Part shown: positions 1 to 64,000 of the stretch, piece by piece | How positions within the stretch are numbered: position 1 is the first letter of the stretch | How the letters are laid out: every line of letters begins with the position of its first letter | The notes under the pieces: generated by a model | The model's input: the letters and a program-made list of their open reading frames with translations, nothing else | The model's database searches: none | What the model was told of the DNA's origin: nothing | Assembly: GCF_006912135.1 (NCBI RefSeq) | Contig: NZ_VIRS01000026.1 | Coordinates: forward strand, 1 to 64,000 | Origin: Cryptosporangium phraense | GTDB lineage: Bacteria > Actinomycetota > Actinomycetes > Mycobacteriales > Cryptosporangiaceae | Length of the DNA: 64,000 nt | Direction: 5' to 3' | Translations under genes and position numbers: made by a program

Positions 1-307
1 TTCGATAAAACCGCCAGCCGGCGAAGGCTGTCAGCGGTTTTGCCTTTAGAGAATCAAATACCTAGCAGCACACCTTTCCGAAGAAAGTGTGCAACCAAAG
101 GAACCTTGAACCCACCAACGTGGGCACGAGGTAAAACACTTGGCACTAACTTTCAAACACACTGTTGAGTTCTCAAACAACACACGCGCATCAGTCCCGC
201 CCGCTAAGGCTTCGCTGAGGCTTACTTCTTCTTGGTTGGCTGCACTCGGTCGGATTCGCGTCGCGCTGGACTCTCGTCCGCGCCGCTCCGCCCGCAGCAA
301 CCCCTCC
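1..307 (-). other. rRNA operon leader; 16S gene lies off the left edge
   Basis: Non-coding stretch read on the minus strand, between a strong promoter (308-337) and the left edge. At 155-183 the minus strand carries TTTGAGAACTCAACAG flanked by GTGTTG and TGTGTTTG. This closely resembles the conserved antitermination (boxA-type) leader element upstream of 16S rRNA in mycobacteria and other actinobacteria. The 16S gene itself is not in the window; its position just left of base 1 is inferred. Bases 338-530 continue as non-coding sequence up to the arcA gene, where I see nothing else except a near-consensus DnaA box (TGTGGATAG, about 512-520). Confidence 0.72.
7..41 (-). other. terminator-like hairpin in the rRNA leader
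   Basis: AAAACCGC (7-14) pairs with GCGGTTTT (34-41), and the inner arm CAGCC (15-19) pairs with GGCTG (26-30), with a 3-base bulge and a 6-base loop. It sits between the boxA-like element and the expected 16S start. It could be a processing stem, an attenuator or a terminator. Confidence 0.55.
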
Positions 308-337
308 AACCTAGCTCGGTCGGTCTCGCTTCGTCAA
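308..337 (-). promoter_or_regulatory. rRNA operon promoter
   Basis: On the minus strand TTGACG (332-337) is followed after exactly 18 bases by TAGGTT (308-313). This matches the -35/-10 spacing and sequence typical of actinobacterial rRNA promoters. It fires leftward into the boxA-like leader. Confidence 0.7.
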
Positions 338-530
338 CCCCTGACTTCGGAGTAGTTTCAGCAACCGCCCGCCGGATCGTTCACCTACAGCGGTAGGTTT
401 CCGGTCCGCGTCGCGCTCGTGAACCTTTCGATTCGCTCCCGGCGACGGGTTGAACTTTAGGCAGGCCTCGTAGCCATCTGCAAATCGGCTGGTCAGCGCC
501 GTGCGGGTCGTCTGTGGATAGCCTGCGGGC

Positions 531-1739
531 ATGGCTGAATCACGCCCGTACGTCGATAGTGAAGTCGGTCGGCTCCGCACCGTGATGCTGCATCGGCCCG
601 GCCCGGAGCTTCGTCGCCTCACCCCGCGCAACAACGGCTCCCTGCTCTTCGACGGCATTCCCTGGGTCGCCCGCGCCCAGGAGGAGCACGACGCGTTCGC
701 CGAAGCGCTGCGCGCGCACGACGTCGAGGTGCTCTACGTCGATCAGTTGCTGGCCGAGGCGCTGGTCGATCCGGGGGCCCGGAAGGACATCACCGAGGTG
801 CTGCTCAGCGATCGCCGATGGGGTGACACGCTCCGCCGGCGGGTCGCCGCCCACCTCGACGACCTGGACGCCGAACGGCTCGCGGCCACGGTGATCGCCG
901 GGCTGGCTCACGACGAGCTCGGCGGAGGCGCCGGCCTGACGTTCCAGCTCATGGATCAGCACGACTTCGTGCTCGAGCCGCTCCCGAACACGCTCTTCAC
1001 CCGAGACTCCAGCGTCTGGATCCGGGACGCGGCCGCGGTCACGAGCATGGCCATGCCCGCCCGCCTCCGGGAGAGTGCGATCACCGGGACGATCTACCGC
1101 TGGCACCCGCGGTTCGCCGGTTCGTCGTCTCTGTACGGACGGGACCTCGAACCCCTCGAGGGTGGCGACGTCCTGCTCCTCGCCCCCGGCGTCGTCGCGG
1201 TCGGCGTCGGGGAGCGGACGACGCCCGCCGGCGCCGAGCGACTCGCGACCCGGCTGTTCAGTGAGAAGACCACTCACACGGTCCTCGCCGTCCCGATCGC
1301 CCAGCAGCGCGCGACCATGCACCTCGACACCGTCTGCACGATGGTCGACCTCGACGCGGTCGTCGCCTACCCGGCGGTCGCCGACACGCTCATGGCCTAC
1401 CGACTGACCAGGGGCGAGACCGGCGAGCCCCGGGTCGATGGACCGCGACCGTTCCTCGAGGCCGCGGCCGAGGCGATGGGGCTCGAACGCCTGCGCGTGA
1501 TCCCCACCGGCCTCGATCCGGTCACCGCCGAACGCGAGCAGTGGGACGACGGCAACAACACGCTCTGCCTCGCCCCCCGGCTCGCGGTGGCCTACGAGCG
1601 GAACGTCGAGACGAACGCCCAGCTCGAGGACGCCGGCATCGAGGTGATCCGGATCCCCGGCAGCGAGCTCGGCTCCGGCCGGGGCGGCCCCAGGTGCATG
1701 TCGTGCCCGATCGTCCGCGACCCGCTCAGCGCAGGGTGA
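531..1739 (+). CDS. arcA: arginine deiminase
   Basis: Hydrolyses L-arginine to citrulline and ammonia in the cytoplasm. At 402 residues it has normal family length. Visible guanidino-modifying-enzyme motifs are FTRDSS (156-161), LEGGDV (209-214), MHLDTV with the catalytic His (263-268), and the C-terminal PRCMSCP motif whose first Cys (389) corresponds to the nucleophile of known arginine deiminases. No arcB (ornithine carbamoyltransferase), arcC (carbamate kinase) or arcD (antiporter) gene is near, so the complete ATP-yielding pathway is not encoded here and a lone arginine-consuming role is inferred. The 3' end overlaps the convergent DUF5926 gene by 14 bases. The start is ATG 531 with only a weak ribosome binding site. 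Confidence 0.95.
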
Positions 1740-2580
1740 GCTGCCGGCCCCTCAGGCCGTCGCGGGCGCGGCGCTCGGCCGGCGTCAGCGGGTCCGTCAC
1801 CGACACCGCGTCCGCGTAGCGCTTGGCCAGGTCGGCCAGCGGCTGTTCGTATTCGGACGCCTCGGGGTCGTGCGGCAGGTCCCACACCGGCGCCAGCAGG
1901 CCGTGGGCCCGGAACGCGCCGACGTACCGCCCGGACGAGCCGAGCGCCAGATCGCCCGCGGATTGCAGGCGTGCCAACGCGTCCAGAGCGGTGTCTTCGG
2001 GCTCGGGAAGCACCCACCGGAGGTGCGCCTTCTCGGCGACCTGACACCAGTAGGCGGCCGGTGCCGAAGGCACCGCGACCGTCGGCAGGATCGACGCGTT
2101 CGCCTGCTCGAGGCTGGAGCTGACCTCCGGATCGTCCGGACGCGGATCGTCGAGCCAGTAGTCGAACGTGTCGTGCACGGTGACGTCGAGCGCCCCGTCG
2201 TCGGCGAGCAGGTCCTGCAGGCGCGGCCCCGGTCCGGGCAGGCCGGAGGCACCGACGTAGTTGCCCGGCTCGACGACCAACGCGTCCTCGAGCACGGCCG
2301 CGAGGTCACGGCTGAGGTCGCCCGAGCGCGCGGGCATCTGCACCGACAGGAAGATCCGGCCGTCCGGCTTGACCAGCGCCGGAAGGGCCATCGGCAGCAC
2401 GGTCGTCAGGATCACCGGACGGTCCGGGTGCTCGGCGAACTTCAGGGGTGCGGTCGCCGCAGGCACCAGCTCGCGGAGCGCCACCCACTCGGCTTCGGTG
2501 GCCAACCCCTCGAACGGACGCCCGACGAACACGTCCCTGGTCTTCTCGCGCCGGCCTTCGCGGCGTCCCCGCTTGCCCAC
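1726..2580 (-). CDS. DUF5926 family protein
   Basis: A 284-residue soluble protein starting at GTG 2580 behind a good GAGGAG ribosome binding site. The very basic N-terminus (residues 1-14, rich in Lys and Arg) is followed by the conserved [10 protein letters not shown] segment of DUF5926, an actinobacteria-restricted family sometimes mis-annotated as a SecA-related protein. I see no membrane segment, signal peptide or cysteine cluster. The biochemical function is unknown. It converges with arcA and overlaps its last 14 bases; 91 bases separate its start from the end of the upstream glycerophosphodiesterase gene, so the two may be co-transcribed. Confidence 0.8.
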
Positions 2581-2671
2581 GGCCCACTCCTCGTTGCTGA
2601 CACCTTGGTCGGCAGCGAGCCTACGGTGCCGCGTCCCGCGCCTCGATCCCGTCTCCGTGATCGGCGCGGCG

Positions 2672-3535
2672 TCAGGGCGTGCGTTGCAGGTGATCGAGGA
2701 GGCGGGCCGGCCGGTTGGTCGCGATCATGTCGGCGCCCAGGCTGGTCACGAACTCGATGTCGGCCGGCTCGTCGACCGTCCAGACGTAGAGCTTGTTGCC
2801 GGCCGCGTGGATCCGCTCGGCGAACCGCGGCCGCGACCGCAGCACGTGGACTCCCGGCCCGGCGATCGTCGCGCCGAACGGCAGCGTGCCCTCGCGGTAC
2901 AGCCGGGGGATCCCGTCGAACAGCATCACCGCGGGCAGCGACGGCGCGAGCTCGCGCAGGCGTCGCACGGCCATCGGCGAGAACGACATGACGACGACCC
3001 GGGACGTCTCGACGTCGGGCGTGCGCACCTCGTCGAGCAGGCCGAACCGGCGCAGGCTGGCCACGACCCGCTGCTCGACCAGGCCGCCCCAGCGGGTCGG
3101 ATGCTTGGTCTCCACGTAGAGCTGGACCTTCCGCCCGGAGTCCACGAACAGCTCGAGCAGCCGGTCGAACGTCAGCACGCGACGCTGGGCGTCCCGGACC
3201 TTGTCGTCGTCGACGACCGGCCGGCGGTAGTCGAGGTCGCGGCCGGCCGCGACCAGGTCGTCCGCGGACTCCGGCAGGTCGACCTTCCAGGCTCCGAAGT
3301 CGAGCGAGTTCAGGTCCTCGAGCGACCGTTCGCTGACCGGTCCGCGTCCGTCGGACGTCCGTTCGAGACGACGGTCGTGGACGCAGACCAGGTGGCCGTC
3401 CCGAGTCAGGCGGACGTCACACTCGAGACCGTCCGCACCTTCGGCGAGCGCCTTCTCGTAGGCCGCCAACGTGTGCTCGGCCAGCAGATATGAAGAACCT
3501 CGATGGGCCACGACCAGTGGGCCGTCGGAGTGCAC
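2672..3535 (-). CDS. glycerophosphodiester phosphodiesterase
   Basis: Predicted to hydrolyse glycerophosphodiesters to glycerol-3-phosphate and an alcohol (GDPD/UgpQ family, TIM barrel). The 287 residues match the family. The catalytic HRG motif is at 11-13, the metal-binding LECD (Glu38, Asp40) follows, and the second catalytic His is in CVHDRRLERTSDG near residue 53. The C-terminal barrel strand motif LYVWTVDEP is also present. There is no signal peptide, so a cytoplasmic enzyme recycling phospholipid head groups is inferred. The start is GTG 3535. It could form a two-gene unit with the DUF5926 gene downstream. Confidence 0.92.
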   Translation of the reverse strand: MHSDGPLVVAHRGSSYLLAEHTLAAYEKALAEGADGLECDVRLTRDGHLVCVHDRRLERTSDGRGPVSERSLEDLNSLDFGAWKVDLPESADDLVAAGRDLDYRRPVVDDDKVRDAQRRVLTFDRLLELFVDSGRKVQLYVETKHPTRWGGLVEQRVVASLRRFGLLDEVRTPDVETSRVVVMSFSPMAVRRLRELAPSLPAVMLFDGIPRLYREGTLPFGATIAGPGVHVLRSRPRFAERIHAAGNKLYVWTVDEPADIEFVTSLGADMIATNRPARLLDHLQRTP

Positions 3536-3614
3536 GGGCGAAAGATAACCGACCCGCCGCTCCCGACACGAGGGCGGAAGGAAACGCTACGTCACTTCTT
3601 CGTGAACAAAGGGT

Positions 3615-3965
3615 TCAAAGCACGCGGGCCGGTAGCCCGGTGTCGGCGACGACCGGCCGGCCGGTGGCCTCCCAGGAGAGCATCCCGCCGTCGAGGTTGG
3701 CGACGTTCTCCCAACCTTGGGCGGCGAGGTACGCGGCGACCTGCGCGGAGCGCCCGCCGACCCGGCAGACCACGACGACGTCGCCGACCGTGGGCACCTC
3801 GGCCAGGCGGCCCGGGATCTCGCGCATCGGGATGTGGTGGGCGTGCGGTGCGTGGCCGGCGTCCCACTCGTCCTGCTCCCGGACGTCGAGCAGGTAGACG
3901 TCGTCACCGATCGAGTCGGCGTGGACGTCGGGAACATCGGCGGGGATCGGCTGCACCATGCCCAT
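3615..3965 (-). CDS. rhodanese-like domain protein
   Basis: A single rhodanese (sulfurtransferase) domain of 116 residues. The active-site loop CRVGGRS has its catalytic Cys at residue 67, and YLLDVREQDEWDAGHAPHA is the conserved N-terminal rhodanese signature. These small proteins carry sulfane sulfur as a cysteine persulfide; the acceptor here is unknown. I place the start at ATG 3965 (MGMVQ); an in-frame ATG at 3957-3959 is equally possible. The open frame runs further upstream to 4148 but that extension is low-complexity Arg/Pro and looks non-coding. It stands alone, downstream of the Pro-rich membrane protein gene. Confidence 0.88.
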   Translation of the reverse strand: MGMVQPIPADVPDVHADSIGDDVYLLDVREQDEWDAGHAPHAHHIPMREIPGRLAEVPTVGDVVVVCRVGGRSAQVAAYLAAQGWENVANLDGGMLSWEATGRPVVADTGLPARVL

Positions 3966-4018
3966 GATTCTGGCGCAGCTCGAGCTTCGGGTGGGCGGGT
4001 GGGGGTGTAGGGCCGGAT

Positions 4019-4579
4019 TTAGCGGCGAATGAGTTCGCTTCCCGCACTGCTCGGGTCTGCGTGCTGGCCGACCGCGTAGGAGGCAGCCAGGCCGCCGAAG
4101 CCGACGACGAGCAGCACGGCGCCGAGCACCAGGCAGACCTTCGTCCACATCGGCAGGCTCAGCTGCACCTTGCTCAGGCTGCTGGGGCTGCTGGGGCTGC
4201 TGGGGCTCGGGCTGCTGGGCACCCGGACGGTCGGCGGCTCCATCGGAGCCGAGCGCGGCCCGGTCATCGGAGGCCCGCTGCGCGGGATCGGCGGCGCCAT
4301 CGAGACGCGGACGGCGGCTCGCGGGGCCGGGGCGGCGACCGAGCCGGCCATCGCCGGCTCACGGCGCTGAGCCGGAATGACCGCGGTGCTCGCCGCCGGG
4401 ATGTTCCCGGTCGGGATGCTGCCCGTCGTTTGAGCGGGGAGGAATCCGGTGTCGGCGGACGGAGCGATCCGAGGGATCTTGCCCGTCTTCCGGCCACCCG
4501 CAGCCCGGCGGAACTTGGGGTCCTCGGGCTTGGTGAACAGAATTCCGGTCGGCGTATCGCCGTTCGCGTGCCTACCCAC
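4019..4579 (-). CDS. Pro/Ser-rich single-pass membrane protein
   Basis: A 186-residue protein of unknown function. Residues 1-130 are low complexity, rich in Pro, Ala, Ser and Thr. A short Ser-Ser-Pro repeat near 120-133 is followed by one strong hydrophobic segment (about 145-168) and a short tail, so the long N-terminal part is probably cytoplasmic and the protein anchored near its C-terminus. The Ser-Ser-Pro tract is encoded by three perfect 9-bp repeats (4178-4204), so its length may vary between strains. The start is GTG 4579. No family was recognised. It lies downstream of an LCP gene, which hints at the cell envelope but proves nothing. Confidence 0.6.
   Translation of the reverse strand: MGRHANGDTPTGILFTKPEDPKFRRAAGGRKTGKIPRIAPSADTGFLPAQTTGSIPTGNIPAASTAVIPAQRREPAMAGSVAAPAPRAAVRVSMAPPIPRSGPPMTGPRSAPMEPPTVRVPSSPSPSSPSSPSSLSKVQLSLPMWTKVCLVLGAVLLVVGFGGLAASYAVGQHADPSSAGSELIRR
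4178..4204. repeat. 9-bp minisatellite, 3 copies (GCTGCTGGG)
   Basis: Three perfect tandem copies of GCTGCTGGG within the membrane-protein gene. Each unit adds Ser-Ser-Pro or equivalent on the coding strand, so slippage would keep the frame. Confidence 0.85.
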
Positions 4580-4752
4580 GATTGACTTCGCGCGTCCTCT
4601 CAGGCGACTGTCAGGTGCTTGCCAGGACGGCAGTACTGTAACGAATCGGGTAACGCCGAGTACAGCTTTCGCGGATACATCTGGCAGTTAGCTGGGCTCA
4701 GCTAGGCGTACGACCGAAATGTCGATGCGTTCGGTTGATTAGTTGAACCGGC

Positions 4753-4776
4753 GAGGGCCCACGTACGTGGGCCCTC
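4753..4776 (-). terminator. terminator hairpin downstream of the LCP gene
   Basis: Perfect palindrome: GAGGGCCCAC (4753-4762) pairs with GTGGGCCCTC (4767-4776) around a GTAC loop. It lies 8 bases beyond the stop of the LCP gene. There is no long U-tract, as is usual in high-GC actinobacteria. Confidence 0.75.
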
Positions 4777-4783
4777 ATCACGG

Positions 4784-5908
4784 TCAGCTACCGCGTGTTG
4801 CGTTGTTGGCCGGGTTCGCGGCCAGCCAGTCGGCCACGTCGTCCTTCTCCACCGCGCTCCAGAGCGCGATCGCCTTCTCCTTGTCCGACACCACGACGCT
4901 CTGCCCGTCGACGTTCTGCGAGCCCAGGTGCGGCGAAGTGATGAACGTGATGTCGCTCGGGCGCAGGCCGCGGAACTCCAGCGCCATGTCCTTCAGCGAG
5001 AAGCCGTTGTCGACGGTGAGCGACTCGGTCGTGGCGTCCAGGAAGTTCTTGAGCTTGACCGGGTTGGTCAGCGTGCCGGTGTCGGTGGCCTTCTGGGCCA
5101 GCGCCCGCAGGAAGATCTGCTGCCGCTGCACCCGGTCGAAGTCACCGCGGGGCAGGCCGTACCGCTGCCGGACGTAGTCGAGCGCGGCCGCGCCGTCGAG
5201 GTGGTTCACGCCGGCCTTGAACGTCCGCTTGCTGCGCGGGTCCTTGACCGTCTTGTCGACGGTCACGTCGACGCCACCGACCGCGTCGGTCATCTTCTTG
5301 AAGCCGTTGAAGTCGATCTTGGCGACGTGGTCGATCTTGACGCCGGTGAAGTTCTCGACGGTCTTCACGGTGAGCGGGATACCGCCCCAGGCGAACGCGG
5401 CGTTGATCTTGGCCTTCTGGCCGCCGTGGCCGTTCAGCTCGGGCACGAAGACGTAGGTGTCCCGGGGGATCGAGATCAGGTACGCCTTCTTGTGGTCGGC
5501 CGGGATGTGCAACACCATGATCGCGTCGCTGCGCTCGTTCTTGACCGTGCCCTCGTTCGCGTTCGGCTTGGCCTTCGGGTCGTAGGCGCCACCGTCGCGC
5601 GAGTCCGAGCCCAGGAACAGGATGTTCTGGGTGCCGTCCACCGTCTTGCCGGGCCGCTCACCGAGGCCGGAGAACGCGTCGGTGCGGTGCAGCTTGTCGT
5701 CGAGGTTGCTCACGTAGGCCAGGCCGCAGCCGGCCGCGGCCAGCCCGATCAGAACCACCACGCCGACGACGACGAGCGCGATGCGGCCCCAGCGCGGCTT
5801 CTTCCGCGGGGCGCCGGGAGCGTAGGCCCGGCCGGTCCCGCCGGGCGTGCCGTAGACGTTGCCGCGCGTGACGCGTGGTTTCGACGCGGGGGGTTCGGTG
5901 CGCGACAC
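4784..5908 (-). CDS. LCP (LytR-CpsA-Psr) family glycopolymer transferase
   Basis: Predicted to attach wall glycopolymers (such as arabinogalactan- or teichoic-acid-like chains) to peptidoglycan on the outer face of the membrane. The protein has 374 residues: a cytoplasmic basic Pro-rich N-terminus (1-40), one transmembrane helix (about 42-66), then the LCP domain. Diagnostic stretches are NILFLGSDSRDGG, ERSDAIMVLHI, YLISIPRDTYV, KINAAFAWGG and the DYVRQRYGLPRGDFDRVQRQQ motif with conserved Arg and Asp residues that bind the polyprenyl pyrophosphate substrate. A second LCP gene lies at 41.4 kb. The start is GTG 5908 with GAGGAG upstream. A strong hairpin follows the stop. Confidence 0.92.
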   Translation of the reverse strand: MSRTEPPASKPRVTRGNVYGTPGGTGRAYAPGAPRKKPRWGRIALVVVGVVVLIGLAAAGCGLAYVSNLDDKLHRTDAFSGLGERPGKTVDGTQNILFLGSDSRDGGAYDPKAKPNANEGTVKNERSDAIMVLHIPADHKKAYLISIPRDTYVFVPELNGHGGQKAKINAAFAWGGIPLTVKTVENFTGVKIDHVAKIDFNGFKKMTDAVGGVDVTVDKTVKDPRSKRTFKAGVNHLDGAAALDYVRQRYGLPRGDFDRVQRQQIFLRALAQKATDTGTLTNPVKLKNFLDATTESLTVDNGFSLKDMALEFRGLRPSDITFITSPHLGSQNVDGQSVVVSDKEKAIALWSAVEKDDVADWLAANPANNATRGS

Positions 5909-6024
5909 AGGAAACGCTCCTCGTCTTTCGCGTGCTCGGACGAGATTCAGCGTATAGACGGCCGTCGAGCGGGAGTGTTGCGCAGATGACGGTGCACCGT
6001 CGTCCAGGAGCTCGTTTTCCCAGC

Positions 6025-6999
6025 TCAGAGCGTTGCTGTCGTACCTCGGACAGTCTCGGTGAACCAGTTGAGAGTGCGGCGCAGACCCTCGGCCGGGCCC
6101 ACCGACGGGGCGAACCCCAGCAGTTCGCGGGCCCGGGTCAGGTCCGGACGGCGCAGCTCCGGGTCGTCGGTCGGACGCGGGAGATAGCTGATCGTCGACC
6201 CCGAACCGGCCAGCTCGACGATCGTCTCGGCGAGTTCGCGCATCGTCAGCTCGTGCTCGCTGCCGAGGTTGATCGGTCCGGGCTGGTCCGAGTCGAGCAT
6301 CGCCAGAATGCCGTCGACCAGGTCGGAGACGTAGCAGATCGACCGGGTCTGGGCGCCGGTGCCGTGCACGGTGATGGGCGCCCCGGCCAGCGCCTGGGAG
6401 GCGAACGTCGGGATGGCCCGGCCGTCGTCCGGGCGCATCCGGGGGCCGTACGTGTTGAAGATGCGGACGATGCCGGTGTCGACGCCGTAGATGCGCCGGT
6501 AGCCGGCCGTGGCGGCCTCGGCGAACCGCTTCGCCTCGTCGTAGACCGCCCGCGGGCCGATCGGGTTGACGTTCCCCCGGTACGACTCCGGCTGCGGGTG
6601 GACCTCGGGGTCGCCGTACGCCTCGGACGTCGACGCGAGGACGAACCGGGCACCCTGCTCACGGGCGACGTCGAGGCTGTGGAACGTCCCCGCGGAATTG
6701 ACCTTCATGACCTCGAAGGCGAGCTTCTCGAAGTCGGTCGGCGACGCCGGCGAGGCGAAGTGCAGCACGGCGTCGAAGTGACCGCTGACCGGCAGACCCT
6801 CGGCGACGTCGGCCTCGACGAGCGTGAACCGGGGCTCGTCGGCCAGGTGGGCGACGTTCTGACGGCTGCCGGTGACGAAGTTGTCGACCGCGACGACCTC
6901 GCCGCCCCGTGCGAGCAGCGCGTCGCAGAGGTGGGAGCCGACGAACCCGGCACCGCCGGTCAGCAATGTCCGGTAACCGGTTCCGTACCGCTGTGCCAT
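6025..6999 (-). CDS. NAD-dependent sugar epimerase/dehydratase, UDP-glucuronate decarboxylase-like
   Basis: Extended short-chain dehydrogenase of 324 residues. The NAD-binding motif TGGAGFVGSH (about 14-23) begins the Rossmann fold, and the catalytic Tyr/Lys pair is in YDEAKR. The run around GNVNPIGPRAVYDEAKRFAE and IVRIFNTYGPRMRPDDGR is characteristic of the UDP-glucuronate decarboxylase (UDP-xylose synthase) branch. That reaction is inferred; a dTDP- or UDP-glucose 4,6-dehydratase is less likely. The product would feed surface polysaccharide synthesis, consistent with the neighbouring LCP transferase. The start is ATG 6999. Confidence 0.85.
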   Translation of the reverse strand: MAQRYGTGYRTLLTGGAGFVGSHLCDALLARGGEVVAVDNFVTGSRQNVAHLADEPRFTLVEADVAEGLPVSGHFDAVLHFASPASPTDFEKLAFEVMKVNSAGTFHSLDVAREQGARFVLASTSEAYGDPEVHPQPESYRGNVNPIGPRAVYDEAKRFAEAATAGYRRIYGVDTGIVRIFNTYGPRMRPDDGRAIPTFASQALAGAPITVHGTGAQTRSICYVSDLVDGILAMLDSDQPGPINLGSEHELTMRELAETIVELAGSGSTISYLPRPTDDPELRRPDLTRARELLGFAPSVGPAEGLRRTLNWFTETVRGTTATL

Positions 7000-7074
7000 C
7001 TGCGCGCGACCGCCCCGGGTGTGTCAGCTGTGGTTCCGGCAAGGGTACCCAGGGACGTGAGAGCTAAGTCTTGG

Positions 7075-7118
7075 AGGCCGCCGACCGGCCCGGAGGGGTG
7101 GAGGGGTCGGTCGGCGGC
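7075..7118 (-). terminator. terminator hairpin downstream of the symporter operon
   Basis: GGCCGCCGACC (7075-7085) pairs perfectly with GGTCGGCGGCC (7108-7118), an 11-bp stem, 20 bases past the symporter stop codon. Confidence 0.7.
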
Positions 7119-7137
7119 CGGCGGGAAATTGGCTTCG

Positions 7138-8847
7138 TTACACGGCGCCCGAGCCGGTCAGCGACCGGACCTCGAGCTCGGCCCACTTCTCGTCGTCCCG
7201 TTCCTTCGAGAGGTAGGTGCCGATGATCGCGCAGGCGAACCCGATCGGGATCGAGACCAGACCGGGGTTGTCCAGCGGGAACCAGTGGAAGTCGACGTCG
7301 GCCGGGAACAGCGACAGGCTCTTGCCGGTCGTCGCGTTCACGCCCTTGCCCGACACCACCGGGGAGAAGAACACCAGTACGACGGCCGCGATCAGGCCGC
7401 CGTAGATGCCGGCGGTCGCTCCGGTGGTGTTGAACCGCTTCCAGAACAGCGAGAGCAGAATCGCCGGCAGGTTCGCCGACGCCGCCACCGCGAACGCCAG
7501 CGCGACCAGGAACGCCACGTTGAGCTGCTGGGCGAAGATCGCCAGCACGATCGAGATCGCGCCGATCACGAACGCCGCGATCTTGGCGACGTTGACCTCC
7601 TGACGCTCGCTGACCTGCCCACGCTTGACGACGTTCGCGTAGAAGTCGTGCGCGAGCGAGGAGCTCGACGCCAGCGTCAGGCCGGCGACCACGGCGAGGA
7701 TCGTGGCGAACGCGACCGCGGCGATGACCGCGAGCAGCACCGCCCCACCGCCGTTGCCCGCGTACTCCTTGCCCAGTTCCTCGGCGAGCTGCGGGGCCGC
7801 GGTGTTGCCGGCCGCGTCCTGGGCCGCGATCGCCTTGCCGCCGACGAGGGCCGCCGCACCGAAGCCGAGCGCCAGCGTCATCAGGTAGAAGATGCCGATC
7901 AGCGTGATCGCCCAGTTGACCGACGTCCGGGCCGCTCGCGCCGTGGGCACGGTGTAGAAGCGGATCAGGATGTGCGGCAGGCCGGCGGTGCCGAGCACCA
8001 GGGCCAGTCCGAGGCTGATCAGGTCGAGCTTGCTGGTCAGCGTCTTGCCGGCGTCGCCGGCGGTCTCGACGCCGTAGCGCAGGCCCGGCTCGAGGAACGC
8101 CGATCCCTTGCCGGACGCCTCGGCCGCCTGGCCGAGCAGCGACGACAGGTTGAAGTTGAACTTCCACAGGACCAGCACCGTCATCAGCGCGGCCCCGGTC
8201 ATCAGCAGGGCGGCCTTGACGATCTGCACCCAGGTGGTGCCCTTCATGCCGCCGATCGTCACGTAGACGATCATCAGCGCGCCGACCAGGACGATCGTCA
8301 GGATCTTGGCGGTGTCGGCGGTCATCCCCAGGAACGTCTCGCCGGCCTTGATGCCCAGTAGCAGCGCGACCAGCGCGCCCGCGCCGACCATCTGCGCCAG
8401 CAGGTAGAAGATCGAGACGACGATCGTGGAGAGCGACGCCGCCGTGCGCACCGGACGCTGACGCATCCGGAACGAGAGCACGTCGGCCATCGTGAACCGG
8501 CCCGAGTTGCGCAGCGGCTCGGCGACGAGCAGCAGCGCGACCAGCCAGGCGACCAGGAACCCGATCGAGTACAGGAAGCCGTCGTAGCCGTAGAGCGCGA
8601 TGATGCCGGCGATGCCGAGGAAGCTCGCGGCGGACATGTAGTCGCCGCCGATCGCAAGCCCGTTCTGGAAGCCCGAGAACCCGCGTCCACCGGCGTAGAA
8701 GTCGGTGGCGGTCCGGGTCTGGCGGCTGGCCCAGATCGTGATGGCCAGCGTGGCCGCGACGAAGATCAGGAACAGGACGATCGTCAGCGTCCGGGCGCCG
8801 GAGCTGGTGCCGCTGGCTTCGGCGGCGAAAATCGCGTCGGCGCTCAC
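7138..8847 (-). CDS. actP: sodium:solute symporter, cation/acetate (ActP-like)
   Basis: Predicted Na+-coupled uptake of acetate or another short carboxylate through the cytoplasmic membrane (SSS family). The 569 residues form about 13 hydrophobic segments. Typical SSS/ActP landmarks are the N-terminal DFYAGGR loop, GGDYMSAASFLGIAG in helix 2, GTAGLPHILIRFYTV in the middle, and a Lys/Glu-rich tail. The first codon overlaps the DUF485 gene stop by four bases, so the two are translationally coupled, as in the Escherichia coli yjcH-actP pair. Substrate identity is inferred from family resemblance only. A related symporter lies at 11-12.7 kb. Confidence 0.9.
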   Translation of the reverse strand: MSADAIFAAEASGTSSGARTLTIVLFLIFVAATLAITIWASRQTRTATDFYAGGRGFSGFQNGLAIGGDYMSAASFLGIAGIIALYGYDGFLYSIGFLVAWLVALLLVAEPLRNSGRFTMADVLSFRMRQRPVRTAASLSTIVVSIFYLLAQMVGAGALVALLLGIKAGETFLGMTADTAKILTIVLVGALMIVYVTIGGMKGTTWVQIVKAALLMTGAALMTVLVLWKFNFNLSSLLGQAAEASGKGSAFLEPGLRYGVETAGDAGKTLTSKLDLISLGLALVLGTAGLPHILIRFYTVPTARAARTSVNWAITLIGIFYLMTLALGFGAAALVGGKAIAAQDAAGNTAAPQLAEELGKEYAGNGGGAVLLAVIAAVAFATILAVVAGLTLASSSSLAHDFYANVVKRGQVSERQEVNVAKIAAFVIGAISIVLAIFAQQLNVAFLVALAFAVAASANLPAILLSLFWKRFNTTGATAGIYGGLIAAVVLVFFSPVVSGKGVNATTGKSLSLFPADVDFHWFPLDNPGLVSIPIGFACAIIGTYLSKERDDEKWAELEVRSLTGSGAV

Positions 8848-9302
8848 TTGGCGGCCCCCTCGTCCTTGGTCACGTCGGCTTCGGCCGGCGCGGTGGCGGC
8901 GGGCGTGGGTGTCGCGGGCGGCGCGTCGGCCGGGTCGACCGCAGCCGTGCCGGCTTCGGCGTCCAGCTCGGCCTTGATGCTCTCGGCCTGCGGGTCGAAG
9001 CGCTGGGCCGCGTAGCGGGAGTAGAGCCAGGCGATCAGGAACGTCGAGACGAACTGCAGGATGCCGAAAACGAACGCGATGTTGATGTTCCCGACGACCT
9101 TCGTACCCATGAAGTCCCGCGCATAGGCGGACAGCACGACGTACAGCAGGTACCAGACCAGGAACGCCGCGGTCATCGGGAAGATGAACCGGCGAATGGT
9201 GTGGCGGAGCTGGGCGAACTCGTCACTCGCCTGCATGGCGATGGCTCGTCGGCCACGCTCGTCTGGAACTTCGGCGTCCGTCGGTTGGACATCGGTGGAC
9301 AT
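8844..9302 (-). CDS. DUF485 membrane protein, symporter partner
   Basis: A 152-residue protein with two hydrophobic helices (about 40-60 and 75-97) and the DUF485 motif RFIFPMTAAFLVWYLLYV. The acidic Ala/Pro-rich C-terminal tail is predicted cytoplasmic. DUF485 proteins accompany ActP-type symporters almost everywhere and are thought to be an accessory subunit; the precise role is unknown. The stop overlaps the start of the symporter by four bases. The start is ATG 9302, preceded by GGGGAGG, but that site and the start codon can fold into a hairpin (see 9302-9338). Confidence 0.9.
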   Translation of the reverse strand: MSTDVQPTDAEVPDERGRRAIAMQASDEFAQLRHTIRRFIFPMTAAFLVWYLLYVVLSAYARDFMGTKVVGNINIAFVFGILQFVSTFLIAWLYSRYAAQRFDPQAESIKAELDAEAGTAAVDPADAPPATPTPAATAPAEADVTKDEGAAK

Positions 9303-9338
9303 GCGGGCACCTCCCCGGAGGGGTCGTGGGTGCCCGCA
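9302..9338 (-). promoter_or_regulatory. hairpin occluding the DUF485 ribosome binding site and start
   Basis: In the minus-strand mRNA TGCGGGCAC (9330-9338) can pair perfectly over 9 bp with GTGCCCGCA (9302-9310), which includes the A of the start codon. Inside the loop CCCC pairs with GGGG of the Shine-Dalgarno sequence GGGGAGG. Translation control by this structure is inference. Confidence 0.5.
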
Positions 9339-9444
9339 CGCTAAGGGTGCTTGACCGGTCCGGACGCCGCTCGTGCAGCTAGTTGCGGCGAGCGGTCACA
9401 CGGATGCGCTCAGTGGCGTGCGTCACAGCGCCGGACGGTCGGTG

Positions 9445-9993
9445 TCAGACCGGCAGCTTCTCCCGGGCCGACTTCGCCGCGAGCTCGGTCGACTTGCGGG
9501 CCGAGCGGGCGCTGCGCCGGGCGGTCTTGGCGGCGTGCTCGGTCGCCTTCCGGGCGTCGCGCGCGGCTCGCCGGGCGCGCCAGGACAGGCCGGGCTTGCC
9601 CTCGGTGTCGACCGCGGCCAGCACGAGCCCGCCGAGCACGGCGAGGTTCTTCTCGAGCTCGGCGCGCTGGCGCGCCTTGGTCTCGGGCGTCGCGTCCTCG
9701 CCGCGGTGCGGCAGGAGACCGCCGCCCGGGACCAGCGTGCCGGCGAGCAGCAGCGCCGAGAGCCGCGGGGCGCGCCCGGTCGCGAGCGCGACGCCGCTCA
9801 GGATCTGCGCGGCCGCGGTCGCCCGGACCACGGTCGCCGGGTCCTTCGGCACCTGCGGGAACCGGGTCGAGACCCGCTCGACCAGCGGGCGCACGGCGTC
9901 CGCCGACTCGCCGGGATTGCGCAGCGCGGCGTACCCACCGCGCACGAACGTGTAGCCCAGCAACGCCCGGGCCGCGAACCGTACTGGAGTCAT
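9445..9993 (-). CDS. DoxX family membrane protein
   Basis: A 182-residue protein starting at ATG 9993 directly behind a run of six G. The N-terminus MTPVRFAARALLGYTFVRGGYAAL is typical of actinobacterial DoxX-family proteins, which have four predicted membrane helices. Segments around ATAAAQILSGVAL and LSALLLAGTLVPGG fit helices two and three. The last 60 residues are a highly charged Ala/Arg/Lys-rich tail with repeated AxKxAR patterns, probably cytoplasmic. The function is not firmly known; some DoxX proteins couple to thiosulfate oxidation or oxidative stress defence. It is a single gene 29 bases beyond the stop of the upstream methyltransferase gene and possibly co-transcribed with it. Confidence 0.82.
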   Translation of the reverse strand: MTPVRFAARALLGYTFVRGGYAALRNPGESADAVRPLVERVSTRFPQVPKDPATVVRATAAAQILSGVALATGRAPRLSALLLAGTLVPGGGLLPHRGEDATPETKARQRAELEKNLAVLGGLVLAAVDTEGKPGLSWRARRAARDARKATEHAAKTARRSARSARKSTELAAKSAREKLPV

Positions 9994-10022
9994 GCCCCCC
10001 AGAATGCCCGCGCAGCGACGAT

Positions 10023-10820
10023 CTAACGCGCGGTCGCCACGAATAGGCCGGTGTCGGTCGTCAAGTGGAAGTGGCCGTCGCGTTCGATGACGGCGGCCAC
10101 CTCGGCGCGGATCTCGCGGGAGTGGGTGGCGGAGAGCTGCGCGCCGCACACCGCGCCCAGCAGCCCGACGACCGCGTCCGCGTCGGCCAGCCGGAAGCCC
10201 TCGGAGAACCGCTCCAGCCGCACGCCGGCGAACCGCTCGGCCAGCGCGGTGGTCGCGTTGCCGAGGTGGTACCGCGGGACCTCCAGCGGACGCCAGCCCT
10301 CGACCCGGCCGGCCAGCAGCCGGTCGAGCTCGATCAGGTGCGTGGGGCCGTCGGCCGCGAGCAGGATCGAGCCGCCCGGGCGCAACACCCGCTCGAACTC
10401 CCCCAGCGCCTGCGACGGGTCGTCGAGTACCTCGAGCAGGTGGTTGGCGACCACGGTGTCGAACGCCGAGTCGCCCAGCGGCAGGTCGGCGAACTCCCCC
10501 TGCGTCACGGTGACCTGCGGGGCTCCGTCGACCGCGTTGCGTAGCTCGGTGACGACGTCCGGCGAGAGGTCGGTGAGCCAGACCCACCAGGCCATCGGCA
10601 GCCGGTCGTAGTTGTACGTCCAGAGCAGGCCGGCGCCCGCCCCGACCTCGAGCACGGCCGCGACGTCGGGAGTGTGGGCAAGGATCCGGTCGAACAGCCA
10701 GCCGTACCAGGGCAGCCCGGCCGTCAGAGGGTCGTGCTGCGCGCGGATCCCCTCGGACAAGTGGGAACGGCCGGTGCGCCGCACGGATCCACCCTGGGTG
10801 GCATCACGGAAACGGTGCAT
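10023..10820 (-). CDS. class I SAM-dependent methyltransferase
   Basis: Predicted to transfer a methyl group from S-adenosylmethionine; the acceptor is unknown. The 265 residues from ATG 10820 include the SAM-binding motif I VLEVGAGAGLLWTY, motif II around LTDLSPDVV, and the post-motif FDTVVANHLLEVLDDPSQALGEFERVLRPGGSILL, a Methyltransf_11 signature. I chose ATG 10820 because GAGAGG lies 9 bases upstream; the open frame extends to 10928 without conserved features. There is no membrane segment. It lies 29 bases upstream of the DoxX gene. Confidence 0.85.
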   Translation of the reverse strand: MHRFRDATQGGSVRRTGRSHLSEGIRAQHDPLTAGLPWYGWLFDRILAHTPDVAAVLEVGAGAGLLWTYNYDRLPMAWWVWLTDLSPDVVTELRNAVDGAPQVTVTQGEFADLPLGDSAFDTVVANHLLEVLDDPSQALGEFERVLRPGGSILLAADGPTHLIELDRLLAGRVEGWRPLEVPRYHLGNATTALAERFAGVRLERFSEGFRLADADAVVGLLGAVCGAQLSATHSREIRAEVAAVIERDGHFHLTTDTGLFVATAR

Positions 10821-10989
10821 TGTGCCCGTCCTCTCAGGTCGTGCGGTCGCCACGACTTTTGAATGGTTCGGGTATAGCGTCTGCCGGCTGCGGTGCGGAA
10901 GGGCCTGCCCCGGGGCCGAGAACACCATTTTGGGGTACGGGTGGCAATTCCTCGAAACGATCCGGCAGATCGTGGAACGTCCCCAACAA

Positions 10990-12696
10990 TCAGTGACGTA
11001 ACGACTCTGGCGCGTGCAGACGAAGCATAGTTGCCCCTACGTCCGCCGGTACTCGTCGACGAGTCAGCATCGAGACCGTCACCATCACCGCGAACGCGAG
11101 CGGAACGGTCCACGCGGCCGGTTGCGCGACCAGCGCGGCCGGCCACCCGGTGAACGGCGGGCCGGCGACGGCGAGCAGCACCGCGACGGCCGCCGCGCCG
11201 CCACCCACCAGCAGACCGGCCGCGGCCCCGACGTCGGTCAGCCCGCGCCACCAGATGCCGAGCACCAGCAGCGGGCAAAAGCTCGACGCGGCGACCGCGA
11301 ACGCGAGCCCGACGACCTGGGAGACGTCCAGGCCGTGCAGTTGCAGGGCGAGAACGGTCGGCACCGCGCCGGCCAGCACCGCGGCCCACCGGAACACGGT
11401 CACCGATCCGGCCGGCCCCCGCGCGCCGAACACGTCGGTGGCCAGCACGCCCGACACGGAGACCAGCAGCCCGGACGCGGTCGACAGGAACGCGGCGAAC
11501 GCCCCGGCCGCGACCAGCCCGCCGACCAGCGGGGCCGCGACCCCGCCGAGCATCGCGCCGGGCAGCACGAGGATGACCGCGTCGGTGTTGCCGGTCATGA
11601 ACAGCTCGGGGGTGTAGATCCGGCCGAGCGCACCGTAGATCGCCGGAAACAGGTAGAAGCCGCCGAGCAGCGCGAGCACGACCAGCGTCGTGCGCCGGGC
11701 GGCCGCCCCGTCGGGGTTCGTGTAGAAGCGCACGAGGACGTGCGGCAGCCCCATCGTCCCGAGGAACGTCGCCAGGATCAGCGAGTAGACGCCGAACAGC
11801 GCGGTCTCGCCGGTGGTCGACGGGAGCAGCCAGGAGTCGCCCTGCCGGGTGGCCAGGCCGACCAGGTGCGGCACATCGGCGCCGGCCGGGAACGTGATCG
11901 TGCCCGGCCCGATCTTGTGTTCGCCGGGGTTCAACAAGACGGCCCCGGCCTGATCCCGATCGTCGATCGAACCGTCCATCCGAACCGACACCGGGTCGGT
12001 GACCTGCACGTTCACCGGCGTCCGGACCTCGACGTCGGTGGCCACCCGGAACGTCGGCGCGCCCGGCGGCGCCAGGTCGGCCCGCTGGTCGTGCTGCCAC
12101 GCCATCAGCAGGACGATGACCGGGAACACGATCGCGGTCAGCTTCAGCCAGTACTGGAACGCCTGGACGAACGTGATCGAGCGCATCCCGCCGCCGGCGA
12201 CGTTCGCGGTGACGACGATCGCCACCCCGACCGCGCCGACCCAGTACGGCGCCCCGGTCACCGTGCCCAGCGTCAGCCCGGCGCCCTGCAGCTGCGGCAC
12301 CAGGTAGAACCAGCCGATGAAGACGACGAACGCCGTGGTCAGAGACCGTAAGCGGGGCGAGCGCAGCCTGGCTTCGGCGAAGTCGGGCAGCGTGTAGGCA
12401 CCCGACCGGCGCAGCGGCGCGGCGACGAACAGCAGCAGCGCGAGGTACCCGGCTGCGAAGCCGACCGGGTACCAGAGCATGTCCAGGCCGTTCTTCATCA
12501 CCAGCCCGGCGATGCCGAGGAAGCTCGCCGCCGACAGGTACTCGCCGCTGATCGCGGCCGCGTTCCAGGTCGGGCTCACGGCCCGGCTGGCGACGAGGAA
12601 GTCGCTGGTGGTCCGGGCCAGCCGCACGCCGTACAGGCCGAGCGAGATCGTGGCCAACGTCACCGCGACGACCGCGACCAGCCCGGTGGGGTTCAC
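10990..12696 (-). CDS. sodium:solute symporter, cation/acetate type (second copy)
   Basis: A 568-residue SSS-family transporter with about 13 hydrophobic segments. It shares landmarks with the copy at 7.1 kb: EYLSAASFLGIAG, FAEARLRSPRLR, and MGLPHVLVRFYTNPDG. Residues about 215-265 form an insert between helices carrying a hydrophilic domain, longer than in ActP. Its GTG start (12696) overlaps the stop of the small membrane-protein gene by four bases. The adjacent LytTR regulator and sensor kinase suggest substrate-responsive expression. The substrate is unknown; a monocarboxylate such as acetate or pyruvate is the family expectation. Confidence 0.88.
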   Translation of the reverse strand: MNPTGLVAVVAVTLATISLGLYGVRLARTTSDFLVASRAVSPTWNAAAISGEYLSAASFLGIAGLVMKNGLDMLWYPVGFAAGYLALLLFVAAPLRRSGAYTLPDFAEARLRSPRLRSLTTAFVVFIGWFYLVPQLQGAGLTLGTVTGAPYWVGAVGVAIVVTANVAGGGMRSITFVQAFQYWLKLTAIVFPVIVLLMAWQHDQRADLAPPGAPTFRVATDVEVRTPVNVQVTDPVSVRMDGSIDDRDQAGAVLLNPGEHKIGPGTITFPAGADVPHLVGLATRQGDSWLLPSTTGETALFGVYSLILATFLGTMGLPHVLVRFYTNPDGAAARRTTLVVLALLGGFYLFPAIYGALGRIYTPELFMTGNTDAVILVLPGAMLGGVAAPLVGGLVAAGAFAAFLSTASGLLVSVSGVLATDVFGARGPAGSVTVFRWAAVLAGAVPTVLALQLHGLDVSQVVGLAFAVAASSFCPLLVLGIWWRGLTDVGAAAGLLVGGGAAAVAVLLAVAGPPFTGWPAALVAQPAAWTVPLAFAVMVTVSMLTRRRVPADVGATMLRLHAPESLRH

Positions 12697-13067
12697 GATC
12701 TTTCGACCAGTTCGACGAAGTCCCGCTCGTTGCGCTCGGCGCCCCGGGTGTAGACCCAGCCGGCCGCCACGAACACCGGGTATGCGGCCACGCCGAGCAG
12801 CAGCCAGGGCAGCCGGACGCCCAGCACGGTCACGTCGGCCAGCGCCGGCACCAACGCGAACAGCAGCGGCAGCGACCCGAGCGAGAGCGAGACCAGCGCG
12901 GCGATCCGGACCGCGAGGCCGAGCTGCGCTCGGACCAGACCGCGGACGAGCACCTCGCCGACGCCGGTCTGCTGGTCGAACTCGGCCCGGACCACCGGCG
13001 TCCGGCGCGACTGCGCCTCGTCGCCCAGCACGATCCGGACGCGTTGCGGGCTGGTCGTCTCCTCCAT
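12693..13067 (-). CDS. small membrane protein, symporter partner
   Basis: A 124-residue protein with two hydrophobic helices (about 52-72 and 86-104) and a charged N-terminus. It has the size, topology and position of the DUF485-type partner of SSS symporters but no clear DUF485 motif that I can recognise. Its stop overlaps the symporter start by four bases, and it starts one base after the stop of the response regulator gene, so the four genes are one translationally coupled unit. It is probably an accessory subunit of the symporter, by analogy. Confidence 0.75.
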   Translation of the reverse strand: MEETTSPQRVRIVLGDEAQSRRTPVVRAEFDQQTGVGEVLVRGLVRAQLGLAVRIAALVSLSLGSLPLLFALVPALADVTVLGVRLPWLLLGVAAYPVFVAAGWVYTRGAERNERDFVELVERS

Positions 13068-13068
13068 C

Positions 13069-13809
13069 TCAGCGCCAGCCCGTCTTCGCCGCCCGGACCA
13101 GCCGGTCCTTGAGCTCGCGGGTGTGGCGGCGGCTGACCGGTAGCTCGCGCCCGTCGACCACGACGACGTAGCCGCTCGAGCCCAGGCGCAGCTCGGCGAT
13201 CACCCGCAGAGCGACCAGGTACGACCGGTGGATCCGGACGAACCCCGCGTCGGCCCAGCGCTCGGCCAGCAGCGACAGCGGCACCCGGACGAGGTGGTTG
13301 GCGTCGGCGGTGTGCAGCCGGGCGTAGTCGCCGTGGGCCTCGACCCAGCGGACCGCCGAGCGGGGCAGCATCCGCGTGGTGCCGGCCAGCTCCACCGGGA
13401 TGACGTCGTCGGAGACGGGCTCGGGCTGTTGCTGCGGACGGGCCCGGGCGGCCCGCCGCACGGCCTCGGCCAGCCGGTCCGCGCGCACCGGCTTGAGCAG
13501 GTAGTCGGCCGCGCCGAGGTCGAACGCGTCCACTGCCCGGTCGTCGTGCGCGGTGACGAACACCACGACCGGCGGCGACGCGAAGCGGCTGAGCACCCGG
13601 GCCAGCTCCATGCCGTCCAGGCCGGGCATCCGGATGTCGAGGAACACGACGTCGACGTGCTGGTCGCGGAGCGTGCGCAGCGCCTCGGTCGTGTCCGAGG
13701 CCGTGACCACCTCGCCGACTCCGGCGTCGCCGCGGAGCAGGTAGGCCAGCTCGTCGAGCTGGAGCGGTTCGTCGTCGACCGCCAGTGCCCGTAATTTCAC
13801 GACGCCCAT
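13069..13809 (-). CDS. LytTR-family response regulator
   Basis: Cytoplasmic DNA-binding regulator of 246 residues. The N-terminal receiver domain begins LRALAVDDEPLQLDEL, with the acidic pocket Asp12-Asp13 and the phosphoacceptor Asp in VVFLDIRMPGLDG; the conserved Thr in VFVTAHD and Lys in LLKP are also present. The C-terminal LytTR domain carries VRWVEAHGDYARLHT and FVRIHRSYLVAL. It overlaps the sensor kinase gene by 13 bases. The pair most likely controls the symporter encoded just downstream, as for similar LytS/LytTR-transporter clusters in actinobacteria and the E. coli BtsSR/YpdAB systems. Confidence 0.93.
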   Translation of the reverse strand: MGVVKLRALAVDDEPLQLDELAYLLRGDAGVGEVVTASDTTEALRTLRDQHVDVVFLDIRMPGLDGMELARVLSRFASPPVVVFVTAHDDRAVDAFDLGAADYLLKPVRADRLAEAVRRAARARPQQQPEPVSDDVIPVELAGTTRMLPRSAVRWVEAHGDYARLHTADANHLVRVPLSLLAERWADAGFVRIHRSYLVALRVIAELRLGSSGYVVVVDGRELPVSRRHTRELKDRLVRAAKTGWR

Positions 13810-14987
13810 CCACTCACCACCCGCACGCCCGGTTGGAACTTCGGCACCCGCATGCTGACCTTGGTGCCCGCACCCGGTGCGGTCTCCACCACCAGACCGC
13901 AGGCCGGGCCGAACACCGAGCGCAGCCGGTCGTCCACATTAGTCAACCCGACGTGGGTGCCCTGGGTGTCGCCGCGCTTCAGCTGGTCGGGCTCCATGCC
14001 GACCCCGTCGTCCTCGACGCTGATCAGGCACTCGGCGCCGGCGTCGGTCGCGATGATGCTGATCGTCCCGGTGCCCGGCTTGCCGGCCAGCCCGTGCCGG
14101 ACGGCGTTCTCGACCAGCGGCTGCAGGCACAGGTACGGGACGATGACCGGCAGCACCTCGGGGGCGACCTGCAGACGCACCTGGAGCCGGTCGCCGAACC
14201 GCGCCCGCTCGATCAGCAGGTAGCGGTCGATCGAGCGGAGCTCCTCGGCCAGCGTCGTGAACTCGCCGTGCGTCCGGACGCTGTACCGGACGAACTCGGC
14301 GAACTCCTCGATCAACTCGCGGGCCCGGTCGGGGTCGGTCCGCACGAGCGCCGAGATCGCGGACAGCGCGTTGTAGATGAAATGCGGGCTGATCTGGGCC
14401 CGTAACGCGCGGAGCTGCGCCTCGGCCAGCCGCTCGCGGGACGCGTCCAACTCAGCGAAGGCCAGCTGGGCGGAGACCCATTCGGCGGTCTCGACCGCCG
14501 CCCGGACCAGGCCGGGCACCGGGTCGGAGTCGACGACCGCGACCAGCGCGCCGACCATCTCCTCGCCGGTGGAGAGCGGGACCACGACCGCGCCGCGGAC
14601 CGGGCACTCGAGCAGGTCGCACGGCAGGTCGTCGGCGTGCAGGGCGATCACCCGGCCGGTGGGTCCGCTCAGTGCCTCGAGCACGGCCGGCGCGTGGTGC
14701 TCCCCCGGGCCCTCCCAGGCCAGGACCCGGTCGGGGGCGACGAGCCCGAGCGCCGGGCCGCCGAGCAGCTGGTGCAGGGGACGCACCGCTTTGGTGGCGG
14801 TGGCCTCGGTCAGCCCGGACCGCAGCGGTGGCGCGGCCAGGCTGGCGACGTGCAGCACCTGGTAGGTCGCCCGCTGGGTCGGCGTCGCGATCACCCGGCG
14901 CTTGCGCGACCGCAGGACGACGGCGACGCCCAGCGCAACGGCAGCAGCCACCACCAGACCGGCTACGACCGGAGCAGCACTGCTCAT
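13797..14987 (-). CDS. LytS-type sensor histidine kinase
   Basis: A 396-residue membrane kinase. One N-terminal membrane helix (about 6-26) is followed by a GAF-like region (about 40-180), then the His_kinase signature QISPHFIYNALSAISALV whose His is the phosphorylation site, and a C-terminal ATPase with PLVENAVRHGL (N box) and VEDDGVGM (G1). The absence of an extracellular loop means the signal is sensed in the cytoplasm or membrane. It overlaps the LytTR regulator gene by 13 bases and lies 9 bases after the stop of the glycosylphosphotransferase gene. Confidence 0.92.
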   Translation of the reverse strand: MSSAAPVVAGLVVAAAVALGVAVVLRSRKRRVIATPTQRATYQVLHVASLAAPPLRSGLTEATATKAVRPLHQLLGGPALGLVAPDRVLAWEGPGEHHAPAVLEALSGPTGRVIALHADDLPCDLLECPVRGAVVVPLSTGEEMVGALVAVVDSDPVPGLVRAAVETAEWVSAQLAFAELDASRERLAEAQLRALRAQISPHFIYNALSAISALVRTDPDRARELIEEFAEFVRYSVRTHGEFTTLAEELRSIDRYLLIERARFGDRLQVRLQVAPEVLPVIVPYLCLQPLVENAVRHGLAGKPGTGTISIIATDAGAECLISVEDDGVGMEPDQLKRGDTQGTHVGLTNVDDRLRSVFGPACGLVVETAPGAGTKVSMRVPKFQPGVRVVSGWAS

Positions 14988-14996
14988 CCGCCCAAA

Positions 14997-16625
14997 TTAG
15001 TAGGCGCCGTCGCTCTTCATTACGGCAAAGAGAGTTTTGTACAAGATCATGAAATCGAACGCCAGCGACCAGTTGTCGACGTAGTAGAGGTCGAGCCGGA
15101 CCGCGTCCTCCCACGAGAGGTTCGAGCGGCCGGAGACCTGCCAGAGCCCGGTGATGCCCGGCCGCACCAGCATCCGACGCCGGCTGTCGCCGTTGAACTG
15201 CTCGTTCTTCACCGGCAGCGGACGCGGCCCGACCAGCGACATCTCCCCGAGCAGGACGTTGATCAGCTGCGGGAGCTCGTCGATCGACGTCTTGCGCAGG
15301 AAATGCCCGACCCGGGTGATGCGGGGGTCGTTGGCCATCTTGAACAGCAGGCCGTCGGTCTCGTTGCTGCCGAGCAGCTCGGCCAGCCGTTCCTCGGCGT
15401 CGACGTACATCGTCCGGAACTTCCAGACCCGGATCGTCTCGCCACCGCGGCCGGCGCGGGCCTGGCGGAAGAACACCGGGCCCGGGTCGGAGATCTTGAT
15501 CGCCAGCGCGGCCAGCCCGAGGATCGGCGAGATCAGCAGCAGGCCGAAGAACGCGGCCAGCCGGTCGAACAGGCCCTTGAGCAGCCAGCCGACCCCGGAG
15601 ATCGTCGGTTCCTCGACGTGCAGCAGCGGCAGGCCCTCGACCGGGCGGATGTGCACCCGGGGGCCGGCGATGTTGGTGAGCGACGGCGCGACGACCAGCT
15701 CGATGCCGCTGCCCTCGAGCTGCCAGGCGAGCCGGCGCAGCGCCTCGGGCGAGACCCCGCGGGCACCGCAGACCGCGATCGTGTCGGCGCCGACCTGCTT
15801 GACCCGGTCGAGCGGCTCGACCTTGCCGTTGAACACCGGGATCGGCAGCGAGGCCCGCTCGGCGGTGGGCTCGGTGAGGCAGATGCCCACCGGCACCAGC
15901 CCGGCGTTCGGGTTGCGCGTCGTGATCCGGTACACCGACAGCGCCTCGCCGAGCGTCCCTACCAGCAGGATGCGCTGGGAGGCGCGGCCGCGCCGACGGA
16001 CGACGTGCAGCGTCTTCCGGGCGCCGAAACGCACGGCCAGCGTGACCGCCGCGGTCAGCGGCAGGACCGTGCCGACCGACAGACGGGACAGGTCGGCCTT
16101 CTGGGTGAAGGCCAGGAAGCAGACGACGGCGGTGAGCGAGATGATCGCCTTGAAGACGCGCTTGAACTCGTCCGGGCCCAGACCGAGGTAGCGGCTCTCG
16201 TAGGCGCCGTGCACCCAGAGCGAGAAGACCCAGGCCAGCGGCAGGATGCCGAGCGCGGTCCAGTTCAGGACGTCGCGGTCGAAGAAGCCGGACCCGGCCT
16301 GCTCGTAGGTGTTGACGACCGTCCAGCCGGCGACCGAGCAGCTCAGGAAGTCCAGCAGCAGGAGCAGCAGGCGGTAGCGGAACGCCCAGCGGGGCTGGCG
16401 CGGGCCACTGCGGGTGCGCGGCGAGCGCTGCACACCGCCGGGCTCGAGAATCAGGCTGCTCTCCAGCGCGTTCACCACTGCTTCGGGCGCCTCGACCGGC
16501 GGCGGAGTGATTACGTCGGGCATACGGCCATTCCGTTGAGAGGCACCGTTCTGCGGGGTCGTCGAGGGAGTCGCCCGCTCAGCGCGTTGGGTCACGACAG
16601 TCGCCTCGACCTCACGAAGGTCCAC
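14997..16625 (-). CDS. exopolysaccharide polyprenyl glycosylphosphotransferase
   Basis: Predicted to start polysaccharide assembly by transferring a sugar-1-phosphate from a nucleotide sugar to undecaprenyl phosphate at the cytoplasmic membrane. The 542 residues comprise a Pro-rich N-terminus, four predicted membrane helices (about 85-200), a CoA-binding-like middle domain, then a further membrane hairpin and the bacterial sugar transferase domain with FFRQARAGRGGETIRVWKFRTM, KTSIDELPQLINVLLGEMSLVGPRP and PGITGLWQVSGRS. These are the WbaP/CpsE signatures. No other polysaccharide genes adjoin it, but the LCP and UDP-sugar genes near 5-7 kb may act in the same process. GTG start. Confidence 0.92.
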   Translation of the reverse strand: MDLREVEATVVTQRAERATPSTTPQNGASQRNGRMPDVITPPPVEAPEAVVNALESSLILEPGGVQRSPRTRSGPRQPRWAFRYRLLLLLLDFLSCSVAGWTVVNTYEQAGSGFFDRDVLNWTALGILPLAWVFSLWVHGAYESRYLGLGPDEFKRVFKAIISLTAVVCFLAFTQKADLSRLSVGTVLPLTAAVTLAVRFGARKTLHVVRRRGRASQRILLVGTLGEALSVYRITTRNPNAGLVPVGICLTEPTAERASLPIPVFNGKVEPLDRVKQVGADTIAVCGARGVSPEALRRLAWQLEGSGIELVVAPSLTNIAGPRVHIRPVEGLPLLHVEEPTISGVGWLLKGLFDRLAAFFGLLLISPILGLAALAIKISDPGPVFFRQARAGRGGETIRVWKFRTMYVDAEERLAELLGSNETDGLLFKMANDPRITRVGHFLRKTSIDELPQLINVLLGEMSLVGPRPLPVKNEQFNGDSRRRMLVRPGITGLWQVSGRSNLSWEDAVRLDLYYVDNWSLAFDFMILYKTLFAVMKSDGAY

Positions 16626-16719
16626 TCCCCACTCCGGTCGCCCCTCAGATAGGGCACGGTAGCGCTCCTTCTCTCAGTGCGAAACCAGGGACGCGAGTGA
16701 CTGGTGGGACGGATCGACC

Positions 16720-17574
16720 TCATCGGATCAACTTGGACATTCTGCGGTCGGCCAGAGGCTTGCCACCCGTTTGACAGGTCGGGCAGTACTGCAACGACCG
16801 GTCGGCGAACGACACTTCACGCACCAGGTCGCCACAGACCGGGCACGGCAGCCCGGTCCGCGCGTGGACCCGGAGCCCCGAACGCTTCTCCGCCTTCAGC
16901 GTCGCGGAACCCTGACCGATGCTGCGCTCGACAGCGTCGGTCTCGACCGATCGGAGTGCACCGTACAACCGAGTGACGTCCGCGTCACTCAGGCGGTAGG
17001 CGAGAGCGAACGGCGACATCTTCGCGACGTGCAGGATCTCGTCCGAATACGCGTTGCCGATGCCGGCGATCACGGTCTGGTCGGTGAGCACGCCCTTGAT
17101 CTGCCCGCGGTGGGACCGGATCCGTTCGGCGAACTCCTCCTCGGTGACCGCGAGCGCGTCCGGGCCGAGCCGGGCTACGCCCGGCACCTCGTTCGGGTCG
17201 CGGACGAGGTAGACCGCGAGGCTCTTCTTGGTGCCGGCCTCGGTGAGGTCGAACCCCGACTCGTCGTCCAGGTGGACGCGGAGCGCGATCGGCCCGCGGC
17301 CCGGCTTCGGCGGCGCGGCCGGCAACTTCTCCCGGTAGTGCAGCCAGCCGGCGCGGGCCAGATGGGTGATCAGGTGGATGCCGTCGACGTCGATGTCGAG
17401 GAACTTCCCGTGCCGGGTCGCGCCGGTGATCATCGAGCCGTGCAGCGACATGGGTGACGGGTCGTACGTCTTGAGCACGCCGATCGCGGCGACGTCGATT
17501 CTGGTGATGGCACGGCCGACGGCACGCTCGCGCAGGTACGCGGCGAGCGCCTCGACCTCCGGAAGCTCGGGCAC
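16720..17574 (-). CDS. Fpg/Nei family DNA glycosylase
   Basis: Base-excision repair enzyme that removes oxidised bases and nicks the abasic site. The 284 residues begin PELPEVE, with the catalytic N-terminal Pro and Glu after Met removal. The conserved Lys lies in RHGKFLDIDV, the helix-two-turn-helix motif in VIAGIGNAYSDEIL, and the C-terminal zinc finger is CPVC...CPTC with the Arg/Gln loop intact. This is one of the actinobacterial Fpg/Nei paralogues; whether it prefers 8-oxoguanine or oxidised pyrimidines cannot be told. The start is GTG 17574. A possible terminator was not seen. Confidence 0.92.
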   Translation of the reverse strand: MPELPEVEALAAYLRERAVGRAITRIDVAAIGVLKTYDPSPMSLHGSMITGATRHGKFLDIDVDGIHLITHLARAGWLHYREKLPAAPPKPGRGPIALRVHLDDESGFDLTEAGTKKSLAVYLVRDPNEVPGVARLGPDALAVTEEEFAERIRSHRGQIKGVLTDQTVIAGIGNAYSDEILHVAKMSPFALAYRLSDADVTRLYGALRSVETDAVERSIGQGSATLKAEKRSGLRVHARTGLPCPVCGDLVREVSFADRSLQYCPTCQTGGKPLADRRMSKLIR

Positions 17575-17619
17575 GTACCCCAGTCTGCCCGCGTGAATCC
17601 ACTGACCGCGCGTGGACCC

Positions 17620-18336
17620 CTACGGCGTGTCCGAATCGGTGCGGTCGGCCTCGGCGGTACGGATGAGGGGCGTGGGGGTCTCGCTCGGCGCCTCCGAGGG
17701 CGTTTCGCTCGGTTCTGGCTCCGGCGTCGCCGACGGCGACTCGGTGACCTCGGCCTCGGCCTCGGCCGGTGGTTGCTCCACGGACAGCGTCAGATCCCCG
17801 GTCCTCGTCTCGGTGCGGCCGGAGCAGTCGGCCGTCGTCACGCTCATGCGGACGCGGAAGCGGCCGGCCGGGAACCGGTGGACGCTCTCCAGCTCGCCGC
17901 CGTGGGCCCCGGGAGCACCGACGCAGGAGACGGCGCGGAGCGAACTCGTCGCGGTGCCGTCGCCCCAGTCCTCGGTCAGGCCGGCGTAGCGTCCGCTGCC
18001 GTCGCTCCAACGGATCCGGATCCGGACGTCCTCACCGGCGACCGGCGTGCGGTCGGACGTGGTGACGGTGACGGTCAGGCCGCTCGGCTCCGCCGTCCGT
18101 GGTGCTTCCGCGGCCGGGCGGGGTGCGCTGTCGGCGGCCGGCGACATCGCGTTCGAGCGGGCCGGGTGCTGGGTGTCGGCGGCGGCCCGGCCCGGCGCTC
18201 GGTTCGGCGCGGCCAGGTGCGTCTCGGCCGGCCCCGGATCGGCCAGCCCGGCGCCGAGCAGGAACGCGGGCACGGCGAGCGCTCCGAGCACGCCGATCGC
18301 GACCGCTCGGCGGGTGCCTTCGTTCGTCCGCCGCAC
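17620..18336 (-). CDS. secreted or membrane-anchored protein with a PKD-like domain
   Basis: A 238-residue protein of unknown function. The N-terminus has a hydrophobic helix (about 11-30) acting as signal peptide or anchor. A Pro/Ala linker follows, then a beta-rich region (about 88-185) containing GEDVRIRIRWSDGSG and EDWGDGT, which resembles the W-G-D-G core of PKD-like beta-sandwich domains. Two cysteines (in VSCVGAP and TADCSG) could form a disulfide. The last 50 residues are a Pro/Glu/Ser/Thr-rich tail. Extracellular location is inferred. The start is GTG 18336. Confidence 0.65.
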   Translation of the reverse strand: MRRTNEGTRRAVAIGVLGALAVPAFLLGAGLADPGPAETHLAAPNRAPGRAAADTQHPARSNAMSPAADSAPRPAAEAPRTAEPSGLTVTVTTSDRTPVAGEDVRIRIRWSDGSGRYAGLTEDWGDGTATSSLRAVSCVGAPGAHGGELESVHRFPAGRFRVRMSVTTADCSGRTETRTGDLTLSVEQPPAEAEAEVTESPSATPEPEPSETPSEAPSETPTPLIRTAEADRTDSDTP

Positions 18337-18487
18337 GCCCGGCCCAACGCTCGAACATTCGGCTAGTAACGCGACACGACGGTCTAGTTACGGATAGTGC
18401 CGGAAACTCTGTCGTGAACCTCGTCAATATGGTACGCATCGGACGCCAATACCGACTTTCCACGGGGGTGACCCAATCGCTGCGCCG

Positions 18488-19186
18488 GTGATGCCACGCG
18501 CCCGGCCCGCCGAGCGCTACCGGGCTCGGATCGCGGTGGTCGGCGGCGATCGGGACCCGGGCCTGCACCGCACGACGGGGGTCCTCGAGTCGGAACCGAG
18601 CTTCGACGTCCTGACCGATCACTCGATCGGCCGTGACCGGCTGACGCTGCTCGACCGGGCCCAGCCGGACGTCGTGCTGGTGGGGCGGTTCCCGGGGCGT
18701 CCGGACCTGATCGCGCTGATGGCCCGCGAGGTGATGGACGCGTCCGGGCGGACAGCCCGGCTGGTCGCGCTGGCCACCGGAGCCCCGGACGCCGAGCTGC
18801 GGGCCGTGCTGCGGGCGGGCGCGATCGGCTTCCTGCGCGCCGACGCCCGCCGGGCGACCGTCATCGAGGTGATCCTGCGGGCCGCCGAGGGCGCGGTGCC
18901 GTCCGGGTCGACCGCGGCCACGACGCTGGCGACGGCGTTCGCGGCGCCACCGCGGCAGCCGGGGGCGGGCGCCCGGCTCGGCCAGCTCACCCGGCGCGAG
19001 CGGGACGTCCTCCGGCTGGTCGCCAAGGGGCTGTCCAACGGCGAGATCGCGGCTCAGCTCGTCGTGACGACCAGCACCGTGAAGACGCACATGAACGCGA
19101 TCCTGGGGAAGCTCGGGCTACGCGACCGGGTGCAGGCGACCGTGTTCGCGTACGAGAGCGGCCTGGTGCGGCCAGGCGGACCCTAG
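18488..19186 (+). CDS. LuxR-type regulator with an atypical receiver domain
   Basis: A 232-residue NarL/LuxR-like protein. The C-terminal helix-turn-helix is intact (LTRRERDVLRLVAKGLSNGEIAAQLVVTTSTVKTHMNAILGKLGLRDRVQA). The N-terminal domain has the receiver layout, but where the phosphoacceptor Asp is expected the sequence reads VVLVGRFPG instead of a V-D-x-x-M-P pattern, and the usual acidic pair is VVGGDRD. It is therefore probably phosphorylation-independent. There is no kinase gene beside it. The frame opens with GTG 18488 followed by ATG 18491; either may be used. It is convergent with the L,D-transpeptidase gene and overlaps it by four bases. Confidence 0.85.
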   Translation: MMPRARPAERYRARIAVVGGDRDPGLHRTTGVLESEPSFDVLTDHSIGRDRLTLLDRAQPDVVLVGRFPGRPDLIALMAREVMDASGRTARLVALATGAPDAELRAVLRAGAIGFLRADARRATVIEVILRAAEGAVPSGSTAATTLATAFAAPPRQPGAGARLGQLTRRERDVLRLVAKGLSNGEIAAQLVVTTSTVKTHMNAILGKLGLRDRVQATVFAYESGLVRPGGP

Positions 19187-19839
19187 GGCTTCTTGCCGAA
19201 GATCTTCACCGGGGTGCCGTACTTCGTGTACTTGAACAGGGTCCGGGCGTCGATCGGCAGCAGGTTGATGCAGCCGTGCGAGCCCGGCGATCCGCCGTCG
19301 TAGAGGTACGTCGTCGTCTGGTGGAAGCCCATGTCGGCGTAGAAGCGCTCCCAGTACGGCAGCTTCACCTTGAAGATCGTCGAGACCGTCGAGACCTTCT
19401 TGTCCTGGATGCGGAACAGCCCGGCCGGGGTGGCCAGGCCGGCCCGCCCGGTGCGGATCGGCGCCGGGCCGTAGGCCAGGCTGCTGTTCCGCTTCACCCA
19501 GAACACCTGGTGGGTGAGGTCGACGCAGACCCGGATGCCCCCGTTCGCGCCACACTTGCTGTACGAGGCATTGGCCAGCCGGGTGACGATCGACCCGGTG
19601 AGCGGGCCCGCGTAACCGGCCGTCGGCCGGATGCCCATCCGCTGCTGGAACCGCTGCACCGCGACGCAGTCGGCCTGGCTGGCCTTGCCGTCGACCTTCA
19701 GGTGCAGGTACTTCTCCACCTGGCGCTGGGCCGGCCCGGTGCGCGGCGAACAGCCGGCGGCCTGGGCCGACGAGGGGATCAGCAGGGCCAGGCCGGCCGC
19801 GAGAACCACGGCCACCAGAGCAGCGACACGACGGATCAT
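19183..19839 (-). CDS. L,D-transpeptidase with peptidoglycan-binding domain
   Basis: A 218-residue exported enzyme that forms 3-3 cross-links in peptidoglycan. From ATG 19839 there is a signal peptide (about 1-27, ending AQA), then a peptidoglycan-binding domain (about 35-90) with VQRFQQRMGI, then a YkuD domain with the catalytic SPGSHGCINL motif (active Cys). I chose ATG 19839 because the signal peptide begins there; the frame extends to 19872. The domain order, PG-binding then YkuD, is the common actinobacterial one. It converges with the LuxR-type regulator gene. Confidence 0.92.
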   Translation of the reverse strand: MIRRVAALVAVVLAAGLALLIPSSAQAAGCSPRTGPAQRQVEKYLHLKVDGKASQADCVAVQRFQQRMGIRPTAGYAGPLTGSIVTRLANASYSKCGANGGIRVCVDLTHQVFWVKRNSSLAYGPAPIRTGRAGLATPAGLFRIQDKKVSTVSTIFKVKLPYWERFYADMGFHQTTTYLYDGGSPGSHGCINLLPIDARTLFKYTKYGTPVKIFGKKP

Positions 19840-19915
19840 GTTTGAGGGGCCTTCGTTCGGGGGTATGGCCACTCATTTATCGAACGGGTGCACACCCCGT
19901 CAATCGCTGAGTCAC

Positions 19916-20803
19916 TTACTCGTCACGTACCGCTCGGTGCACCCGCTGCCGGACGTCGTCCCAGGCCTCGGCCAGCCGGGCGCGCCGGGCGACGCCGGCC
20001 TCGTCGGTGCGGTGCTGGTACGCCCGGCGCTCCCGGCCGAGCAGCAGCGCGAGGTTGACCAGGAACGGCGCCAGCGCGGGCGGGCCGTCGTCGTCGACCA
20101 GGTCTTCGATCACCCGGCGCGGCCCGTGCAGGTCGCCGAGCAGCACCCAGAGCTGGGCCAGGTCGAAGCCGGCCAGGTAGAGACCGACCGTCGACCAGTC
20201 GAGGAAGACGTAGCCGTCCCGGGTCTTGAGGACGTTGTCGAGCACCAGGTCGCCGTGGGCCAGCTCCCAGCGGCCGGCCGCGCGCCGGGCCAGTTCGGCG
20301 ACCGCGGCCCGGTCGACGTCGTCGAAGACGCCCTGCCTGCGCGCCCGGTCGATCCGCGGCGCGTAGTTGACGATCCACGACTGCCCGACCGGCGGCTGCC
20401 ACTTGGCCAGCTGACGTAACTCGGTGAGCGCCCCGGCCAGCTCGTCGGCCGGGATGGACGCGGTCGGGTGCCGGTCGGCGGCCAGCGGCCGCCCGAACAC
20501 CCGCTCGAGCAGCAGGACTCCGCGGCCGGCGTCGGCGTTCAACAGCCGGGCCGTCCGCACCGGGGGCGGCGACGTCTCGAACAGCCGGTAGGCCTCGACC
20601 TCGCGCAGGAAGTGCTCGCGCCAGAACGGCGACCCGCCCGCCTGCACCTTGGCGACGACCGGGCTCAGGTCGACGCTGCCCGCCACCACGAACGACGTCG
20701 GGCTGCGGTGCAGGACCGCGCCCGGCACGAAGCGTGGACACACCTCGTAGACGAGGCCCAGCAGGGCGTCGTCCGAGACCGGATCGGTATCGGTGAACAG
20801 CAT
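19916..20803 (-). CDS. aminoglycoside phosphotransferase-fold kinase
   Basis: A 295-residue protein with the APH/choline-kinase fold. The catalytic loop HGDLVLDNVL and the metal-binding FLDWS motif are present, as is the N-lobe with a Val-Ala-Lys nucleotide-binding strand (VVAKVQAG). The substrate is unknown; such proteins phosphorylate small molecules such as sugars, amino alcohols or antibiotics. I chose ATG 20803; the frame runs to 20896 but would overlap the divergent oxidoreductase gene. Only 67 bases separate the two divergent starts, so they share a promoter region. Confidence 0.8.
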   Translation of the reverse strand: MLFTDTDPVSDDALLGLVYEVCPRFVPGAVLHRSPTSFVVAGSVDLSPVVAKVQAGGSPFWREHFLREVEAYRLFETSPPPVRTARLLNADAGRGVLLLERVFGRPLAADRHPTASIPADELAGALTELRQLAKWQPPVGQSWIVNYAPRIDRARRQGVFDDVDRAAVAELARRAAGRWELAHGDLVLDNVLKTRDGYVFLDWSTVGLYLAGFDLAQLWVLLGDLHGPRRVIEDLVDDDGPPALAPFLVNLALLLGRERRAYQHRTDEAGVARRARLAEAWDDVRQRVHRAVRDE

Positions 20804-20870
20804 CGGGCCCGATAGTGCCTTATCGACGCGTGATCGCGTACCGAACCGAGAGGCGGGTAACGCCGACGCC

Positions 20871-21851
20871 ATGGTTGATTTCGGATACACGCTCATGTGC
20901 GAACAGGCCGGGCCGACGGCGCTGGTGCGCGACGCCGCCGCGGCCGAACGGACCGGCTTCGACTTCGAAGTGATCAGCGATCACTACTTCCCGTGGCTGA
21001 CCGAGCAGGGGCACGCCCCGTACGCCTGGTCGGTGCTCGGCGCGGTCAGCCAGGTCACCGAACGCGTGCCGCTGATGACGTACGTGACCTGCCCCACGGT
21101 CCGGTACCACCCGGCGGTCATCGCCCAGAAGGCCGCGACCGTGAGCCTGCTCTCGGGCGGACGGTTCTGGCTCGGGCTCGGCGCCGGCGAGAACCTCAAC
21201 GAGCACGTGGTCGGGCGCGGGTGGCCGTCGGCCAACGTCCGGCACGAGATGCTCAGCGAGGCCGTGGACATCATCGCCGCGCTCTTCACCGGCGAGTACG
21301 TCAACTACGCGGGCGAGCACTTCCGCGTCGACTCGGCGAAGCTCTGGGACACCCCCGACGCCCCGCCGCCGATCGGAATCGCGGTGTCCGGCGCGCAGTC
21401 GGCCGCGCTGGCCGCCGAGAACGCCGACTTCCTGGTCGCGGTCGAGCCGGTCGGTGACCTCATCGACCAGTTCGACCGGGAGAGCGGCAAGCCGAACGCC
21501 CCGAAGGTCGGGCAGCTGCCGATCAGCTTCGACCCCGACCGGGACGCGGCGGTGACCAGGGCCCACGAGCAGTTCCGCTGGTTCGGCAACGGCTGGAAGG
21601 TCAACGCCGAGCTCCCTGGTCCGGCCGGGTTCGACGGGGCCAGCCAGTTCGTCCGCGAGGAAGACGTCGCTGAATCGATTCCGTGCGGTGACGACGTCGA
21701 CGCGGTGATCGAGGCGGTGCGCCCGTACGCCGAGGCCGGCTTCACCCACCTGGCGTTCGTGCAGATCGGCGGCGAGCACCAGGACGGGTTCCTGGACTGG
21801 TCGGAAAAGGCACTTCTGCCGGCACTACGGGAGGAGTACGGCTCGAGGTGA
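20871..21851 (+). CDS. F420-dependent oxidoreductase, luciferase-like (G6PDH-type)
   Basis: A 326-residue TIM-barrel protein of the luciferase-like monooxygenase class. The N-terminus VDFGYTLMCEQAGP, the loop FEVISDHYFPW and SLLSGGRFWLGLGAGENLNEHVVGRGWP are signatures of the TIGR03557-type F420-dependent oxidoreductases related to F420-dependent glucose-6-phosphate dehydrogenase. The hydride acceptor is predicted to be coenzyme F420; the donor is unknown. I chose ATG 20871 because similarity begins there; the open frame starts at 20793. It is divergently transcribed from the APH-fold kinase gene. Confidence 0.88.
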   Translation: MVDFGYTLMCEQAGPTALVRDAAAAERTGFDFEVISDHYFPWLTEQGHAPYAWSVLGAVSQVTERVPLMTYVTCPTVRYHPAVIAQKAATVSLLSGGRFWLGLGAGENLNEHVVGRGWPSANVRHEMLSEAVDIIAALFTGEYVNYAGEHFRVDSAKLWDTPDAPPPIGIAVSGAQSAALAAENADFLVAVEPVGDLIDQFDRESGKPNAPKVGQLPISFDPDRDAAVTRAHEQFRWFGNGWKVNAELPGPAGFDGASQFVREEDVAESIPCGDDVDAVIEAVRPYAEAGFTHLAFVQIGGEHQDGFLDWSEKALLPALREEYGSR

Positions 21852-22059
21852 CGTAGCGCACATGCGGGTCGGGTGAGCCGGATGGGGATGCGCGGGGGAC
21901 GAAGGAGCGCAACGATTTCGACACCGGCCGCTCCCGGTAGTAGCGTTCCGCGCTCCGAGGCATATCGATGAGGGGATGCTATGAGAACCGGCGGTACGAC
22001 CAGTACCGACTGGGTGATCAGCGCAACAATCAGACCCTCGATCGGGTTGAAGACGCGCA

Positions 22060-22088
22060 ATGGGTCGGCCCTGATCGGGCCGACCCAT
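22060..22088 (-). terminator. terminator downstream of tRNA-Leu
   Basis: ATGGGTCGGCCC (22060-22071) pairs perfectly with GGGCCGACCCAT (22077-22088) around a 5-base loop. It lies 19 bases past the 3' end of tRNA-Leu on the minus strand. Confidence 0.8.
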
Positions 22089-22107
22089 GAGCCGGAGGGA
22101 GAACTTG

Positions 22108-22190
22108 TGGGCAAGGGGGGAGTTGAACCCCCACGTCCTTTCGGACACACGGACCTGAACCGTGCGCGTCTGCCATTCCGCCACTTGCCC
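22108..22190 (-). tRNA. tRNA-Leu (CAG)
   Basis: 83 nt. The acceptor arm GGGCAAG (5' end, 22184-22190) pairs with CTTGCCC, with an A discriminator. The D arm contains GGCGGAATGGCAGA. The anticodon loop TTCAGGT gives CAG. There is a long class II variable arm (GTGTCCGAAAGGACGTG-type) and a T arm GGGGG-TTCAACT-CCCCC. The terminal CCA is not encoded. Confidence 0.95.
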
Positions 22191-22287
22191 GGCGAGACTT
22201 GGGAACTCTAACACGTGCCGGATGCTCCCCTCTCGGGGGTTCGCGGCGGCCGATACGATCATGCCGAACCGAGGACAGGAGGAACCG

Positions 22288-23139
22288 GTGGGCGTTCTGC
22301 AGCGCTTCGAGAAGAGGTTGGAGAACCTCGTCGAGGGGGCGTTCGCCAAGGTCTTCAAGGGAGTCGTACATCCCGTGGAGATCGCTAGCGCGATGCAGCG
22401 CGAGGCGGATGCGCACAAGTCCATCTTGGGCGGTGGGCGCACACTGGTTCCCAACCGCTACATCATCGATCTGAGTCCCAGCGACCACGATCGACTGGCG
22501 CAGTACGCGGCGCCGCTAGCGCAGGAACTGGCTCAGGCCCAGGCCGAGTACATCGGCGAGCAGGGCTGGACGGTCTACGGCGACGTCATCGTCGAGATCG
22601 AGCGGGGTGACGGTCTCGACACCGGCATGTTCCGGATCGCGGCCGAGGTCTACACCGGCGGAGTCGAGCCGGCCCACAACCCGAACCCGTACCAGAACCC
22701 GCCGCCCCAGGGTTACAACATGCCGCCGGTCAGCGCGCCTCCCGGCCCGCCGGTCAGCGGCCCGCCCGGGTACGGCGGTCCGGTGAGTGCTCCCCCGATG
22801 CACTCCAGCGGCGCTCCCTACGGTGCGCCCGGCCCGCAGGGCGGTGGCTACGGCGCCCGGCAGGCCCGTCTGATCACGTCGGACGGCCGGCAGTTCACGA
22901 TCGTGATCGGCTCGACCGTGATCGGCCGGGGCGAGGGCGCGCAGGTGCGGCTGGCCGACGTCGGTATCTCGCGGCAGCACGCCCGGGTCGACTTCGACGG
23001 TTCGCGGGTGGTGCTGACCGACCTCAGCTCCACCAACGGCACCACGGTCAACGGGAACCGGATCAACGCCGCCGCGCTCCAGCACGGCGACGTCGTTCAG
23101 CTCGGAACCACGTCGCTCACGTTCCGGCTGGATGGCTGA
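22288..23139 (+). CDS. fhaA: FhaA: DUF3662 and FHA domain protein
   Basis: Adaptor that binds phosphothreonine and regulates late peptidoglycan synthesis with the kinase encoded downstream. The 283 residues comprise an N-terminal DUF3662 domain (about 1-130, FEKRLENLVEGAFAKVFKG), a Pro/Gly/Tyr-rich linker (about 135-190) and a C-terminal FHA domain (about 190-283) with GRGEGAQVRLADVGISRQHARV and LSSTNGT. I place the start at GTG 22288 because AGGAGG lies 5 bases upstream. Its stop shares one base with the start of fhaB (TGATG). It is the first gene of the fhaA-fhaB-pstP-ftsW-pbpA-pknB operon. Confidence 0.95.
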   Translation: MGVLQRFEKRLENLVEGAFAKVFKGVVHPVEIASAMQREADAHKSILGGGRTLVPNRYIIDLSPSDHDRLAQYAAPLAQELAQAQAEYIGEQGWTVYGDVIVEIERGDGLDTGMFRIAAEVYTGGVEPAHNPNPYQNPPPQGYNMPPVSAPPGPPVSGPPGYGGPVSAPPMHSSGAPYGAPGPQGGGYGARQARLITSDGRQFTIVIGSTVIGRGEGAQVRLADVGISRQHARVDFDGSRVVLTDLSSTNGTTVNGNRINAAALQHGDVVQLGTTSLTFRLDG

Positions 23140-23621
23140 TGCCGGAAGTAGTTCTCGCGGTCGCCCGGTTCGGCTTTCTCGCGCTGCTCTGGGTGTTCGT
23201 GTTCGCCGTCGTCGGGGTCATCCGGCGTGACCTGTCCGGGGCTCGTCAGCCCCGGCTGGTCGCGGCGCCCCGGGGCATCCCGCTGGCGCCGCAGGGTCGT
23301 CCGGCGAAGGCGAAGCGCGGCGACCGCGGTGCGCCCCGCACCATGGTGGTCACCGAAGGCGCACTGGCCGGAACGCGCATCACGTTGGGTGACTCTCCGA
23401 TCACGCTCGGACGAGCCGACGACTCCACACTGGTACTGAATGACGACTATGCGTCAGCGCAGCATGCACGTCTGGTGCCGCGTGCGGGCGAGTGGCTGAT
23501 CGAGGACCTCGGGTCGACCAACGGCACGTATCTTGGCCCAACCAAGATTTCCGGCCCGACCCCAGTTCCCCTGGGCGCGCCGATCCGGATCGGGCGCACG
23601 TCGATCGAGTTGCGCTCATGA
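23139..23621 (+). CDS. fhaB: FhaB: membrane-anchored FHA domain protein
   Basis: A 160-residue protein with an N-terminal membrane helix (about 8-27), a basic linker, and a C-terminal FHA domain (about 70-160) with LGRADDSTLVLNDDYASAQHARLV and LGSTNGTYLG. It is the counterpart of FipA/FhaB, a phosphothreonine reader acting in cell-wall and division complexes. The ATG overlaps the fhaA stop by one base, indicating translational coupling. A Thr-rich activation site (APRTMVV) upstream of the FHA domain resembles the kinase-phosphorylated segment of its homologues. Confidence 0.94.
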   Translation: MPEVVLAVARFGFLALLWVFVFAVVGVIRRDLSGARQPRLVAAPRGIPLAPQGRPAKAKRGDRGAPRTMVVTEGALAGTRITLGDSPITLGRADDSTLVLNDDYASAQHARLVPRAGEWLIEDLGSTNGTYLGPTKISGPTPVPLGAPIRIGRTSIELRS

Positions 23622-23676
23622 GCCTGCGAAGCGAGCGAAGCATGTCGATAAGGCACCTCCTCGGCGAGGATCGCGA

Positions 23677-25092
23677 ATGAGCCTCACGCTGCGCTACGCG
23701 GCAAAGTCCGATCGAGGGCTCATTCGTGAGGGAAACGAGGACTCGGTCTACGCCGGTCCGCGCCTTCTCGCCGTCGCTGACGGTATGGGTGGTATGGCTG
23801 CCGGTGAGGTGGCATCGAACATCGTCGTCCGGGCGCTGGAGCCGCTGGACGAAGACGTCTCCTCCAGTGACCTGGTCGACGCGCTGCGGGCGGCGATCGG
23901 CCACGCGAACCAGCAACTCCGGGACGCGGTGGACGCCAACCCGGCTCTGGAGGGCATGGGCACGACGCTGACCGCGCTGATGTTCAGCGGAACGCGTCTC
24001 GCGCTGGCCCACGTCGGCGACTCGCGGGCCTACGTCCTGCGCAACGACGAGCTCCACCAGATCACCCGGGACGACACCTACGTCCAGATGCTGGTGGACG
24101 AGGGACGCATCACCGCCGACGAGGCGAACACCCACCCGCAGCGCTCCCTGCTGACCCGCGCGCTCGACGGCCGCGAAGTCGAGCCGGAGTTCTCGGTCCG
24201 GGAGGCCCGCCCGGGCGACCGGTACCTGCTCTGCAGCGACGGGCTGTCGAGCGTCGTCTCGGCCGAGACGATCGCGGACGCGATGCGGATAGACGATCCG
24301 GCGCAGGTGGCCAATCGGCTGATCCAGCTCGCGCTCCGTGGCGGCGGGCCGGACAACATCACGGTGATCGTCGCGGACATCCTCGACGACCGGCTGGCCG
24401 ACAACGCACCGGTCGTCGGCGGCGCGGCCGCCCGCGACCGGACCACGTCGGCGACCGCCGACACGGCCGCGGGGCGGGCGGCGCTGGCCACCCCGCCCCG
24501 GCCGGCGCCGGCCCAGGAGTACGAGGTCGAGGACGAGCCGGAGCAGGTTCCGTCCGGCGGCCGGCACCGCAAGCGCACCACGGCGCTGCTCACCGTGCTG
24601 GCCCTGGCCGCCCTCGCCGCCGGTGGCTACGCCGCCTGGCACTACACCCAGCAGCAGTACTACGTGGGAACCTCGGCCGGACACGTTGCGATATACCGCG
24701 GCGTGTCCGGCTCTCTGGCCGGGCTCAAGTTCTCCAAGCTGCAGGACGACACCGATCTCCAGCTGGACGACCTCGAGCAGGTCGCCCGCGACTCGGTGCA
24801 GGACACGATCCCGGCCGAGAACCGTGAGGACGCGTACACGATTGTGGACAACCTGCGACGGGAGAAGCTGCTCCCGTGGTGCCACGGCGACGTGAAGACC
24901 ACGCCGTCGACGCCGTCGGCCCCGCCCAGCCCGTCGACGTCGTCCTCGCCCGGCGCCAACTCCAGCCCCAGTAGTTCGCCGACCCCGGCGGCTCCCCCGT
25001 CTCCTACCCCTACCGCCTCTCGGCCGTCGGGGGAGGTTCTCCCAGCCACCGACGCTGACGATCCCGGTGTGAACTGTCGGGAGATTCGGTGA
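23677..25092 (+). CDS. pstP: PP2C-family Ser/Thr protein phosphatase
   Basis: Dephosphorylates the operon's kinase and its targets at the cytoplasmic membrane. The 471 residues start at ATG 23677 with GAGGA seven bases upstream. PP2C motifs in order are NEDS (metal-binding Asp), LLAVADGMGGMAAGE, GDSRAYVL, LCSDGLSSV and GGPDNITVIV. After a linker (about 240-290) there is one membrane helix (about 300-320), then an extracellular region ending in a long Pro/Ser/Thr-rich tail (about 405-455) with one C-terminal Cys. The stop overlaps the ftsW/rodA start by four bases. The extracellular Ser/Pro tail is longer than in mycobacterial PstP. Confidence 0.95.
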   Translation: MSLTLRYAAKSDRGLIREGNEDSVYAGPRLLAVADGMGGMAAGEVASNIVVRALEPLDEDVSSSDLVDALRAAIGHANQQLRDAVDANPALEGMGTTLTALMFSGTRLALAHVGDSRAYVLRNDELHQITRDDTYVQMLVDEGRITADEANTHPQRSLLTRALDGREVEPEFSVREARPGDRYLLCSDGLSSVVSAETIADAMRIDDPAQVANRLIQLALRGGGPDNITVIVADILDDRLADNAPVVGGAAARDRTTSATADTAAGRAALATPPRPAPAQEYEVEDEPEQVPSGGRHRKRTTALLTVLALAALAAGGYAAWHYTQQQYYVGTSAGHVAIYRGVSGSLAGLKFSKLQDDTDLQLDDLEQVARDSVQDTIPAENREDAYTIVDNLRREKLLPWCHGDVKTTPSTPSAPPSPSTSSSPGANSSPSSSPTPAAPPSPTPTASRPSGEVLPATDADDPGVNCREIR

Positions 25093-26570
25093 CGGCTTCG
25101 GCCGCTCCGCGCCCAGCCGGCGGCGCCGACCCCGCTCTCACCAGCGTGATCGGTCGGCCGGACCGTCCGCTGGCCAACAATTCGCGTAACACCGAGCTGA
25201 TCCTGCTGGTCGTTTCCCTGGTCGTCGTGTCCGGGATGTCGCTCGCGGTTCAGGGTTCGGTACTCGGCGAGATCAACGCGGGCGCGCTGGCGCTGCCCGG
25301 TCTGCTCGCCATCCTCTTCTTCGGCGCGCACGTCGCGATCCGGTTCCTGGCCCCGTACGCCGACCCGCTGCTGCTGCCCGCGGTGGCGACGATCAACGGC
25401 ATCAGCGTCGTGTTCATCCGCCGGCTCGACCTGGGCCGCCTGACGCCGGACGAGCGGATCGCCGCCGGTGTGCTCGGTGGCGACGGCAGCGAAGCGCTGA
25501 AGCAGTACATCTGGGCCGCGGTCGCGATCATCGGGTTCGTCGCCCTGCTGTGGATCGTCCGCGACCACCGGACGCTGGCCCGGTTCGGGTACATCGCGCT
25601 GTTCACCGGTCTCGTGCTGGTACTGCTGCCCGCGGTGCTGCCCGGGTCGTTGAGCGAGATCAACGGCGCCAAGCTGTGGATCATCATCCCGGGCGTCGGC
25701 CAGATCCAGCCCGGTGAGTTCGCGAAGATCGCGCTGCTGCTGTATTTCGCCCGCATTCTGGTCGACAACCGCGACTTCCTGCAGATCGTCGGCAAATTCT
25801 CGACGCTGAAGGCCACCCCGCGGTTCCTGTTCGACGCGTACGCGCCGATGGTCAGCGCCTGGCTGGTCAGCCTCGGCGTCCTGATGTTCGAGAAGGACCT
25901 CGGTACGTCGCTGCTGTACTTCGGGCTGTTCCTGGTGATGATCTACATCGCCACGAACAAGGCCCGCTGGGTGGCGATCGGCCTGGTCATGTTCATGATC
26001 GGCGCCTACCTGGCGTTCCTGGTCGTGAGCCGGGTCAAGCTGCGGGTCGAGGTCTGGCTGCACCCGTTCGACGACCCGTTCGACAAGGGCTACCAGATCG
26101 TCCAGTCGTTGCTGGCGCTCGGCAGCGGTGGGCTGTTCGGGGCCGGCCCCGGCGCCGGTTCGCCGAACCTGCTGAGCCTCTACGCCAGCACCGACTTCGT
26201 GTTCGCGGCGATCGGCGAGGAGATCGGGCTGTTCGGTCTCACCGCTCTGCTCGTGCTGTACGCGCTGATCGCGTCCCGGGGCATCCGGGCCGGCCTGGAC
26301 GTCCGCGACTCGTACGGCAAGCTGCTCGCCGGTGGGCTCGCGTTCTCGATCACCTTGCAGACGTTCGTCATCGTGGGCGGAGTGACGAAGCTGATCCCGC
26401 TGACCGGTCTGACGACCCCGTTCCTCGCGTACGGCGGTTCGTCGCTGATCGCCAACTGGCTGATCATCGGCCTGCTCATCCGGATCTCCGACGCGGGTCG
26501 ACGTCCGGCCAAGGTGAAGGCGCCGCCGCTGCAGCTGCGCGACGCCCCGACCGAGGTGGTCAAGCTGTGA
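25089..26570 (+). CDS. FtsW/RodA/SpoVE family peptidoglycan polymerase
   Basis: SEDS-family glycosyltransferase that polymerises lipid II in concert with a class B penicillin-binding protein. The 493 residues form about 10-12 membrane helices. Conserved segments are KLWIIIPGVGQIQPGEFAKIALLLYFA, EKDLGTSLLYFGLF (with the catalytic Asp region), FDKGYQIVQSLLALGSGGLFG and TDFVFAAIGEEIGL, followed by LTTPFLAYGGSS. The GTG start overlaps pstP by four bases and the stop overlaps pbpA by four, so polymerase and transpeptidase are translationally coupled. By position it is the RodA-type elongation enzyme; FtsW cannot be excluded. Confidence 0.94.
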   Translation: MTASAAPRPAGGADPALTSVIGRPDRPLANNSRNTELILLVVSLVVVSGMSLAVQGSVLGEINAGALALPGLLAILFFGAHVAIRFLAPYADPLLLPAVATINGISVVFIRRLDLGRLTPDERIAAGVLGGDGSEALKQYIWAAVAIIGFVALLWIVRDHRTLARFGYIALFTGLVLVLLPAVLPGSLSEINGAKLWIIIPGVGQIQPGEFAKIALLLYFARILVDNRDFLQIVGKFSTLKATPRFLFDAYAPMVSAWLVSLGVLMFEKDLGTSLLYFGLFLVMIYIATNKARWVAIGLVMFMIGAYLAFLVVSRVKLRVEVWLHPFDDPFDKGYQIVQSLLALGSGGLFGAGPGAGSPNLLSLYASTDFVFAAIGEEIGLFGLTALLVLYALIASRGIRAGLDVRDSYGKLLAGGLAFSITLQTFVIVGGVTKLIPLTGLTTPFLAYGGSSLIANWLIIGLLIRISDAGRRPAKVKAPPLQLRDAPTEVVKL

Positions 26571-28018
26571 ATGCCCCGCTCCGTCGCGTAGCGATCGCGG
26601 TGCTCGTGCTGTTCGCGCTGCTGTTCGTCAACTTGAACTACGTCCAGGTCGTCAAGGGGGACGACTACCGCAACAGCGACCTGAACGAGCGCGTCCGCAT
26701 TTCCAGCTATGAGCGGCCCCGCGGGCTGATCATGGTCGAAGACCAGTCGATCGCCGAGTCGGTCGAGACCGACGGCCGCTACAAGTACCAGCGGAAGTAC
26801 CCCCAGGGCGAGCTGTACGCGCACGTCACCGGCTACCAGTCGATGATCTACGGCACCTCGGAGATCGAGTCGGCCGAGAACGAGGACCTCTCCGGGCAGT
26901 CCGACAAACTCTTCGTCCGCCGGATCACCGACATGATCACCGGCAAGAAGAGCAAGGGCGCGAACGTCATCCTGACGCTCGACAAGGAAGTCCAGCAGGC
27001 GACCGCGAACGCGCTCGAGGGCCAGAAGGGTGCGGCGATCTCGCTCGACCCGCGGACCGGCGAGATCCTGTCGCTGGTCTCGCTCCCGACGTACGACCCG
27101 AACCCGTTCGCGGCGCACACCGACAAGCCGCAGAAGGACGCGTGGGCGAACCTCAACGGCGACAAGGAGAACCAGCCGCTGCTCAACCGCGCGCTGCGTC
27201 AGACCTATCCGCCGGGCTCGACGTTCAAGGTGATCATGTCGACCGCGCTGGTCGAAGACGGGCTCACGGCCGACTCCGAGGTCGACGCCCCGAACCGGTA
27301 CACGGCGCCGCAGACCACCAAGTACATCGAGAACTTCCACGGCGAGACCTGCGGCAACGGCGTCCAGGTGACGCTGGAGTTCGCGCTGCAGGAGTCGTGC
27401 AACACGGTCTTCGCGAAGCTCGGCGTCGAGAAGCTCGGGGCCGAGAAGATCAAGGAGAAGGCCAAGGAGTTCGGGTTCGGGCAGAAGATGTCGATCCCGA
27501 CCGACGTGGCCGCCAGCCAGACCGGCGACCTGCCCGACCCGCCGTCGGTGGCCCAGTCGAGCATCGGCCAGCGTGACGTCCGCATGACGCCGCTGCAGGG
27601 CGCGATGATCGCCGCGGCGGTGGCGAACAACGGCAAGCTGATGACGCCGTACCTGGTGAAGAAGGTCGAAGCGGCCGACTACACCACGCTCTCCACGACT
27701 CGGCAGAAGACGCTCTCGACGCCGATGACCGACTCCACCGCGGGCGAAGTCCAGAAGATGATGCGCGCGGTGGTGCAGGACGGCACCGGCAAGCGGGCCC
27801 AGATCGACGGGGTCGATGTCGGTGGCAAGACCGGAACCGCGGAGGACGGCGACGAGCGTCAGGACCACGCCTGGTTCATCGGTTATGCGATCGTCGACGG
27901 GCAACCCGTAGCGGCGGTGGCAGTGGTTCTGGAGAACGCCGGCAAGTCGAGCGCGTCCTCCGCGCAGATCGCCGGAACGATCATGAAGTCGATCATCGAG
28001 CAGCGAGCGAATCGATGA
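26567..28018 (+). CDS. pbpA: class B penicillin-binding protein (PbpA-type transpeptidase)
   Basis: D,D-transpeptidase that cross-links new glycan chains made by the upstream SEDS protein. The 483 residues have an N-terminal membrane anchor (about 8-27), a dimerisation region, and the transpeptidase domain with the three hallmark motifs: STFK (Ser218), SCN (277-279) and KTG (421-423). GTG start overlapping the upstream gene by four bases. The 46-base gap to pknB holds only a ribosome binding site. Actinobacterial relatives of the same cluster are required for normal elongation and septation. Confidence 0.95.
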   Translation: MNAPLRRVAIAVLVLFALLFVNLNYVQVVKGDDYRNSDLNERVRISSYERPRGLIMVEDQSIAESVETDGRYKYQRKYPQGELYAHVTGYQSMIYGTSEIESAENEDLSGQSDKLFVRRITDMITGKKSKGANVILTLDKEVQQATANALEGQKGAAISLDPRTGEILSLVSLPTYDPNPFAAHTDKPQKDAWANLNGDKENQPLLNRALRQTYPPGSTFKVIMSTALVEDGLTADSEVDAPNRYTAPQTTKYIENFHGETCGNGVQVTLEFALQESCNTVFAKLGVEKLGAEKIKEKAKEFGFGQKMSIPTDVAASQTGDLPDPPSVAQSSIGQRDVRMTPLQGAMIAAAVANNGKLMTPYLVKKVEAADYTTLSTTRQKTLSTPMTDSTAGEVQKMMRAVVQDGTGKRAQIDGVDVGGKTGTAEDGDERQDHAWFIGYAIVDGQPVAAVAVVLENAGKSSASSAQIAGTIMKSIIEQRANR

Positions 28019-28064
28019 ACCGCAGCGAGGGCCCGCAGGGGCCCGCGAATCCGAGGACGAGGCG

Positions 28065-29900
28065 ATGACGGACGCCCGCCTGCTTGGCGGCAGGTACGAA
28101 GTCGGCACCGTGCTGGGCTACGGCGGTATGGCCGAGGTCCACCTGGGACGTGATCACCGGCTCGGCCGGGACGTCGCGATCAAGGTTCTGCGATCCGACC
28201 TGGCCCGGGACCCTGGCTTCCAGGCGAGGTTCCGCCGGGAAGCCCAGAACGCGGCCGCGCTCAACCACCCGGCGATCGTCTCGGTCTACGACACCGGCGA
28301 AGACATGAACAGCCGGGACGGCGTCCCGGTGCCGTTCATCGTCATGGAGTACGTCGAGGGCCAGACCCTCAAGGAGGTCCTCCAGGCCGAGGGCCGGATC
28401 ATGCCCCAGCGGGCGCTGGAGATCGTCGCCGACGTCTGCGCGGCGCTCGACTTCAGCCACCGGCACGGCATCATCCACCGGGACATCAAGCCCGGCAACG
28501 TCATGCTGACCCCGCAGGGCGCGGTCAAGGTGATGGACTTCGGTATCGCCAGGGCGATCACCAGCGCGTCCTCGCAGATGACGGCGACGTCCGCGGTGAT
28601 CGGTACCGCGCAGTACCTGTCTCCCGAGCAGGCCCGCGGTGAGACCGTGGACGCCCGCTCGGACGTCTACTCGACCGGCTGCCTGCTCTACGAGCTGCTG
28701 GTCGGCGAGCCGCCGTTCACCGGCGACAACCCGGTGTCGGTGGCCTACCAGCACGTCCGGGAAGACCCGATCCCGCCGAGCCACCGCAACCCCGAGGTCA
28801 GCGCGACGATCGACGCGATCGTCCTCAAGGCGATGGCCAAGAACCCGGCGGCCCGGTACCAGAGCGCCGGCGAGATGCGCGCCGACCTGCTGCGGGCGGC
28901 GGCCGGACGTCCGGTGGCGGCGACCGCGGGCATGAGCGGGGCCGAGCGCACCGCGGTGCTGGGTGGTGCGGGCGCGACCCGGGTGGTGCCGAGCGCGGCC
29001 GGCGGCGGCTACCAGACGATGGGTGGCCCGGTCGGTGGCGGTGCTCCGCCGCCGAAGCGTCGTGGCGCGGCGATCGCGGTCGGCATCCTGGCCGTCGTCG
29101 CGCTCATCGCGGTCGTCGCGTTCGCCGCCAGCAAGCTGGGTGGCGGCGGCGGCCAGTCGGTGACCGTCGACAACGTCGTCGACGCGAACATCTCGTCGGC
29201 GCGGACCACGCTCGAGGCCAAGGGCCTCAAGGTGCAGGTCAAGAACGTCGAGAGCCCGGCCGACAAGAAAGACCGGGTACTCGAGCAGAACCCGGCCGCG
29301 GGCTCGACCGCCAAGGAGGGCGACACGGTCGAACTCTCGGTCGGGGTCGGCCCGGGTCAGGTCTCGGTGCCGAAGCTGACCGACCTCGACCAGGACGGGG
29401 CCGAGGAGGCCCTGAAGGCGGCCGGCCTCAACATCAATGTCCAGGAAGACGACAACAGCGACGAGCCCGAGAACTCGGTCACCAAGCAGGACCCGCAGGC
29501 CGGTGCGAAGGTCGCCAAGGGCAGCTCGGTGACCGTGTACGTCTCCAAGGCCAACCTGGTGCTGGTGCCCGACGTGCGGGGCGCTCCGGTGGCCGAGGCG
29601 ACCGCCACGCTGAAGGCGAAGGGCTTCCAGGTCAGCGTCCGGAACCAGCCGTCCGACAGCCAGCCGGCGGGCACGGTCATCAGCCAGACGCCGAGCCAGA
29701 ACAGCAAGCGGAGCCCGAACTCGACGATCACGATCACCGTGTCGAGCGGCCCGTCGAACCCCAGTCCGTCCGACGACCCGGGCGAGAGCCCGGGCGACGG
29801 CAACGAGACCTCGGAGCCGCCGGACCCGACCGAGAGCACCGGGACGTCCGCGTCGCCGGAAGCGACGCCGCAGCGGGGAACCAACTCGCTGATTCGTTGA
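28065..29900 (+). CDS. pknB: Ser/Thr protein kinase with PASTA repeats
   Basis: Transmembrane kinase of 611 residues that senses peptidoglycan fragments and controls cell-wall synthesis and division. The kinase domain (about 11-275) has the catalytic Lys40, HRD (138-140) and DFG (158-160), with Thr residues in the activation loop QMTATSAVIGT. A juxtamembrane Gly/Pro linker leads to one membrane helix (about 334-356) and three extracellular PASTA repeats (about 364-428, 432-496, 499-562), followed by a Pro/Ser/Glu-rich tail. Mycobacterial PknB has four PASTA repeats. No separate pknA gene lies between pbpA and pknB, unlike in mycobacteria. Confidence 0.96.
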   Translation: MTDARLLGGRYEVGTVLGYGGMAEVHLGRDHRLGRDVAIKVLRSDLARDPGFQARFRREAQNAAALNHPAIVSVYDTGEDMNSRDGVPVPFIVMEYVEGQTLKEVLQAEGRIMPQRALEIVADVCAALDFSHRHGIIHRDIKPGNVMLTPQGAVKVMDFGIARAITSASSQMTATSAVIGTAQYLSPEQARGETVDARSDVYSTGCLLYELLVGEPPFTGDNPVSVAYQHVREDPIPPSHRNPEVSATIDAIVLKAMAKNPAARYQSAGEMRADLLRAAAGRPVAATAGMSGAERTAVLGGAGATRVVPSAAGGGYQTMGGPVGGGAPPPKRRGAAIAVGILAVVALIAVVAFAASKLGGGGGQSVTVDNVVDANISSARTTLEAKGLKVQVKNVESPADKKDRVLEQNPAAGSTAKEGDTVELSVGVGPGQVSVPKLTDLDQDGAEEALKAAGLNINVQEDDNSDEPENSVTKQDPQAGAKVAKGSSVTVYVSKANLVLVPDVRGAPVAEATATLKAKGFQVSVRNQPSDSQPAGTVISQTPSQNSKRSPNSTITITVSSGPSNPSPSDDPGESPGDGNETSEPPDPTESTGTSASPEATPQRGTNSLIR

Positions 29901-29933
29901 GGAGGTGCCTCGGCACTTCTGAAGGGGTGGTCG

Positions 29934-30875
29934 ATGAGCGACTTCACGGTCGACTCGAGATCGGCCACCCCGGTGTACCGGCAGATCGTCGAGCAGGTCC
30001 GCTATCTCGTCGAGACTGGCGCGCTGCGCCCCGGTGAGCGGCTGCCCCCGGTGCGCACGCTCGCGGACAACCTCGGCGTCAACCGCAACACGGTGACCAA
30101 GGCCTACGCCACGATGCGCGAACTCGGGCTGATCGAGACCAGGGGCGCGTCCGGAACGATCGTCGCGAGGCTGTCCGGGCCGGAGCCGGCCTCCCCGGAG
30201 GTCGCGCTCCTCGACGCGGTCCGGGCCGCCGTACGCAGCGGCATGACCCCGGAGGCGGTGCGGGACGCGGCGTACGCGTTCGCCCAGCAGGCCGTGCCGA
30301 CTGTGCCGACTGTGCCGACTGTGCCGACTGTGCCGACTGTGCCGACTGTGCCGTCCGTGCGGGCCGTCTTCGCCGAATGCAACGAGGAACGCGCGGTGGC
30401 CTTCGCCAAGGAGCTCTCCGACCGCCTGCACATCGACGTCCGGCCGGGCCTGCTCTCCGAGCTCGACACGTCCACCGCCGACGCCCAGCTGGTCATCACG
30501 ACGTTCTTCCACCTGGCCGAGGTCGAGCGCTGGGCCCACACCGCGCGGCGGGACGTCAAGACCGTCGCCGTGGTGGTGGCGCCGCACATCCGGACGCTGA
30601 TGAAGGTCGCCGAGCTGCCCGCGGGCGCCCGGGTGGGCGTCCGGTACTCGACCGACCATCAGGCCCGGCAGGTACGGGATTGGCTGGCCGCGGCCGGTCC
30701 GGCGGAGGTCGTCGTCGTGTCCGACCCGGATCCCGGGCTGGCGGTGCTCGTCGTGCCGAGCGAGGAGCCCTCGCTGGGTGCGATCGCCGGACCGGACACC
30801 GAGGTGGTGGAGTTCGGCAACGTCCTCGACGAGGGGTCGATCCGGATGGTGGCCACAGTCTTGGATGAACTCTGA
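29934..30875 (+). CDS. GntR-family transcriptional regulator with a VPT repeat
   Basis: A 313-residue regulator. The N-terminal winged helix is GntR-type (PVYRQIVEQVRYLVETGALRPGERLPPVRTLADNLGVNRNTVTKAYATMRELGLIETRGASGT is split over residues 12-72). A linker then contains six consecutive Val-Pro-Thr units and one degenerate unit (about 121-141), followed by a C-terminal domain of about 170 residues without a recognised ligand-binding fold; it is not the usual aminotransferase-like or FCD domain. The Val-Pro-Thr tract is encoded by a perfect 9-bp minisatellite. It may autoregulate or control the CPBP protease gene downstream through repeats at 30887-30929. ATG start. Confidence 0.85.
   Translation: MSDFTVDSRSATPVYRQIVEQVRYLVETGALRPGERLPPVRTLADNLGVNRNTVTKAYATMRELGLIETRGASGTIVARLSGPEPASPEVALLDAVRAAVRSGMTPEAVRDAAYAFAQQAVPTVPTVPTVPTVPTVPTVPSVRAVFAECNEERAVAFAKELSDRLHIDVRPGLLSELDTSTADAQLVITTFFHLAEVERWAHTARRDVKTVAVVVAPHIRTLMKVAELPAGARVGVRYSTDHQARQVRDWLAAAGPAEVVVVSDPDPGLAVLVVPSEEPSLGAIAGPDTEVVEFGNVLDEGSIRMVATVLDEL
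30294..30356. repeat. 9-bp minisatellite, 6 perfect copies plus one degenerate (GTGCCGACT)
   Basis: Units at 30294, 30303, 30312, 30321, 30330 and 30339 are identical; the seventh (30348-30356) reads GTGCCGTCC. It is in frame, encoding Val-Pro-Thr units, so copy-number change alters linker length without breaking the gene. Confidence 0.97.
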
Positions 30876-30886
30876 TCGACAGCGGT

Positions 30887-30929
30887 TTGGCCTAGGACAA
30901 GAGCGGACAAGGAGTTGGCATAGGCCAAG
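30887..30929. promoter_or_regulatory. paired near-identical 15-bp repeats, candidate operator
   Basis: TTGGCCTAGGACAAG (30887-30901) and TTGGCATAGGCCAAG (30915-30929) match at 13 of 15 positions, with centres 28 bp apart. Each is itself partly palindromic (TTGG...CCAA). They lie just downstream of the GntR stop and 20-62 bases before the CPBP protease start. An operator role is inferred. Confidence 0.5.
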
Positions 30930-30948
30930 ACCTTTGTGGAGGGTTCCG

Positions 30949-31677
30949 ATGTCCGTGCAGACCGAACACGACACCCTGAACCGCTTGACCCCCGATCGTC
31001 AGACCAGGCCCGGCTGGCCCGAGTTGCTAGTCGGCCTGGTCGTCATGGCTGTCGTCGCCTACGGAGTCGGTATCGCGCTCCGGGTGACCGGGGCGGCCGC
31101 CGCCATGGGCCCCGTCGCCTTCGGCGTCATCCTGGCCGCGCTGTCCGGCGTGGCCGGGCTGATCGCGTTCGGCGCGGCCGATCGGCTCCGGGTCCGCGAC
31201 TGGAGCGCCTTCGGCGTACGGCGCACCAGCCGGCGCTGGATCCTCATCGGCCTCGCGGCCGGGCTGGTCGCGCTGGTGGTGGCCAACCTGCTCTCGACGC
31301 TCATCCTGAGCCTGTTCGATCTGCCCACCGACACCCAGCAGTCGTACGCGGACGCGGCCGGCGGCGGGGTCGTCCCGGCGATCCTGTCGGCGCTGTTCCT
31401 GGGAGTCCTCACGCCGATCGGCGAGGAGTTCCTGTTCCGCGGTGTCGTCGCCACCGTGCTGCTGCGCTACGGCGCGCTGATCGGCGTCGTCGGCAGCGCG
31501 TTGATCTTCGCCGCGATGCACGGTCCGAACATCGTCTTCGTCACCGCGCTCGTCGTCGGGCTCATCGCGGCCGAGCTGCGACGTCGCAGTGGATCGGTCT
31601 GGCCTGGCGTCGTCGCGCACCTGGTCAACAACGTCATCGTGCACGGTGCGCTGGTGGTGCTGGCCCTGACGTCCTGA
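30949..31677 (+). CDS. CPBP family intramembrane metalloprotease
   Basis: A 242-residue polytopic membrane protein with about 7 hydrophobic segments. The CPBP/Abi catalytic motifs are EEFLFRG (Glu-Glu and Arg) and, downstream, the helix AMHGPN with a His; a third motif HLVNNVIVHG provides another His. These proteins resemble CAAX prenyl endopeptidases and often process membrane peptides; the substrate here is unknown. ATG 30949 is preceded by GGAGGG. It is downstream of the GntR gene and may be under its control. Confidence 0.85.
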   Translation: MSVQTEHDTLNRLTPDRQTRPGWPELLVGLVVMAVVAYGVGIALRVTGAAAAMGPVAFGVILAALSGVAGLIAFGAADRLRVRDWSAFGVRRTSRRWILIGLAAGLVALVVANLLSTLILSLFDLPTDTQQSYADAAGGGVVPAILSALFLGVLTPIGEEFLFRGVVATVLLRYGALIGVVGSALIFAAMHGPNIVFVTALVVGLIAAELRRRSGSVWPGVVAHLVNNVIVHGALVVLALTS

Positions 31678-31683
31678 TCCCAC

Positions 31684-32343
31684 TCAGGCGTAGGCGGCCA
31701 GCCGGCGCTCCTCGACCTGCTCGACCAGCGGCGCCGACCGCTCCACGGCGCCCTGGTCGCCGCAGATCGCCAGCCAGTTCGCGAGCATCCGGTGACCGCC
31801 CTGGGTCAGCACCGACTCGGGGTGGAACTGGACGCCCTCGACGGCCAGCTCGCGGTGCCGCATCGCCATCACGACCCCGGACGGCGTGCGCCCGGTGATC
31901 TCGAACGACGCCGGGATCGTGTCTTCGACGACGGCCAGCGAGTGGTACCGCGTCGCGGTGAACGGGTCGGGCAGGCCGGCCAGCACGCCGGCGTCCGCAT
32001 GGTGGACCTCGCTGGTCTTCCCGTGCAGAAGCTCCGGAGCGCGGTTCACGGTGGCGCCGTAGGCGACGCCGATGGCCTGGTGGCCGAGGCAGACGCCGAA
32101 CAGCGGCAGCCGGCCGGCCAGCTGCTCGACCATCGGGATGCAGACCCCGGCGTCCTCGGGCGCGCCCGGGCCGGGTGAGAGCAGCACGCCGTCGACCGGG
32201 GCGCCGTCGACGTCGCCGTCGAGGACCTCAGCCGGTTCGACGGCATCGTTGCGGCGCACGACGCAGTCGGCGCCGAGCTGCCCCAGGTACTGCACCAGGT
32301 TGTAGACGAACGAGTCGTAGTTGTCGACGACCAGGATCCGCAT
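31684..32343 (-). CDS. pabA: aminodeoxychorismate/anthranilate synthase component II
   Basis: Glutamine amidotransferase subunit (class I) providing ammonia to chorismate-using synthases for folate or tryptophan synthesis. The 219 residues start at ATG 32343 (MRILVVDNYDSFVYNLVQYL). The active-site Cys lies in FGVCLGHQAIG and the His-Glu pair in VQFHPES. No component I gene is adjacent, so PabA versus TrpG identity cannot be settled; the sortase-crgA neighbourhood is where actinobacteria carry this orphan amidotransferase. The upstream open frame extends to 32505 without conserved sequence. It is 8 bases downstream of the 53-residue membrane protein. Confidence 0.92.
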   Translation of the reverse strand: MRILVVDNYDSFVYNLVQYLGQLGADCVVRRNDAVEPAEVLDGDVDGAPVDGVLLSPGPGAPEDAGVCIPMVEQLAGRLPLFGVCLGHQAIGVAYGATVNRAPELLHGKTSEVHHADAGVLAGLPDPFTATRYHSLAVVEDTIPASFEITGRTPSGVVMAMRHRELAVEGVQFHPESVLTQGGHRMLANWLAICGDQGAVERSAPLVEQVEERRLAAYA

Positions 32344-32351
32344 GCAGTGGA

Positions 32352-32513
32352 TTATCCACCGTCCACGGTCACGTCTCCGAACGGAAGCAGCGGTTCGGCC
32401 AACGGAAAGACGTAGAACCACAGCAGCAGGATGACCGACGCGACCAGCACCAGGAACAGGAAGCCCTTCACCGCCGCGTTGCCGGGCAGGTGATCCCAGA
32501 TCCATCCGTACAC
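32352..32513 (-). CDS. small single-pass membrane protein
   Basis: A 53-residue protein starting at GTG 32513 with GGAGG 12 bases upstream. The sequence has a Trp-rich N-terminus (YGWIWDHLPG) and one long hydrophobic helix (about 14-38) ending in an acidic tail. It lies between the sortase gene, whose stop it adjoins, and the amidotransferase gene; a similar small gene occupies this place in other actinobacteria. The function is unknown. Confidence 0.75.
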   Translation of the reverse strand: MYGWIWDHLPGNAAVKGFLFLVLVASVILLLWFYVFPLAEPLLPFGDVTVDGG

Positions 32514-32515
32514 GG

Positions 32516-33271
32516 CTACTGCACCTCCGCCGGGGTGCCCGCCGACGTCTTCTGGGTCTTGGTCTGCTTGGCCCAGACGATCATCCGCTCGTAGTTGTCC
32601 CACTTCGGGTTGCAGGTCGTGAGCGTGAGCAGCTTCTCGGTCGGCTTCTGGCCCGGCTGCTCGGGGTTCGCGCTCACCACCGAGACGTTCGTGGGCTTCG
32701 TGATGAAGTTCTTGCTGACCGCGTAGACGAACCAGTCGGTCTGGGTCTCGACGACGATCGTGTCGCCGGTCTGCAGCTTGTCGAGGTCCCAGAAGATCGA
32801 CGGCATCCGGTGGCCGGCCACCGCGAAGTTGCCGACCTGGCCGGGCATCTCGCTGTCCGGGTAGTGGCCGGGCGCGAGCTTGATGTCGGCCTGGGTCACT
32901 CCCTGCACCACGACCCACTTCTTGCCGAGCTTGGGGATGTAGAGGCGGGCCACGGCGGCGCCCTCGAGCGGCGGGGAGGCCTTGGTCGGGGTCGTCCCCG
33001 CGGTGGCCGGGGCCGGCTTGGCCGCCGCCTGCTGGTCGAACTGGGCGTTGAGCCGGTCCTGGTCGGCGTTGACCTGGTAGGCCTTGCCGTAGACCTCGTA
33101 GCCGGCGAACAGCAGAACGACGAGCCCGATCGTGATCAGGAGCTCGCCGAACGTCCGGATACCGCGGCGGACTATCGATTCGGGTTCGTCGCGTGGGTCA
33201 ATCCGGTGGGACCGGAGTACGCCGGGAGCGTGACCTCCTGGGGGTCGCCGACCGTATATCCCAGGTTCCAC
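32516..33271 (-). CDS. class E sortase
   Basis: Membrane-anchored cysteine transpeptidase that links secreted proteins to the cell wall. The conserved core shows one membrane helix (ELLITIGLVVLLFAGYEVY), the catalytic His in VAGHRMPSIFWDL, the Cys in LTTCNPKW and the Arg in NYERMIVW. The start is uncertain: the helix begins right after the DUF881 stop, but no ATG, GTG or TTG lies in frame near it. The first in-frame start upstream is GTG 33271, within the DUF881 gene. The 251-residue reading given here starts there, adding a poorly conserved cytoplasmic tail. Confidence 0.85.
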   Translation of the reverse strand: MEPGIYGRRPPGGHAPGVLRSHRIDPRDEPESIVRRGIRTFGELLITIGLVVLLFAGYEVYGKAYQVNADQDRLNAQFDQQAAAKPAPATAGTTPTKASPPLEGAAVARLYIPKLGKKWVVVQGVTQADIKLAPGHYPDSEMPGQVGNFAVAGHRMPSIFWDLDKLQTGDTIVVETQTDWFVYAVSKNFITKPTNVSVVSANPEQPGQKPTEKLLTLTTCNPKWDNYERMIVWAKQTKTQKTSAGTPAEVQ

Positions 33272-33957
33272 GCGCGCGCGGCCTGGCGGTACAGCGACAC
33301 CCCGGGGGACGCTTCGAGGGCGGCCCGCATCGACGAGACGTTGCCAATCGCGGTGATCACGAACGCCGGGGAGAACGTTCTCCCGTGGAGGAGCAGGGTA
33401 TTGCCGACGCACCTCACGGCGCTGGTGGAGATCACGCGGATCCCCATGATGGTCATCGCTTCCGCGCCGCCCGCCCATAGTGCGTTCACCACCGCCTGCA
33501 CATCCTGTTGGTGCACGACCACGTCGTCCGCGGTGGCACCGACCGGCAACACGCCGCCGGGCCGCCGAGGGGCGTCGTCGAGCTTGACCGTGAGCGACGG
33601 TCCGCGGACTTTCCCGAGCCCTGCCGGCCCGGTGAGTTCGTCGACGTCCTGCTGCGGGCCTTTCAGCCGGGCGTCGGTTCGCGTGTACGCGCGTGTCGCC
33701 TCATCAACTGAACGACGAAGATCAGCCGCTCGGCGTTCAGATGTGCCGACATCAGAATTACCGCGCCGGATCAACTCCGCGAGCTGTTCGCGGCGCCCAC
33801 CCCGGAGATCGGAGCCCTGAGAGGTCTCCGCACTGGTGGCGAACAGGACGCCGGCCGCGAGCAGGACCACGGGCAGCGCCAAGCGCCAGCCGATTCTGCT
33901 TTCACGCGGCCCCGCTCGATGACGCGGAGAACGACCGCGCGGCCACTGCCGTGCCAC
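33172..33957 (-). CDS. DUF881 family protein
   Basis: A 261-residue protein with an Arg-rich cytoplasmic N-terminus, one membrane helix (about 24-42) and a predicted extracytoplasmic coiled-coil region leading to the DUF881 domain (about 115-255; motifs GPSLTVKLDDAP, VVHQQDVQAVVNALWAGGAEAMTIMG and RCVGNTLLLHG). DUF881 proteins occur near division and cell-wall genes in Gram-positive bacteria; the molecular role is unknown. The GTG start follows GAGGAGG. Its last 100 bases overlap the sortase reading frame. The divergent neighbour is crgA. Confidence 0.88.
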   Translation of the reverse strand: MARQWPRGRSPRHRAGPRESRIGWRLALPVVLLAAGVLFATSAETSQGSDLRGGRREQLAELIRRGNSDVGTSERRAADLRRSVDEATRAYTRTDARLKGPQQDVDELTGPAGLGKVRGPSLTVKLDDAPRRPGGVLPVGATADDVVVHQQDVQAVVNALWAGGAEAMTIMGIRVISTSAVRCVGNTLLLHGRTFSPAFVITAIGNVSSMRAALEASPGVSLYRQAARAWNLGYTVGDPQEVTLPAYSGPTGLTHATNPNR

Positions 33958-34023
33958 ATCGCCTCCTCGTCGTGTGCCTTGGACGACTACGCTAACCCGG
34001 GAACCCCGTATCAGGAGAAACCC

Positions 34024-34293
34024 GTGCCGAAGTCACGCGTACGTAAGAAGAAGGTCTACACAGCGCCGACCGACGTCCGGCCGAGCGCTGCCACCACCGC
34101 GAAGAGGGCGAAACCCAGCCCGCGGTGGGTGCCCGGAGTAGCCGTCGGCTTGATCGTCGCCGGGATCGCGTGGCTGGTGACCTACTACATGACCCAGGGC
34201 GAATACCCGGTCGCCGAGCTCTCGGCCTGGAACCTGGCCATCGGTTTCGGCATGCTCGTCGCGAGCCTGGGCGTCTTCACTCAGTGGCGGTAG
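34024..34293 (+). CDS. crgA: CrgA cell division protein
   Basis: A small membrane protein of 89 residues that helps assemble the divisome and recruits FtsI in actinobacteria. There is a basic N-terminus (MPKSRVRKKK), a short linker, and two predicted membrane helices (about 37-57 and 68-85). The conserved PSPRWV and C-terminal LAIGFGMLVASLGVFTQWR are diagnostic of the family. I chose GTG 34024 with AGGAG six bases upstream; the frame extends to 33919 without similarity. Confidence 0.94.
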   Translation: MPKSRVRKKKVYTAPTDVRPSAATTAKRAKPSPRWVPGVAVGLIVAGIAWLVTYYMTQGEYPVAELSAWNLAIGFGMLVASLGVFTQWR

Positions 34294-34391
34294 TTCATCC
34301 ACAGATCAGCCCCATATCTGGGCGTTAGCCTGTGGATATTGTGGATAACTTGCTGAGACTGTGGGCGAGTGGGCGCTGTGCCTGTGGAAAA
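34294..34391. promoter_or_regulatory. cluster of DnaA-box-like sites
   Basis: Within 98 bp are TGTGGATAA (34340-34348, perfect consensus), TCATCCACA (34295-34303), TGTGGATAT (34331-34339) and TGTGGAAAA (34383-34391), each one base from consensus. They lie between crgA and the PH-domain gene, about 23 kb from the oriC candidate. Binding is inferred. Confidence 0.6.
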
Positions 34392-34396
34392 CTCCG

Positions 34397-34834
34397 ATGA
34401 CTCCTCGTCAGTGGCGGGTGCCGATCACGGTGCCGGCCGCCAAGTGGGCCGTCGCCGCCGTTCTGCTGGTGGCGACGGTGACGATCGCCCGCGATCTGAC
34501 CGGCGCGGTCGTCGGCCTGCTGGTGGCGGCCGGGCTCGGCCTGTCCGGCGTCCGTGACGTCGTGGTTCCGGTCCGTCTCCAGGCGGACGCCGACGGCCTG
34601 AGCGTCTTCGTCGGGCCAGTCGGTCGGCAGCGGTCGTACCCGTGGAGCGCGATCGAGCGCATCCGGGTGGACGAGCGGCGTCGATTCCTGGGGCGATCGA
34701 CGCTGCTCGAGATCGACGTCGAGAGCGAGCTGTACTTCCTCGGGCGCTACGAGCTCGGCGCGACTCCGGCCGAGGTGCTCGAGGACCTAGAGAATGCCGA
34801 ACGCAGCCGTTCGCAGAGCGATCAGGACCGTTAG
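34397..34834 (+). CDS. PH domain-containing membrane protein
   Basis: A 145-residue protein. Two hydrophobic segments (about 12-52) form a membrane hairpin, and the C-terminal part (about 60-130) resembles a bacterial PH-like beta barrel, with the YPWSAIERIRVDERRRFLGRSTLLEID signature and W-x-x-I-x-x-I pattern. The function is unknown. The start is uncertain: I use ATG 34397, but GTG 34361 is in frame. The last 48 bases overlap the 3' end of the convergent rhomboid gene. The gap before it holds DnaA-box-like sites. Confidence 0.72.
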   Translation: MTPRQWRVPITVPAAKWAVAAVLLVATVTIARDLTGAVVGLLVAAGLGLSGVRDVVVPVRLQADADGLSVFVGPVGRQRSYPWSAIERIRVDERRRFLGRSTLLEIDVESELYFLGRYELGATPAEVLEDLENAERSRSQSDQDR

Positions 34835-35716
34835 GGCCACCCCGACGCCGACGAGCCCGATCAGCTGCAGCCGGGCCCGGTTCGGACCGGCCGGCAGGTA
34901 GGCCATCAGGGCCCCGACGGCCGCGCCGACGACGAAGCCGCCGATGTGCCCCCAGATGCTGATGTTGGCGACGACGAAGCTCAGGCTGAAGTTCAGGATG
35001 ATCAGGAACACCAGCCCGCGCGGGTCGGCACGGAGCCGGCGCAGGAAGAAGAACATCGCGCCGAGCAGGCCGAAGATCGACGCCGACGCACCGGCCGAAG
35101 CCTCGTTCAGCGGCGAGAACAGGTAGACGGCCACCGAGCCGCCGACGCCGGCGAACAGGTACAGCGCGAGGAACCGCCCGCGGCCGAGCAGCCGCTCGCA
35201 TTCCCGGCCGAGAATCCACAGGGCGTACATGTTGAAGGCCAGGTGGATCAGGCCGTAGTGCAGGAAGTCGGCGGTGAACAGGCGCCAGAACTCGCCCGCG
35301 GCGATGCCGCCGGTGGCACCCCCGAAGTACGAGTACGCGGGGACGGCCGCGCCCCAGTCGGTGACGCCGGTGACGCCGCCGAAGATCACGAACCGGCCGA
35401 GCTCCCGGACCGAGACCTCGCTGGTGAGCACCGCGGCGACGACCGTGAGCAGCCAGGCCGCGATGTTGATGCCGATCAGCGCGCGGGTGACCGTGCCCTG
35501 CTCGCCGGACAGGTTGCCGCCGAAGACCGTGCGGGCCGGGATCGTCGTCCGGCGTCCCTCGCGGACGCACTCCGGGCACTGGAAGCCGACCGAGGCCGGG
35601 TTCATGCAGTCGGGGCAGATCGGCCGGTCACAGCGGACGCACGTGACGTACGTGCCGCGGTCGGGGTGCCGGTAACACACCGGCGTGGCGGTGGTCTGCG
35701 GACTTTCCTCGGTCAC
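34787..35716 (-). CDS. rhomboid family intramembrane serine protease
   Basis: A 309-residue polytopic membrane protease. The N-terminus has a zinc-ribbon-like cluster (CYRHPDR..CVRCDRPICPDCM..CPEC, about 13-50). Six or seven membrane helices follow. The catalytic Ser is in GASASIFG and the catalytic His in WGHIGGFVVG; HLAFNMYALW is the conserved rhomboid helix 2 sequence. The zinc-ribbon fusion is common in actinobacteria. Substrates are unknown. It overlaps the convergent PH-domain gene by 48 bases. Confidence 0.92.
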   Translation of the reverse strand: MTEESPQTTATPVCYRHPDRGTYVTCVRCDRPICPDCMNPASVGFQCPECVREGRRTTIPARTVFGGNLSGEQGTVTRALIGINIAAWLLTVVAAVLTSEVSVRELGRFVIFGGVTGVTDWGAAVPAYSYFGGATGGIAAGEFWRLFTADFLHYGLIHLAFNMYALWILGRECERLLGRGRFLALYLFAGVGGSVAVYLFSPLNEASAGASASIFGLLGAMFFFLRRLRADPRGLVFLIILNFSLSFVVANISIWGHIGGFVVGAAVGALMAYLPAGPNRARLQLIGLVGVGVALTVLIALRTAAFGIL

Positions 35717-35751
35717 TGCCCATCCTCTGCTTGCTGGTCTAAAACAAACGG

Positions 35752-35780
35752 CGCGCCCGGGAAACGAGTTCCCGGGCGCG
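35752..35780 (-). terminator. intrinsic terminator of the cyclophilin gene
   Basis: CGCGCCCGGGAA (35752-35763) pairs perfectly with TTCCCGGGCGCG (35769-35780) around a 5-base loop; on the minus strand the hairpin is followed by GCCGTTTGTTTTAG, a genuine U-rich tail. Confidence 0.88.
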
Positions 35781-35794
35781 TCGGAGTGCTCGAG

Positions 35795-36319
35795 TCAGCG
35801 CTGCTCGATCGTGACGCTCTCGATCACCGCGTCCTGCACCGGCCGGTCCTGACGACCGGTCGGCGTCTTGGCGATCGCGTCGACGACCTTCTTGCTCTCG
35901 GCGTCGACCACCTCGCCGAAGATCGTGTGACGGCGGTTCAGGTGCGGCGTCGGGCCCACCGTGATGAAGAACTGCGAGCCGTTCGTGCCCGGCCCGGCGT
36001 TCGCCATCGCGAGCAGGTACGGGCGGTCGAACACCAGCTCGGGGTGGAACTCGTCCTTGAACTGGTAGCCCGGGCCACCGGTGCCGGTGCCGAGCGGGTC
36101 ACCGCCCTGGATCATGAACCCGTCGATGACCCGGTGGAAGATCGTGCCGTCGTAGAGCTTCCGCGGGCCACTCTCACCGGTGCGGGGGTGAGTCCAGTCC
36201 TTGCTGCCTTCAGCCAGGCCCACGAAGTTGCGCACGGTCTCCGGCGCGTGGTTCGGGAACAACTTGATCGTGATCGGCCCGAAATTCGTGTGCAGAGTGG
36301 CGTAAAGATCGTCGGCCAC
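35795..36319 (-). CDS. cyclophilin-type peptidyl-prolyl cis-trans isomerase
   Basis: A cytoplasmic folding helper of 174 residues. The catalytic FHRVIDGFMIQGGDP (active Arg), the MANAGPGTNGSQFFIT loop and HTIFGEVVD are the cyclophilin signature. There is no signal peptide. I chose GTG 36319 with GAGAGG 9 bases upstream; the frame runs back to 36439 but that part lacks conservation. A strong intrinsic terminator follows the gene. Confidence 0.93.
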   Translation of the reverse strand: MADDLYATLHTNFGPITIKLFPNHAPETVRNFVGLAEGSKDWTHPRTGESGPRKLYDGTIFHRVIDGFMIQGGDPLGTGTGGPGYQFKDEFHPELVFDRPYLLAMANAGPGTNGSQFFITVGPTPHLNRRHTIFGEVVDAESKKVVDAIAKTPTGRQDRPVQDAVIESVTIEQR

Positions 36320-36422
36320 GGGGTAGTTCCTCTCTATCGTGTAGGCCCCATCCTGCCACGGTGGTACGAGCTTGGACCTCCGTGCAGGATGGGTACATCG
36401 AGACCCACACAGAGGGGGCAAG

Positions 36423-37280
36423 ATGGTGTTCCGTCGCAAGAAGGCCTCGACGCTTGATCAAGCGTCGGCCAAGGCCAAGGAGATCGGCGCAGAGGTCGGG
36501 GCGGGGGTAGAGCACCTTCGTAACGCCGCTGTGGCGACCGCCGGGGCGGCACGGGACGCGGTCAAGCCGGCGGTCGGCAGCGCACGTGACGCGCTGGGGC
36601 CGAAGGTCGACGCCGCGCGAGTGGCCGTCGCCCCGCGGGTGGAGGCAGCACGGGTGGCCGTGGCTCCGAAGCTGGAGCAGGCCCTGGAGAGCGCTCGGGA
36701 GACCGTGGGGCCGCGGGTCGGTTCGGCCCGTGACACCGTGGTGAGCACCGCGAAGCCGAAGGTCGACCAGGTTCTGGTCGCGCTCGCACCGCTCGTCGCG
36801 GCCGCGGTCGAGGCGCAGAGCACCTCCAAGAAGCAGGTCAAGAAGTCTGCCAAGAAGTTCGAGAAGCAGACTCGCGGCCAGCGCAAGGAGGCGGCGAAGC
36901 GGGCGCGGGAGACCGCACTCGCCCTGCGCGGTCAGCGGCGTCGCCGGTGGCCGTGGATGCTGGCTGCGCTGGCGGCCGGTACGGCCGTCGGTGCCGGTGC
37001 GGCTCTGGCCGCACGTCGGAACCGTCAGCCGGAGTGGGAAGAGTACGACCTGATCGAGCCGGACAACCGGAACACGATCAAGGCGAAGGCCGACCAGGTC
37101 GCCGATCGCGTCTCCGACGCGGCCGCGGCCGCCAAGGACTCGGTGAGCACCGCGGCCGACAAGGCGGCGGACAAGGCCGACGCGGCGGCGGCAACGGTCA
37201 AGGCCAAGTCGGCTCAGGCCTCGGACGCGACCGCTTCCGCGGCTGACAACTCGACGGGCGCACACAGCCCCCGAAGCTGA
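36423..37280 (+). CDS. Ala-rich membrane protein (YtxH-like), unknown function
   Basis: A 285-residue protein starting at ATG 36423 behind GAGGGGG. The first 130 residues are low-complexity Ala/Val/Lys/Arg with repeated V-A-P-x-V-E-A-A-R and R-D-A-V/L motifs (amphipathic helix repeats). A Lys-rich stretch (about 140-175) precedes one hydrophobic helix (about 179-199), and the rest is Ala/Lys/Asp-rich with KADQVADRVSDAAA-type heptads. This is the composition of YtxH-like or apolipoprotein-like proteins that contact membranes, but no function is established. A hairpin terminator follows. Confidence 0.72.
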   Translation: MVFRRKKASTLDQASAKAKEIGAEVGAGVEHLRNAAVATAGAARDAVKPAVGSARDALGPKVDAARVAVAPRVEAARVAVAPKLEQALESARETVGPRVGSARDTVVSTAKPKVDQVLVALAPLVAAAVEAQSTSKKQVKKSAKKFEKQTRGQRKEAAKRARETALALRGQRRRRWPWMLAALAAGTAVGAGAALAARRNRQPEWEEYDLIEPDNRNTIKAKADQVADRVSDAAAAAKDSVSTAADKAADKADAAAATVKAKSAQASDATASAADNSTGAHSPRS

Positions 37281-37299
37281 CTCTTCCCGACGTGCCGAG

Positions 37300-37325
37300 G
37301 GCCCGCGACGATTCGGTCGCGGGCC
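37300..37325. terminator. bidirectional terminator
   Basis: GGCCCGCGAC (37300-37309) pairs with GTCGCGGGCC (37316-37325). It lies between two convergent genes, 13-19 bases from each stop codon. Confidence 0.78.
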
Positions 37326-37338
37326 TTCGCCGAACGTC

Positions 37339-38469
37339 TTACAGCCAGCCTGACTTCTTGAACAACCGGTGCAGCGAGAAGCAGATGATGAAGATGACCG
37401 AGAGCACCATCGGGTAGCCGAAGCGCCAGGTCAGCTCGGGCATGTAGCGGAAGTTCATGCCGTAGATGCCGGCCACCGCGGTGGGCACGATGCCGATCGC
37501 CGCCCAGGCCGAGATCTTCCGCATGTCGTTGTTCTGCTGGATGCCGGCCTGGGCCAGGCTCGCCTGCAGGATCGAGTTCAGCAGGTCGTCGAAGCTCGCG
37601 ATCTGGTCGACGACCCGGCTGTGGTGGTCGGCGACGTCCCGGATGTAGCGCCGGATCTCTTGCGGGACGTTCATCACCGCGCCGCTGACCAGGCTCTCGA
37701 GCGGGCGGGCGAGCGGCAGCACGGCCCGCTTGAGCTCCACGACCTCGCGCTTGAGCTGGTAGATGCGCGGAATGTCGACGTTCGTGCTGTTGAAGACGCT
37801 GGCTTCCAGCTCGTCGATGTCGTCCTCGATCGCGTCGACGACCTCGACGTAGCGGTCGACGATCTGGTCGACGACCGCGTGGAAGACCGCCCACGGCCCC
37901 TGCTTGATCAGGTCGGGACGCTGTTCGAGGTTGGCCCGCACACCGCGCAGCCGGCAGGCGTCCCCGTGGCGGACGGTGATCGCGAACCGCTCGCCGAGGA
38001 ACAGCATCACGTCGCCGGTCTCCACCACCTCGCTGCTGGCGGTCAGCTCGCCGCTGCGGATGTACCGGGCGGTCTTGATGACGACGAACGTGACGTCGGC
38101 GTACCGCTCCAGCTTCGGCCGGGCGAACGCGACGATCGTGTCTTCGACCGCCAGTTCGTGCAGGCCGAACGTCTTCGCGACGTCGGCGAACTCCTCGGCG
38201 GTGGCGTCGTGCATGCCGAGCCAGACGAACGCGTTGTCGTTGCGCTTGGTCGCCTCGAGAGCCGCGACGTAATCCATCCGGCCGGGCCGGCGGGCGCCGT
38301 CGATGTAGAGGCCGCAGTCGACGATCGCCGAGCCGGGCGTGCGAGCCGGGTGGGAGTCGGCGGCGGTGGTGGGGCCGCCGAGCGGTCGCGGCAGCACCTT
38401 CCCGAGAGTTCGGACCGGCGCGGCCAACGCTCGCGCCATCGGGCCCGATCGGATTTCACTGTTGACCAT
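37339..38469 (-). CDS. corA: CorA-type magnesium/cobalt transporter
   Basis: A 376-residue divalent-cation channel of the inner membrane. After a long cytoplasmic domain (about 40-310) come two C-terminal helices with the diagnostic GMN motif in AGIYGMNFRYMPEL. The last residues are basic (HRLFKKSGWL). The long coiled-coil stalk is visible around QIVDRYVEVVDAIEDDIDELEASVF. CorA imports Mg2+ and sometimes Co2+ or Ni2+. No riboswitch was recognised upstream. Its 5' region is close to the divergent 32-codon gene at 38631, separated by 161 bases. Confidence 0.92.
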   Translation of the reverse strand: MVNSEIRSGPMARALAAPVRTLGKVLPRPLGGPTTAADSHPARTPGSAIVDCGLYIDGARRPGRMDYVAALEATKRNDNAFVWLGMHDATAEEFADVAKTFGLHELAVEDTIVAFARPKLERYADVTFVVIKTARYIRSGELTASSEVVETGDVMLFLGERFAITVRHGDACRLRGVRANLEQRPDLIKQGPWAVFHAVVDQIVDRYVEVVDAIEDDIDELEASVFNSTNVDIPRIYQLKREVVELKRAVLPLARPLESLVSGAVMNVPQEIRRYIRDVADHHSRVVDQIASFDDLLNSILQASLAQAGIQQNNDMRKISAWAAIGIVPTAVAGIYGMNFRYMPELTWRFGYPMVLSVIFIICFSLHRLFKKSGWL

Positions 38470-38555
38470 GCCGTCACCTCCCGGTGGAGAGCTACCTGCG
38501 GTTGTCCAACTGCCCCAGGATAGGCCGCTGTGACTCGGTACACGGCGTCTACCCG

Positions 38556-38583
38556 TTGGGTTACTGGATCGATCCAGTACGCT
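38556..38583 (+). promoter_or_regulatory. promoter of the 32-codon gene, with an 18-bp palindrome
   Basis: TTGGGT (38556-38561) and TACGCT (38578-38583) are separated by 16 bases. The spacer is almost filled by TACTGGATCGATCCAGTA (38562-38579), a perfect 18-bp inverted repeat overlapping the -10 hexamer. A repressor bound there would block transcription. Confidence 0.6.
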
Positions 38584-38630
38584 GGTAAGCGTACGAACAC
38601 ACCACAGACAACCCCGAAGGGGAGAGCTTG

Positions 38631-38729
38631 ATGCCCGTCCTGTTGGCTCCGAGCCGACTCACGGTCGACATGTTTCGCACGCTGCTTCGTCGCCTCGACG
38701 AATGGACGCTGCGGGCGTTCAACGCCTGA
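38631..38729 (+). CDS. 32-residue peptide gene with its own promoter and terminator
   Basis: A very small open frame encoding 32 residues (MPVLLAPSRL... ending AFNA), with a charged amphipathic second half (MFRTLLRRLDEWTLRAF). AAGGGGAG lies 7 bases upstream of ATG 38631. A promoter with an 18-bp palindrome precedes it by about 50 bases, and a 14-bp perfect hairpin follows directly. The amphipathic, basic, Trp- and Phe-containing helix could bind a membrane or protein. An RNA-only transcript cannot be excluded. The function is unknown and no family was recognised. Confidence 0.6.
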   Translation: MPVLLAPSRLTVDMFRTLLRRLDEWTLRAFNA

Positions 38730-38737
38730 CGTAGTTC

Positions 38738-38770
38738 GGGCCGGTCAGACGAATTACGTCTGACCGGCCC
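38738..38770. terminator. strong bidirectional hairpin terminator
   Basis: GGGCCGGTCAGACG (38738-38751) pairs perfectly with CGTCTGACCGGCCC (38757-38770) around AATTA. It is shared by the 32-codon gene and the convergent symporter-partner gene, whose stop is 7 bases away. Confidence 0.88.
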
Positions 38771-38776
38771 CTTCGT

Positions 38777-39064
38777 TCAGGCGTCCGGATCGTCGGTGGC
38801 GGCCACCGACTTCGGTGCGTTCGCGCGCAGCGGCCGCAGCCACGACCAGAGCCCGAAGAGTGCCCCCAGCACGAACATGCCGATGCCGGTCCACAGATTG
38901 ATCCGGATGCCGTCGGCCTTCTGCACCTCGCTGTCGGAATCGAAGATTCCGAGCACGATCAGGACGACGCCGTACAGCAGGAACAGGCCGGCGATGAGCC
39001 AGCGCAGATCGAACAGGCCGCGGGACGCGGACTGGGCGTGGACTTCCTCGTCGGTTTCGGACAT
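38777..39064 (-). CDS. small membrane protein, symporter partner
   Basis: A 95-residue protein with two hydrophobic helices (about 24-42 and 56-78) and charged ends. It follows the SSS symporter by 14 bases and has the size and layout of the small accessory protein found beside many such transporters. The start is ATG 39064, with AGGAG 8 bases upstream; GTG 39067 just before it is also in frame. The function is unknown. Confidence 0.75.
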   Translation of the reverse strand: MSETDEEVHAQSASRGLFDLRWLIAGLFLLYGVVLIVLGIFDSDSEVQKADGIRINLWTGIGMFVLGALFGLWSWLRPLRANAPKSVAATDDPDA

Positions 39065-39078
39065 CACGGGCTCCTAAC

Positions 39079-40761
39079 TCAGAGGAAGATGATCGACAGG
39101 ACGGCCGTGATGCCGAGGGCGGAGAAGCCCAGCACCTTCGGCGACTCCCACCAGCGGCGGACGTTCTGCGCGTCGGCGGCATCCGGGTTGTCGGGGTCGG
39201 GAACGCCCCAGACCAGACCCTTGACCTCGTCGATCGGCTTCGGCTTGGTCACCATCGTGACGATGACCGTCACCAGGACGTCGATGACGAACGCGGCGAT
39301 AGCGCCCCAGAAGTTCCGGCTCTGCACCGACTCGAGGTGCACGACCGCGGGCAGCCCGAGCTTCTCGTTCAGGCTGAGGTAGGCCAGGACGGCTGCGGCA
39401 GTGCCGGAGACCAGGCCGGCGAACCCGGCCCACGGGGTCATGCGCTTCCAGAACACGCCGACGATGAACGTCGCGAACAGCGGGGCGTTGAAGAACGAGA
39501 ACAGCGCCTGGACGTAGTTCATGATGTTCTCGAAGCCGGCCGCGATGAACGCGGTGCCGATCCCGATCAGGATGCCGACCACCGTGACGATCCGGCCGAC
39601 CTGCAGGTAGTACCGGTCCGGACGGTCCTTGGCGACGTACGGCCGCCACAGGTCGTAGGTGAACACCGTGTTGAACGAGCTGACGTTCGCCGCCATACCG
39701 GCCATGAACGCGGCCAGCAGACCGGTCAGCGCGATGCCCAGCACGCCGTTGGGCAGGAACTTGGCCATGAGCTCGGGGATCGCGTCGTTGTAGGTCGGGC
39801 CGCCGTCCTGGCCCAGCTTCGGGATCAGGACGAGCGCGACGAGACCCGGGATGATCGTCAGCGCCGGGATGAAAATCTTCGGGAACGCGCCGATCAGCGG
39901 GGTGCGCTGGGCGGCGGAGAGGTCCTTGGCGCTCAGCGCTCGCTGGACCTCGGCGAAGTTCGTCGTCCAGTAGCCGAAGCTCAACACGAAGCCGAGGCCG
40001 AAGACGATGCCGATCCAGTCGCCGAGCGGGTTCGTGGTGTTGCCGACGGCCGTGCCGCCCCACTGGCTGAACGCCGCCGCGCCGAGGTCGGTGTTGTCGG
40101 TGACCTTGTCCTTCAGGCCGTCCCAGCCGCCGACCGCCGACAGGCCGACGATCACCAGCGGGATCAGGCCGGCCAGGATGACGAAGAACTGGAGCACCTC
40201 GGTGTAGATCGCGCCGGACAGGCCGCCGAGCGTGATGTAGATCAGCACGAAGCCGGCCGAGATGAAGATCGCCACCCAGAGCGGCCAGCCGAGCAGGCTC
40301 TGGATGATCAGGCCGAGCGCGTAGAGGTTGACGCCCGCGGTGAGCACCGAGGCGACCGCGAACGTCAGCGCGTTGAACGCGTGCGTCGGGTTGTTGAACC
40401 GGCGCCGCAGGTACTCGGGGACGCTGTGCACGCGCGTCGAGTAGTAGAACGGCATCAGCACCAGGCCGAGGAAGATCATCGCCGGCACGGCGCCGATCCA
40501 GTAGAAGTGGACCGTCGAGATGCCGTACTCGGCGCCGTTGGCGGCCATGCCGAGGATCTCCAGCGCACCGAGGTTGGCGGCGACGAACGCGAGCCCGGTC
40601 ACCCAGGCGGGCAGCGCCCGGCCGGAGAGGAAGAAGTCCTCACTCGTGGCCACCGCCCGCCGGGCGAGCAAACCGATCGCGATGACGATGGCGAAGTAGA
40701 TCCCGAGAATCGTGTAGTCGATGCCGTTGACATCCAGCGTGGCTGCCAAGTCGGTCGTCAT
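39079..40761 (-). CDS. sodium:solute symporter (SSS, SGLT-like)
   Basis: A 560-residue Na+ symporter with about 13-14 membrane segments. Family landmarks: DFFLSGRALPAWVTG, ANLGALEILGMAANGAEYG, YIGAVPAM-like loop, VHSVPEYLRRRFN and the sodium-site helix TYDLWRPYVAKDRPD. It resembles sugar/inositol or other neutral-solute symporters more than acetate permeases; the substrate is unknown. The 108-base gap to the upstream TetR gene holds AAAGGGG before ATG 40761 and could contain a TetR-controlled promoter. This is the third SSS transporter in the window. Confidence 0.88.
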   Translation of the reverse strand: MTTDLAATLDVNGIDYTILGIYFAIVIAIGLLARRAVATSEDFFLSGRALPAWVTGLAFVAANLGALEILGMAANGAEYGISTVHFYWIGAVPAMIFLGLVLMPFYYSTRVHSVPEYLRRRFNNPTHAFNALTFAVASVLTAGVNLYALGLIIQSLLGWPLWVAIFISAGFVLIYITLGGLSGAIYTEVLQFFVILAGLIPLVIVGLSAVGGWDGLKDKVTDNTDLGAAAFSQWGGTAVGNTTNPLGDWIGIVFGLGFVLSFGYWTTNFAEVQRALSAKDLSAAQRTPLIGAFPKIFIPALTIIPGLVALVLIPKLGQDGGPTYNDAIPELMAKFLPNGVLGIALTGLLAAFMAGMAANVSSFNTVFTYDLWRPYVAKDRPDRYYLQVGRIVTVVGILIGIGTAFIAAGFENIMNYVQALFSFFNAPLFATFIVGVFWKRMTPWAGFAGLVSGTAAAVLAYLSLNEKLGLPAVVHLESVQSRNFWGAIAAFVIDVLVTVIVTMVTKPKPIDEVKGLVWGVPDPDNPDAADAQNVRRWWESPKVLGFSALGITAVLSIIFL

Positions 40762-40869
40762 ACGACCCCACCCCTTTCCGCTGGAGTCGGCCGAAGGGGC
40801 TGAAGTGGGTGCGGCGGCGCGGCCCAGCGGAGGCCTTGTACCCCGTGGTAGGGCTGTCGAATCGTGTGG

Positions 40870-41448
40870 TCAGGCGATGTCGAGAGTGGTCTTCGTCAGG
40901 GGCGAGAGCGCGTTGAGGACGAGATTCGTCAGCAGGGCTTTCGGGCTCTGCAGGCCGTCTTGAGGCGAGTTCATCAGGCCGAAGATCGCGTGGGTGGCGG
41001 CGCGGGCTTCCTCGGGTGACCAGTCCGGGCGCACCTGGACGAGGACCTGCACCCATTCGTCGGCGTACTGGCGCTGCAGCTTCCGGACCGACTTCTTGGC
41101 GTCCGGAGGTAGCCGGTCGATCTCGTGCAGGTAGAGGCGCAGGAGGGACGGGCTGCCCAGCGCGAACTCGACGTGGAAGTCGACCAGCGAACGCAGGGCG
41201 GACTCCGCGTCGGGCGCCTTGGCGACGCGGCGGCGCCCTTCGTCACGCAGGTGCTTGCAGACCGGGGTGAACGCGGCGGCCAGCATGGCCTCTTTGCCGG
41301 CGAAGTGGTGGTACAGAGCCGGGCCGGTGACGCCGGCCGCGGCCCCCACGTCGTCCATCGAGACGCCGTGGTAGCCGCGGCGGGCGAACAGGTCGACCGC
41401 GATCGTCAGGATCTCGTCCCGGCGGGTGGAGGGAGCGTCTAGGAACAT
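40870..41448 (-). CDS. TetR-family transcriptional regulator
   Basis: A 192-residue dimeric repressor-type protein. The N-terminal helix-turn-helix (RRDEILTIAVDLFARRGYHGVSMDDVGAAAGVTGPALYHHFAGKEAML) is in the first 60 residues, and the remaining all-helical ligand domain is unmatched. The start at ATG 41448 overlaps the 3' end of the upstream LCP gene by 10 bases. The downstream symporter pair is the probable target; regulation of the palindrome-bearing promoter at 38556 is another possibility. The ligand is unknown. Confidence 0.9.
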   Translation of the reverse strand: MFLDAPSTRRDEILTIAVDLFARRGYHGVSMDDVGAAAGVTGPALYHHFAGKEAMLAAAFTPVCKHLRDEGRRRVAKAPDAESALRSLVDFHVEFALGSPSLLRLYLHEIDRLPPDAKKSVRKLQRQYADEWVQVLVQVRPDWSPEEARAATHAIFGLMNSPQDGLQSPKALLTNLVLNALSPLTKTTLDIA

Positions 41449-42530
41449 GCGCCGGTCGTACCGGCGTCGGCCGGCGGGTTCGCGGCCAGGTAGGCGTCCA
41501 TCGTGTCGTCGCGCAGGGCCGCGTAGAGCTGCTCGCCCTTGACCGGGTCGAGCTCGACCGAGCTGCCGGCCGGCGTCTGCAGGTCGTCGGTAGTGAACGG
41601 GAGCGTCGTGCACCGCAGGTTGTTCGGCCGCAGCTTCTTGAGGCCGAGGGCCAGGTCGGGCAGATCGACGCTCTGGTCGACGGTGACCGACTCGGCGACC
41701 GTGCTCACCAGCTTGTCGAGCTTCAACGGGTCGGTGAGGATGCCCTTGGTCGTCATCTTTTTCGCGACCGCGAGGATGACCCGCTGCTGGTTCTGCATCC
41801 GGCCGAAGTCACCGCCGGGCACGGTCTTGCGCTGACGCATGAAGTCTTGAGCGCCGTCGGCGGTGAGGTAGTTGCACCCCTTCTTCCACTTCCGCGTGGT
41901 GTGGATCGAGTGCATCGAGAACGGGATGCAGACCGTGACGCCACCGACGATGCCGACGAGCTTCCGCACGCTGTTGAAGTCGAGCAGGAACGCACCGTTG
42001 AAATCGACGCCGGTGAGCTGCTGGACGGTCTTGGCGGTCAGGGCCGCGCCGCCGTGCACGAAAGCCGCGTTGATCTTGTCTTTGCCGCCCAGCCACTTGC
42101 CGTCGCCGGACGCGGGAATGTCGACGTAGCTGTCACGCGGTACCGAGACGATGTACGTCTTGCTCAGCGTCTTGTCGATGTGGGCGATCATGATCGTGTC
42201 CGACCGCAGACCGTCGGTCTTGGCGAAACTCGGATCGGTGACCCGGTTGTCGGAACCGAGGATCAGGAAGTTCAGCGGCCCCTCGGTGTACGAGGACTGC
42301 TTCTCCGAGAGGTTGCCGAGGATGTCGGCCCGCTTGACCTTGCTGTTGTACCGGTTCGTCAGGCCGTAGGCCGCGGTCAGCGTGCCGCTGGCCAGCACGA
42401 CCAGGACCGCGCCGAAGATGATGCACGCCTTCGCCCAGGGCGGTGCTTTCGGCGTGCGTCGCGCCGTGGTGGAGCGGATTGGGGCCGGACCCGGTGCATC
42501 CGGCGGGGCCTCCTTCAGGCCGACTGCCAT
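41439..42530 (-). CDS. LCP family glycopolymer transferase (second copy)
   Basis: A 363-residue LCP protein with a Pro-rich cytoplasmic N-terminus, one membrane helix (about 34-56) and the LCP catalytic domain: NFLILGSDNRV, RSDTIMIAHID, YIVSVPRDSYVDIP, KINAAFVHGGAA and DFMRQRKTVPGGDFGRMQNQQ. It probably ligates wall glycopolymers to peptidoglycan, like the copy at 4.8 kb. I chose ATG 42530 with GAGGAG upstream. Two Cys residues near the C-terminus and in GCNYL may pair. Its stop overlaps the TetR start by 10 bases. Confidence 0.92.
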   Translation of the reverse strand: MAVGLKEAPPDAPGPAPIRSTTARRTPKAPPWAKACIIFGAVLVVLASGTLTAAYGLTNRYNSKVKRADILGNLSEKQSSYTEGPLNFLILGSDNRVTDPSFAKTDGLRSDTIMIAHIDKTLSKTYIVSVPRDSYVDIPASGDGKWLGGKDKINAAFVHGGAALTAKTVQQLTGVDFNGAFLLDFNSVRKLVGIVGGVTVCIPFSMHSIHTTRKWKKGCNYLTADGAQDFMRQRKTVPGGDFGRMQNQQRVILAVAKKMTTKGILTDPLKLDKLVSTVAESVTVDQSVDLPDLALGLKKLRPNNLRCTTLPFTTDDLQTPAGSSVELDPVKGEQLYAALRDDTMDAYLAANPPADAGTTGACS

Positions 42531-42922
42531 TCCGCTCCTCAGCGTCAGTCGTCGCCGCCCGGGCGGGACGAGAAACAGCCAGAAGTGTGTGGGCGCCGCA
42601 CCACGACGAGCGGGCACTTAGTTCCGGCGATTCAGGGTCTGAGCGGCAGGTATACCGCGACCAGATGGGACGGAGCATAGCCAAGGAGGGGAAGAATTCG
42701 GCTAGCGATCGGGGAGTCTGTGGATGGATCCGTCCGAAGAGATGAGTAGGTGATCACGCTTCGCAGTTGCTGGTGACCATCGGTAACCGACTTCGGGCAT
42801 TAGTGCACGTCGGCGTGGAAAGGTGCCGTAGTCGGGACCGATTTACGGGTCAGGAAAAGGGCATTTTCCGTTATTGCGGGGATAGGAATCGCTCGACTCA
42901 TTAAATGCCCACATAAACGACG
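42531..42922. other. gene-free stretch between the LCP gene and tRNA-Ala
   Basis: No gene with a credible ribosome binding site was found. The last 150 bases are less GC-rich than the surroundings. A small hairpin GGAAAA/TTTTCC with a GGGCA loop lies at 42853-42869, and GGGCATT (42859) could alternatively pair with AATGCCC (42904). An RNA or a promoter region is possible; nothing firm can be said. Confidence 0.4.
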
Positions 42923-42951
42923 GAAGGCCAAGCGCGGTGCGCCTGGCCTTC
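42923..42951 (-). terminator. terminator downstream of tRNA-Ala
   Basis: GAAGGCCA (42923-42930) pairs with TGGCCTTC (42944-42951), continued after one mismatch by GCGC/GCGC. On the minus strand a moderately U-rich tail (GTCGTTTATG) follows. Confidence 0.8.
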
Positions 42952-42986
42952 GTTCGTGTCGTGCGGGGCTCATCACCCGCCTGCTG

Positions 42987-43059
42987 TGGAGACGAGGGGA
43001 ATCGAACCCCTAACCCCCGCCTTGCAAAGGCGGTGCTCTGCCAATTGAGCTACGTCCCC
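42987..43059 (-). tRNA. tRNA-Ala (TGC)
   Basis: 73 nt. Acceptor GGGGACG (5' end, 43053-43059) pairs with CGTCTCC with A as discriminator. D arm AGCTCAATTGGCAGAGC, anticodon loop TTTGCAA giving TGC, and T arm AGGGG-TTCGATT-CCCCT. No CCA is encoded. It lies downstream of gyrA, as is common in actinobacteria. Confidence 0.95.
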
Positions 43060-43106
43060 GAACTCGCCGGCGGCCTCGCAGCTGGCGAGCTACCTCAGAT
43101 GGATTC

Positions 43107-43235
43107 TCAGCGGTGGTCGGGCGCCGTCGTGGCCTCGTGCCACAACTCACGCTCGTCGCTGGCTTCCTTGAACTTCTTCGCAGCCACAACGGCGATGCCT
43201 GCGAGAACCGCAAGCACGAGCGCCTTCTTCAACAT
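43107..43235 (-). CDS. DLW-39 family protein
   Basis: A 42-residue membrane-associated protein. The N-terminal hydrophobic helix (MLKKALVLAVLAGIAVVAA) is followed by a charged stretch with KKFKEASDERELWHEATTAPDHR, the conserved DLW-39 signature. This small family lies next to gyrA and tRNAs across actinobacteria; its function is unknown. ATG 43235 has AAAGGGG upstream. Confidence 0.88.
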   Translation of the reverse strand: MLKKALVLAVLAGIAVVAAKKFKEASDERELWHEATTAPDHR

Positions 43236-43278
43236 GGAGAGTGCCCCTTTCCGATGTGCTGCGTTTTGGCTGCTGGGG

Positions 43279-43352
43279 TGGGGCTAGCTGGAATCGAACC
43301 AGCGACCTCATCGTTATCAGCGATGCGCTCTAACCGACTGAGCTATAGCCCC
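43279..43352 (-). tRNA. tRNA-Ile (GAT)
   Basis: 74 nt. Acceptor GGGGCTA (43346-43352) pairs with TAGCCCC. D arm AGCTCAGTCGGTTAGAGC, anticodon loop CTGATAA giving GAT, T arm GCTGG-TTCGATT-CCAGC. The encoded 3' end is A followed by CCC, not CCA. Confidence 0.95.
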
Positions 43353-43405
43353 GGACGCGAGACTGAACGTTACCCTACCGATCTGCCTCGCCCCAAACCG
43401 CATCC

Positions 43406-44734
43406 CTACTGGTTGCGCTCCGCGAGCGTCAGCTCGATGCCTCCGACGAGGTCGGCGCACACGTTGTAGATGAACGCACCGAGCGTGGCCAGCGCCGTGA
43501 AGAGGACCATGTTCACGGCCCCGAGCAGCGCGGACCCGCCGATGATCATCTTCGCGGTGATCGCCAGGTCGACGCCCTGGCTACCGTCCTGGCCCGCGGT
43601 GACCGTGCTGATCGTCTCGTTGAGGCTGTCCCACACGCCGAGCGCACCGAGCACCATGTACAGGATCGACGTGGCCACGATCGACGCGATGAAGAGCACC
43701 AGCGACACCGCGAACGAGAACTTCATCACCGACCACGGGTCGACCTTCTTCAGCTGCAGCCGGGCCCGGCGCGGACCGCGGCTGGCGGCCGCGGACACGG
43801 TCTGACGCGCGGAGCGCACGGCCTCGCCGACCTGGACCCGCGGCGGAGCAGCCCCACTCACCTGGGTGGGCTGGCCGGGCTGACCCAGCTGGCCGGGCTG
43901 GCCGGGAGCTCCGCCGGAGACCGGAGCGGTGCCGGCGGGCACCCCGACGTGCGCCGAGGCGGCGGGCGGGCCGCTGACCGCATGCGCGCTACCGACCGAG
44001 TGGGCGCTGCCGACCGAGTGGGCGGCCTGGGGGTTGACCGAGGTGGCGGCCGAGCGACCCGGGTCGCGATCGAACGACGGCATCGCGGACGTGGCCGCCG
44101 CGGGCGGCGCGGACGTGGGCGGCTTGACCGACGCCGTGCTGCGCGCCGAGACCGAAGAGACCCCGGACGCTCCGGACGTCCCGGACGTCGGCGCGGACGA
44201 CACCGGGGTGCCTCCGCTGACCGGCTTGCCGTAGGTCGTGCCGGTCGCTTTCTGGGCCGCGTTCTGAGCGCCGTTCTGGGCGCCGTTCGGCGAACCAGGG
44301 GTCGACGGCGCGGCGGAGCCGGCCGGGGTGCTCTTGGCGGCCGGCGGCTTGGCTTTCGCCGTCACCGTCGTGGGGGCGGCCGCGGGCTTCGGGGTGGTCT
44401 TGGCCGGCCCGGCTCCGCTGGGCTGGGAGGCCTGGGGGCGGTTGCCTGCGCCGTTCGCGCCGCTGGCTGGGCTCGGAGTCGGGCTCGGGGTCGGCTTCGG
44501 CGTGGCCGAGGCGTCCGGCTTGGCCGGCTGCTTGGGCGCAGCCGGCTTCGTCGACGTCGGGGCGGGGGCGGCGGGCGTCGTGGCGGCGCCGCTCCGGCTG
44601 GTGTCCCGGGGCGGCGTGCCCGAGCTTCCGACGGTGGCTCTCCCCACGGTGGCTTTACCCACCGCAGCGGACGCCCGGGCGGAGGCGCTCGAATTCTGAG
44701 CGCCAGGCCCGTCCGTGTTCTCGGAGTCAGTCAT
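43406..44734 (-). CDS. DUF3566 domain membrane protein
   Basis: A 442-residue protein. About 300 N-terminal residues are low-complexity Ser/Pro/Thr/Ala/Gly with short repeats (SVGSAHSVGSAHAV, GQPGQLGQPGQP). The conserved C-terminal domain (about 315-442) starts RARLQLKKVDPWSVMKFSF and has two or three membrane helices, then YNVCADLVGGIELTL. DUF3566 proteins sit downstream of gyrA throughout actinobacteria; some copies affect DNA gyrase expression or cell growth, but the role is unproven. Its ATG overlaps the gyrA stop by one base. Confidence 0.9.
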   Translation of the reverse strand: MTDSENTDGPGAQNSSASARASAAVGKATVGRATVGSSGTPPRDTSRSGAATTPAAPAPTSTKPAAPKQPAKPDASATPKPTPSPTPSPASGANGAGNRPQASQPSGAGPAKTTPKPAAAPTTVTAKAKPPAAKSTPAGSAAPSTPGSPNGAQNGAQNAAQKATGTTYGKPVSGGTPVSSAPTSGTSGASGVSSVSARSTASVKPPTSAPPAAATSAMPSFDRDPGRSAATSVNPQAAHSVGSAHSVGSAHAVSGPPAASAHVGVPAGTAPVSGGAPGQPGQLGQPGQPTQVSGAAPPRVQVGEAVRSARQTVSAAASRGPRRARLQLKKVDPWSVMKFSFAVSLVLFIASIVATSILYMVLGALGVWDSLNETISTVTAGQDGSQGVDLAITAKMIIGGSALLGAVNMVLFTALATLGAFIYNVCADLVGGIELTLAERNQ

Positions 44735-47217
44735 CAGCCGTCCTGTCCGTCAGGTTCGTCCTCGTTGCGCGCGATCGCCACCAGTGTCACCCCGGCCGGG
44801 AGCTCCATGAGCTTGACCCCCATCGTGTTCCGGTCACGAGTTCGGCGAACCTGCCGCACCGGTGTCCGGATCACGCCGCCGTTGGACGTGATGGCGAAGA
44901 GCTCATCATCGGTGGTCACCGCAAGTGCCGCGATGAGCCGTCCCCGCTTGGACACGATCCTGGCAGTGACGACCCCCTTACCACCACGACCTTGGACCGG
45001 ATACTCCTCGATCGGCGTCCGCTTGGCGAAGCCGCCCTCGGTCGCGACCAGCACGTCCATGCCCTCGCGGGCCACGTGCATCGAGAGCAATTCGTCCTCG
45101 CCGCTGAATCGCATGCCGATGACGCCCGAGGTCGCGCGCCCCATCGGGCGCAGCGTCTCGTCGTCGGCCTTGAAGCAGATGGCCTGGGCCTGCTTGCTGA
45201 TCAGCAGCAGGTTGTCGTCCTCGTTGATCAGCTCGGCGCCGACCAGCTCGTCGCCGTCGCGCAGGTTGATCGCGATGACGCCGCCCTGCCGGTTCGAGTC
45301 GAACTCGGTGAGCTTGGTCTTCTTCACCAGGCCGTTGCGGGTCGCCAGCACCAGGTGCGGGGCGTCCTCGTAGGTCCGGATCTCGATGACCTCGGCGATC
45401 TGCTCGTCGGGCTGGAACGCGAGCAGGTTCGCGACGTGCTGGCCGCGGGCCGTCCGGGTCGCCTCGGGCAGCTCGTACGCCTTCACCCGGTAGACCCGGC
45501 CCTTGTTCGTGAAGAACAGGATCCAGTCGTGCGTCGAGCAGACGAAGAAGTGCGCGACGATGTCGTCCTGCTTGAGCGCGGCGCCCTGCACGCCCTTGCC
45601 GCCGCGGCGCTGCGACCGGTACAGGTCGACCTTCGTGCGCTTGGCGTAGCCGGTGCGGGTGATCGTGACGACCACCGGCTCCTCGGCGATGAGGTCTTCC
45701 ATCGAGACGTCGCCGTCGAACGGCAGGATCGTCGTCCGCCGGTCGTCGCCGTACTTCTCGACGATCGCCGCGAGCTCCTCGCCGATGATCTGGCGCTGGC
45801 GCTCGTCGCTGGCGAGGATCGCCTCGAGTTCGGCGATGTCCTCCATGATCTGGTTGTACTCGTCGATGATCTTCTGGCGCTCGAGAGCGGCCAGGCGGCG
45901 CAGCTGCATGTCGAGGATCGCGGTGGCCTGCAGCTCGTCGATCTCGAGCAGCTGCATCAGGCCGGTGCGGGCGATCTCGACCGTCTCCGACGCCCGGATC
46001 AGCGCGATTACCTCGTCCAGCGCGTCCAGCGCCTTGAGGTAACCACGCAGGATGTGGGCCCGCTCCTCCTTCTTGCGGAGGCGGTAGCGGGTACGCCGGA
46101 CGATGACCTCGACCTGGTGCGCGACGTAATACCGCAGCATCTGGGCGATGTTCAGCGTCCGCGGGACGCCGTCGACGATCGCCAGCATGTTGACGCCGAA
46201 CGAGTCCTGGAGCTGGGTGTGCTTGTACAGGTTGTTCAGCACGACCTTGGCGACCGCGTCCCGCTTGAGGACGAGCACCAGGCGCTGACCGGTGCGGCCG
46301 GAGGACTCGTCGCGGATGTCGGCGATGCCGGCGAGCTTGCCCTCCTTGACCAGCTCGGCGATGCGCTCGGCCAGGTTGTCGGGGTTCACCTGGTAGGGCA
46401 GCTCGGTGACGACCAGCATCTGGCGGCCGCGGCGGTCTTCCTCGACCTCGACGACCGAGCGCATGCGGACCGAGCCGCGGCCGGTGCGGTAGGCGTCGTT
46501 GATGCCCTCGGAGCCGACGATCAACGCCCCGGTCGGGAAGTCCGGACCCTTGATCCGGGACATCGCCGCGACGATCGTCTCTTCCTCGGACGCCTCGGGG
46601 TTGTCGAGGCACCACTGGACGCCGGACGCGACCTCGCGCAGGTTGTGCGGCGGGATGTTCGTCGCCATCCCGACCGCGATACCGGCCGAGCCGTTGACCA
46701 GCAGGTTCGGGAACCGCGAGGGCAGGATCGCGGGCTCGGTGGCCCGGCCGTCGTAGTTCGGGACCATGTCGACGGTGTCTTCGTCGATGTCCCGGACCAT
46801 CTCCATGGCCAGCGGGTCGAGCCGGCACTCGGTGTACCGCATGGCCGCGGCCGGGTCGTTGCCCGGCGAGCCGAAGTTGCCGTTGCCGTCGATCAGCGGA
46901 TAGCGCAGCGACCAGGGCTGCGCCATCCGGACGAGCGTGTCGTAGATCGAGGAGTCACCGTGGGGGTGGTACTGCCCCATGACGTCGCCGACGACCCGGG
47001 AGCACTTCACGTACCCCCGGTCGGGCCGGTAGCCGCCGTCGTACATGCCGTACAGGACCTTGCGGTGCACGGGCTTCAGGCCGTCCCGCACGTCCGGCAG
47101 CGCGCGGCCGACGATGACGCTCATCGCGTAGTCGAGGTAGCTGCGCTGCATCTCCACTTCGAGCCCGACGGGCTCGACGCGGTCGCCGGATGGTGGCGGG
47201 GTCGTCGTCTCGGTCAC
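44734..47217 (-). CDS. gyrA: DNA gyrase subunit A
   Basis: Type II topoisomerase subunit that cuts and religates DNA, introducing negative supercoils with GyrB. The 827 residues contain the catalytic Tyr128 in AMRYTECR, the resistance-determining region [12 protein letters not shown] (Ser89, Asp93, the susceptible-type residues), and C-terminal GyrA beta-pinwheel repeats including the basic GyrA-box QRRGGKG. The start follows AAGGCAG on the minus strand. It is 148 bases downstream of gyrB with DnaA-type boxes in the gap. Confidence 0.97.
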
Positions 47218-47283
47218 GAACTGCCTTCCGGTGTGGATATCGCTCCCGCGGAGGGGATTTTTGTACGATATGCCGTTTTAAGA

Positions 47284-47313
47284 TGTGGATAAGGCTGTGA
47301 TCAGTGTGGACAA
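47284..47313. promoter_or_regulatory. two perfect DnaA boxes between gyrB and gyrA
   Basis: TGTGGATAA (47284-47292) and TGTGGACAA (47305-47313) match the classical and Streptomyces-type DnaA box respectively, in the same orientation, 12 bases apart, 67 bases before the gyrA start. Confidence 0.7.
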
Positions 47314-47365
47314 CTCCTGGACGGCGCTGTGGTGCCGGTAACCAGCGTTTCCACGCGGCAAACGT

Positions 47366-49321
47366 TTAGATGTCCAAGAAGCGGACATCCTTCGCGTTCT
47401 GCTGGATGAACGAGCGCCGGGCTTCGACGTCCTCACCCATCAGCACGCTGAACAGCTCGTCGGCCACGGCCGCGTCGTCGAGCGTGACCTGCAGCAACGT
47501 CCGCGTGGCGGGGTTCATCGTGGTTTCCCACAGCTCGGGGTAGTTCATCTCGCCGAGACCCTTGAACCGCTGGATGTCGTCGGGCTTCGCCTTGGGGTTC
47601 TTCTCCTGGCGGAGGCGGATCAGACCGTCGCGCTCGCGGTCGGAGAACGCGTACTGGGCGTCGTCGCCCTTCTTGTTCCACTTGATCTTGTACAGCGGCG
47701 GCTGCGCCAGGTAGACGTGGCCGAGCTCGACCAGCGGCTTCATGAAGCGGAACAGCAGCGTCAGCAGCAGCGTGCGGATGTGCTGGCCGTCGACGTCGGC
47801 GTCGGCCATCAGCACGATCTTGTGGTAGCGCAGCTTCTCGATGTCGAACTCGTCGTGGATGCCGGTGCCCAGCGCGGTGATCAGCGACTGGACCTCGTTG
47901 TTCTTGAGCACCCGGTCGATGCGGGCCTTCTCGACGTTGAGGATCTTGCCGCGGATCGGGAGGATCGCCTGGAACTTCGGGTCCCGCCCCTGCTTGGCCG
48001 AGCCGCCGGCCGAGTCACCCTCGACGATGTAGAGCTCGCACTCGCGCGGGTCGGACGACTGGCAGTCGGACAGCTTGCCCGGCATCGCGTTCGAGTCGAG
48101 CGCGCTCTTCCGCCGGGCCAGCTTGCGGGCCTGCTGAGCCGCGATGCGGGCCCGGGAGGCCGCGGACGCCTTGGTGATGATCGAGCGGGCCTCGCTGGGG
48201 TTGCGCTCGAACCAGTCGTTGAGCCACTCGTTGCAGATCTTCTGGACGAACGACTTCACCTCGGTGTTGCCGAGCTTGGTCTTCGTCTGGCCCTCGAACT
48301 GCGGATCGGCGATCTTGACGCTGATGATCGCGGCCAGGCCCTCGCGGATGTCGTCGCCGGTGAGGTTGTCGTCGTTGCCGCGGAGAAGCTTCTTCTCCTT
48401 GGCGTACCGGTTGACGATGCTGGTCAGCGACGTGCGGAAACCCTCGTCGTGGGTGCCGCCCTCGTGCGTGTTGATCGTGTTCGCGAACGAGTGGATCGAC
48501 TCGCGGTAGCTCTCGTTCCACTGCATCGCGACCTCGACGGCGAGGCCCTGGCTCTCGCCGGCGAACTCGATGACGCTCTTGTGGATCGGCGTGTTCTTCT
48601 CGTTGAGGAACCGCACGTAGTCGGCGATGCCGCCCTTGTACTGGTACGTGTACTCGCGGGGCTTGTCGCCGCGGTCTTCGTCGGGGTTCCGCTCGTCGCG
48701 CAGGATCAGCGTCAGGCCCCGGTTGAGGAACGCCATCTCCTGCATGCGACGGCGGATCGTCTCGAGGTTGTAGACCGTGGTCTCGAAGATCGTCGGGTCG
48801 GCCCAGAACGTGATCGAGGTGCCGTGCTCGCTGGTGGCACCGCGCTTCTCGAGCTTCGCGGCCGGCTGCGTGTTCTCGTACGGCTGGTACCAGACGAAGC
48901 CCTCGGTCTTGATCTCGACCTCGAGCTTGTGCGACAGCGCGTTCACGACCGAGACCCCGACGCCGTGCAGACCACCGGAGACCGCGTAGGACTTGCCGTC
49001 GAACTTGCCGCCCGCGTGGAGGACGGTCAGGACGACCTCGACGGCCGGGCGCTTCTCGACCGGGTGCATGCCCACCGGGATGCCACGGCCGTTGTCGACG
49101 ACGCGAACTCCGCCGTCGTCGAGCAGCGTCACCTGGACGGTGTCGCAGTAGCCGGCCAGTGCCTCGTCGACCGCGTTGTCCACGACCTCCCACACCATGT
49201 GGTGGAGACCGCGCTCACCGGTGGAACCGATGTACATACCTGGACGCTTGCGGACCGCTTCGAGACCTTCGAGAACAGTGATGGAGCTGGCGTCGTAGCC
49301 GGACTTCTTCTTTTCTGACAC
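47366..49321 (-). CDS. gyrB: DNA gyrase subunit B
   Basis: ATPase subunit of gyrase, 651 residues from GTG 49321 ([31 protein letters not shown]). GHKL ATP-binding motifs are [24 protein letters not shown] and [15 protein letters not shown]. The Toprim domain has EGDSAGGSA and [14 protein letters not shown], with the C-terminal Zn-like [11 protein letters not shown] tail. The frame extends to 49381 without conserved sequence. The spacing to the upstream hypothetical gene pair is 171 bases. Confidence 0.97.
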
Positions 49322-49492
49322 GGACTGGCCTCGGCTGCTCTCTCCACCGGCGGTCCGGCGGCGTCGGGCGCGGCATGGCAAGCGTGACGCGCGCGGGGTA
49401 CCAGCCCAGTCTAGCCGTCTCGTCCGACAGGAAGTCGCAGCGGCGCGGCCTGTGGGCGAGCTGACGCGATCGACCCCCGTCCGCGTGGGTAC

Positions 49493-50071
49493 CTACTGGG
49501 GCTGCGTACCGACTTCGTACGACCGATTTCCCGGCGCGAAGTGTGCGGCTGTGGTAGTCGGATAACGACCGTACCGTGGCCGGGCCAGCGGGCCCGAATC
49601 GTGCGGCTCCGGGGGCATTTCCCGGGTCGGATACGCAGGCCGGGCGGGGTTTCCGGTCTCCGGGGGCGGCTCGGACGCCGGCGGCGCGGAGTCGGTGGTG
49701 GACTCGCCGGGCTGGTAGGGCTCGCCGGCCGGGGCTTCGCCGGTCGTCGCTCCGGACAGGCCGGTCGCCAGCCGGGACGCGAACGTCCGCAGCAGGGTGG
49801 CGGTCTCGGTGAGCGGACCGACGGCCTTCTTGGCGCCTTCGGCGGCGGCCGCAAGGTTGGCCCCCACCTCCGCCGGCACCACCGGCTTCGGACCGACCAC
49901 CTGCTCCCCGTCGGCGGTCTGCGTCACCGGCGCGTCGAAGTCGAGGCTCTGCACGGTGGACGCGGCTTCGCGGAGTTGCTGCGCCGCTTGCACCACCGGC
50001 GCGCGGTGCTGGTTGACCTGGTCGGCGAGCGACCGGAGCTCACTCGCGAGCGACTCCAACTTAGAGGCCAT
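49493..50071 (-). CDS. conserved coiled-coil protein, unknown function
   Basis: A 192-residue protein starting at ATG 50071 with GGAGG 8 bases upstream. Residues 1-45 form an amphipathic helix with LESLASELRSLADQVNQHRAPVVQAAQQLREAAS (heptad-like), and another helix lies at about 75-110. The C-terminal 80 residues are Pro/Glu/Thr-rich and disordered-looking. No membrane segment. The second half of the 50156-50416 pair; the two may form one complex. Function unknown. Confidence 0.65.
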   Translation of the reverse strand: MASKLESLASELRSLADQVNQHRAPVVQAAQQLREAASTVQSLDFDAPVTQTADGEQVVGPKPVVPAEVGANLAAAAEGAKKAVGPLTETATLLRTFASRLATGLSGATTGEAPAGEPYQPGESTTDSAPPASEPPPETGNPARPAYPTREMPPEPHDSGPLARPRYGRYPTTTAAHFAPGNRSYEVGTQPQ

Positions 50072-50155
50072 CGATTTGCCTCCAGCGACCATCGGTACCG
50101 GTACGCGTGCTCTGCGTATCCATACTTCCACTGCTCGCGCGGTCGGACGGATGAA

Positions 50156-50416
50156 TCAAACGGAGCTCGCGAATTCACGTCCCCTGGTGACCGCGGACCG
50201 CATCGAGTCGATCGAGCGTTGCAGCTCGGTGAGGTTCGCCAGCAGCTGCTCGAGCACTCTGCGGTCGTCCTGGGTCGCCGAGCCGCCGATCGCGGCTTCG
50301 ACCTGCGCCACCGCCTGCTGAACCTTGTTCTTCAGCGTCGAGAGGCTCGCGGTCTGCCGGTCGACGCGGTTGAGCCGGTCGAGGAGCAGCTGCTTCGAGA
50401 CGGCCGAGGTAGCCAT
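50156..50416 (-). CDS. small coiled-coil protein, unknown function
   Basis: An 86-residue protein, almost entirely helical and heptad-like (LNRVDRQTASLSTLKNKVQQAVAQVEAAI; RRVLEQLLANLTELQRSIDSM). It is 84 bases upstream of the 192-residue coiled-coil gene and on the same strand, so the two are probably one transcript. WXG100 proteins have a similar size, but I see no WXG motif. Function unknown. Confidence 0.65.
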   Translation of the reverse strand: MATSAVSKQLLLDRLNRVDRQTASLSTLKNKVQQAVAQVEAAIGGSATQDDRRVLEQLLANLTELQRSIDSMRSAVTRGREFASSV

Positions 50417-50512
50417 GGCCGATCACTTTAGCGGTACCGCGAGCGTCCGAGTTCGACGGTGAAGCGCACGGGAACGCTGTGCCGATTGAGAATGCTGATG
50501 CAGAGGCGATCC

Positions 50513-50601
50513 ACATTGATCTATGTAGATCGGGTTGTATCCACATATCCACAACCGGCCTGTGGATAACTTCGTGCAGGCTGATCTATGTTGATCAACA
50601 T
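50513..50601. promoter_or_regulatory. TTGATCAA-type palindromes with DnaA-box-like inverted repeats (region 1)
   Basis: Contains ACATTGATCTATGT (50513-50526), the perfect palindrome ATGTTGATCAACAT (50588-50601), and TGATCTATGTAGATC (50517) repeated as TGATCTATGTTGATC (50582). Between them are ATCCACATATCCACAA (50539-50554) and CCTGTGGATA (50559-50568), an inverted arrangement of DnaA-box-like sites. It lies 64-152 bases upstream of the FAD oxidoreductase start. Confidence 0.65.
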
Positions 50602-50664
50602 GGATGGGCGAATGTACAGGCGCCGGTAACTGGCGCTAGCCGCGTGACCTGTGACGATGGGGGT

Positions 50665-51621
50665 ATGGCGGCTGACGTGCAGATCATCGGCGCCGGGATC
50701 GCAGGGCTCGCGTGTGCGCGCGCCCTGGCGAGCGCCGGCCACCAGGTAGTCGTTCGGGAACGTGCGGACTCGATCGGGGGCCGGCTGGCCACCCGTGAGC
50801 TCGGCGGCCGGCCGGTGGACCTCGGTGCGTCGTATCTGACGTGCCGGGACCAGGCGTTCCGCACGGTGGTCGACGACTGGGTGCGGCGTGGCCTCGCCCA
50901 CCCGTGGACCAGCGCGTTCACCGTCCACAACGAGCTCGGGTTCAGCACGAGCGAGGACGGGCCGGTGCGCTACGGCACCAGCCGGGGGCTGGCCGCGCTG
51001 GTCGAGGATCTAGCGACCGGCATCCCGGTGCGGCTCGGCGACCCCGTTGCCGAGGTCGGCCCCGGCCCGGTGGTCGACGGCGTCGAGGTGGACGGCGTCG
51101 TGCTGGCGATGCCCGACCCGGAGGCGCTCGCCCTGCTCGACCCGGCCTGCGAGGCCGAGCGGGCGGCGGTGAATTCGGCCTGGTCACCGGTGATCGCGGT
51201 CGCGTCCGCATGGCCTCGTCGCACGTGGGACGTCGAGGGCGTGTTCGTGCACGGCGACCCGGTACTCGACTGGATCGCCGACGACGGCAGGCGCCGGGCC
51301 GACTCGGCGCCGGTCCTGGTCGCCCACAGCACCGCCGAGTTCGCCGCCGAGCACCTGGACGAGGTCGCGAAGGACGCCGAGGAGGTCGTCAACCGGATGG
51401 TCGACGCCGTCCGGACGATCCTCGACATCGACGAGGTTCCGAGCTGGACATTCGCCCAGGCCTGGCCGCACGCCCGGCCGCTGGCCCCGCGGGCGACGCC
51501 GTTCTTCCTGGGCGACGGAGGCATCTCGATGTGCGGTGACGCATGGGGGTCGCCGCGCGTCGAGAACGCCTGGCTCTCCGGGCACAAACTCGGCCTGGAG
51601 CTGGCCCGCCGCCTCTCCTGA
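50665..51621 (+). CDS. FAD-dependent amine-oxidase/renalase-like oxidoreductase
   Basis: A 318-residue flavoprotein. The N-terminal Rossmann FAD motif IIGAGIAGLACARALASAGHQVVVRE (GxGxxG) is followed by GGRLATRELGGRPVDLGASYLT, typical of the NAD(P)/FAD renalase-like group, and the C-terminal GDGGISMCGDAWGSPRVENAWLSGHKLG is the second FAD-binding motif. The substrate is unknown; renalases oxidise dihydronicotinamide species. It starts at ATG 50665. Matching regulatory blocks lie before this gene and before the next (51757). Confidence 0.82.
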   Translation: MAADVQIIGAGIAGLACARALASAGHQVVVRERADSIGGRLATRELGGRPVDLGASYLTCRDQAFRTVVDDWVRRGLAHPWTSAFTVHNELGFSTSEDGPVRYGTSRGLAALVEDLATGIPVRLGDPVAEVGPGPVVDGVEVDGVVLAMPDPEALALLDPACEAERAAVNSAWSPVIAVASAWPRRTWDVEGVFVHGDPVLDWIADDGRRRADSAPVLVAHSTAEFAAEHLDEVAKDAEEVVNRMVDAVRTILDIDEVPSWTFAQAWPHARPLAPRATPFFLGDGGISMCGDAWGSPRVENAWLSGHKLGLELARRLS

Positions 51622-51645
51622 GCACCTCTCGACCTGGGTCGATCG

Positions 51646-51724
51646 ATATTGATCCACATATCCACAAGACACCTGTGGATACCGTCAGCCCGCAGAGACG
51701 TCGCATCGATACATTGATCAATGT
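51646..51724. promoter_or_regulatory. TTGATCAA-type palindromes with DnaA-box-like inverted repeats (region 2)
   Basis: Contains ATATTGATCCACAT (51646-51659) and the perfect palindrome ACATTGATCAATGT (51711-51724). Between lie ATCCACATATCCACAA (51652-51667) and CCTGTGGATA (51672-51681), with exactly the 16+4+10 layout seen at 50539-50568. It is 33-111 bases upstream of the HTH-citrate synthase gene. Confidence 0.65.
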
Positions 51725-51756
51725 GGCCGAGCGCGGGCGAGACGGGGAGGTGAGGG

Positions 51757-52986
51757 ATGACCGACGGGGTCCCCTTGCTCTCTACCGCTGAGGCCGCCGC
51801 CCGGCTCGGTGTCAAGCCCGCGACGCTGTACGCCTACGTCAGCCGGGGGCTGATCTCGCGGGTCCGGGGCGCCGACGGGCGGGCGAGCTTCTTCGATCCG
51901 GCCGAGCTCGACCAGATGGCGCAGCAGCCGCGCAGCCCGGTCGCGGTCGCCGGTACCGGGGTGCTGATCCCGTCGGCGGTCAGCGAGATCCGCGAGCAGC
52001 GGCTCTGGTACCGCGGCCTGGACGCGTGCGAGATGGCCCGGACCGAGTCGTTCGAGGCGGTCGCCGGGTGGTTGTGGACCGAGGGCCGGCCGGCCCTGTC
52101 GTTCACCGGGCCGGCCGAGTTCGTCGACGCGGCCCGGGCCGCGGCCACCGCGCTACCGCCGCGGGTTCGCCTGCTCGACCGGATCCGGGCCGTCGTGGCC
52201 GCGGTCGGCGCGATCGACCCGCTCCGGGCCGACCTGCGTCCCGAGGCGGTGACCGTGACCGCTGCGTCCCTGATCGCCGCGATCGTCGACGGCCTGCCGC
52301 CCGCTCCGGACGCCGGGACCGGGGGCGGAGCCGACGGTCCAGAGGCAGAGTCGGTGGCCGGGCGGCTGTGGGGGGTGTTGACCGGGATGCCGCCGCAGGC
52401 GGCTGCGGTGGGGGCGTTGAACACGGCGCTGGGGCTGCTCGCCGATCACGGGGTGACCGCATCGACGGTCGCGGCCCGGGTCGCGGCGTCGGCTCGGGCG
52501 CATCCGTACGCAGCGGTCGGGGCGGCGCTGTACACGCTCGACGGCTCGATCGAGAGCGGCACCAGCGCGCTGGTGCACCGCACGCTCGTCGAGGCCGAGA
52601 GCGACGGCAGCGTCGCGGTCGTCGCGCGCCTGCTCGACCAGTCGAACCACCTGCCGGGCTTCGATCACCCGCTCTACCCCGACGGCGACCCCCGCGGCCG
52701 CGCGCTCATCGACGTCCTCGCGGCCGAGCCTCCGCACCGTGGTCGGTGGGAGGCCGTCGAGCAGTTCCTGGCCACCGGCCGCCGCGGCCGCCCGCTCGAC
52801 CCGACCCTCGACTTCGGCGTCGCCGCGCTCACGTTCACCGCCGGGATGCCGTCCGACGCCGGCCTGGCGATCCTCGCGGTGGCGCGCTGCGCGGGATGGA
52901 TCGCGCACACGCTCGAGGAGTACGCCGAGGAGCCCGACCGGTTCCGCCCGCCGCCGGACGGCTCGCGCCGCCGAAGCCGCGGATGA
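51757..52986 (+). CDS. HTH domain fused to a citrate synthase-like domain
   Basis: A 409-residue protein. Residues 1-55 are an excisionase/MerR-like helix-turn-helix (LLSTAEAAARLGVKPATLYAYVSRGLISRV), and residues about 85-400 resemble citrate synthase: GLLADHGVTASTVAARVAASARAHPYAAVGAALYTLDGSIESGTSALV, GFDHPLYPDGDPRG, and DFGVAALTFTAGMPSDAGLAILAVARCAGWIAHTLEEY. The catalytic His and Asp equivalents are present, but the second substrate motif (canonical LHGGAN) is replaced by ESGTSAL without His. It could be an enzyme, a metabolite-sensing regulator or both. It resembles a family of actinobacterial HTH-citrate synthases of unknown function. Confidence 0.82.
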   Translation: MTDGVPLLSTAEAAARLGVKPATLYAYVSRGLISRVRGADGRASFFDPAELDQMAQQPRSPVAVAGTGVLIPSAVSEIREQRLWYRGLDACEMARTESFEAVAGWLWTEGRPALSFTGPAEFVDAARAAATALPPRVRLLDRIRAVVAAVGAIDPLRADLRPEAVTVTAASLIAAIVDGLPPAPDAGTGGGADGPEAESVAGRLWGVLTGMPPQAAAVGALNTALGLLADHGVTASTVAARVAASARAHPYAAVGAALYTLDGSIESGTSALVHRTLVEAESDGSVAVVARLLDQSNHLPGFDHPLYPDGDPRGRALIDVLAAEPPHRGRWEAVEQFLATGRRGRPLDPTLDFGVAALTFTAGMPSDAGLAILAVARCAGWIAHTLEEYAEEPDRFRPPPDGSRRRSRG

Positions 52987-53013
52987 CGCACTTGCCGGTG
53001 GAGCCGTCGGGGG

Positions 53014-53643
53014 TCAGCCGTATGTGTCGCGGGGTCCGCGGCCCCGGACCGAGATCGGGCCGCGCTTCCAGCTCGGCGCGGCCGGTCCGTGCACGCGGAT
53101 CTTCTTGACGACGTTCGGGCCGACCTCGGCCGAGAGCAGCCCGAGCATCTTGGTGGACAGCAGCCGGAGCTGGGTGGCCCACGCCGTCGACTCGGCCTGC
53201 AACGTCAGCTCGCCGTCCTTGAGCTGCACCGGACGCGACTTCGAGGCGATCTCCGGACCGACCAGCTTCGGCCAGTCGCCCAGCACGCGGGCCTCGGCCG
53301 TCGGCTTGTCCCAGCCCCGGTCGGCCACCATGCGGCTGACCAGCCGGCCGAGCGGCTGCGGGTCGCGCGGGTCGGGGCCGGAGCCGCTCCACCGCCGACG
53401 CTTCGGGCTCTGCCCGTCGTCGGCCGGCCGCTTCTTCGGTCCTCCGGGGCGGGTCGTGTACGTGCGTCCGGCCGCGCGAGCGGCGTCGAGGGCGGCCCGG
53501 GCGAGCTGGGCACCGCCGAGGGGCTGGGCACCGACGGGGTTGGCGCCGTTTCCCGTGAAACGGTCGGCCGCGCCGCCGCCCTGTGCGGTGTGGTTCCCGC
53601 CCACGGCATCGCGCTGCCCATCGTCGATATCGTCATCGGTCAC
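53014..53643 (-). CDS. DUF721 (DciA-like) protein
   Basis: A 209-residue protein. The disordered N-terminal third is followed by the DUF721 domain (about 95-209) with [65 protein letters not shown], a KH-like fold. DciA is the helicase loader/operator of bacteria lacking DnaC; the recF-gyrB interval is its usual place in actinobacteria. I chose GTG 53643 with GGGAGG 7 bases upstream; it overlaps the recF stop by 11 bases. A near-perfect parS lies inside it (53548-53561). Confidence 0.88.
53548..53561. promoter_or_regulatory. parS: candidate parS site
   Basis: GTTTCCCGTGAAAC differs from the actinobacterial ParB-binding core GTTTCACGTGAAAC at one position. It lies within the DUF721 gene, about 4 kb from the oriC candidate, where parS sites are expected. 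Confidence 0.55.
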
Positions 53644-54844
53644 GAGTGACCTCCCCAGCCGTGACATCGAACCGTACGCCCTGCAGGGCCGGTGGAACAT
53701 CCGCGGCGACAGCCGCGGTCACCAGCACCTGGGAAGCATCGTGCACCAGGTCGGCCAGCCGGTCCCGGCGTTGGGAATCCAGCTCGGCGAACACGTCGTC
53801 GAGGATCAGCACCGGTTCGCTGCCGTCGTCGGTGAGCAGGTCGTAGCTGCCGAGGCGGAGCGCGAGCGCGTACGACCAGCCCTCGCCGTGGCTGGCGTAC
53901 CCCTTGGCGGGCAGGTCGCCGAGCCAGAGCACGACGTCGTCGCGGTGCGGGCCGACCAGCGTGATGCCCCGCTCGATCTCCTGGCTCCGGGACTCGGCCA
54001 GGGCCGCGAGGATGCGCTGGGTGAGCTCGGCGACGTCGACGTTGAGCTCGGGGCGGTCGGCGACCGGCTCGGGCGTGTCGGTGGCCGCGTCGCCGTGCGT
54101 GGACGAACGGTAGGCGAGCCGGGTGCGGCCGCGTCCGGCGCTGACCGCGTCGTAGGCCTTGGCGACGTAGGGCTCCAGGGCGGCGAGCACCTCGAGACGA
54201 CCGGCCAGCAGTTCGGCGCCGTGGGCGGCGAGGTGGCCGTCCCAGACCTCGAGCGTACGCAGGTCGCCGGCGCCCTTCGACGCCCGGCGCGCGGAGGCCG
54301 CGGTGCGGAGGAGCGCGTTGCGCTGCTTGAGCACCCGGTCGTAGTCGGCCCGGACCGCGGCGAAGCGCGGCGACCGGGCGACCAGCAGGTCGTCGATGAA
54401 GCGACGACGCTCGGCCGGGTCACCGCGGACCAGGGCCAGGTCTTCGGGGGCGAACAGCACGGTCCGCAGCGCGCCGAGGACGTCACGCGGCCGGGTCACC
54501 GGCGAGCGGTTGAGGCGCGCACGGTTGGCCTTGCCGGGCACGATCTCGAGCTCGACGAGCAGCTCGCGGGCGTCCCGGACGACCGCGGCCCTGATCACCG
54601 CCCGCGAAGCACCCGCCCGGACCAGCGGGGCGTCGGTCGCGACCCGGTGGCTGCCGAGGGTCGCGACGTAGCCGATGGCCTCGACCAGGTTGGTCTTGCC
54701 CTGGCCGTTGGGGCCGACGAACACGTTCGGGCCGGGCTCCAGGTCGACCGACACCGCCGCGTAGCTGCGGTAGTCGACCAGGGAGAGGTGGCGGACGTGC
54801 GTGCCACCCTGCCGGTTGGGGGTCCCGGCCCGATCCGTGTCCAT
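53633..54844 (-). CDS. recF: DNA replication and repair protein RecF
   Basis: ABC-type ATPase that loads RecA at gaps. The 403 residues start at ATG 54844 with AAGGGA upstream. Walker A is [20 protein letters not shown], the signature region is [42 protein letters not shown], and Walker B is [13 protein letters not shown]. It lies 7 bases after the gnd stop and overlaps the DUF721 gene by 11 bases, so gnd-recF-DUF721 may be one transcript. Confidence 0.95.
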
Positions 54845-54851
54845 CTGTCCC

Positions 54852-55784
54852 TTAGCTGTCGATCGTGTCGCCCGGCCCGCCGAGGTGAGCCGCAGTGGCT
54901 TCCTTGCCCACCTTGGTGGTGGCGTGCCCACCGAACTGGTTGCGGAGGGCAGCGACGGCCTTCATCGCCGGCGAGTCCTCCTGACGCGAGCTGAACCGCG
55001 CGAACAGCGACGCGGCGAGCACCGGCACCGGGACGGCGTGGTTGATCGCCTCCTCGATGGTCCAGCGGCCTTCGCCCGAGTCGTTGACGTAGCCCTTGAT
55101 GTCGTCGAGGTTCGGGTCTTCCTCGAGCGCGTTCACGAGCAGGTCGAGCAGCCAGGACCGGACGACCGTGCCCTCCTGCCAGCTCTTGAGCACGCCGGGC
55201 ACGTCCTGGACCACGTCGGCCGCCATGAGCAGCTCGTAGCCCTCGGCGTAGGCCTGCATCATGCCGTACTCGATGCCGTTGTGAACCATCTTCGCGAAGT
55301 GGCCGGCCCCGACCGGGCCCGCGTGCACGTAGCCGTAGTCGCCCTCGGGCTTGAGCGCGTCGAAGAACGGCTTGACCTTGGCCACGTTCTCTTCTTCGCC
55401 GCCGACCATCAGCGCGTAGCCGTTCTTCAAGCCCCAGATGCCGCCGGACACGCCCGCGTCGACGTAGCCGATGCCCTTCTCGGCCAGGTGGTCGGCGTTG
55501 ATCTTGTCGTCGGTGAAGCGGGAGTTGCCACCGTCGACGACGACATCGCCGGCGGAGAGCAGGCCGCCCAGCTCCTTGACCGTCTCGCGGGTGGGGTCAC
55601 CGGCCGGCACCATCACCCAGACCACCCGCGGCGACGTCGTGAACGCGTCCACGAGCTCGGTGAGGCTGCCGACGTCGGCGATCTCGTGGTTGCGGTCGTA
55701 CCCGATGACGGTGTGGCCGGCTTGGCGCATGCGCTCGCGCATGTTGCCGCCCATCTTGCCGAGCCCGATGAGGCCGATCTCCAT
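54852..55784 (-). CDS. gnd: 6-phosphogluconate dehydrogenase, NAD-type
   Basis: Oxidative pentose phosphate enzyme making ribulose-5-phosphate. The 310 residues start at ATG 55784 ([32 protein letters not shown]) with GGGGAG upstream. Conserved parts are the NAD(P)-binding [56 protein letters not shown] with the catalytic Lys. At about 310 residues it belongs to the short (Gnd/YqeC-like, NAD-preferring) class rather than the 470-residue E. coli type. It sits between dnaN and recF, as in many actinobacteria. Confidence 0.93.
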
Positions 55785-55941
55785 GGTGCTCCCCTGTCCC
55801 TCACTCATGTGGCGGTGCGGCCGTCGTACCCCACGCCCGGCCGACTCGGACCGGACACTTCCTGATCGATTCTTCCCCTCGACAGCGAGGGGGATGTCAA
55901 CCGGGCTCGGGCTATCTGTTGACGGACCGGGGAAGGGCTCG

Positions 55942-57081
55942 TTACTGCGAGACCCGGACCGGCATCAACAGGTACCGGTAGGCGCTCTCGTTCACCGGCT
56001 TGGACTCGGCGTCGGCCTCCTCGCCGGTGAGCACCGCGGGCTTGAGCGGCGTGGTGCACGAGAGCACCGCGACCTCCGTACCCAGGGCGTTGAGGCCGTC
56101 GAGCAGGAACTGCGGGTTGAACGCGATCTCGATGTCGTCGCCGTCGAACACCGCGTCGGTGGACTCGGACGCGCGGGCGTCTTCGGTGCCGCCGGCCTCG
56201 ACGGTGAGCATGCCGCTCGTGAACGCCAGGCGGACCGGCGTGTTGCGCTCGGCGACCAGCGACACACGCTTGACGACCTCGATCATCGTCGCCGTCGGCA
56301 CCTTGGCCTGGATCGCGTGGCTGTCGGGGAACAACGAGCGGACCGGCGGGAACTGACCGTCGAGCAGCCGGGTGGTGGTGCGGCGGCCGGCCCCGGAGAA
56401 GCCGATCAGCCCCTCGCCGGTGGCGCCCTGGCTCAGCGCGAGCGTGACCTCGGTACCGGACGACATCGCGCGTGCGGTGTCGGAGAGCGTGCGGGCGGGC
56501 ACGAGCGCGTTCTGGCTGACGTCGGCCGCGCCCGGACGCCAGGAGAGCTCGCGGACGGCGAGCCGGTAGCGGTCGGTGGCGAGCAGGGTCAGCCGATCGC
56601 CCTCGAGTTCGAGCCGGACGCCGGTGAGAACCGGGAGCGTGTCGTCCTTGCCCGAGGCGACGACGACCTGGGCGACCGCGGTGGCGAACTCGTCCGCGTC
56701 GACGGCACCGGCGACGGTGGGCATCTCCGGCAGCGTCGGGTAGTCCTCCACCGGCATCGTCGGCAGCGTGAACCGAGCGGTGCCGCAGACGATCTCAGCG
56801 CGCGCCTCGTCGGCGTCGAGCTCGACCGGGTGGTTCGGTAGTGCCCGGGTGATCTCGGCCAGCAGACGGCCGGACACCAGCACCCGGCCGGGCGTGTCGG
56901 TCTGCACGTCGACGCCCATCTGGCTGGAGACCTCGTAGTCGAAGCCCGAGACCGTGAGCCGATCGTTGTCGGTCTCCAGCAGGACACCGGCGAGGACCGG
57001 CACCGGCGGCCGCGCGGGCAGGCTCTTGGCCGTCCACGCGACGGCGTCGGCAAGCGACTCGCGCTCGACCCGGAACTTCAT
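55942..57081 (-). CDS. dnaN: DNA polymerase III beta subunit (sliding clamp)
   Basis: Ring-shaped clamp that gives DNA polymerase processivity. The 379 residues have the three-domain pattern typical of beta clamps. Visible landmarks: MKFRVERESLADAVAWTAKSLPARP at the N-terminus, LTVSGFDYEVSSQMGVDV, LALSQGATGEGLIGFSGAGR, and the C-terminal LKPAVLTGEEADAESKPVNESAYRYLLMPVRVSQ. The gene lies directly beyond the oriC candidate from dnaA, in the same direction. Confidence 0.97.
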   Translation of the reverse strand: MKFRVERESLADAVAWTAKSLPARPPVPVLAGVLLETDNDRLTVSGFDYEVSSQMGVDVQTDTPGRVLVSGRLLAEITRALPNHPVELDADEARAEIVCGTARFTLPTMPVEDYPTLPEMPTVAGAVDADEFATAVAQVVVASGKDDTLPVLTGVRLELEGDRLTLLATDRYRLAVRELSWRPGAADVSQNALVPARTLSDTARAMSSGTEVTLALSQGATGEGLIGFSGAGRRTTTRLLDGQFPPVRSLFPDSHAIQAKVPTATMIEVVKRVSLVAERNTPVRLAFTSGMLTVEAGGTEDARASESTDAVFDGDDIEIAFNPQFLLDGLNALGTEVAVLSCTTPLKPAVLTGEEADAESKPVNESAYRYLLMPVRVSQ

Positions 57082-57667
57082 TCCTTGCCTCCATCAGTGC
57101 GGGCCGCTCAGGGAAGCCGACCGTACCCCGTGGGTGCGACGAAAGGGTGCGCCGGGAGCGCGTCCCTCTCTTCCTCGCTGAGATTTTCTCGACCCGCTCT
57201 CGGCACTTTTCCCCACAGTCCCCAGCACCGAAGAGCACTTGAGATCTCTCTAGATAACTGATTCGTAGTCGTCGTAGGGGTTGTGGAAACGGTGGAGATC
57301 GAGCGTCTGCGCAGCGTGCGCAAGTTATGAACGTGTGGACATCCGGTGGGGACGTTGGGGATGACGAGAGGCCTGTTGTGGAGAGCGTTCGGTTGTCCCC
57401 CGTTGCCCACACGTAACCCACACCTGTCCGCACAGTTTTCACACAGGCGGAAGCCCTTTCCACAGAGTTATCCCCAGGCTGTGCATGAGTGCTGGTGAAA
57501 CGGTGGACAGGGTTGGGGGCAGTGCGGTGGATGGAGGATGAACTGACCGCTCTAGCCAGGCGAATTACTCATACACACGTGTGGGAAGCGGCGTCCACAT
57601 GATGTGGACGAAGAAGGGCTCCCGGCCGATGGCCGGGAGCCCTGGGGAAGCCTTGGGGAAAGCCGAT
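57082..57667. other. oriC: oriC candidate, dnaA-dnaN intergenic region
   Basis: A 586-bp gene-free region between dnaN and dnaA, the usual oriC place in actinobacteria. DnaA-box-like sequences include TGTGGACAT (57334), TTATCCCCA (57468), TGTGGACGA (57603) and several weaker ones (CTTTCCACA 57456, TGTGGAAAC 57282, TGTGGAGAG). Most are one or two bases from consensus, and no dense perfect array was found. A TGTGGACGA/GCGTCCACA pair (57591-57611) forms a small inverted repeat near dnaA. No distinct AT-rich unwinding element is obvious beyond 57241-57270. Confidence 0.75.
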
Positions 57668-59779
57668 CTACTGCTGTTGAGCGCGCTGTTTGATGCGGTT
57701 GGTGAGCTCGGCGATCTGGTTGTAGAGCGACCGGCGCTCGGCCATCATCTGGCGGATCTTGCGGTCGGCGTGCATGACCGTCGTGTGGTCGCGGCCGCCG
57801 AACGCCTGGCCGATGCGGGGCAGCGAGAGGTCGGTCAGCTCGCGACAGAGGTACATCGCGACCTGGCGGGCGTTGACCAGCACCCGGGAGCGTGACGAGC
57901 CGCAGAGGTCGTCCATCGAGACGCTGAAGTACTCCGCGGTGGCGGCCATGATCGTGGCTGCGGTGATCTCCGGGCCGCCGCCCTCGGGGATCAGGTCCTT
58001 GAGGACGACCTCGGCCAGGCCCAGATCGACCGGCTGACGGTTGAGGCTGGCGAACGCCGTCACCCGGATCAGCGCGCCCTCGAGCTCGCGGATGTTGGAC
58101 TGGATCTTGCTGGCGATGAACTCCAGCACCTCCGGCGGCGCGGCCAGGCGCTCCTGGGCGGCCTTCTTCCGGAGGATCGCGATCCGGGTCTCGAGGTCGG
58201 GCGGCTGGATGTCGGTGAGCAGGCCCCACTCGAACCGCGTGCGCAGCCGCTCCTCCAGCGTCGACAGCTGCTTGGGCGAGCGGTCGGAGCTGATGACGAT
58301 CTGCTTGTTCGCGTTGTGGAGCGTGTTGAACGTGTGGAAGAACTCCTCCTGCGTCCGCTCGCGGCTCTCCAAGAACTGGATGTCGTCGACCAGCAGGATG
58401 TCGACGTCGCGGTAGCGGCGCTGGAAGGCCTGGGTCTTGTCGTCGCGCAGCGAGTTGATGAAGTCGTTCGTGAACTCTTCGGTCGAGACGTACCGCACGG
58501 CTCTGGCGTTGCCGAGCGACTGGGCGTAGTGCCCGATCGCGTGCAGCAGGTGCGTCTTGCCCAGCCCGGAACCGCCGTAGACGAACAGCGGGTTGTAGGC
58601 CTTGGCCGGCGCCTCGGCCACCGCGACCGCGGCCGCGTGCGCGAACCGGTTCGAGGAGCCGATGACGAACGTGTCGAACGTGTACTTCGGGTTCAGCCGG
58701 GCCGGCTCGGTCGGCCGCGGGGTCTCACCGCGCCGGATGCCCCGGTTGGCCGGCTCGACCGGAGCCTCCTGGCCGAACGCGGGCGAGTGGTGGCGGCCGC
58801 GGGTGTCGAAGCTCGGCGGGTAGGCGCTGCCGTCGTAGGGCTCGAAGCCGCCGGGGCGGGCCGCGCCGTACGGACCGGTCGCGCGGTAGGCCGGCTGCTG
58901 CTCGGGGTAGGCGGGTGGCGGGGCGAAGCTCTGCGGCGAGGCGAACCCGGGAACCCCGGCGGAGCCGACGACGGGGGCCGGGCCGCCCGGGATCGCGGCG
59001 CCGCCGGCGGCCGGGGAGGTGGGCTCGGGGCCGGCGGGCATCGTCGGTACGGGGCCGGTGGTGGCCGGACCTTCGTCGGGGGCCAGTGCCGACGGGCCCG
59101 CGGTCGTCGCGTCGGCCGGCGTCGACGTCGGGCCCGGCCTCGGCGGGGCGGGCTCGGGAACCTCGGCGGGCTCCCGGTCGGTGGCCGCGTGCCGGCCGCG
59201 CAGACGGTCCGGAGCCGGCGCGTCGAGCGGTTCGCCCGGGGGCGTCGCCGGAGCAGCCGACGAGTACCGGTCGGGGCTCGCGCCGTAGGCGGCCGGGCGT
59301 GCGCTCTCGCCGCCGTAGGGCCGGTACGGGTGCGGCGGCGGGAACTCCGGACGCTCGGCCCCGCCGCCGGCCGCGGCGGCGGCACCGCGGTAGTCGCGGA
59401 ACTCGGGCTCCGGCGCGGGACCTTCGTCGTACCGGCCGGGGGCGTACGACTCCGGCTGCCAGTTGTCGACCGGAGGCAGATCGAGGACGTGGAGCTCCAT
59501 CGTCTGTTGTTCGACCGGAACGCGCACCGTCACGGCGACGTTGACGGGCCGGCCCAACTGACGCGAGATCGCGTCGGTGATCACTCCGCGTAGTCGACTC
59601 TCGAACGCGTCCTTGGCGAACTGGTTGGGCGCCGCAAGGAGTGCGGTGTCCTCCACCAGCGCGAGAGGCCGGGTCAACCGGAGCCACGCCCGCTGCTGGG
59701 GACTGAGGTCCTGGTCGGCCAGGCTTTCCGTGGCCGCAGACCAGATGCCTTCGAGATTGACGCTCTCGTCGGTCACCAT
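57668..59779 (-). CDS. dnaA: chromosomal replication initiator DnaA
   Basis: A 703-residue initiator from ATG 59779 with AGGGGGA upstream. Domain I is about 1-98; domain II is a very long Pro/Ala/Gly-rich linker (about 100-362, some 260 residues, versus a few tens in E. coli); domain III has Walker A GGSGLGKT (402-409) and Walker B ILLVDD (461-466), with the arginine-finger region [10 protein letters not shown]; domain IV ends in [31 protein letters not shown] (645-675), the DNA-binding signature. It is divergent from rpmH across a 531-bp gap with DnaA boxes. Confidence 0.97.
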
Positions 59780-60310
59780 TCCCCCTGGTAGATAGCGTCT
59801 CACTCGGGCCGCCGATGCACTGTCCACACCGGTTTCCACACCCTGTGTATAGTGCGCGGGCCCCGACCTGAACCGGACATTTCGTTCCCCGGCGCCGACG
59901 GCGTGTCGGGCGGCCGCCCGTTTGAGGGGCTCACCAGGCCGAACGCCCCCGACTGCTCTGACGGGAGTTCCGACGAGAATCAACCAGGACCGGCAAACGG
60001 GCAGGCTAACAGCGTCTCTGAGCACGCAACAAGGCGTTGTCCACAGGCTGCGCCGACCCGTTGTCCCGTCCAAGGCCGTGGCCTGCGGGCATGCCTGATG
60101 TGCCAGATTGATTACGGGACCGGAGAGCGCGCCGAGACCGACGCGCAGGGTGAATCACGGTCACGGAGTGTGGAGGTTGTGGACCGCATTTGCTGGCTCT
60201 GTCCTGGCTCACGTACGCTGGAACCATCTATGGCTGTGCCGTGCGGAGATCACCGGTGTAGCCGAGCCGCCCGCAGTCCGACCTAGTTAGTACGTATCGG
60301 AGACCTCGAC
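59780..60310. other. dnaA-rpmH divergent intergenic region
   Basis: A 531-bp control region between dnaA and rpmH. DnaA-type boxes are TTGTCCACA (60037-60045, perfect Streptomyces type), CTGTCCACA (59820-59828) and GTTTCCACA (59832-59840), consistent with autoregulation of dnaA. On the plus strand a promoter for rpmH is TTGCTG (60190-60195), 18-base spacer, TACGCT (60214-60219). No other gene was recognised; short frames here are Pro/Arg-rich and lack ribosome binding sites. Confidence 0.65.
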
Positions 60311-60448
60311 GTGAGCAAGCGCACCTACCAGCCGAACAACCGCCGCCGCGCGAAGACCCACGGCTTCCGGCTGCGCATGCGCACGCGGGCGGGGCGGGCC
60401 ATCATCGCCGCTCGGCGCCTCAAGGGGCGCGCGCGCCTCTCCGCCTGA
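60311..60448 (+). CDS. rpmH: ribosomal protein L34
   Basis: A 45-residue, very basic protein ([21 protein letters not shown]) matching bL34, a component of the large ribosomal subunit. GTG start at 60311. It opens the rpmH-rnpA-yidD-yidC-jag-rsmG unit. Confidence 0.97.
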
Positions 60449-60465
60449 CCAGGCAGGAGCGCGGC

Positions 60466-60831
60466 GTGCTGCCGGCGCACGCGCGGCTGCGGCGGCGCGA
60501 AGACTTCACCCGGGTGCTGCGCTCGGGCAATCGCGCGGGACGCAGCACGCTGGTCGTGCACGCCACCCTCGGTGGAGCATCGAACGACGCCGGCCCGACG
60601 GAGAACTCCGTCCGGGCCGGCTTCGTTGTCTCCAAGGCAGTCGGTAATGCCGTGATACGGCACCGGGTCGCGAGGCAGCTCCGCCACCTCGTCCGCGATC
60701 GGCTGTCGCAGCTGCCACCCGGCAGCACGGTGGTCGTCCGGGCTCTTCCGGCCGCCGCCGACCAAACCTCGGAGACGCTGGGCCGCGACCTGGACGGCGC
60801 ATTCCGACGCATTCTGAAGGCTCGACGATGA
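60466..60831 (+). CDS. rnpA: ribonuclease P protein component
   Basis: Protein subunit of RNase P, which trims tRNA 5' ends. The 121 residues contain [20 protein letters not shown] and the RNR-like [27 protein letters not shown] signature. GTG start with AGGAG 9 bases upstream; it overlaps yidD by four bases. Confidence 0.95.
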
Positions 60832-61139
60832 GCACTGCTTCCCCTCGCCCTCCGGCCGGCCGCATGTCGCGGCTGCTGCTGGCCGTCCTGATCGCCCCGA
60901 TCGAGGCCTATCGCCGGTGGATCAGCCCGGCGCTGCCGCCTCGTTGCCGGTTCCACCCCAGCTGCAGCGCCTACGCGCTGGAGGCACTGCGCACCCACGG
61001 CCCGGTGGCGGGAATCCTGCTGGCAGGCTGGCGCGTGATGCGCTGCCACCCGTTCCACCCCGGCGGGTACGACCCGGTCCCCTCGAAGGGGCCCTTCCGT
61101 CGTATCCGTGACCGCCGTCTGTCTGGAGCTACTCGGTGA
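60828..61139 (+). CDS. yidD: membrane protein insertion efficiency factor YidD
   Basis: A 103-residue membrane-associated protein aiding YidC-dependent insertion. The diagnostic [29 protein letters not shown] and [18 protein letters not shown] motifs are present, including the three conserved Cys. It overlaps rnpA and yidC by four bases each. Confidence 0.95.
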
Positions 61140-62257
61140 ACCTGAACTGGATCTACACGGGCATCTCGTGGATCCTGCTGCGCTGGCACGATCTCTGGGG
61201 CGGCCTGCTCCACATGCCGTCCGGCCCCGCCTGGGTGCTCTCGATCGTCTTCCTCGTGCTGACCGTCCGGGTCGTGCTGTTCCCGGTCTTCGTCCGGCAG
61301 ATCAAGTCGCAGCGCGCGATGCAGGCGATCCAGCCGCAGATGAAGGAACTGCGCGAGAAGTACAAGAACGATCAGCAGAAGCTCCAAGCGGAGATGATGG
61401 AGCTCTACAAGCGGGAGAAGGCCAACCCGCTGATGGGCTGCCTCCCGATCTTCCTGCAGATCCCGGTCTTCATCGGTCTGTTCCACGTCCTTCGGCTGAT
61501 CAACCCGAACTCGGATTCGGCCTTCAAGGCCATGACCACCGAGTACGGCTGGACCGCCGACCAGTTCAACAGCGCGTCCGAGGCCCGGATCTTCGGCGCG
61601 CCGATCGCCGCGGCCTTCCGGTCTACGACCGAACAGCTCGAGCAGTTGGACGCGAGCCGGCTCGCGGTGACGCTCGTCGCCGGCATCTTGATCATCACGA
61701 TGGTCGCGACGACCTACATCACCCAGCGCCAGATGATCGCGCGCAACGGGGTGGCGGCCGACCCGACGCAGGCGATGGTCCAGAAGCTGATGCTCTACGG
61801 CATCCCGGCTTCGCTGCTGGTCTCCGGTGCGATCTTCCCGATCGGTGTCGTCGTCTACTGGGTGACGCAGAACTTCTTCTCGATGGGTCAGCAGTTCTGG
61901 GTGCTCAGCAAGATGCCGCTGCCGAAGCCCGGTGACCCCAAGGTCGACCCGGAGAAGGCGGCCGCGATGGCCCCGAAGCCGGGCGTCAAGCCGGTGAACC
62001 CGAAGAAGGGCGGCCGTCCGGCGGCGGCGCGCCAGCCGTCGTCCGGAAGTTCGGTCAAGTTCGACACCGCGCAGGCGCGAGCGGAGCGCGCGTCGGCCGC
62101 GGAGCAGGCGGCCAAGGCCGCTGAGGCGGCCGCGTCCGAGACCGGCGACGCCGAGAAGCCCGCACCGGTGCGCAAGCCGACGCCGGCGCGCGGCGGTGGC
62201 GGAGCGCGCCGTCCACAGGACAACCGGAACCGGAAACGGAAGGGCGGCCGGCGCTGA
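61136..62257 (+). CDS. yidC: membrane protein insertase YidC
   Basis: Inserts proteins into the cytoplasmic membrane, 373 residues. Membrane segments lie near the N-terminus (about 30-52), then [24 protein letters not shown], and later [19 protein letters not shown] and [32 protein letters not shown] charged loop ([35 protein letters not shown]) is the conserved cytoplasmic coiled coil. The long Ala/Lys/Arg tail is RNA/ribosome-binding-like. GTG start. Confidence 0.95.
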
Positions 62258-62327
62258 GCGTGCGCGGCCCCGACGGACTCATTCTTCAGCGCCCCACCGC
62301 GGCGGCGCGGCAGGCCAGGGAGTAACG

Positions 62328-62840
62328 ATGACGGAGACGCAGCCCACCACCGCGCCGGCGGAGGAGGAGACAGGTACGGACCTGCTCGTGCGCGAGGGTG
62401 ACATCGCCGGCGATTACATCGAGCGGCTGCTGGACATCCTCGACTTCGACGGGGACATCGACATGGACGTCGAGGGCGACCGGGCGATCGTCGCGGTGAT
62501 CGGCGACGAGCTCGACGCGCTGATCGGTCCGCGCGGCGCCGTGCTCGACGCCCTGCAGGAGCTGACCCGGCTGGCGGTCGTGCAGCAGACCGGCGTCCGT
62601 AGCCGGCTGATGCTGGACGTCGGCGGGTACCGCGCGAAGCGTCGGCAGGAGCTGGTCGCGATCGCGAAGAACGCGGTCGAGCAGGCGCGGTCGCTGGGCG
62701 AGCCGGTCAAGCTCAGCCCGATGAACCCGTTCGAACGCAAGGTCGTGCACGACGCGATCAGCGCGATCGAGGACGTCCGGAGCGAGTCCGAAGGCGAAGA
62801 GCCGGAGCGTCGCGTGGTCGTCCACCTGCAGAGCGCATGA
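62328..62840 (+). CDS. khpB: KhpB/Jag-type RNA-binding protein
   Basis: A 170-residue cytoplasmic protein with a KH domain (about 35-105, [26 protein letters not shown] with the GPRG-loop) and an R3H domain (about 105-170, [30 protein letters not shown] and [16 protein letters not shown]). The N-terminal Jag_N domain of Firmicute Jag proteins is absent. ATG 62328 is preceded by AGGGAG; the frame extends to 62196. Confidence 0.93.
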
Positions 62841-62874
62841 TCTCCCTGGTGTCCGCTCGCGGCAGGGCGCTGTC

Positions 62875-63648
62875 GTGAGCGATTCGCCTCCTGCGAGCCC
62901 CGCCGGTCCGCCGGCGGGGCTCGCTGCTGTTGCGGCCTCGGTTTTCGGCTCGCGTCTGCCGCTGGCCGTCGAGTACGCCTCGCTGCTGTCTTCGGCCGGG
63001 GTGGAGCGCGGCCTGATCGGCCCGCGCGAGGCTCCGCGCCTCTGGGAGCGCCACCTGCTCAACTGCGCGGTGGTTGCTGACCTGTTCCCGGCGGGCGCCA
63101 CGGTGGTGGACGTCGGGAGCGGCGCCGGGTTGCCCGGGATCGTGCTGGGGATCGTGCGGCCGGATCTGCGGGTGACGTTGCTGGAGCCGTTGGCTCGTCG
63201 GGCCGCGTTCCTGTCCGAGGCCGTGTCTCTGCTCGGTCTTTCGACGGTGACCGTGGAGCGGGGGCGCGCGGAGGAGGTCGTCGGGCGAGTGTCGGGGTCG
63301 ATCGTGACCGCGCGGGCGGTGGCCCCGCTGGACCGGCTCGCCGGGTGGTGTCTGCCGCTCTGCGCGCCCGGCGGACGCATGCTGGCGCTCAAAGGATCGT
63401 CCGCGGCGGAGGAGATCACTGAACACGCCGCAGCGGTAGCGCGGGTCGGGGGCGTCTCCCCTCGTATCGTCGAATGCGGAAGCGGCATCGTCGACCCCCC
63501 GACGACCGTGGTCGAGATTCTCCGTGGTGATTCCGTTCGTGGAGTGGCCAGGTCCCGGCGTGCTGACGCCGGTGGTGATTCGTCCCGTCGGCGGCGGCCA
63601 GGTTCGGCTGCTGCGAGCCGTCGACGGAGAGGACCGCACGGACCATGA
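62875..63648 (+). CDS. rsmG: 16S rRNA (guanine-527-N7)-methyltransferase RsmG
   Basis: Methylates G527 of 16S rRNA; loss of function gives streptomycin resistance in some bacteria. The 257 residues include [27 protein letters not shown] and the SAM-binding [29 protein letters not shown]. The last ~40 residues are Arg-rich and low complexity, beyond the usual 210-220-residue fold. GTG 62875; its first codons contain a strong hairpin (62893-62924). Its stop overlaps the ParA-like start by four bases. Confidence 0.92.
62893..62924 (+). terminator. perfect hairpin within the rsmG 5' coding region
   Basis: GCGAGCCCCGCCGG (62893-62906) pairs perfectly with CCGGCGGGGCTCGC (62911-62924) around TCCG, a 14-bp stem starting 18 bases into rsmG, just after jag. 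It looks like a terminator or attenuator. Confidence 0.6.
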
Positions 63649-64000
63649 CCGACAACGCGTCTCGGAAGCCCACCGCAGTGGGGTGGCCGGAGTTGAAGCC
63701 GGCTCGTGAAGCAGCGGTGGTCGAGCGGCCGGGGCGTGGGGCGTCGGATTTGGGGTGGCCGGAGTTCGAGCTCCTGGATGAGGTTTTGTCCTCGTCGGTG
63801 GGGCGGGCGGGCGGTTTGAGACCTGGGGATTTGAGGGTGGTCGCTGACGGTCCTTTGTCTACGGACGAGTCGGCGGGTTCTGGGCTTTTGGGTTCTGGGC
63901 TTTTGGAGTCTGGGCTTTTGGAGTCTGGGGCGGCGGGTTCCGGGACGGCGGCTGGGAGTGGGCGGGGGTTTGGGGCGGTTGGGCGGGATCGGGCTCGGGG
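63645..64000 (+). CDS. N-terminal extension of a probable ParA protein (incomplete)
   Basis: Open frame from ATG 63645, overlapping the rsmG stop by four bases, running off the right edge without a stop (118 complete codons). The visible part is low-complexity Gly/Ser/Ala/Leu/Arg and contains GWPELKP and GWPEFEL repeats and a 15-bp tandem repeat. ParA-type ATPase identity is inferred only from position: rsmG is followed by parA-parB in nearly all actinobacteria, and long N-terminal extensions occur there. No Walker motif is in the window. Confidence 0.6.
63876..63930. repeat. 15-bp tandem repeat, 3 copies plus a partial
   Basis: Copies at 63876-63890, 63891-63905 and 63906-63920 read (GGTTC or GAGTC)TGGGCTTTTG, with GAGTCTGGGG (63921-63930) as partial fourth. 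In frame they encode Gly/Glu-Ser-Gly-Leu-Leu units. Confidence 0.92.

Follow-up and report, generated by a model that had tools for sequence, protein, structure and literature searches.

Small proteins behind CRP-type and palindromic promoter elements in actinobacteria: a putative carbon-regulon micropeptide family found in Cryptosporangium phraense

A few proteobacteria are known to have small proteins with which they adjust sugar uptake and central metabolism. SgrT, a 43-aa peptide of the SgrS RNA of E. coli, is tied to sugar status and acts on a sugar transporter (PMC3901232), and VcdP, the 29-aa protein of the CRP-controlled VcdRP of Vibrio cholerae, keeps carbon uptake in balance with central metabolism (PMC8672173). 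At the level of the operator, the bifidobacterial AraQ/MalR1 LacI regulon has palindromic sites in front of central carbon genes, gap and pyk among them (PMC6882875, PMC4746261). The AraQ consensus is TGTGAGCGCTCACA, and its authors reported in 2016 no distant AraQ sites in other Actinomycetales; the same study names Cra/FruR of enterobacteria as a global regulator of central carbon metabolism (PMC4746261).

The locus described here, a 32-residue reading frame on the forward strand of a 64,000-nucleotide stretch of Cryptosporangium phraense DNA (the window), resembles each of these systems in part. Like SgrT the protein is tiny, and it lies next to an SGLT-like symporter, behind regulatory sites of a carbon type; however, the target of SgrT is EIICB-Glc, a PTS transporter, its coding RNA acts by base pairing, and no sequence relation between the two proteins was detected. 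With VcdRP/VcdP the locus has in common a tiny protein and CRP-type control, predicted here from a box, but VcdRP is repressed by CRP whereas the box at this locus lies upstream at an activator-like place, and VcdP, which binds citrate synthase, has no homology to the peptide. We propose by analogy that the peptide works most like SgrT and VcdP, yet it is a member of neither family. Indeed, it shows no homology to any named small-protein family: none of 22 members of its own family that were compared has a match in Pfam or NCBIfam at E<=0.01, and comparison with the solved structures of the PDB gave only a chance-level match (5ng7, E 0.03). No description of the peptide or of its palindrome was found in the open-licence papers searched.

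Reading along the forward strand, the unit begins with a putative CRP-type box GTGACTCGGTACAC (GTG-N8-CAC, 38530..38543), which is kept in the genus and is the sole box of this pattern between positions 37000 and 42000 of the window. It is followed by a possible, weak -35 element TTGGGT (38556..38561, 3/6 to consensus), the 18-bp palindrome TACTGGATCGATCCAGTA (38562..38579), a putative operator kept in the congeners, and a possible -10 element TACGCT (38578..38583), suggested by the genus alignment, in which the congeners have TAGGCT or TAGCCT. A ribosome binding site GGGGAGAG (38619..38626), closely matched in the congeners G002 and G003, then precedes the frame itself, which encodes MPVLLAPSRLTVDMFRTLLRRLDEWTLRAFNA and runs from the ATG at 38631 through the stop codon to 38729. 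The palindrome, the ribosome binding site, the 32-codon frame and a perfect 14-bp hairpin had all been listed in a preliminary description of this DNA, and all are confirmed in the sequence. The promoter predicted there is weak as judged by the sigma-70 consensus, with which TTGGGT-16-TACGCT agrees at only 3+3 of 12 positions; a consensus scan returned neither a sigma-70 promoter nor a U-tract terminator, and the CRP-type box had been overlooked.

The hairpin, a probable bidirectional terminator belonging to neither strand in particular (38738..38770), has the arms GGGCCGGTCAGACG and CGTCTGACCGGCCC and the loop AATTA, and folds at -39 kcal/mol on both strands (z about -6.2). It had been taken for the unit's own terminator. 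Given that it has no U tract and is positioned between two convergent genes, it is not the peptide's own, and probably ends both convergent transcripts, that of the peptide and that of the DUF gene; at the same place G002 and G003 have different, unrelated hairpins. Beyond it, on the reverse strand, lie the convergent gene for a small membrane protein of ~95 aa (38777..39067), which matched no family above cut-off, the SGLT-like sodium/solute symporter (39079..40761; PF00474, E 2.7e-54) and a TetR-family regulator (40870..41613; PF00440). An Rfam search of the window returned tRNAs only.

That the 32-residue frame is a real coding gene, and a member of an unnamed actinobacterial micropeptide family, is well supported by sequence comparison. 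Both the peptide sequence and the palindrome, which the preliminary description had proposed seeking in relatives together with codon-level conservation, were found there. A whole-genome search located the peptide in the corresponding position of G002 and of G003, and within the genus pN is 0.10-0.14 and pS 0.29-0.42 (pN/pS about 0.3-0.35), with a length difference of four codons (12 nt) that is in-frame; pN so far below pS argues that the protein itself matters. Further afield, the peptide profile has matches in the families f1, f5, f9, f14, f16 and f41 (labels given by the search tool to actinobacterial families), with Pseudonocardia xinjiangensis among the loci bearing a relative. In f14 the peptide is present in 42 of 150 genomes, and most peptide-bearing genomes have a single copy in synteny. 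The stand-alone peptides, of ~27-47 residues, have a common core RRxDxWTLxAFNPxxPxR in which Arg-Arg, Asp-x-Trp-Thr and Phe-Asn are conserved, D, T and N being invariant in the 22 aligned members, and the predicted structure is a single helix spanning residues 6-31 (mean pLDDT 79). These homologues and their conserved motif lend support to the earlier proposal of a small protein behind a repressor-type operator. Larger proteins matched by early profiles (L060, L063, L065, L067 and others like them) were taken to be chance hits and dropped.

In the peptide promoters a GTG-N8-CAC box is followed by a motif TCGGGAACGATTCAGAA. The CRP site has the consensus TGTGA-N6-TCACA, with GTG-N8-CAC as its core (PMC4117774), and the box upstream of the promoter is of this type, as expected of a member of a CRP regulon. 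In a non-redundant set of 38 peptide promoters, 33 have the box somewhere in the 60 bp that precede the motif, as compared with 3.7% of random 60-mers drawn from these loci. It is present in all four members of the genus; the spacing between box and motif is usually 8 bp, and about 18-19 bp in the home genus. The motif itself scores at least 15/17 in 31 of the 38 promoters compared with 6 of 2716 random segments. It is more palindromic in the home genus (CTGGATCGATCCAG, CTGTATCGATCCAG), and takes a palindromic form as CTGGATCGATCCAG in the home genome and as TTGGATCGATCCAA in f41. The palindrome is kept in the congeners G001, G002 and G003, in two of them with one-base variants, and an equivalent motif precedes the peptide in f5, f9 and f14. 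Palindromy as such carries little weight: the window has six perfect palindromes of at least 18 bp where mononucleotide shuffles give 0.8, so that the palindrome by itself is weak evidence and proves nothing, and its rarity was rejected as an argument. The signal is the exact palindrome sequence and its conservation. Longer perfect palindromes are found in the window at 4753-4776 (24 bp), 3235-3254 (20 bp) and 36448-36467 (20 bp). TACTGKATCGATMCAGTA has no other match within 3 mismatches in the 64 kb, where none would be expected, and a scan of viral contigs for the full promoter pattern gave no match.

The palindrome reaches well beyond the peptide in f41. Exact TTGGATCGATCCAA occurs at 31 sites in 24 of 150 f41 genomes (L197-L227), compared with zero sites for its reversed control pattern in all 150. 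Carbon genes, the peptide or a gene we term gene 2 (described below) follow 29 of the 31: a glucan-phosphorylase-type enzyme (glycogen phosphorylase) at 16, GAPDH at 4, pyruvate kinase at 3, phosphofructokinase and a debranching-type enzyme at 1 each, gene 2 at 3 (L216, L221, L223) and the peptide at 1 (L206), one protein of each enzyme class having been confirmed by Pfam. The other two sites have no obvious carbon gene downstream, and no transcription-factor gene was seen among the 31. In this one lineage a single operator thus stands before both the peptide and central carbon genes, and TTGGATCGATCCAA is apparently an undescribed, putative glycolysis/glycogen operator of actinobacteria. The f41 regulon is like that of AraQ/MalR1 in its targets and in being actinobacterial, but the operators differ, TGTGAGCGCTCACA against TCGGGAACGATTCAGAA or TTGGATCGATCCAA, and the palindrome does not fit the AraQ operator; a limited literature search for a comparable central-carbon operator in actinobacteria led to the bifidobacteria only, with this different sequence. 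The Cra/FruR operator, TGAAWCG.., resembles TGAATCG in the motif read in reverse, a resemblance of short motifs only.

The home genus has weaker sites as well. With at most two mismatches, they are found before the glucose-6-phosphate dehydrogenase gene (zwf) in the home genome (G000), upstream of that for trehalose-phosphate synthase (otsA) in G001 and G002, and upstream of transketolase in G002, and a variant site lies between genes for a ROK-family regulator and a sugar-binding protein in G000 and G002 (L228, L241), the same type of site being listed also in G001 and G003, that is in all four genus members. As two-mismatch sites in the genus are only about twice as frequent as those of the reversed-pattern background, these are suggestive only, and the ROK regulator is a candidate, no further, for reader or target of the palindrome.

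The closest solved relatives of the symporter are vSGLT (2xq2, E 3e-56), SGLT1 (1.5e-54) and SGLT2 (4e-46), against only 7e-19 for a monocarboxylate transporter. At nearly every locus in f1, f5 and f14 the peptide gene converges on the genes for the small membrane protein and the symporter (on the symporter at 29 of 30 f14 loci), and the ~95-aa membrane protein is co-conserved with the symporter at peptide loci. This synteny backs the link to the adjacent symporter made in the preliminary description, though not the one made to CorA, as corA is a divergent neighbour in this genus only and the promoter elements persist elsewhere without it. Peptide loci in f9, f16 and f41 have different neighbours, and given that this symporter is missing next to several of those in f16 and f41, it cannot be the only target; the symporter operon itself is without the motif in the orthologues checked. 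In the f41 genome G577 (L142) the peptide gene converges on that of a membrane transport protein of the auxin-efflux-carrier type (PF03547), so a transporter neighbour recurs there, though a different one.

The arrangement of these genes could also be read as that of an RNA. If the transcript were the effector, a cis-antisense or interfering RNA would run into the 3' end of the DUF-symporter operon and lower its expression, and the frame would be secondary. Convergence is kept at nearly every f14 locus, and the stop-to-stop gap between the peptide and the convergent gene is very short in f5 and f14 members, so that the 3' ends there probably overlap; in the home genus, however, the hairpin separates the genes. 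The protein-level constraint, the in-frame nature of the 12-nt difference, the fusion of the peptide domain to another protein in f16 and the occurrence of the peptide without the symporter as a neighbour in f9, f16 and f41 all argue against an RNA effector, which we hold to be unlikely. A peptide that is short, basic, predicted to be helical and unannotated might instead be a membrane-active small protein of the toxin type, carbon-regulated and unrelated to control of the symporter, but in most genomes it is a single conserved copy in synteny, its operator is common to housekeeping carbon genes, it is found fused to a second domain and an antitoxin-like partner was not seen, which makes a toxin very unlikely.

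Two further readings concern the promoter. The congener G001 (L019 / L128) has lost the peptide and keeps both the palindrome and the CRP-type box, in the interval from corA to the gene of the small membrane protein, so these elements may also serve corA or be remnants. Taken further, they would act mainly for the divergent corA or for general intergenic transcription, with the peptide as a passenger, but in f5, f9 and f14 the elements precede the peptide where the upstream gene is a different one, not corA, and we give this little credence. Least probable to our mind is that the palindrome is the operator of the TetR-family regulator at 40870, controlling a small protein or RNA, as the preliminary description had ventured. 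A TetR gene does lie near the symporter in six genomes (G000, G001, G003, G008, G023 and G035), and an 18-bp palindrome fits a TetR dimer. However, tblastn (E<1e-6) found no TetR in the 18-kb region of G002 or in the regions of the inspected f14 genomes, all of which keep both peptide and motif; there is no second copy of the palindrome near tetR, and in f41 it stands before glycolysis genes. Because the motif persists where this regulator is absent from beside the symporter, TetR control is unlikely, and the regulator, whose gene does not consistently co-occur with the operator, was rejected as its reader. Comparison of the palindrome with OsdR/DevR sites (AGGGCCGATCGGCCCT, PMC5069765) and with RokB sites (PMC4856308) gave no match in either case.

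We return to a protein under carbon control. Very probably, as judged from the comparisons above, the frame is a coding gene in a carbon regulon. Its relatives in several families stand behind the same two elements, usually beside a transporter of the sodium/sugar type, which indicates that it is probably a small protein tuning sugar uptake or use; on balance we favour, as an account of the whole, a helical small protein which belongs to a carbon-status regulon and which binds and tunes a transporter or an enzyme of central metabolism. The level of the peptide would be set by carbon status through cAMP-CRP, activating when preferred carbon is short, and through a dimeric regulator of sugar metabolism that would repress or tune. 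The helix would bind and tune a protein involved in carbon uptake or in central metabolism, as SgrT does with the glucose transporter and VcdP with citrate synthase. Where they are adjacent, the symporter or its small membrane partner would be the probable target and the first candidate, the assignment of the symporter in particular being tentative; where the symporter is not adjacent, the target would be an enzyme, together with the gene-2 protein. Were this true, actinobacteria would have a family of sugar-tuning small proteins absent from Pfam and NCBIfam and with no detected relation to the proteobacterial ones. The same data point to an undescribed operator common to glycogen phosphorylase, GAPDH, pyruvate kinase and phosphofructokinase, and both the reader of the palindrome and the binding partner of the peptide are directly testable.

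Gene 2 encodes a helical protein of 78 residues (G000 C32:33896-34175; L024, L111, L148), and the one other perfect site of the home genome, CTGTATCGATACAG at C32:33896, lies upstream of it. Its operator is present in all four genus members, the three congeners having weaker versions at the same place. In the f41 genomes G577 and G667, gene-2 relatives have TTGGATCGATCCAA and a near copy upstream, and the peptides of these two genomes have the same type of site. In f16 there are fused genes of about 133-139 codons, with a gene-2-like N-terminal and a peptide-like C-terminal part: a gene-2 HMM built without f16 matches the fused proteins at 1e-7 to 3e-10, and a peptide profile, likewise built without f16, detects them too (about 1e-6 to 1e-8). 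Fusion and common operators together suggest that the gene-2 protein and the peptide act together. The pair is not obligatory, as no gene-2 match was found in the peptide-bearing f14 and f5 genomes tested. Neither gene 2 nor the fused protein matched a Pfam or NCBIfam model, and the gene-2 family matched none of the solved structures in the PDB. It is conceivable, though we would put it forward with some diffidence, that the 32-residue helix and the gene-2 protein form a two-part micropeptide system, under CRP and a global glycolysis/glycogen regulator, which would directly gate an SGLT-type symporter or a glycolytic enzyme. The home genome also has a shorter gene-2 paralogue, at C43:2899 (L166).
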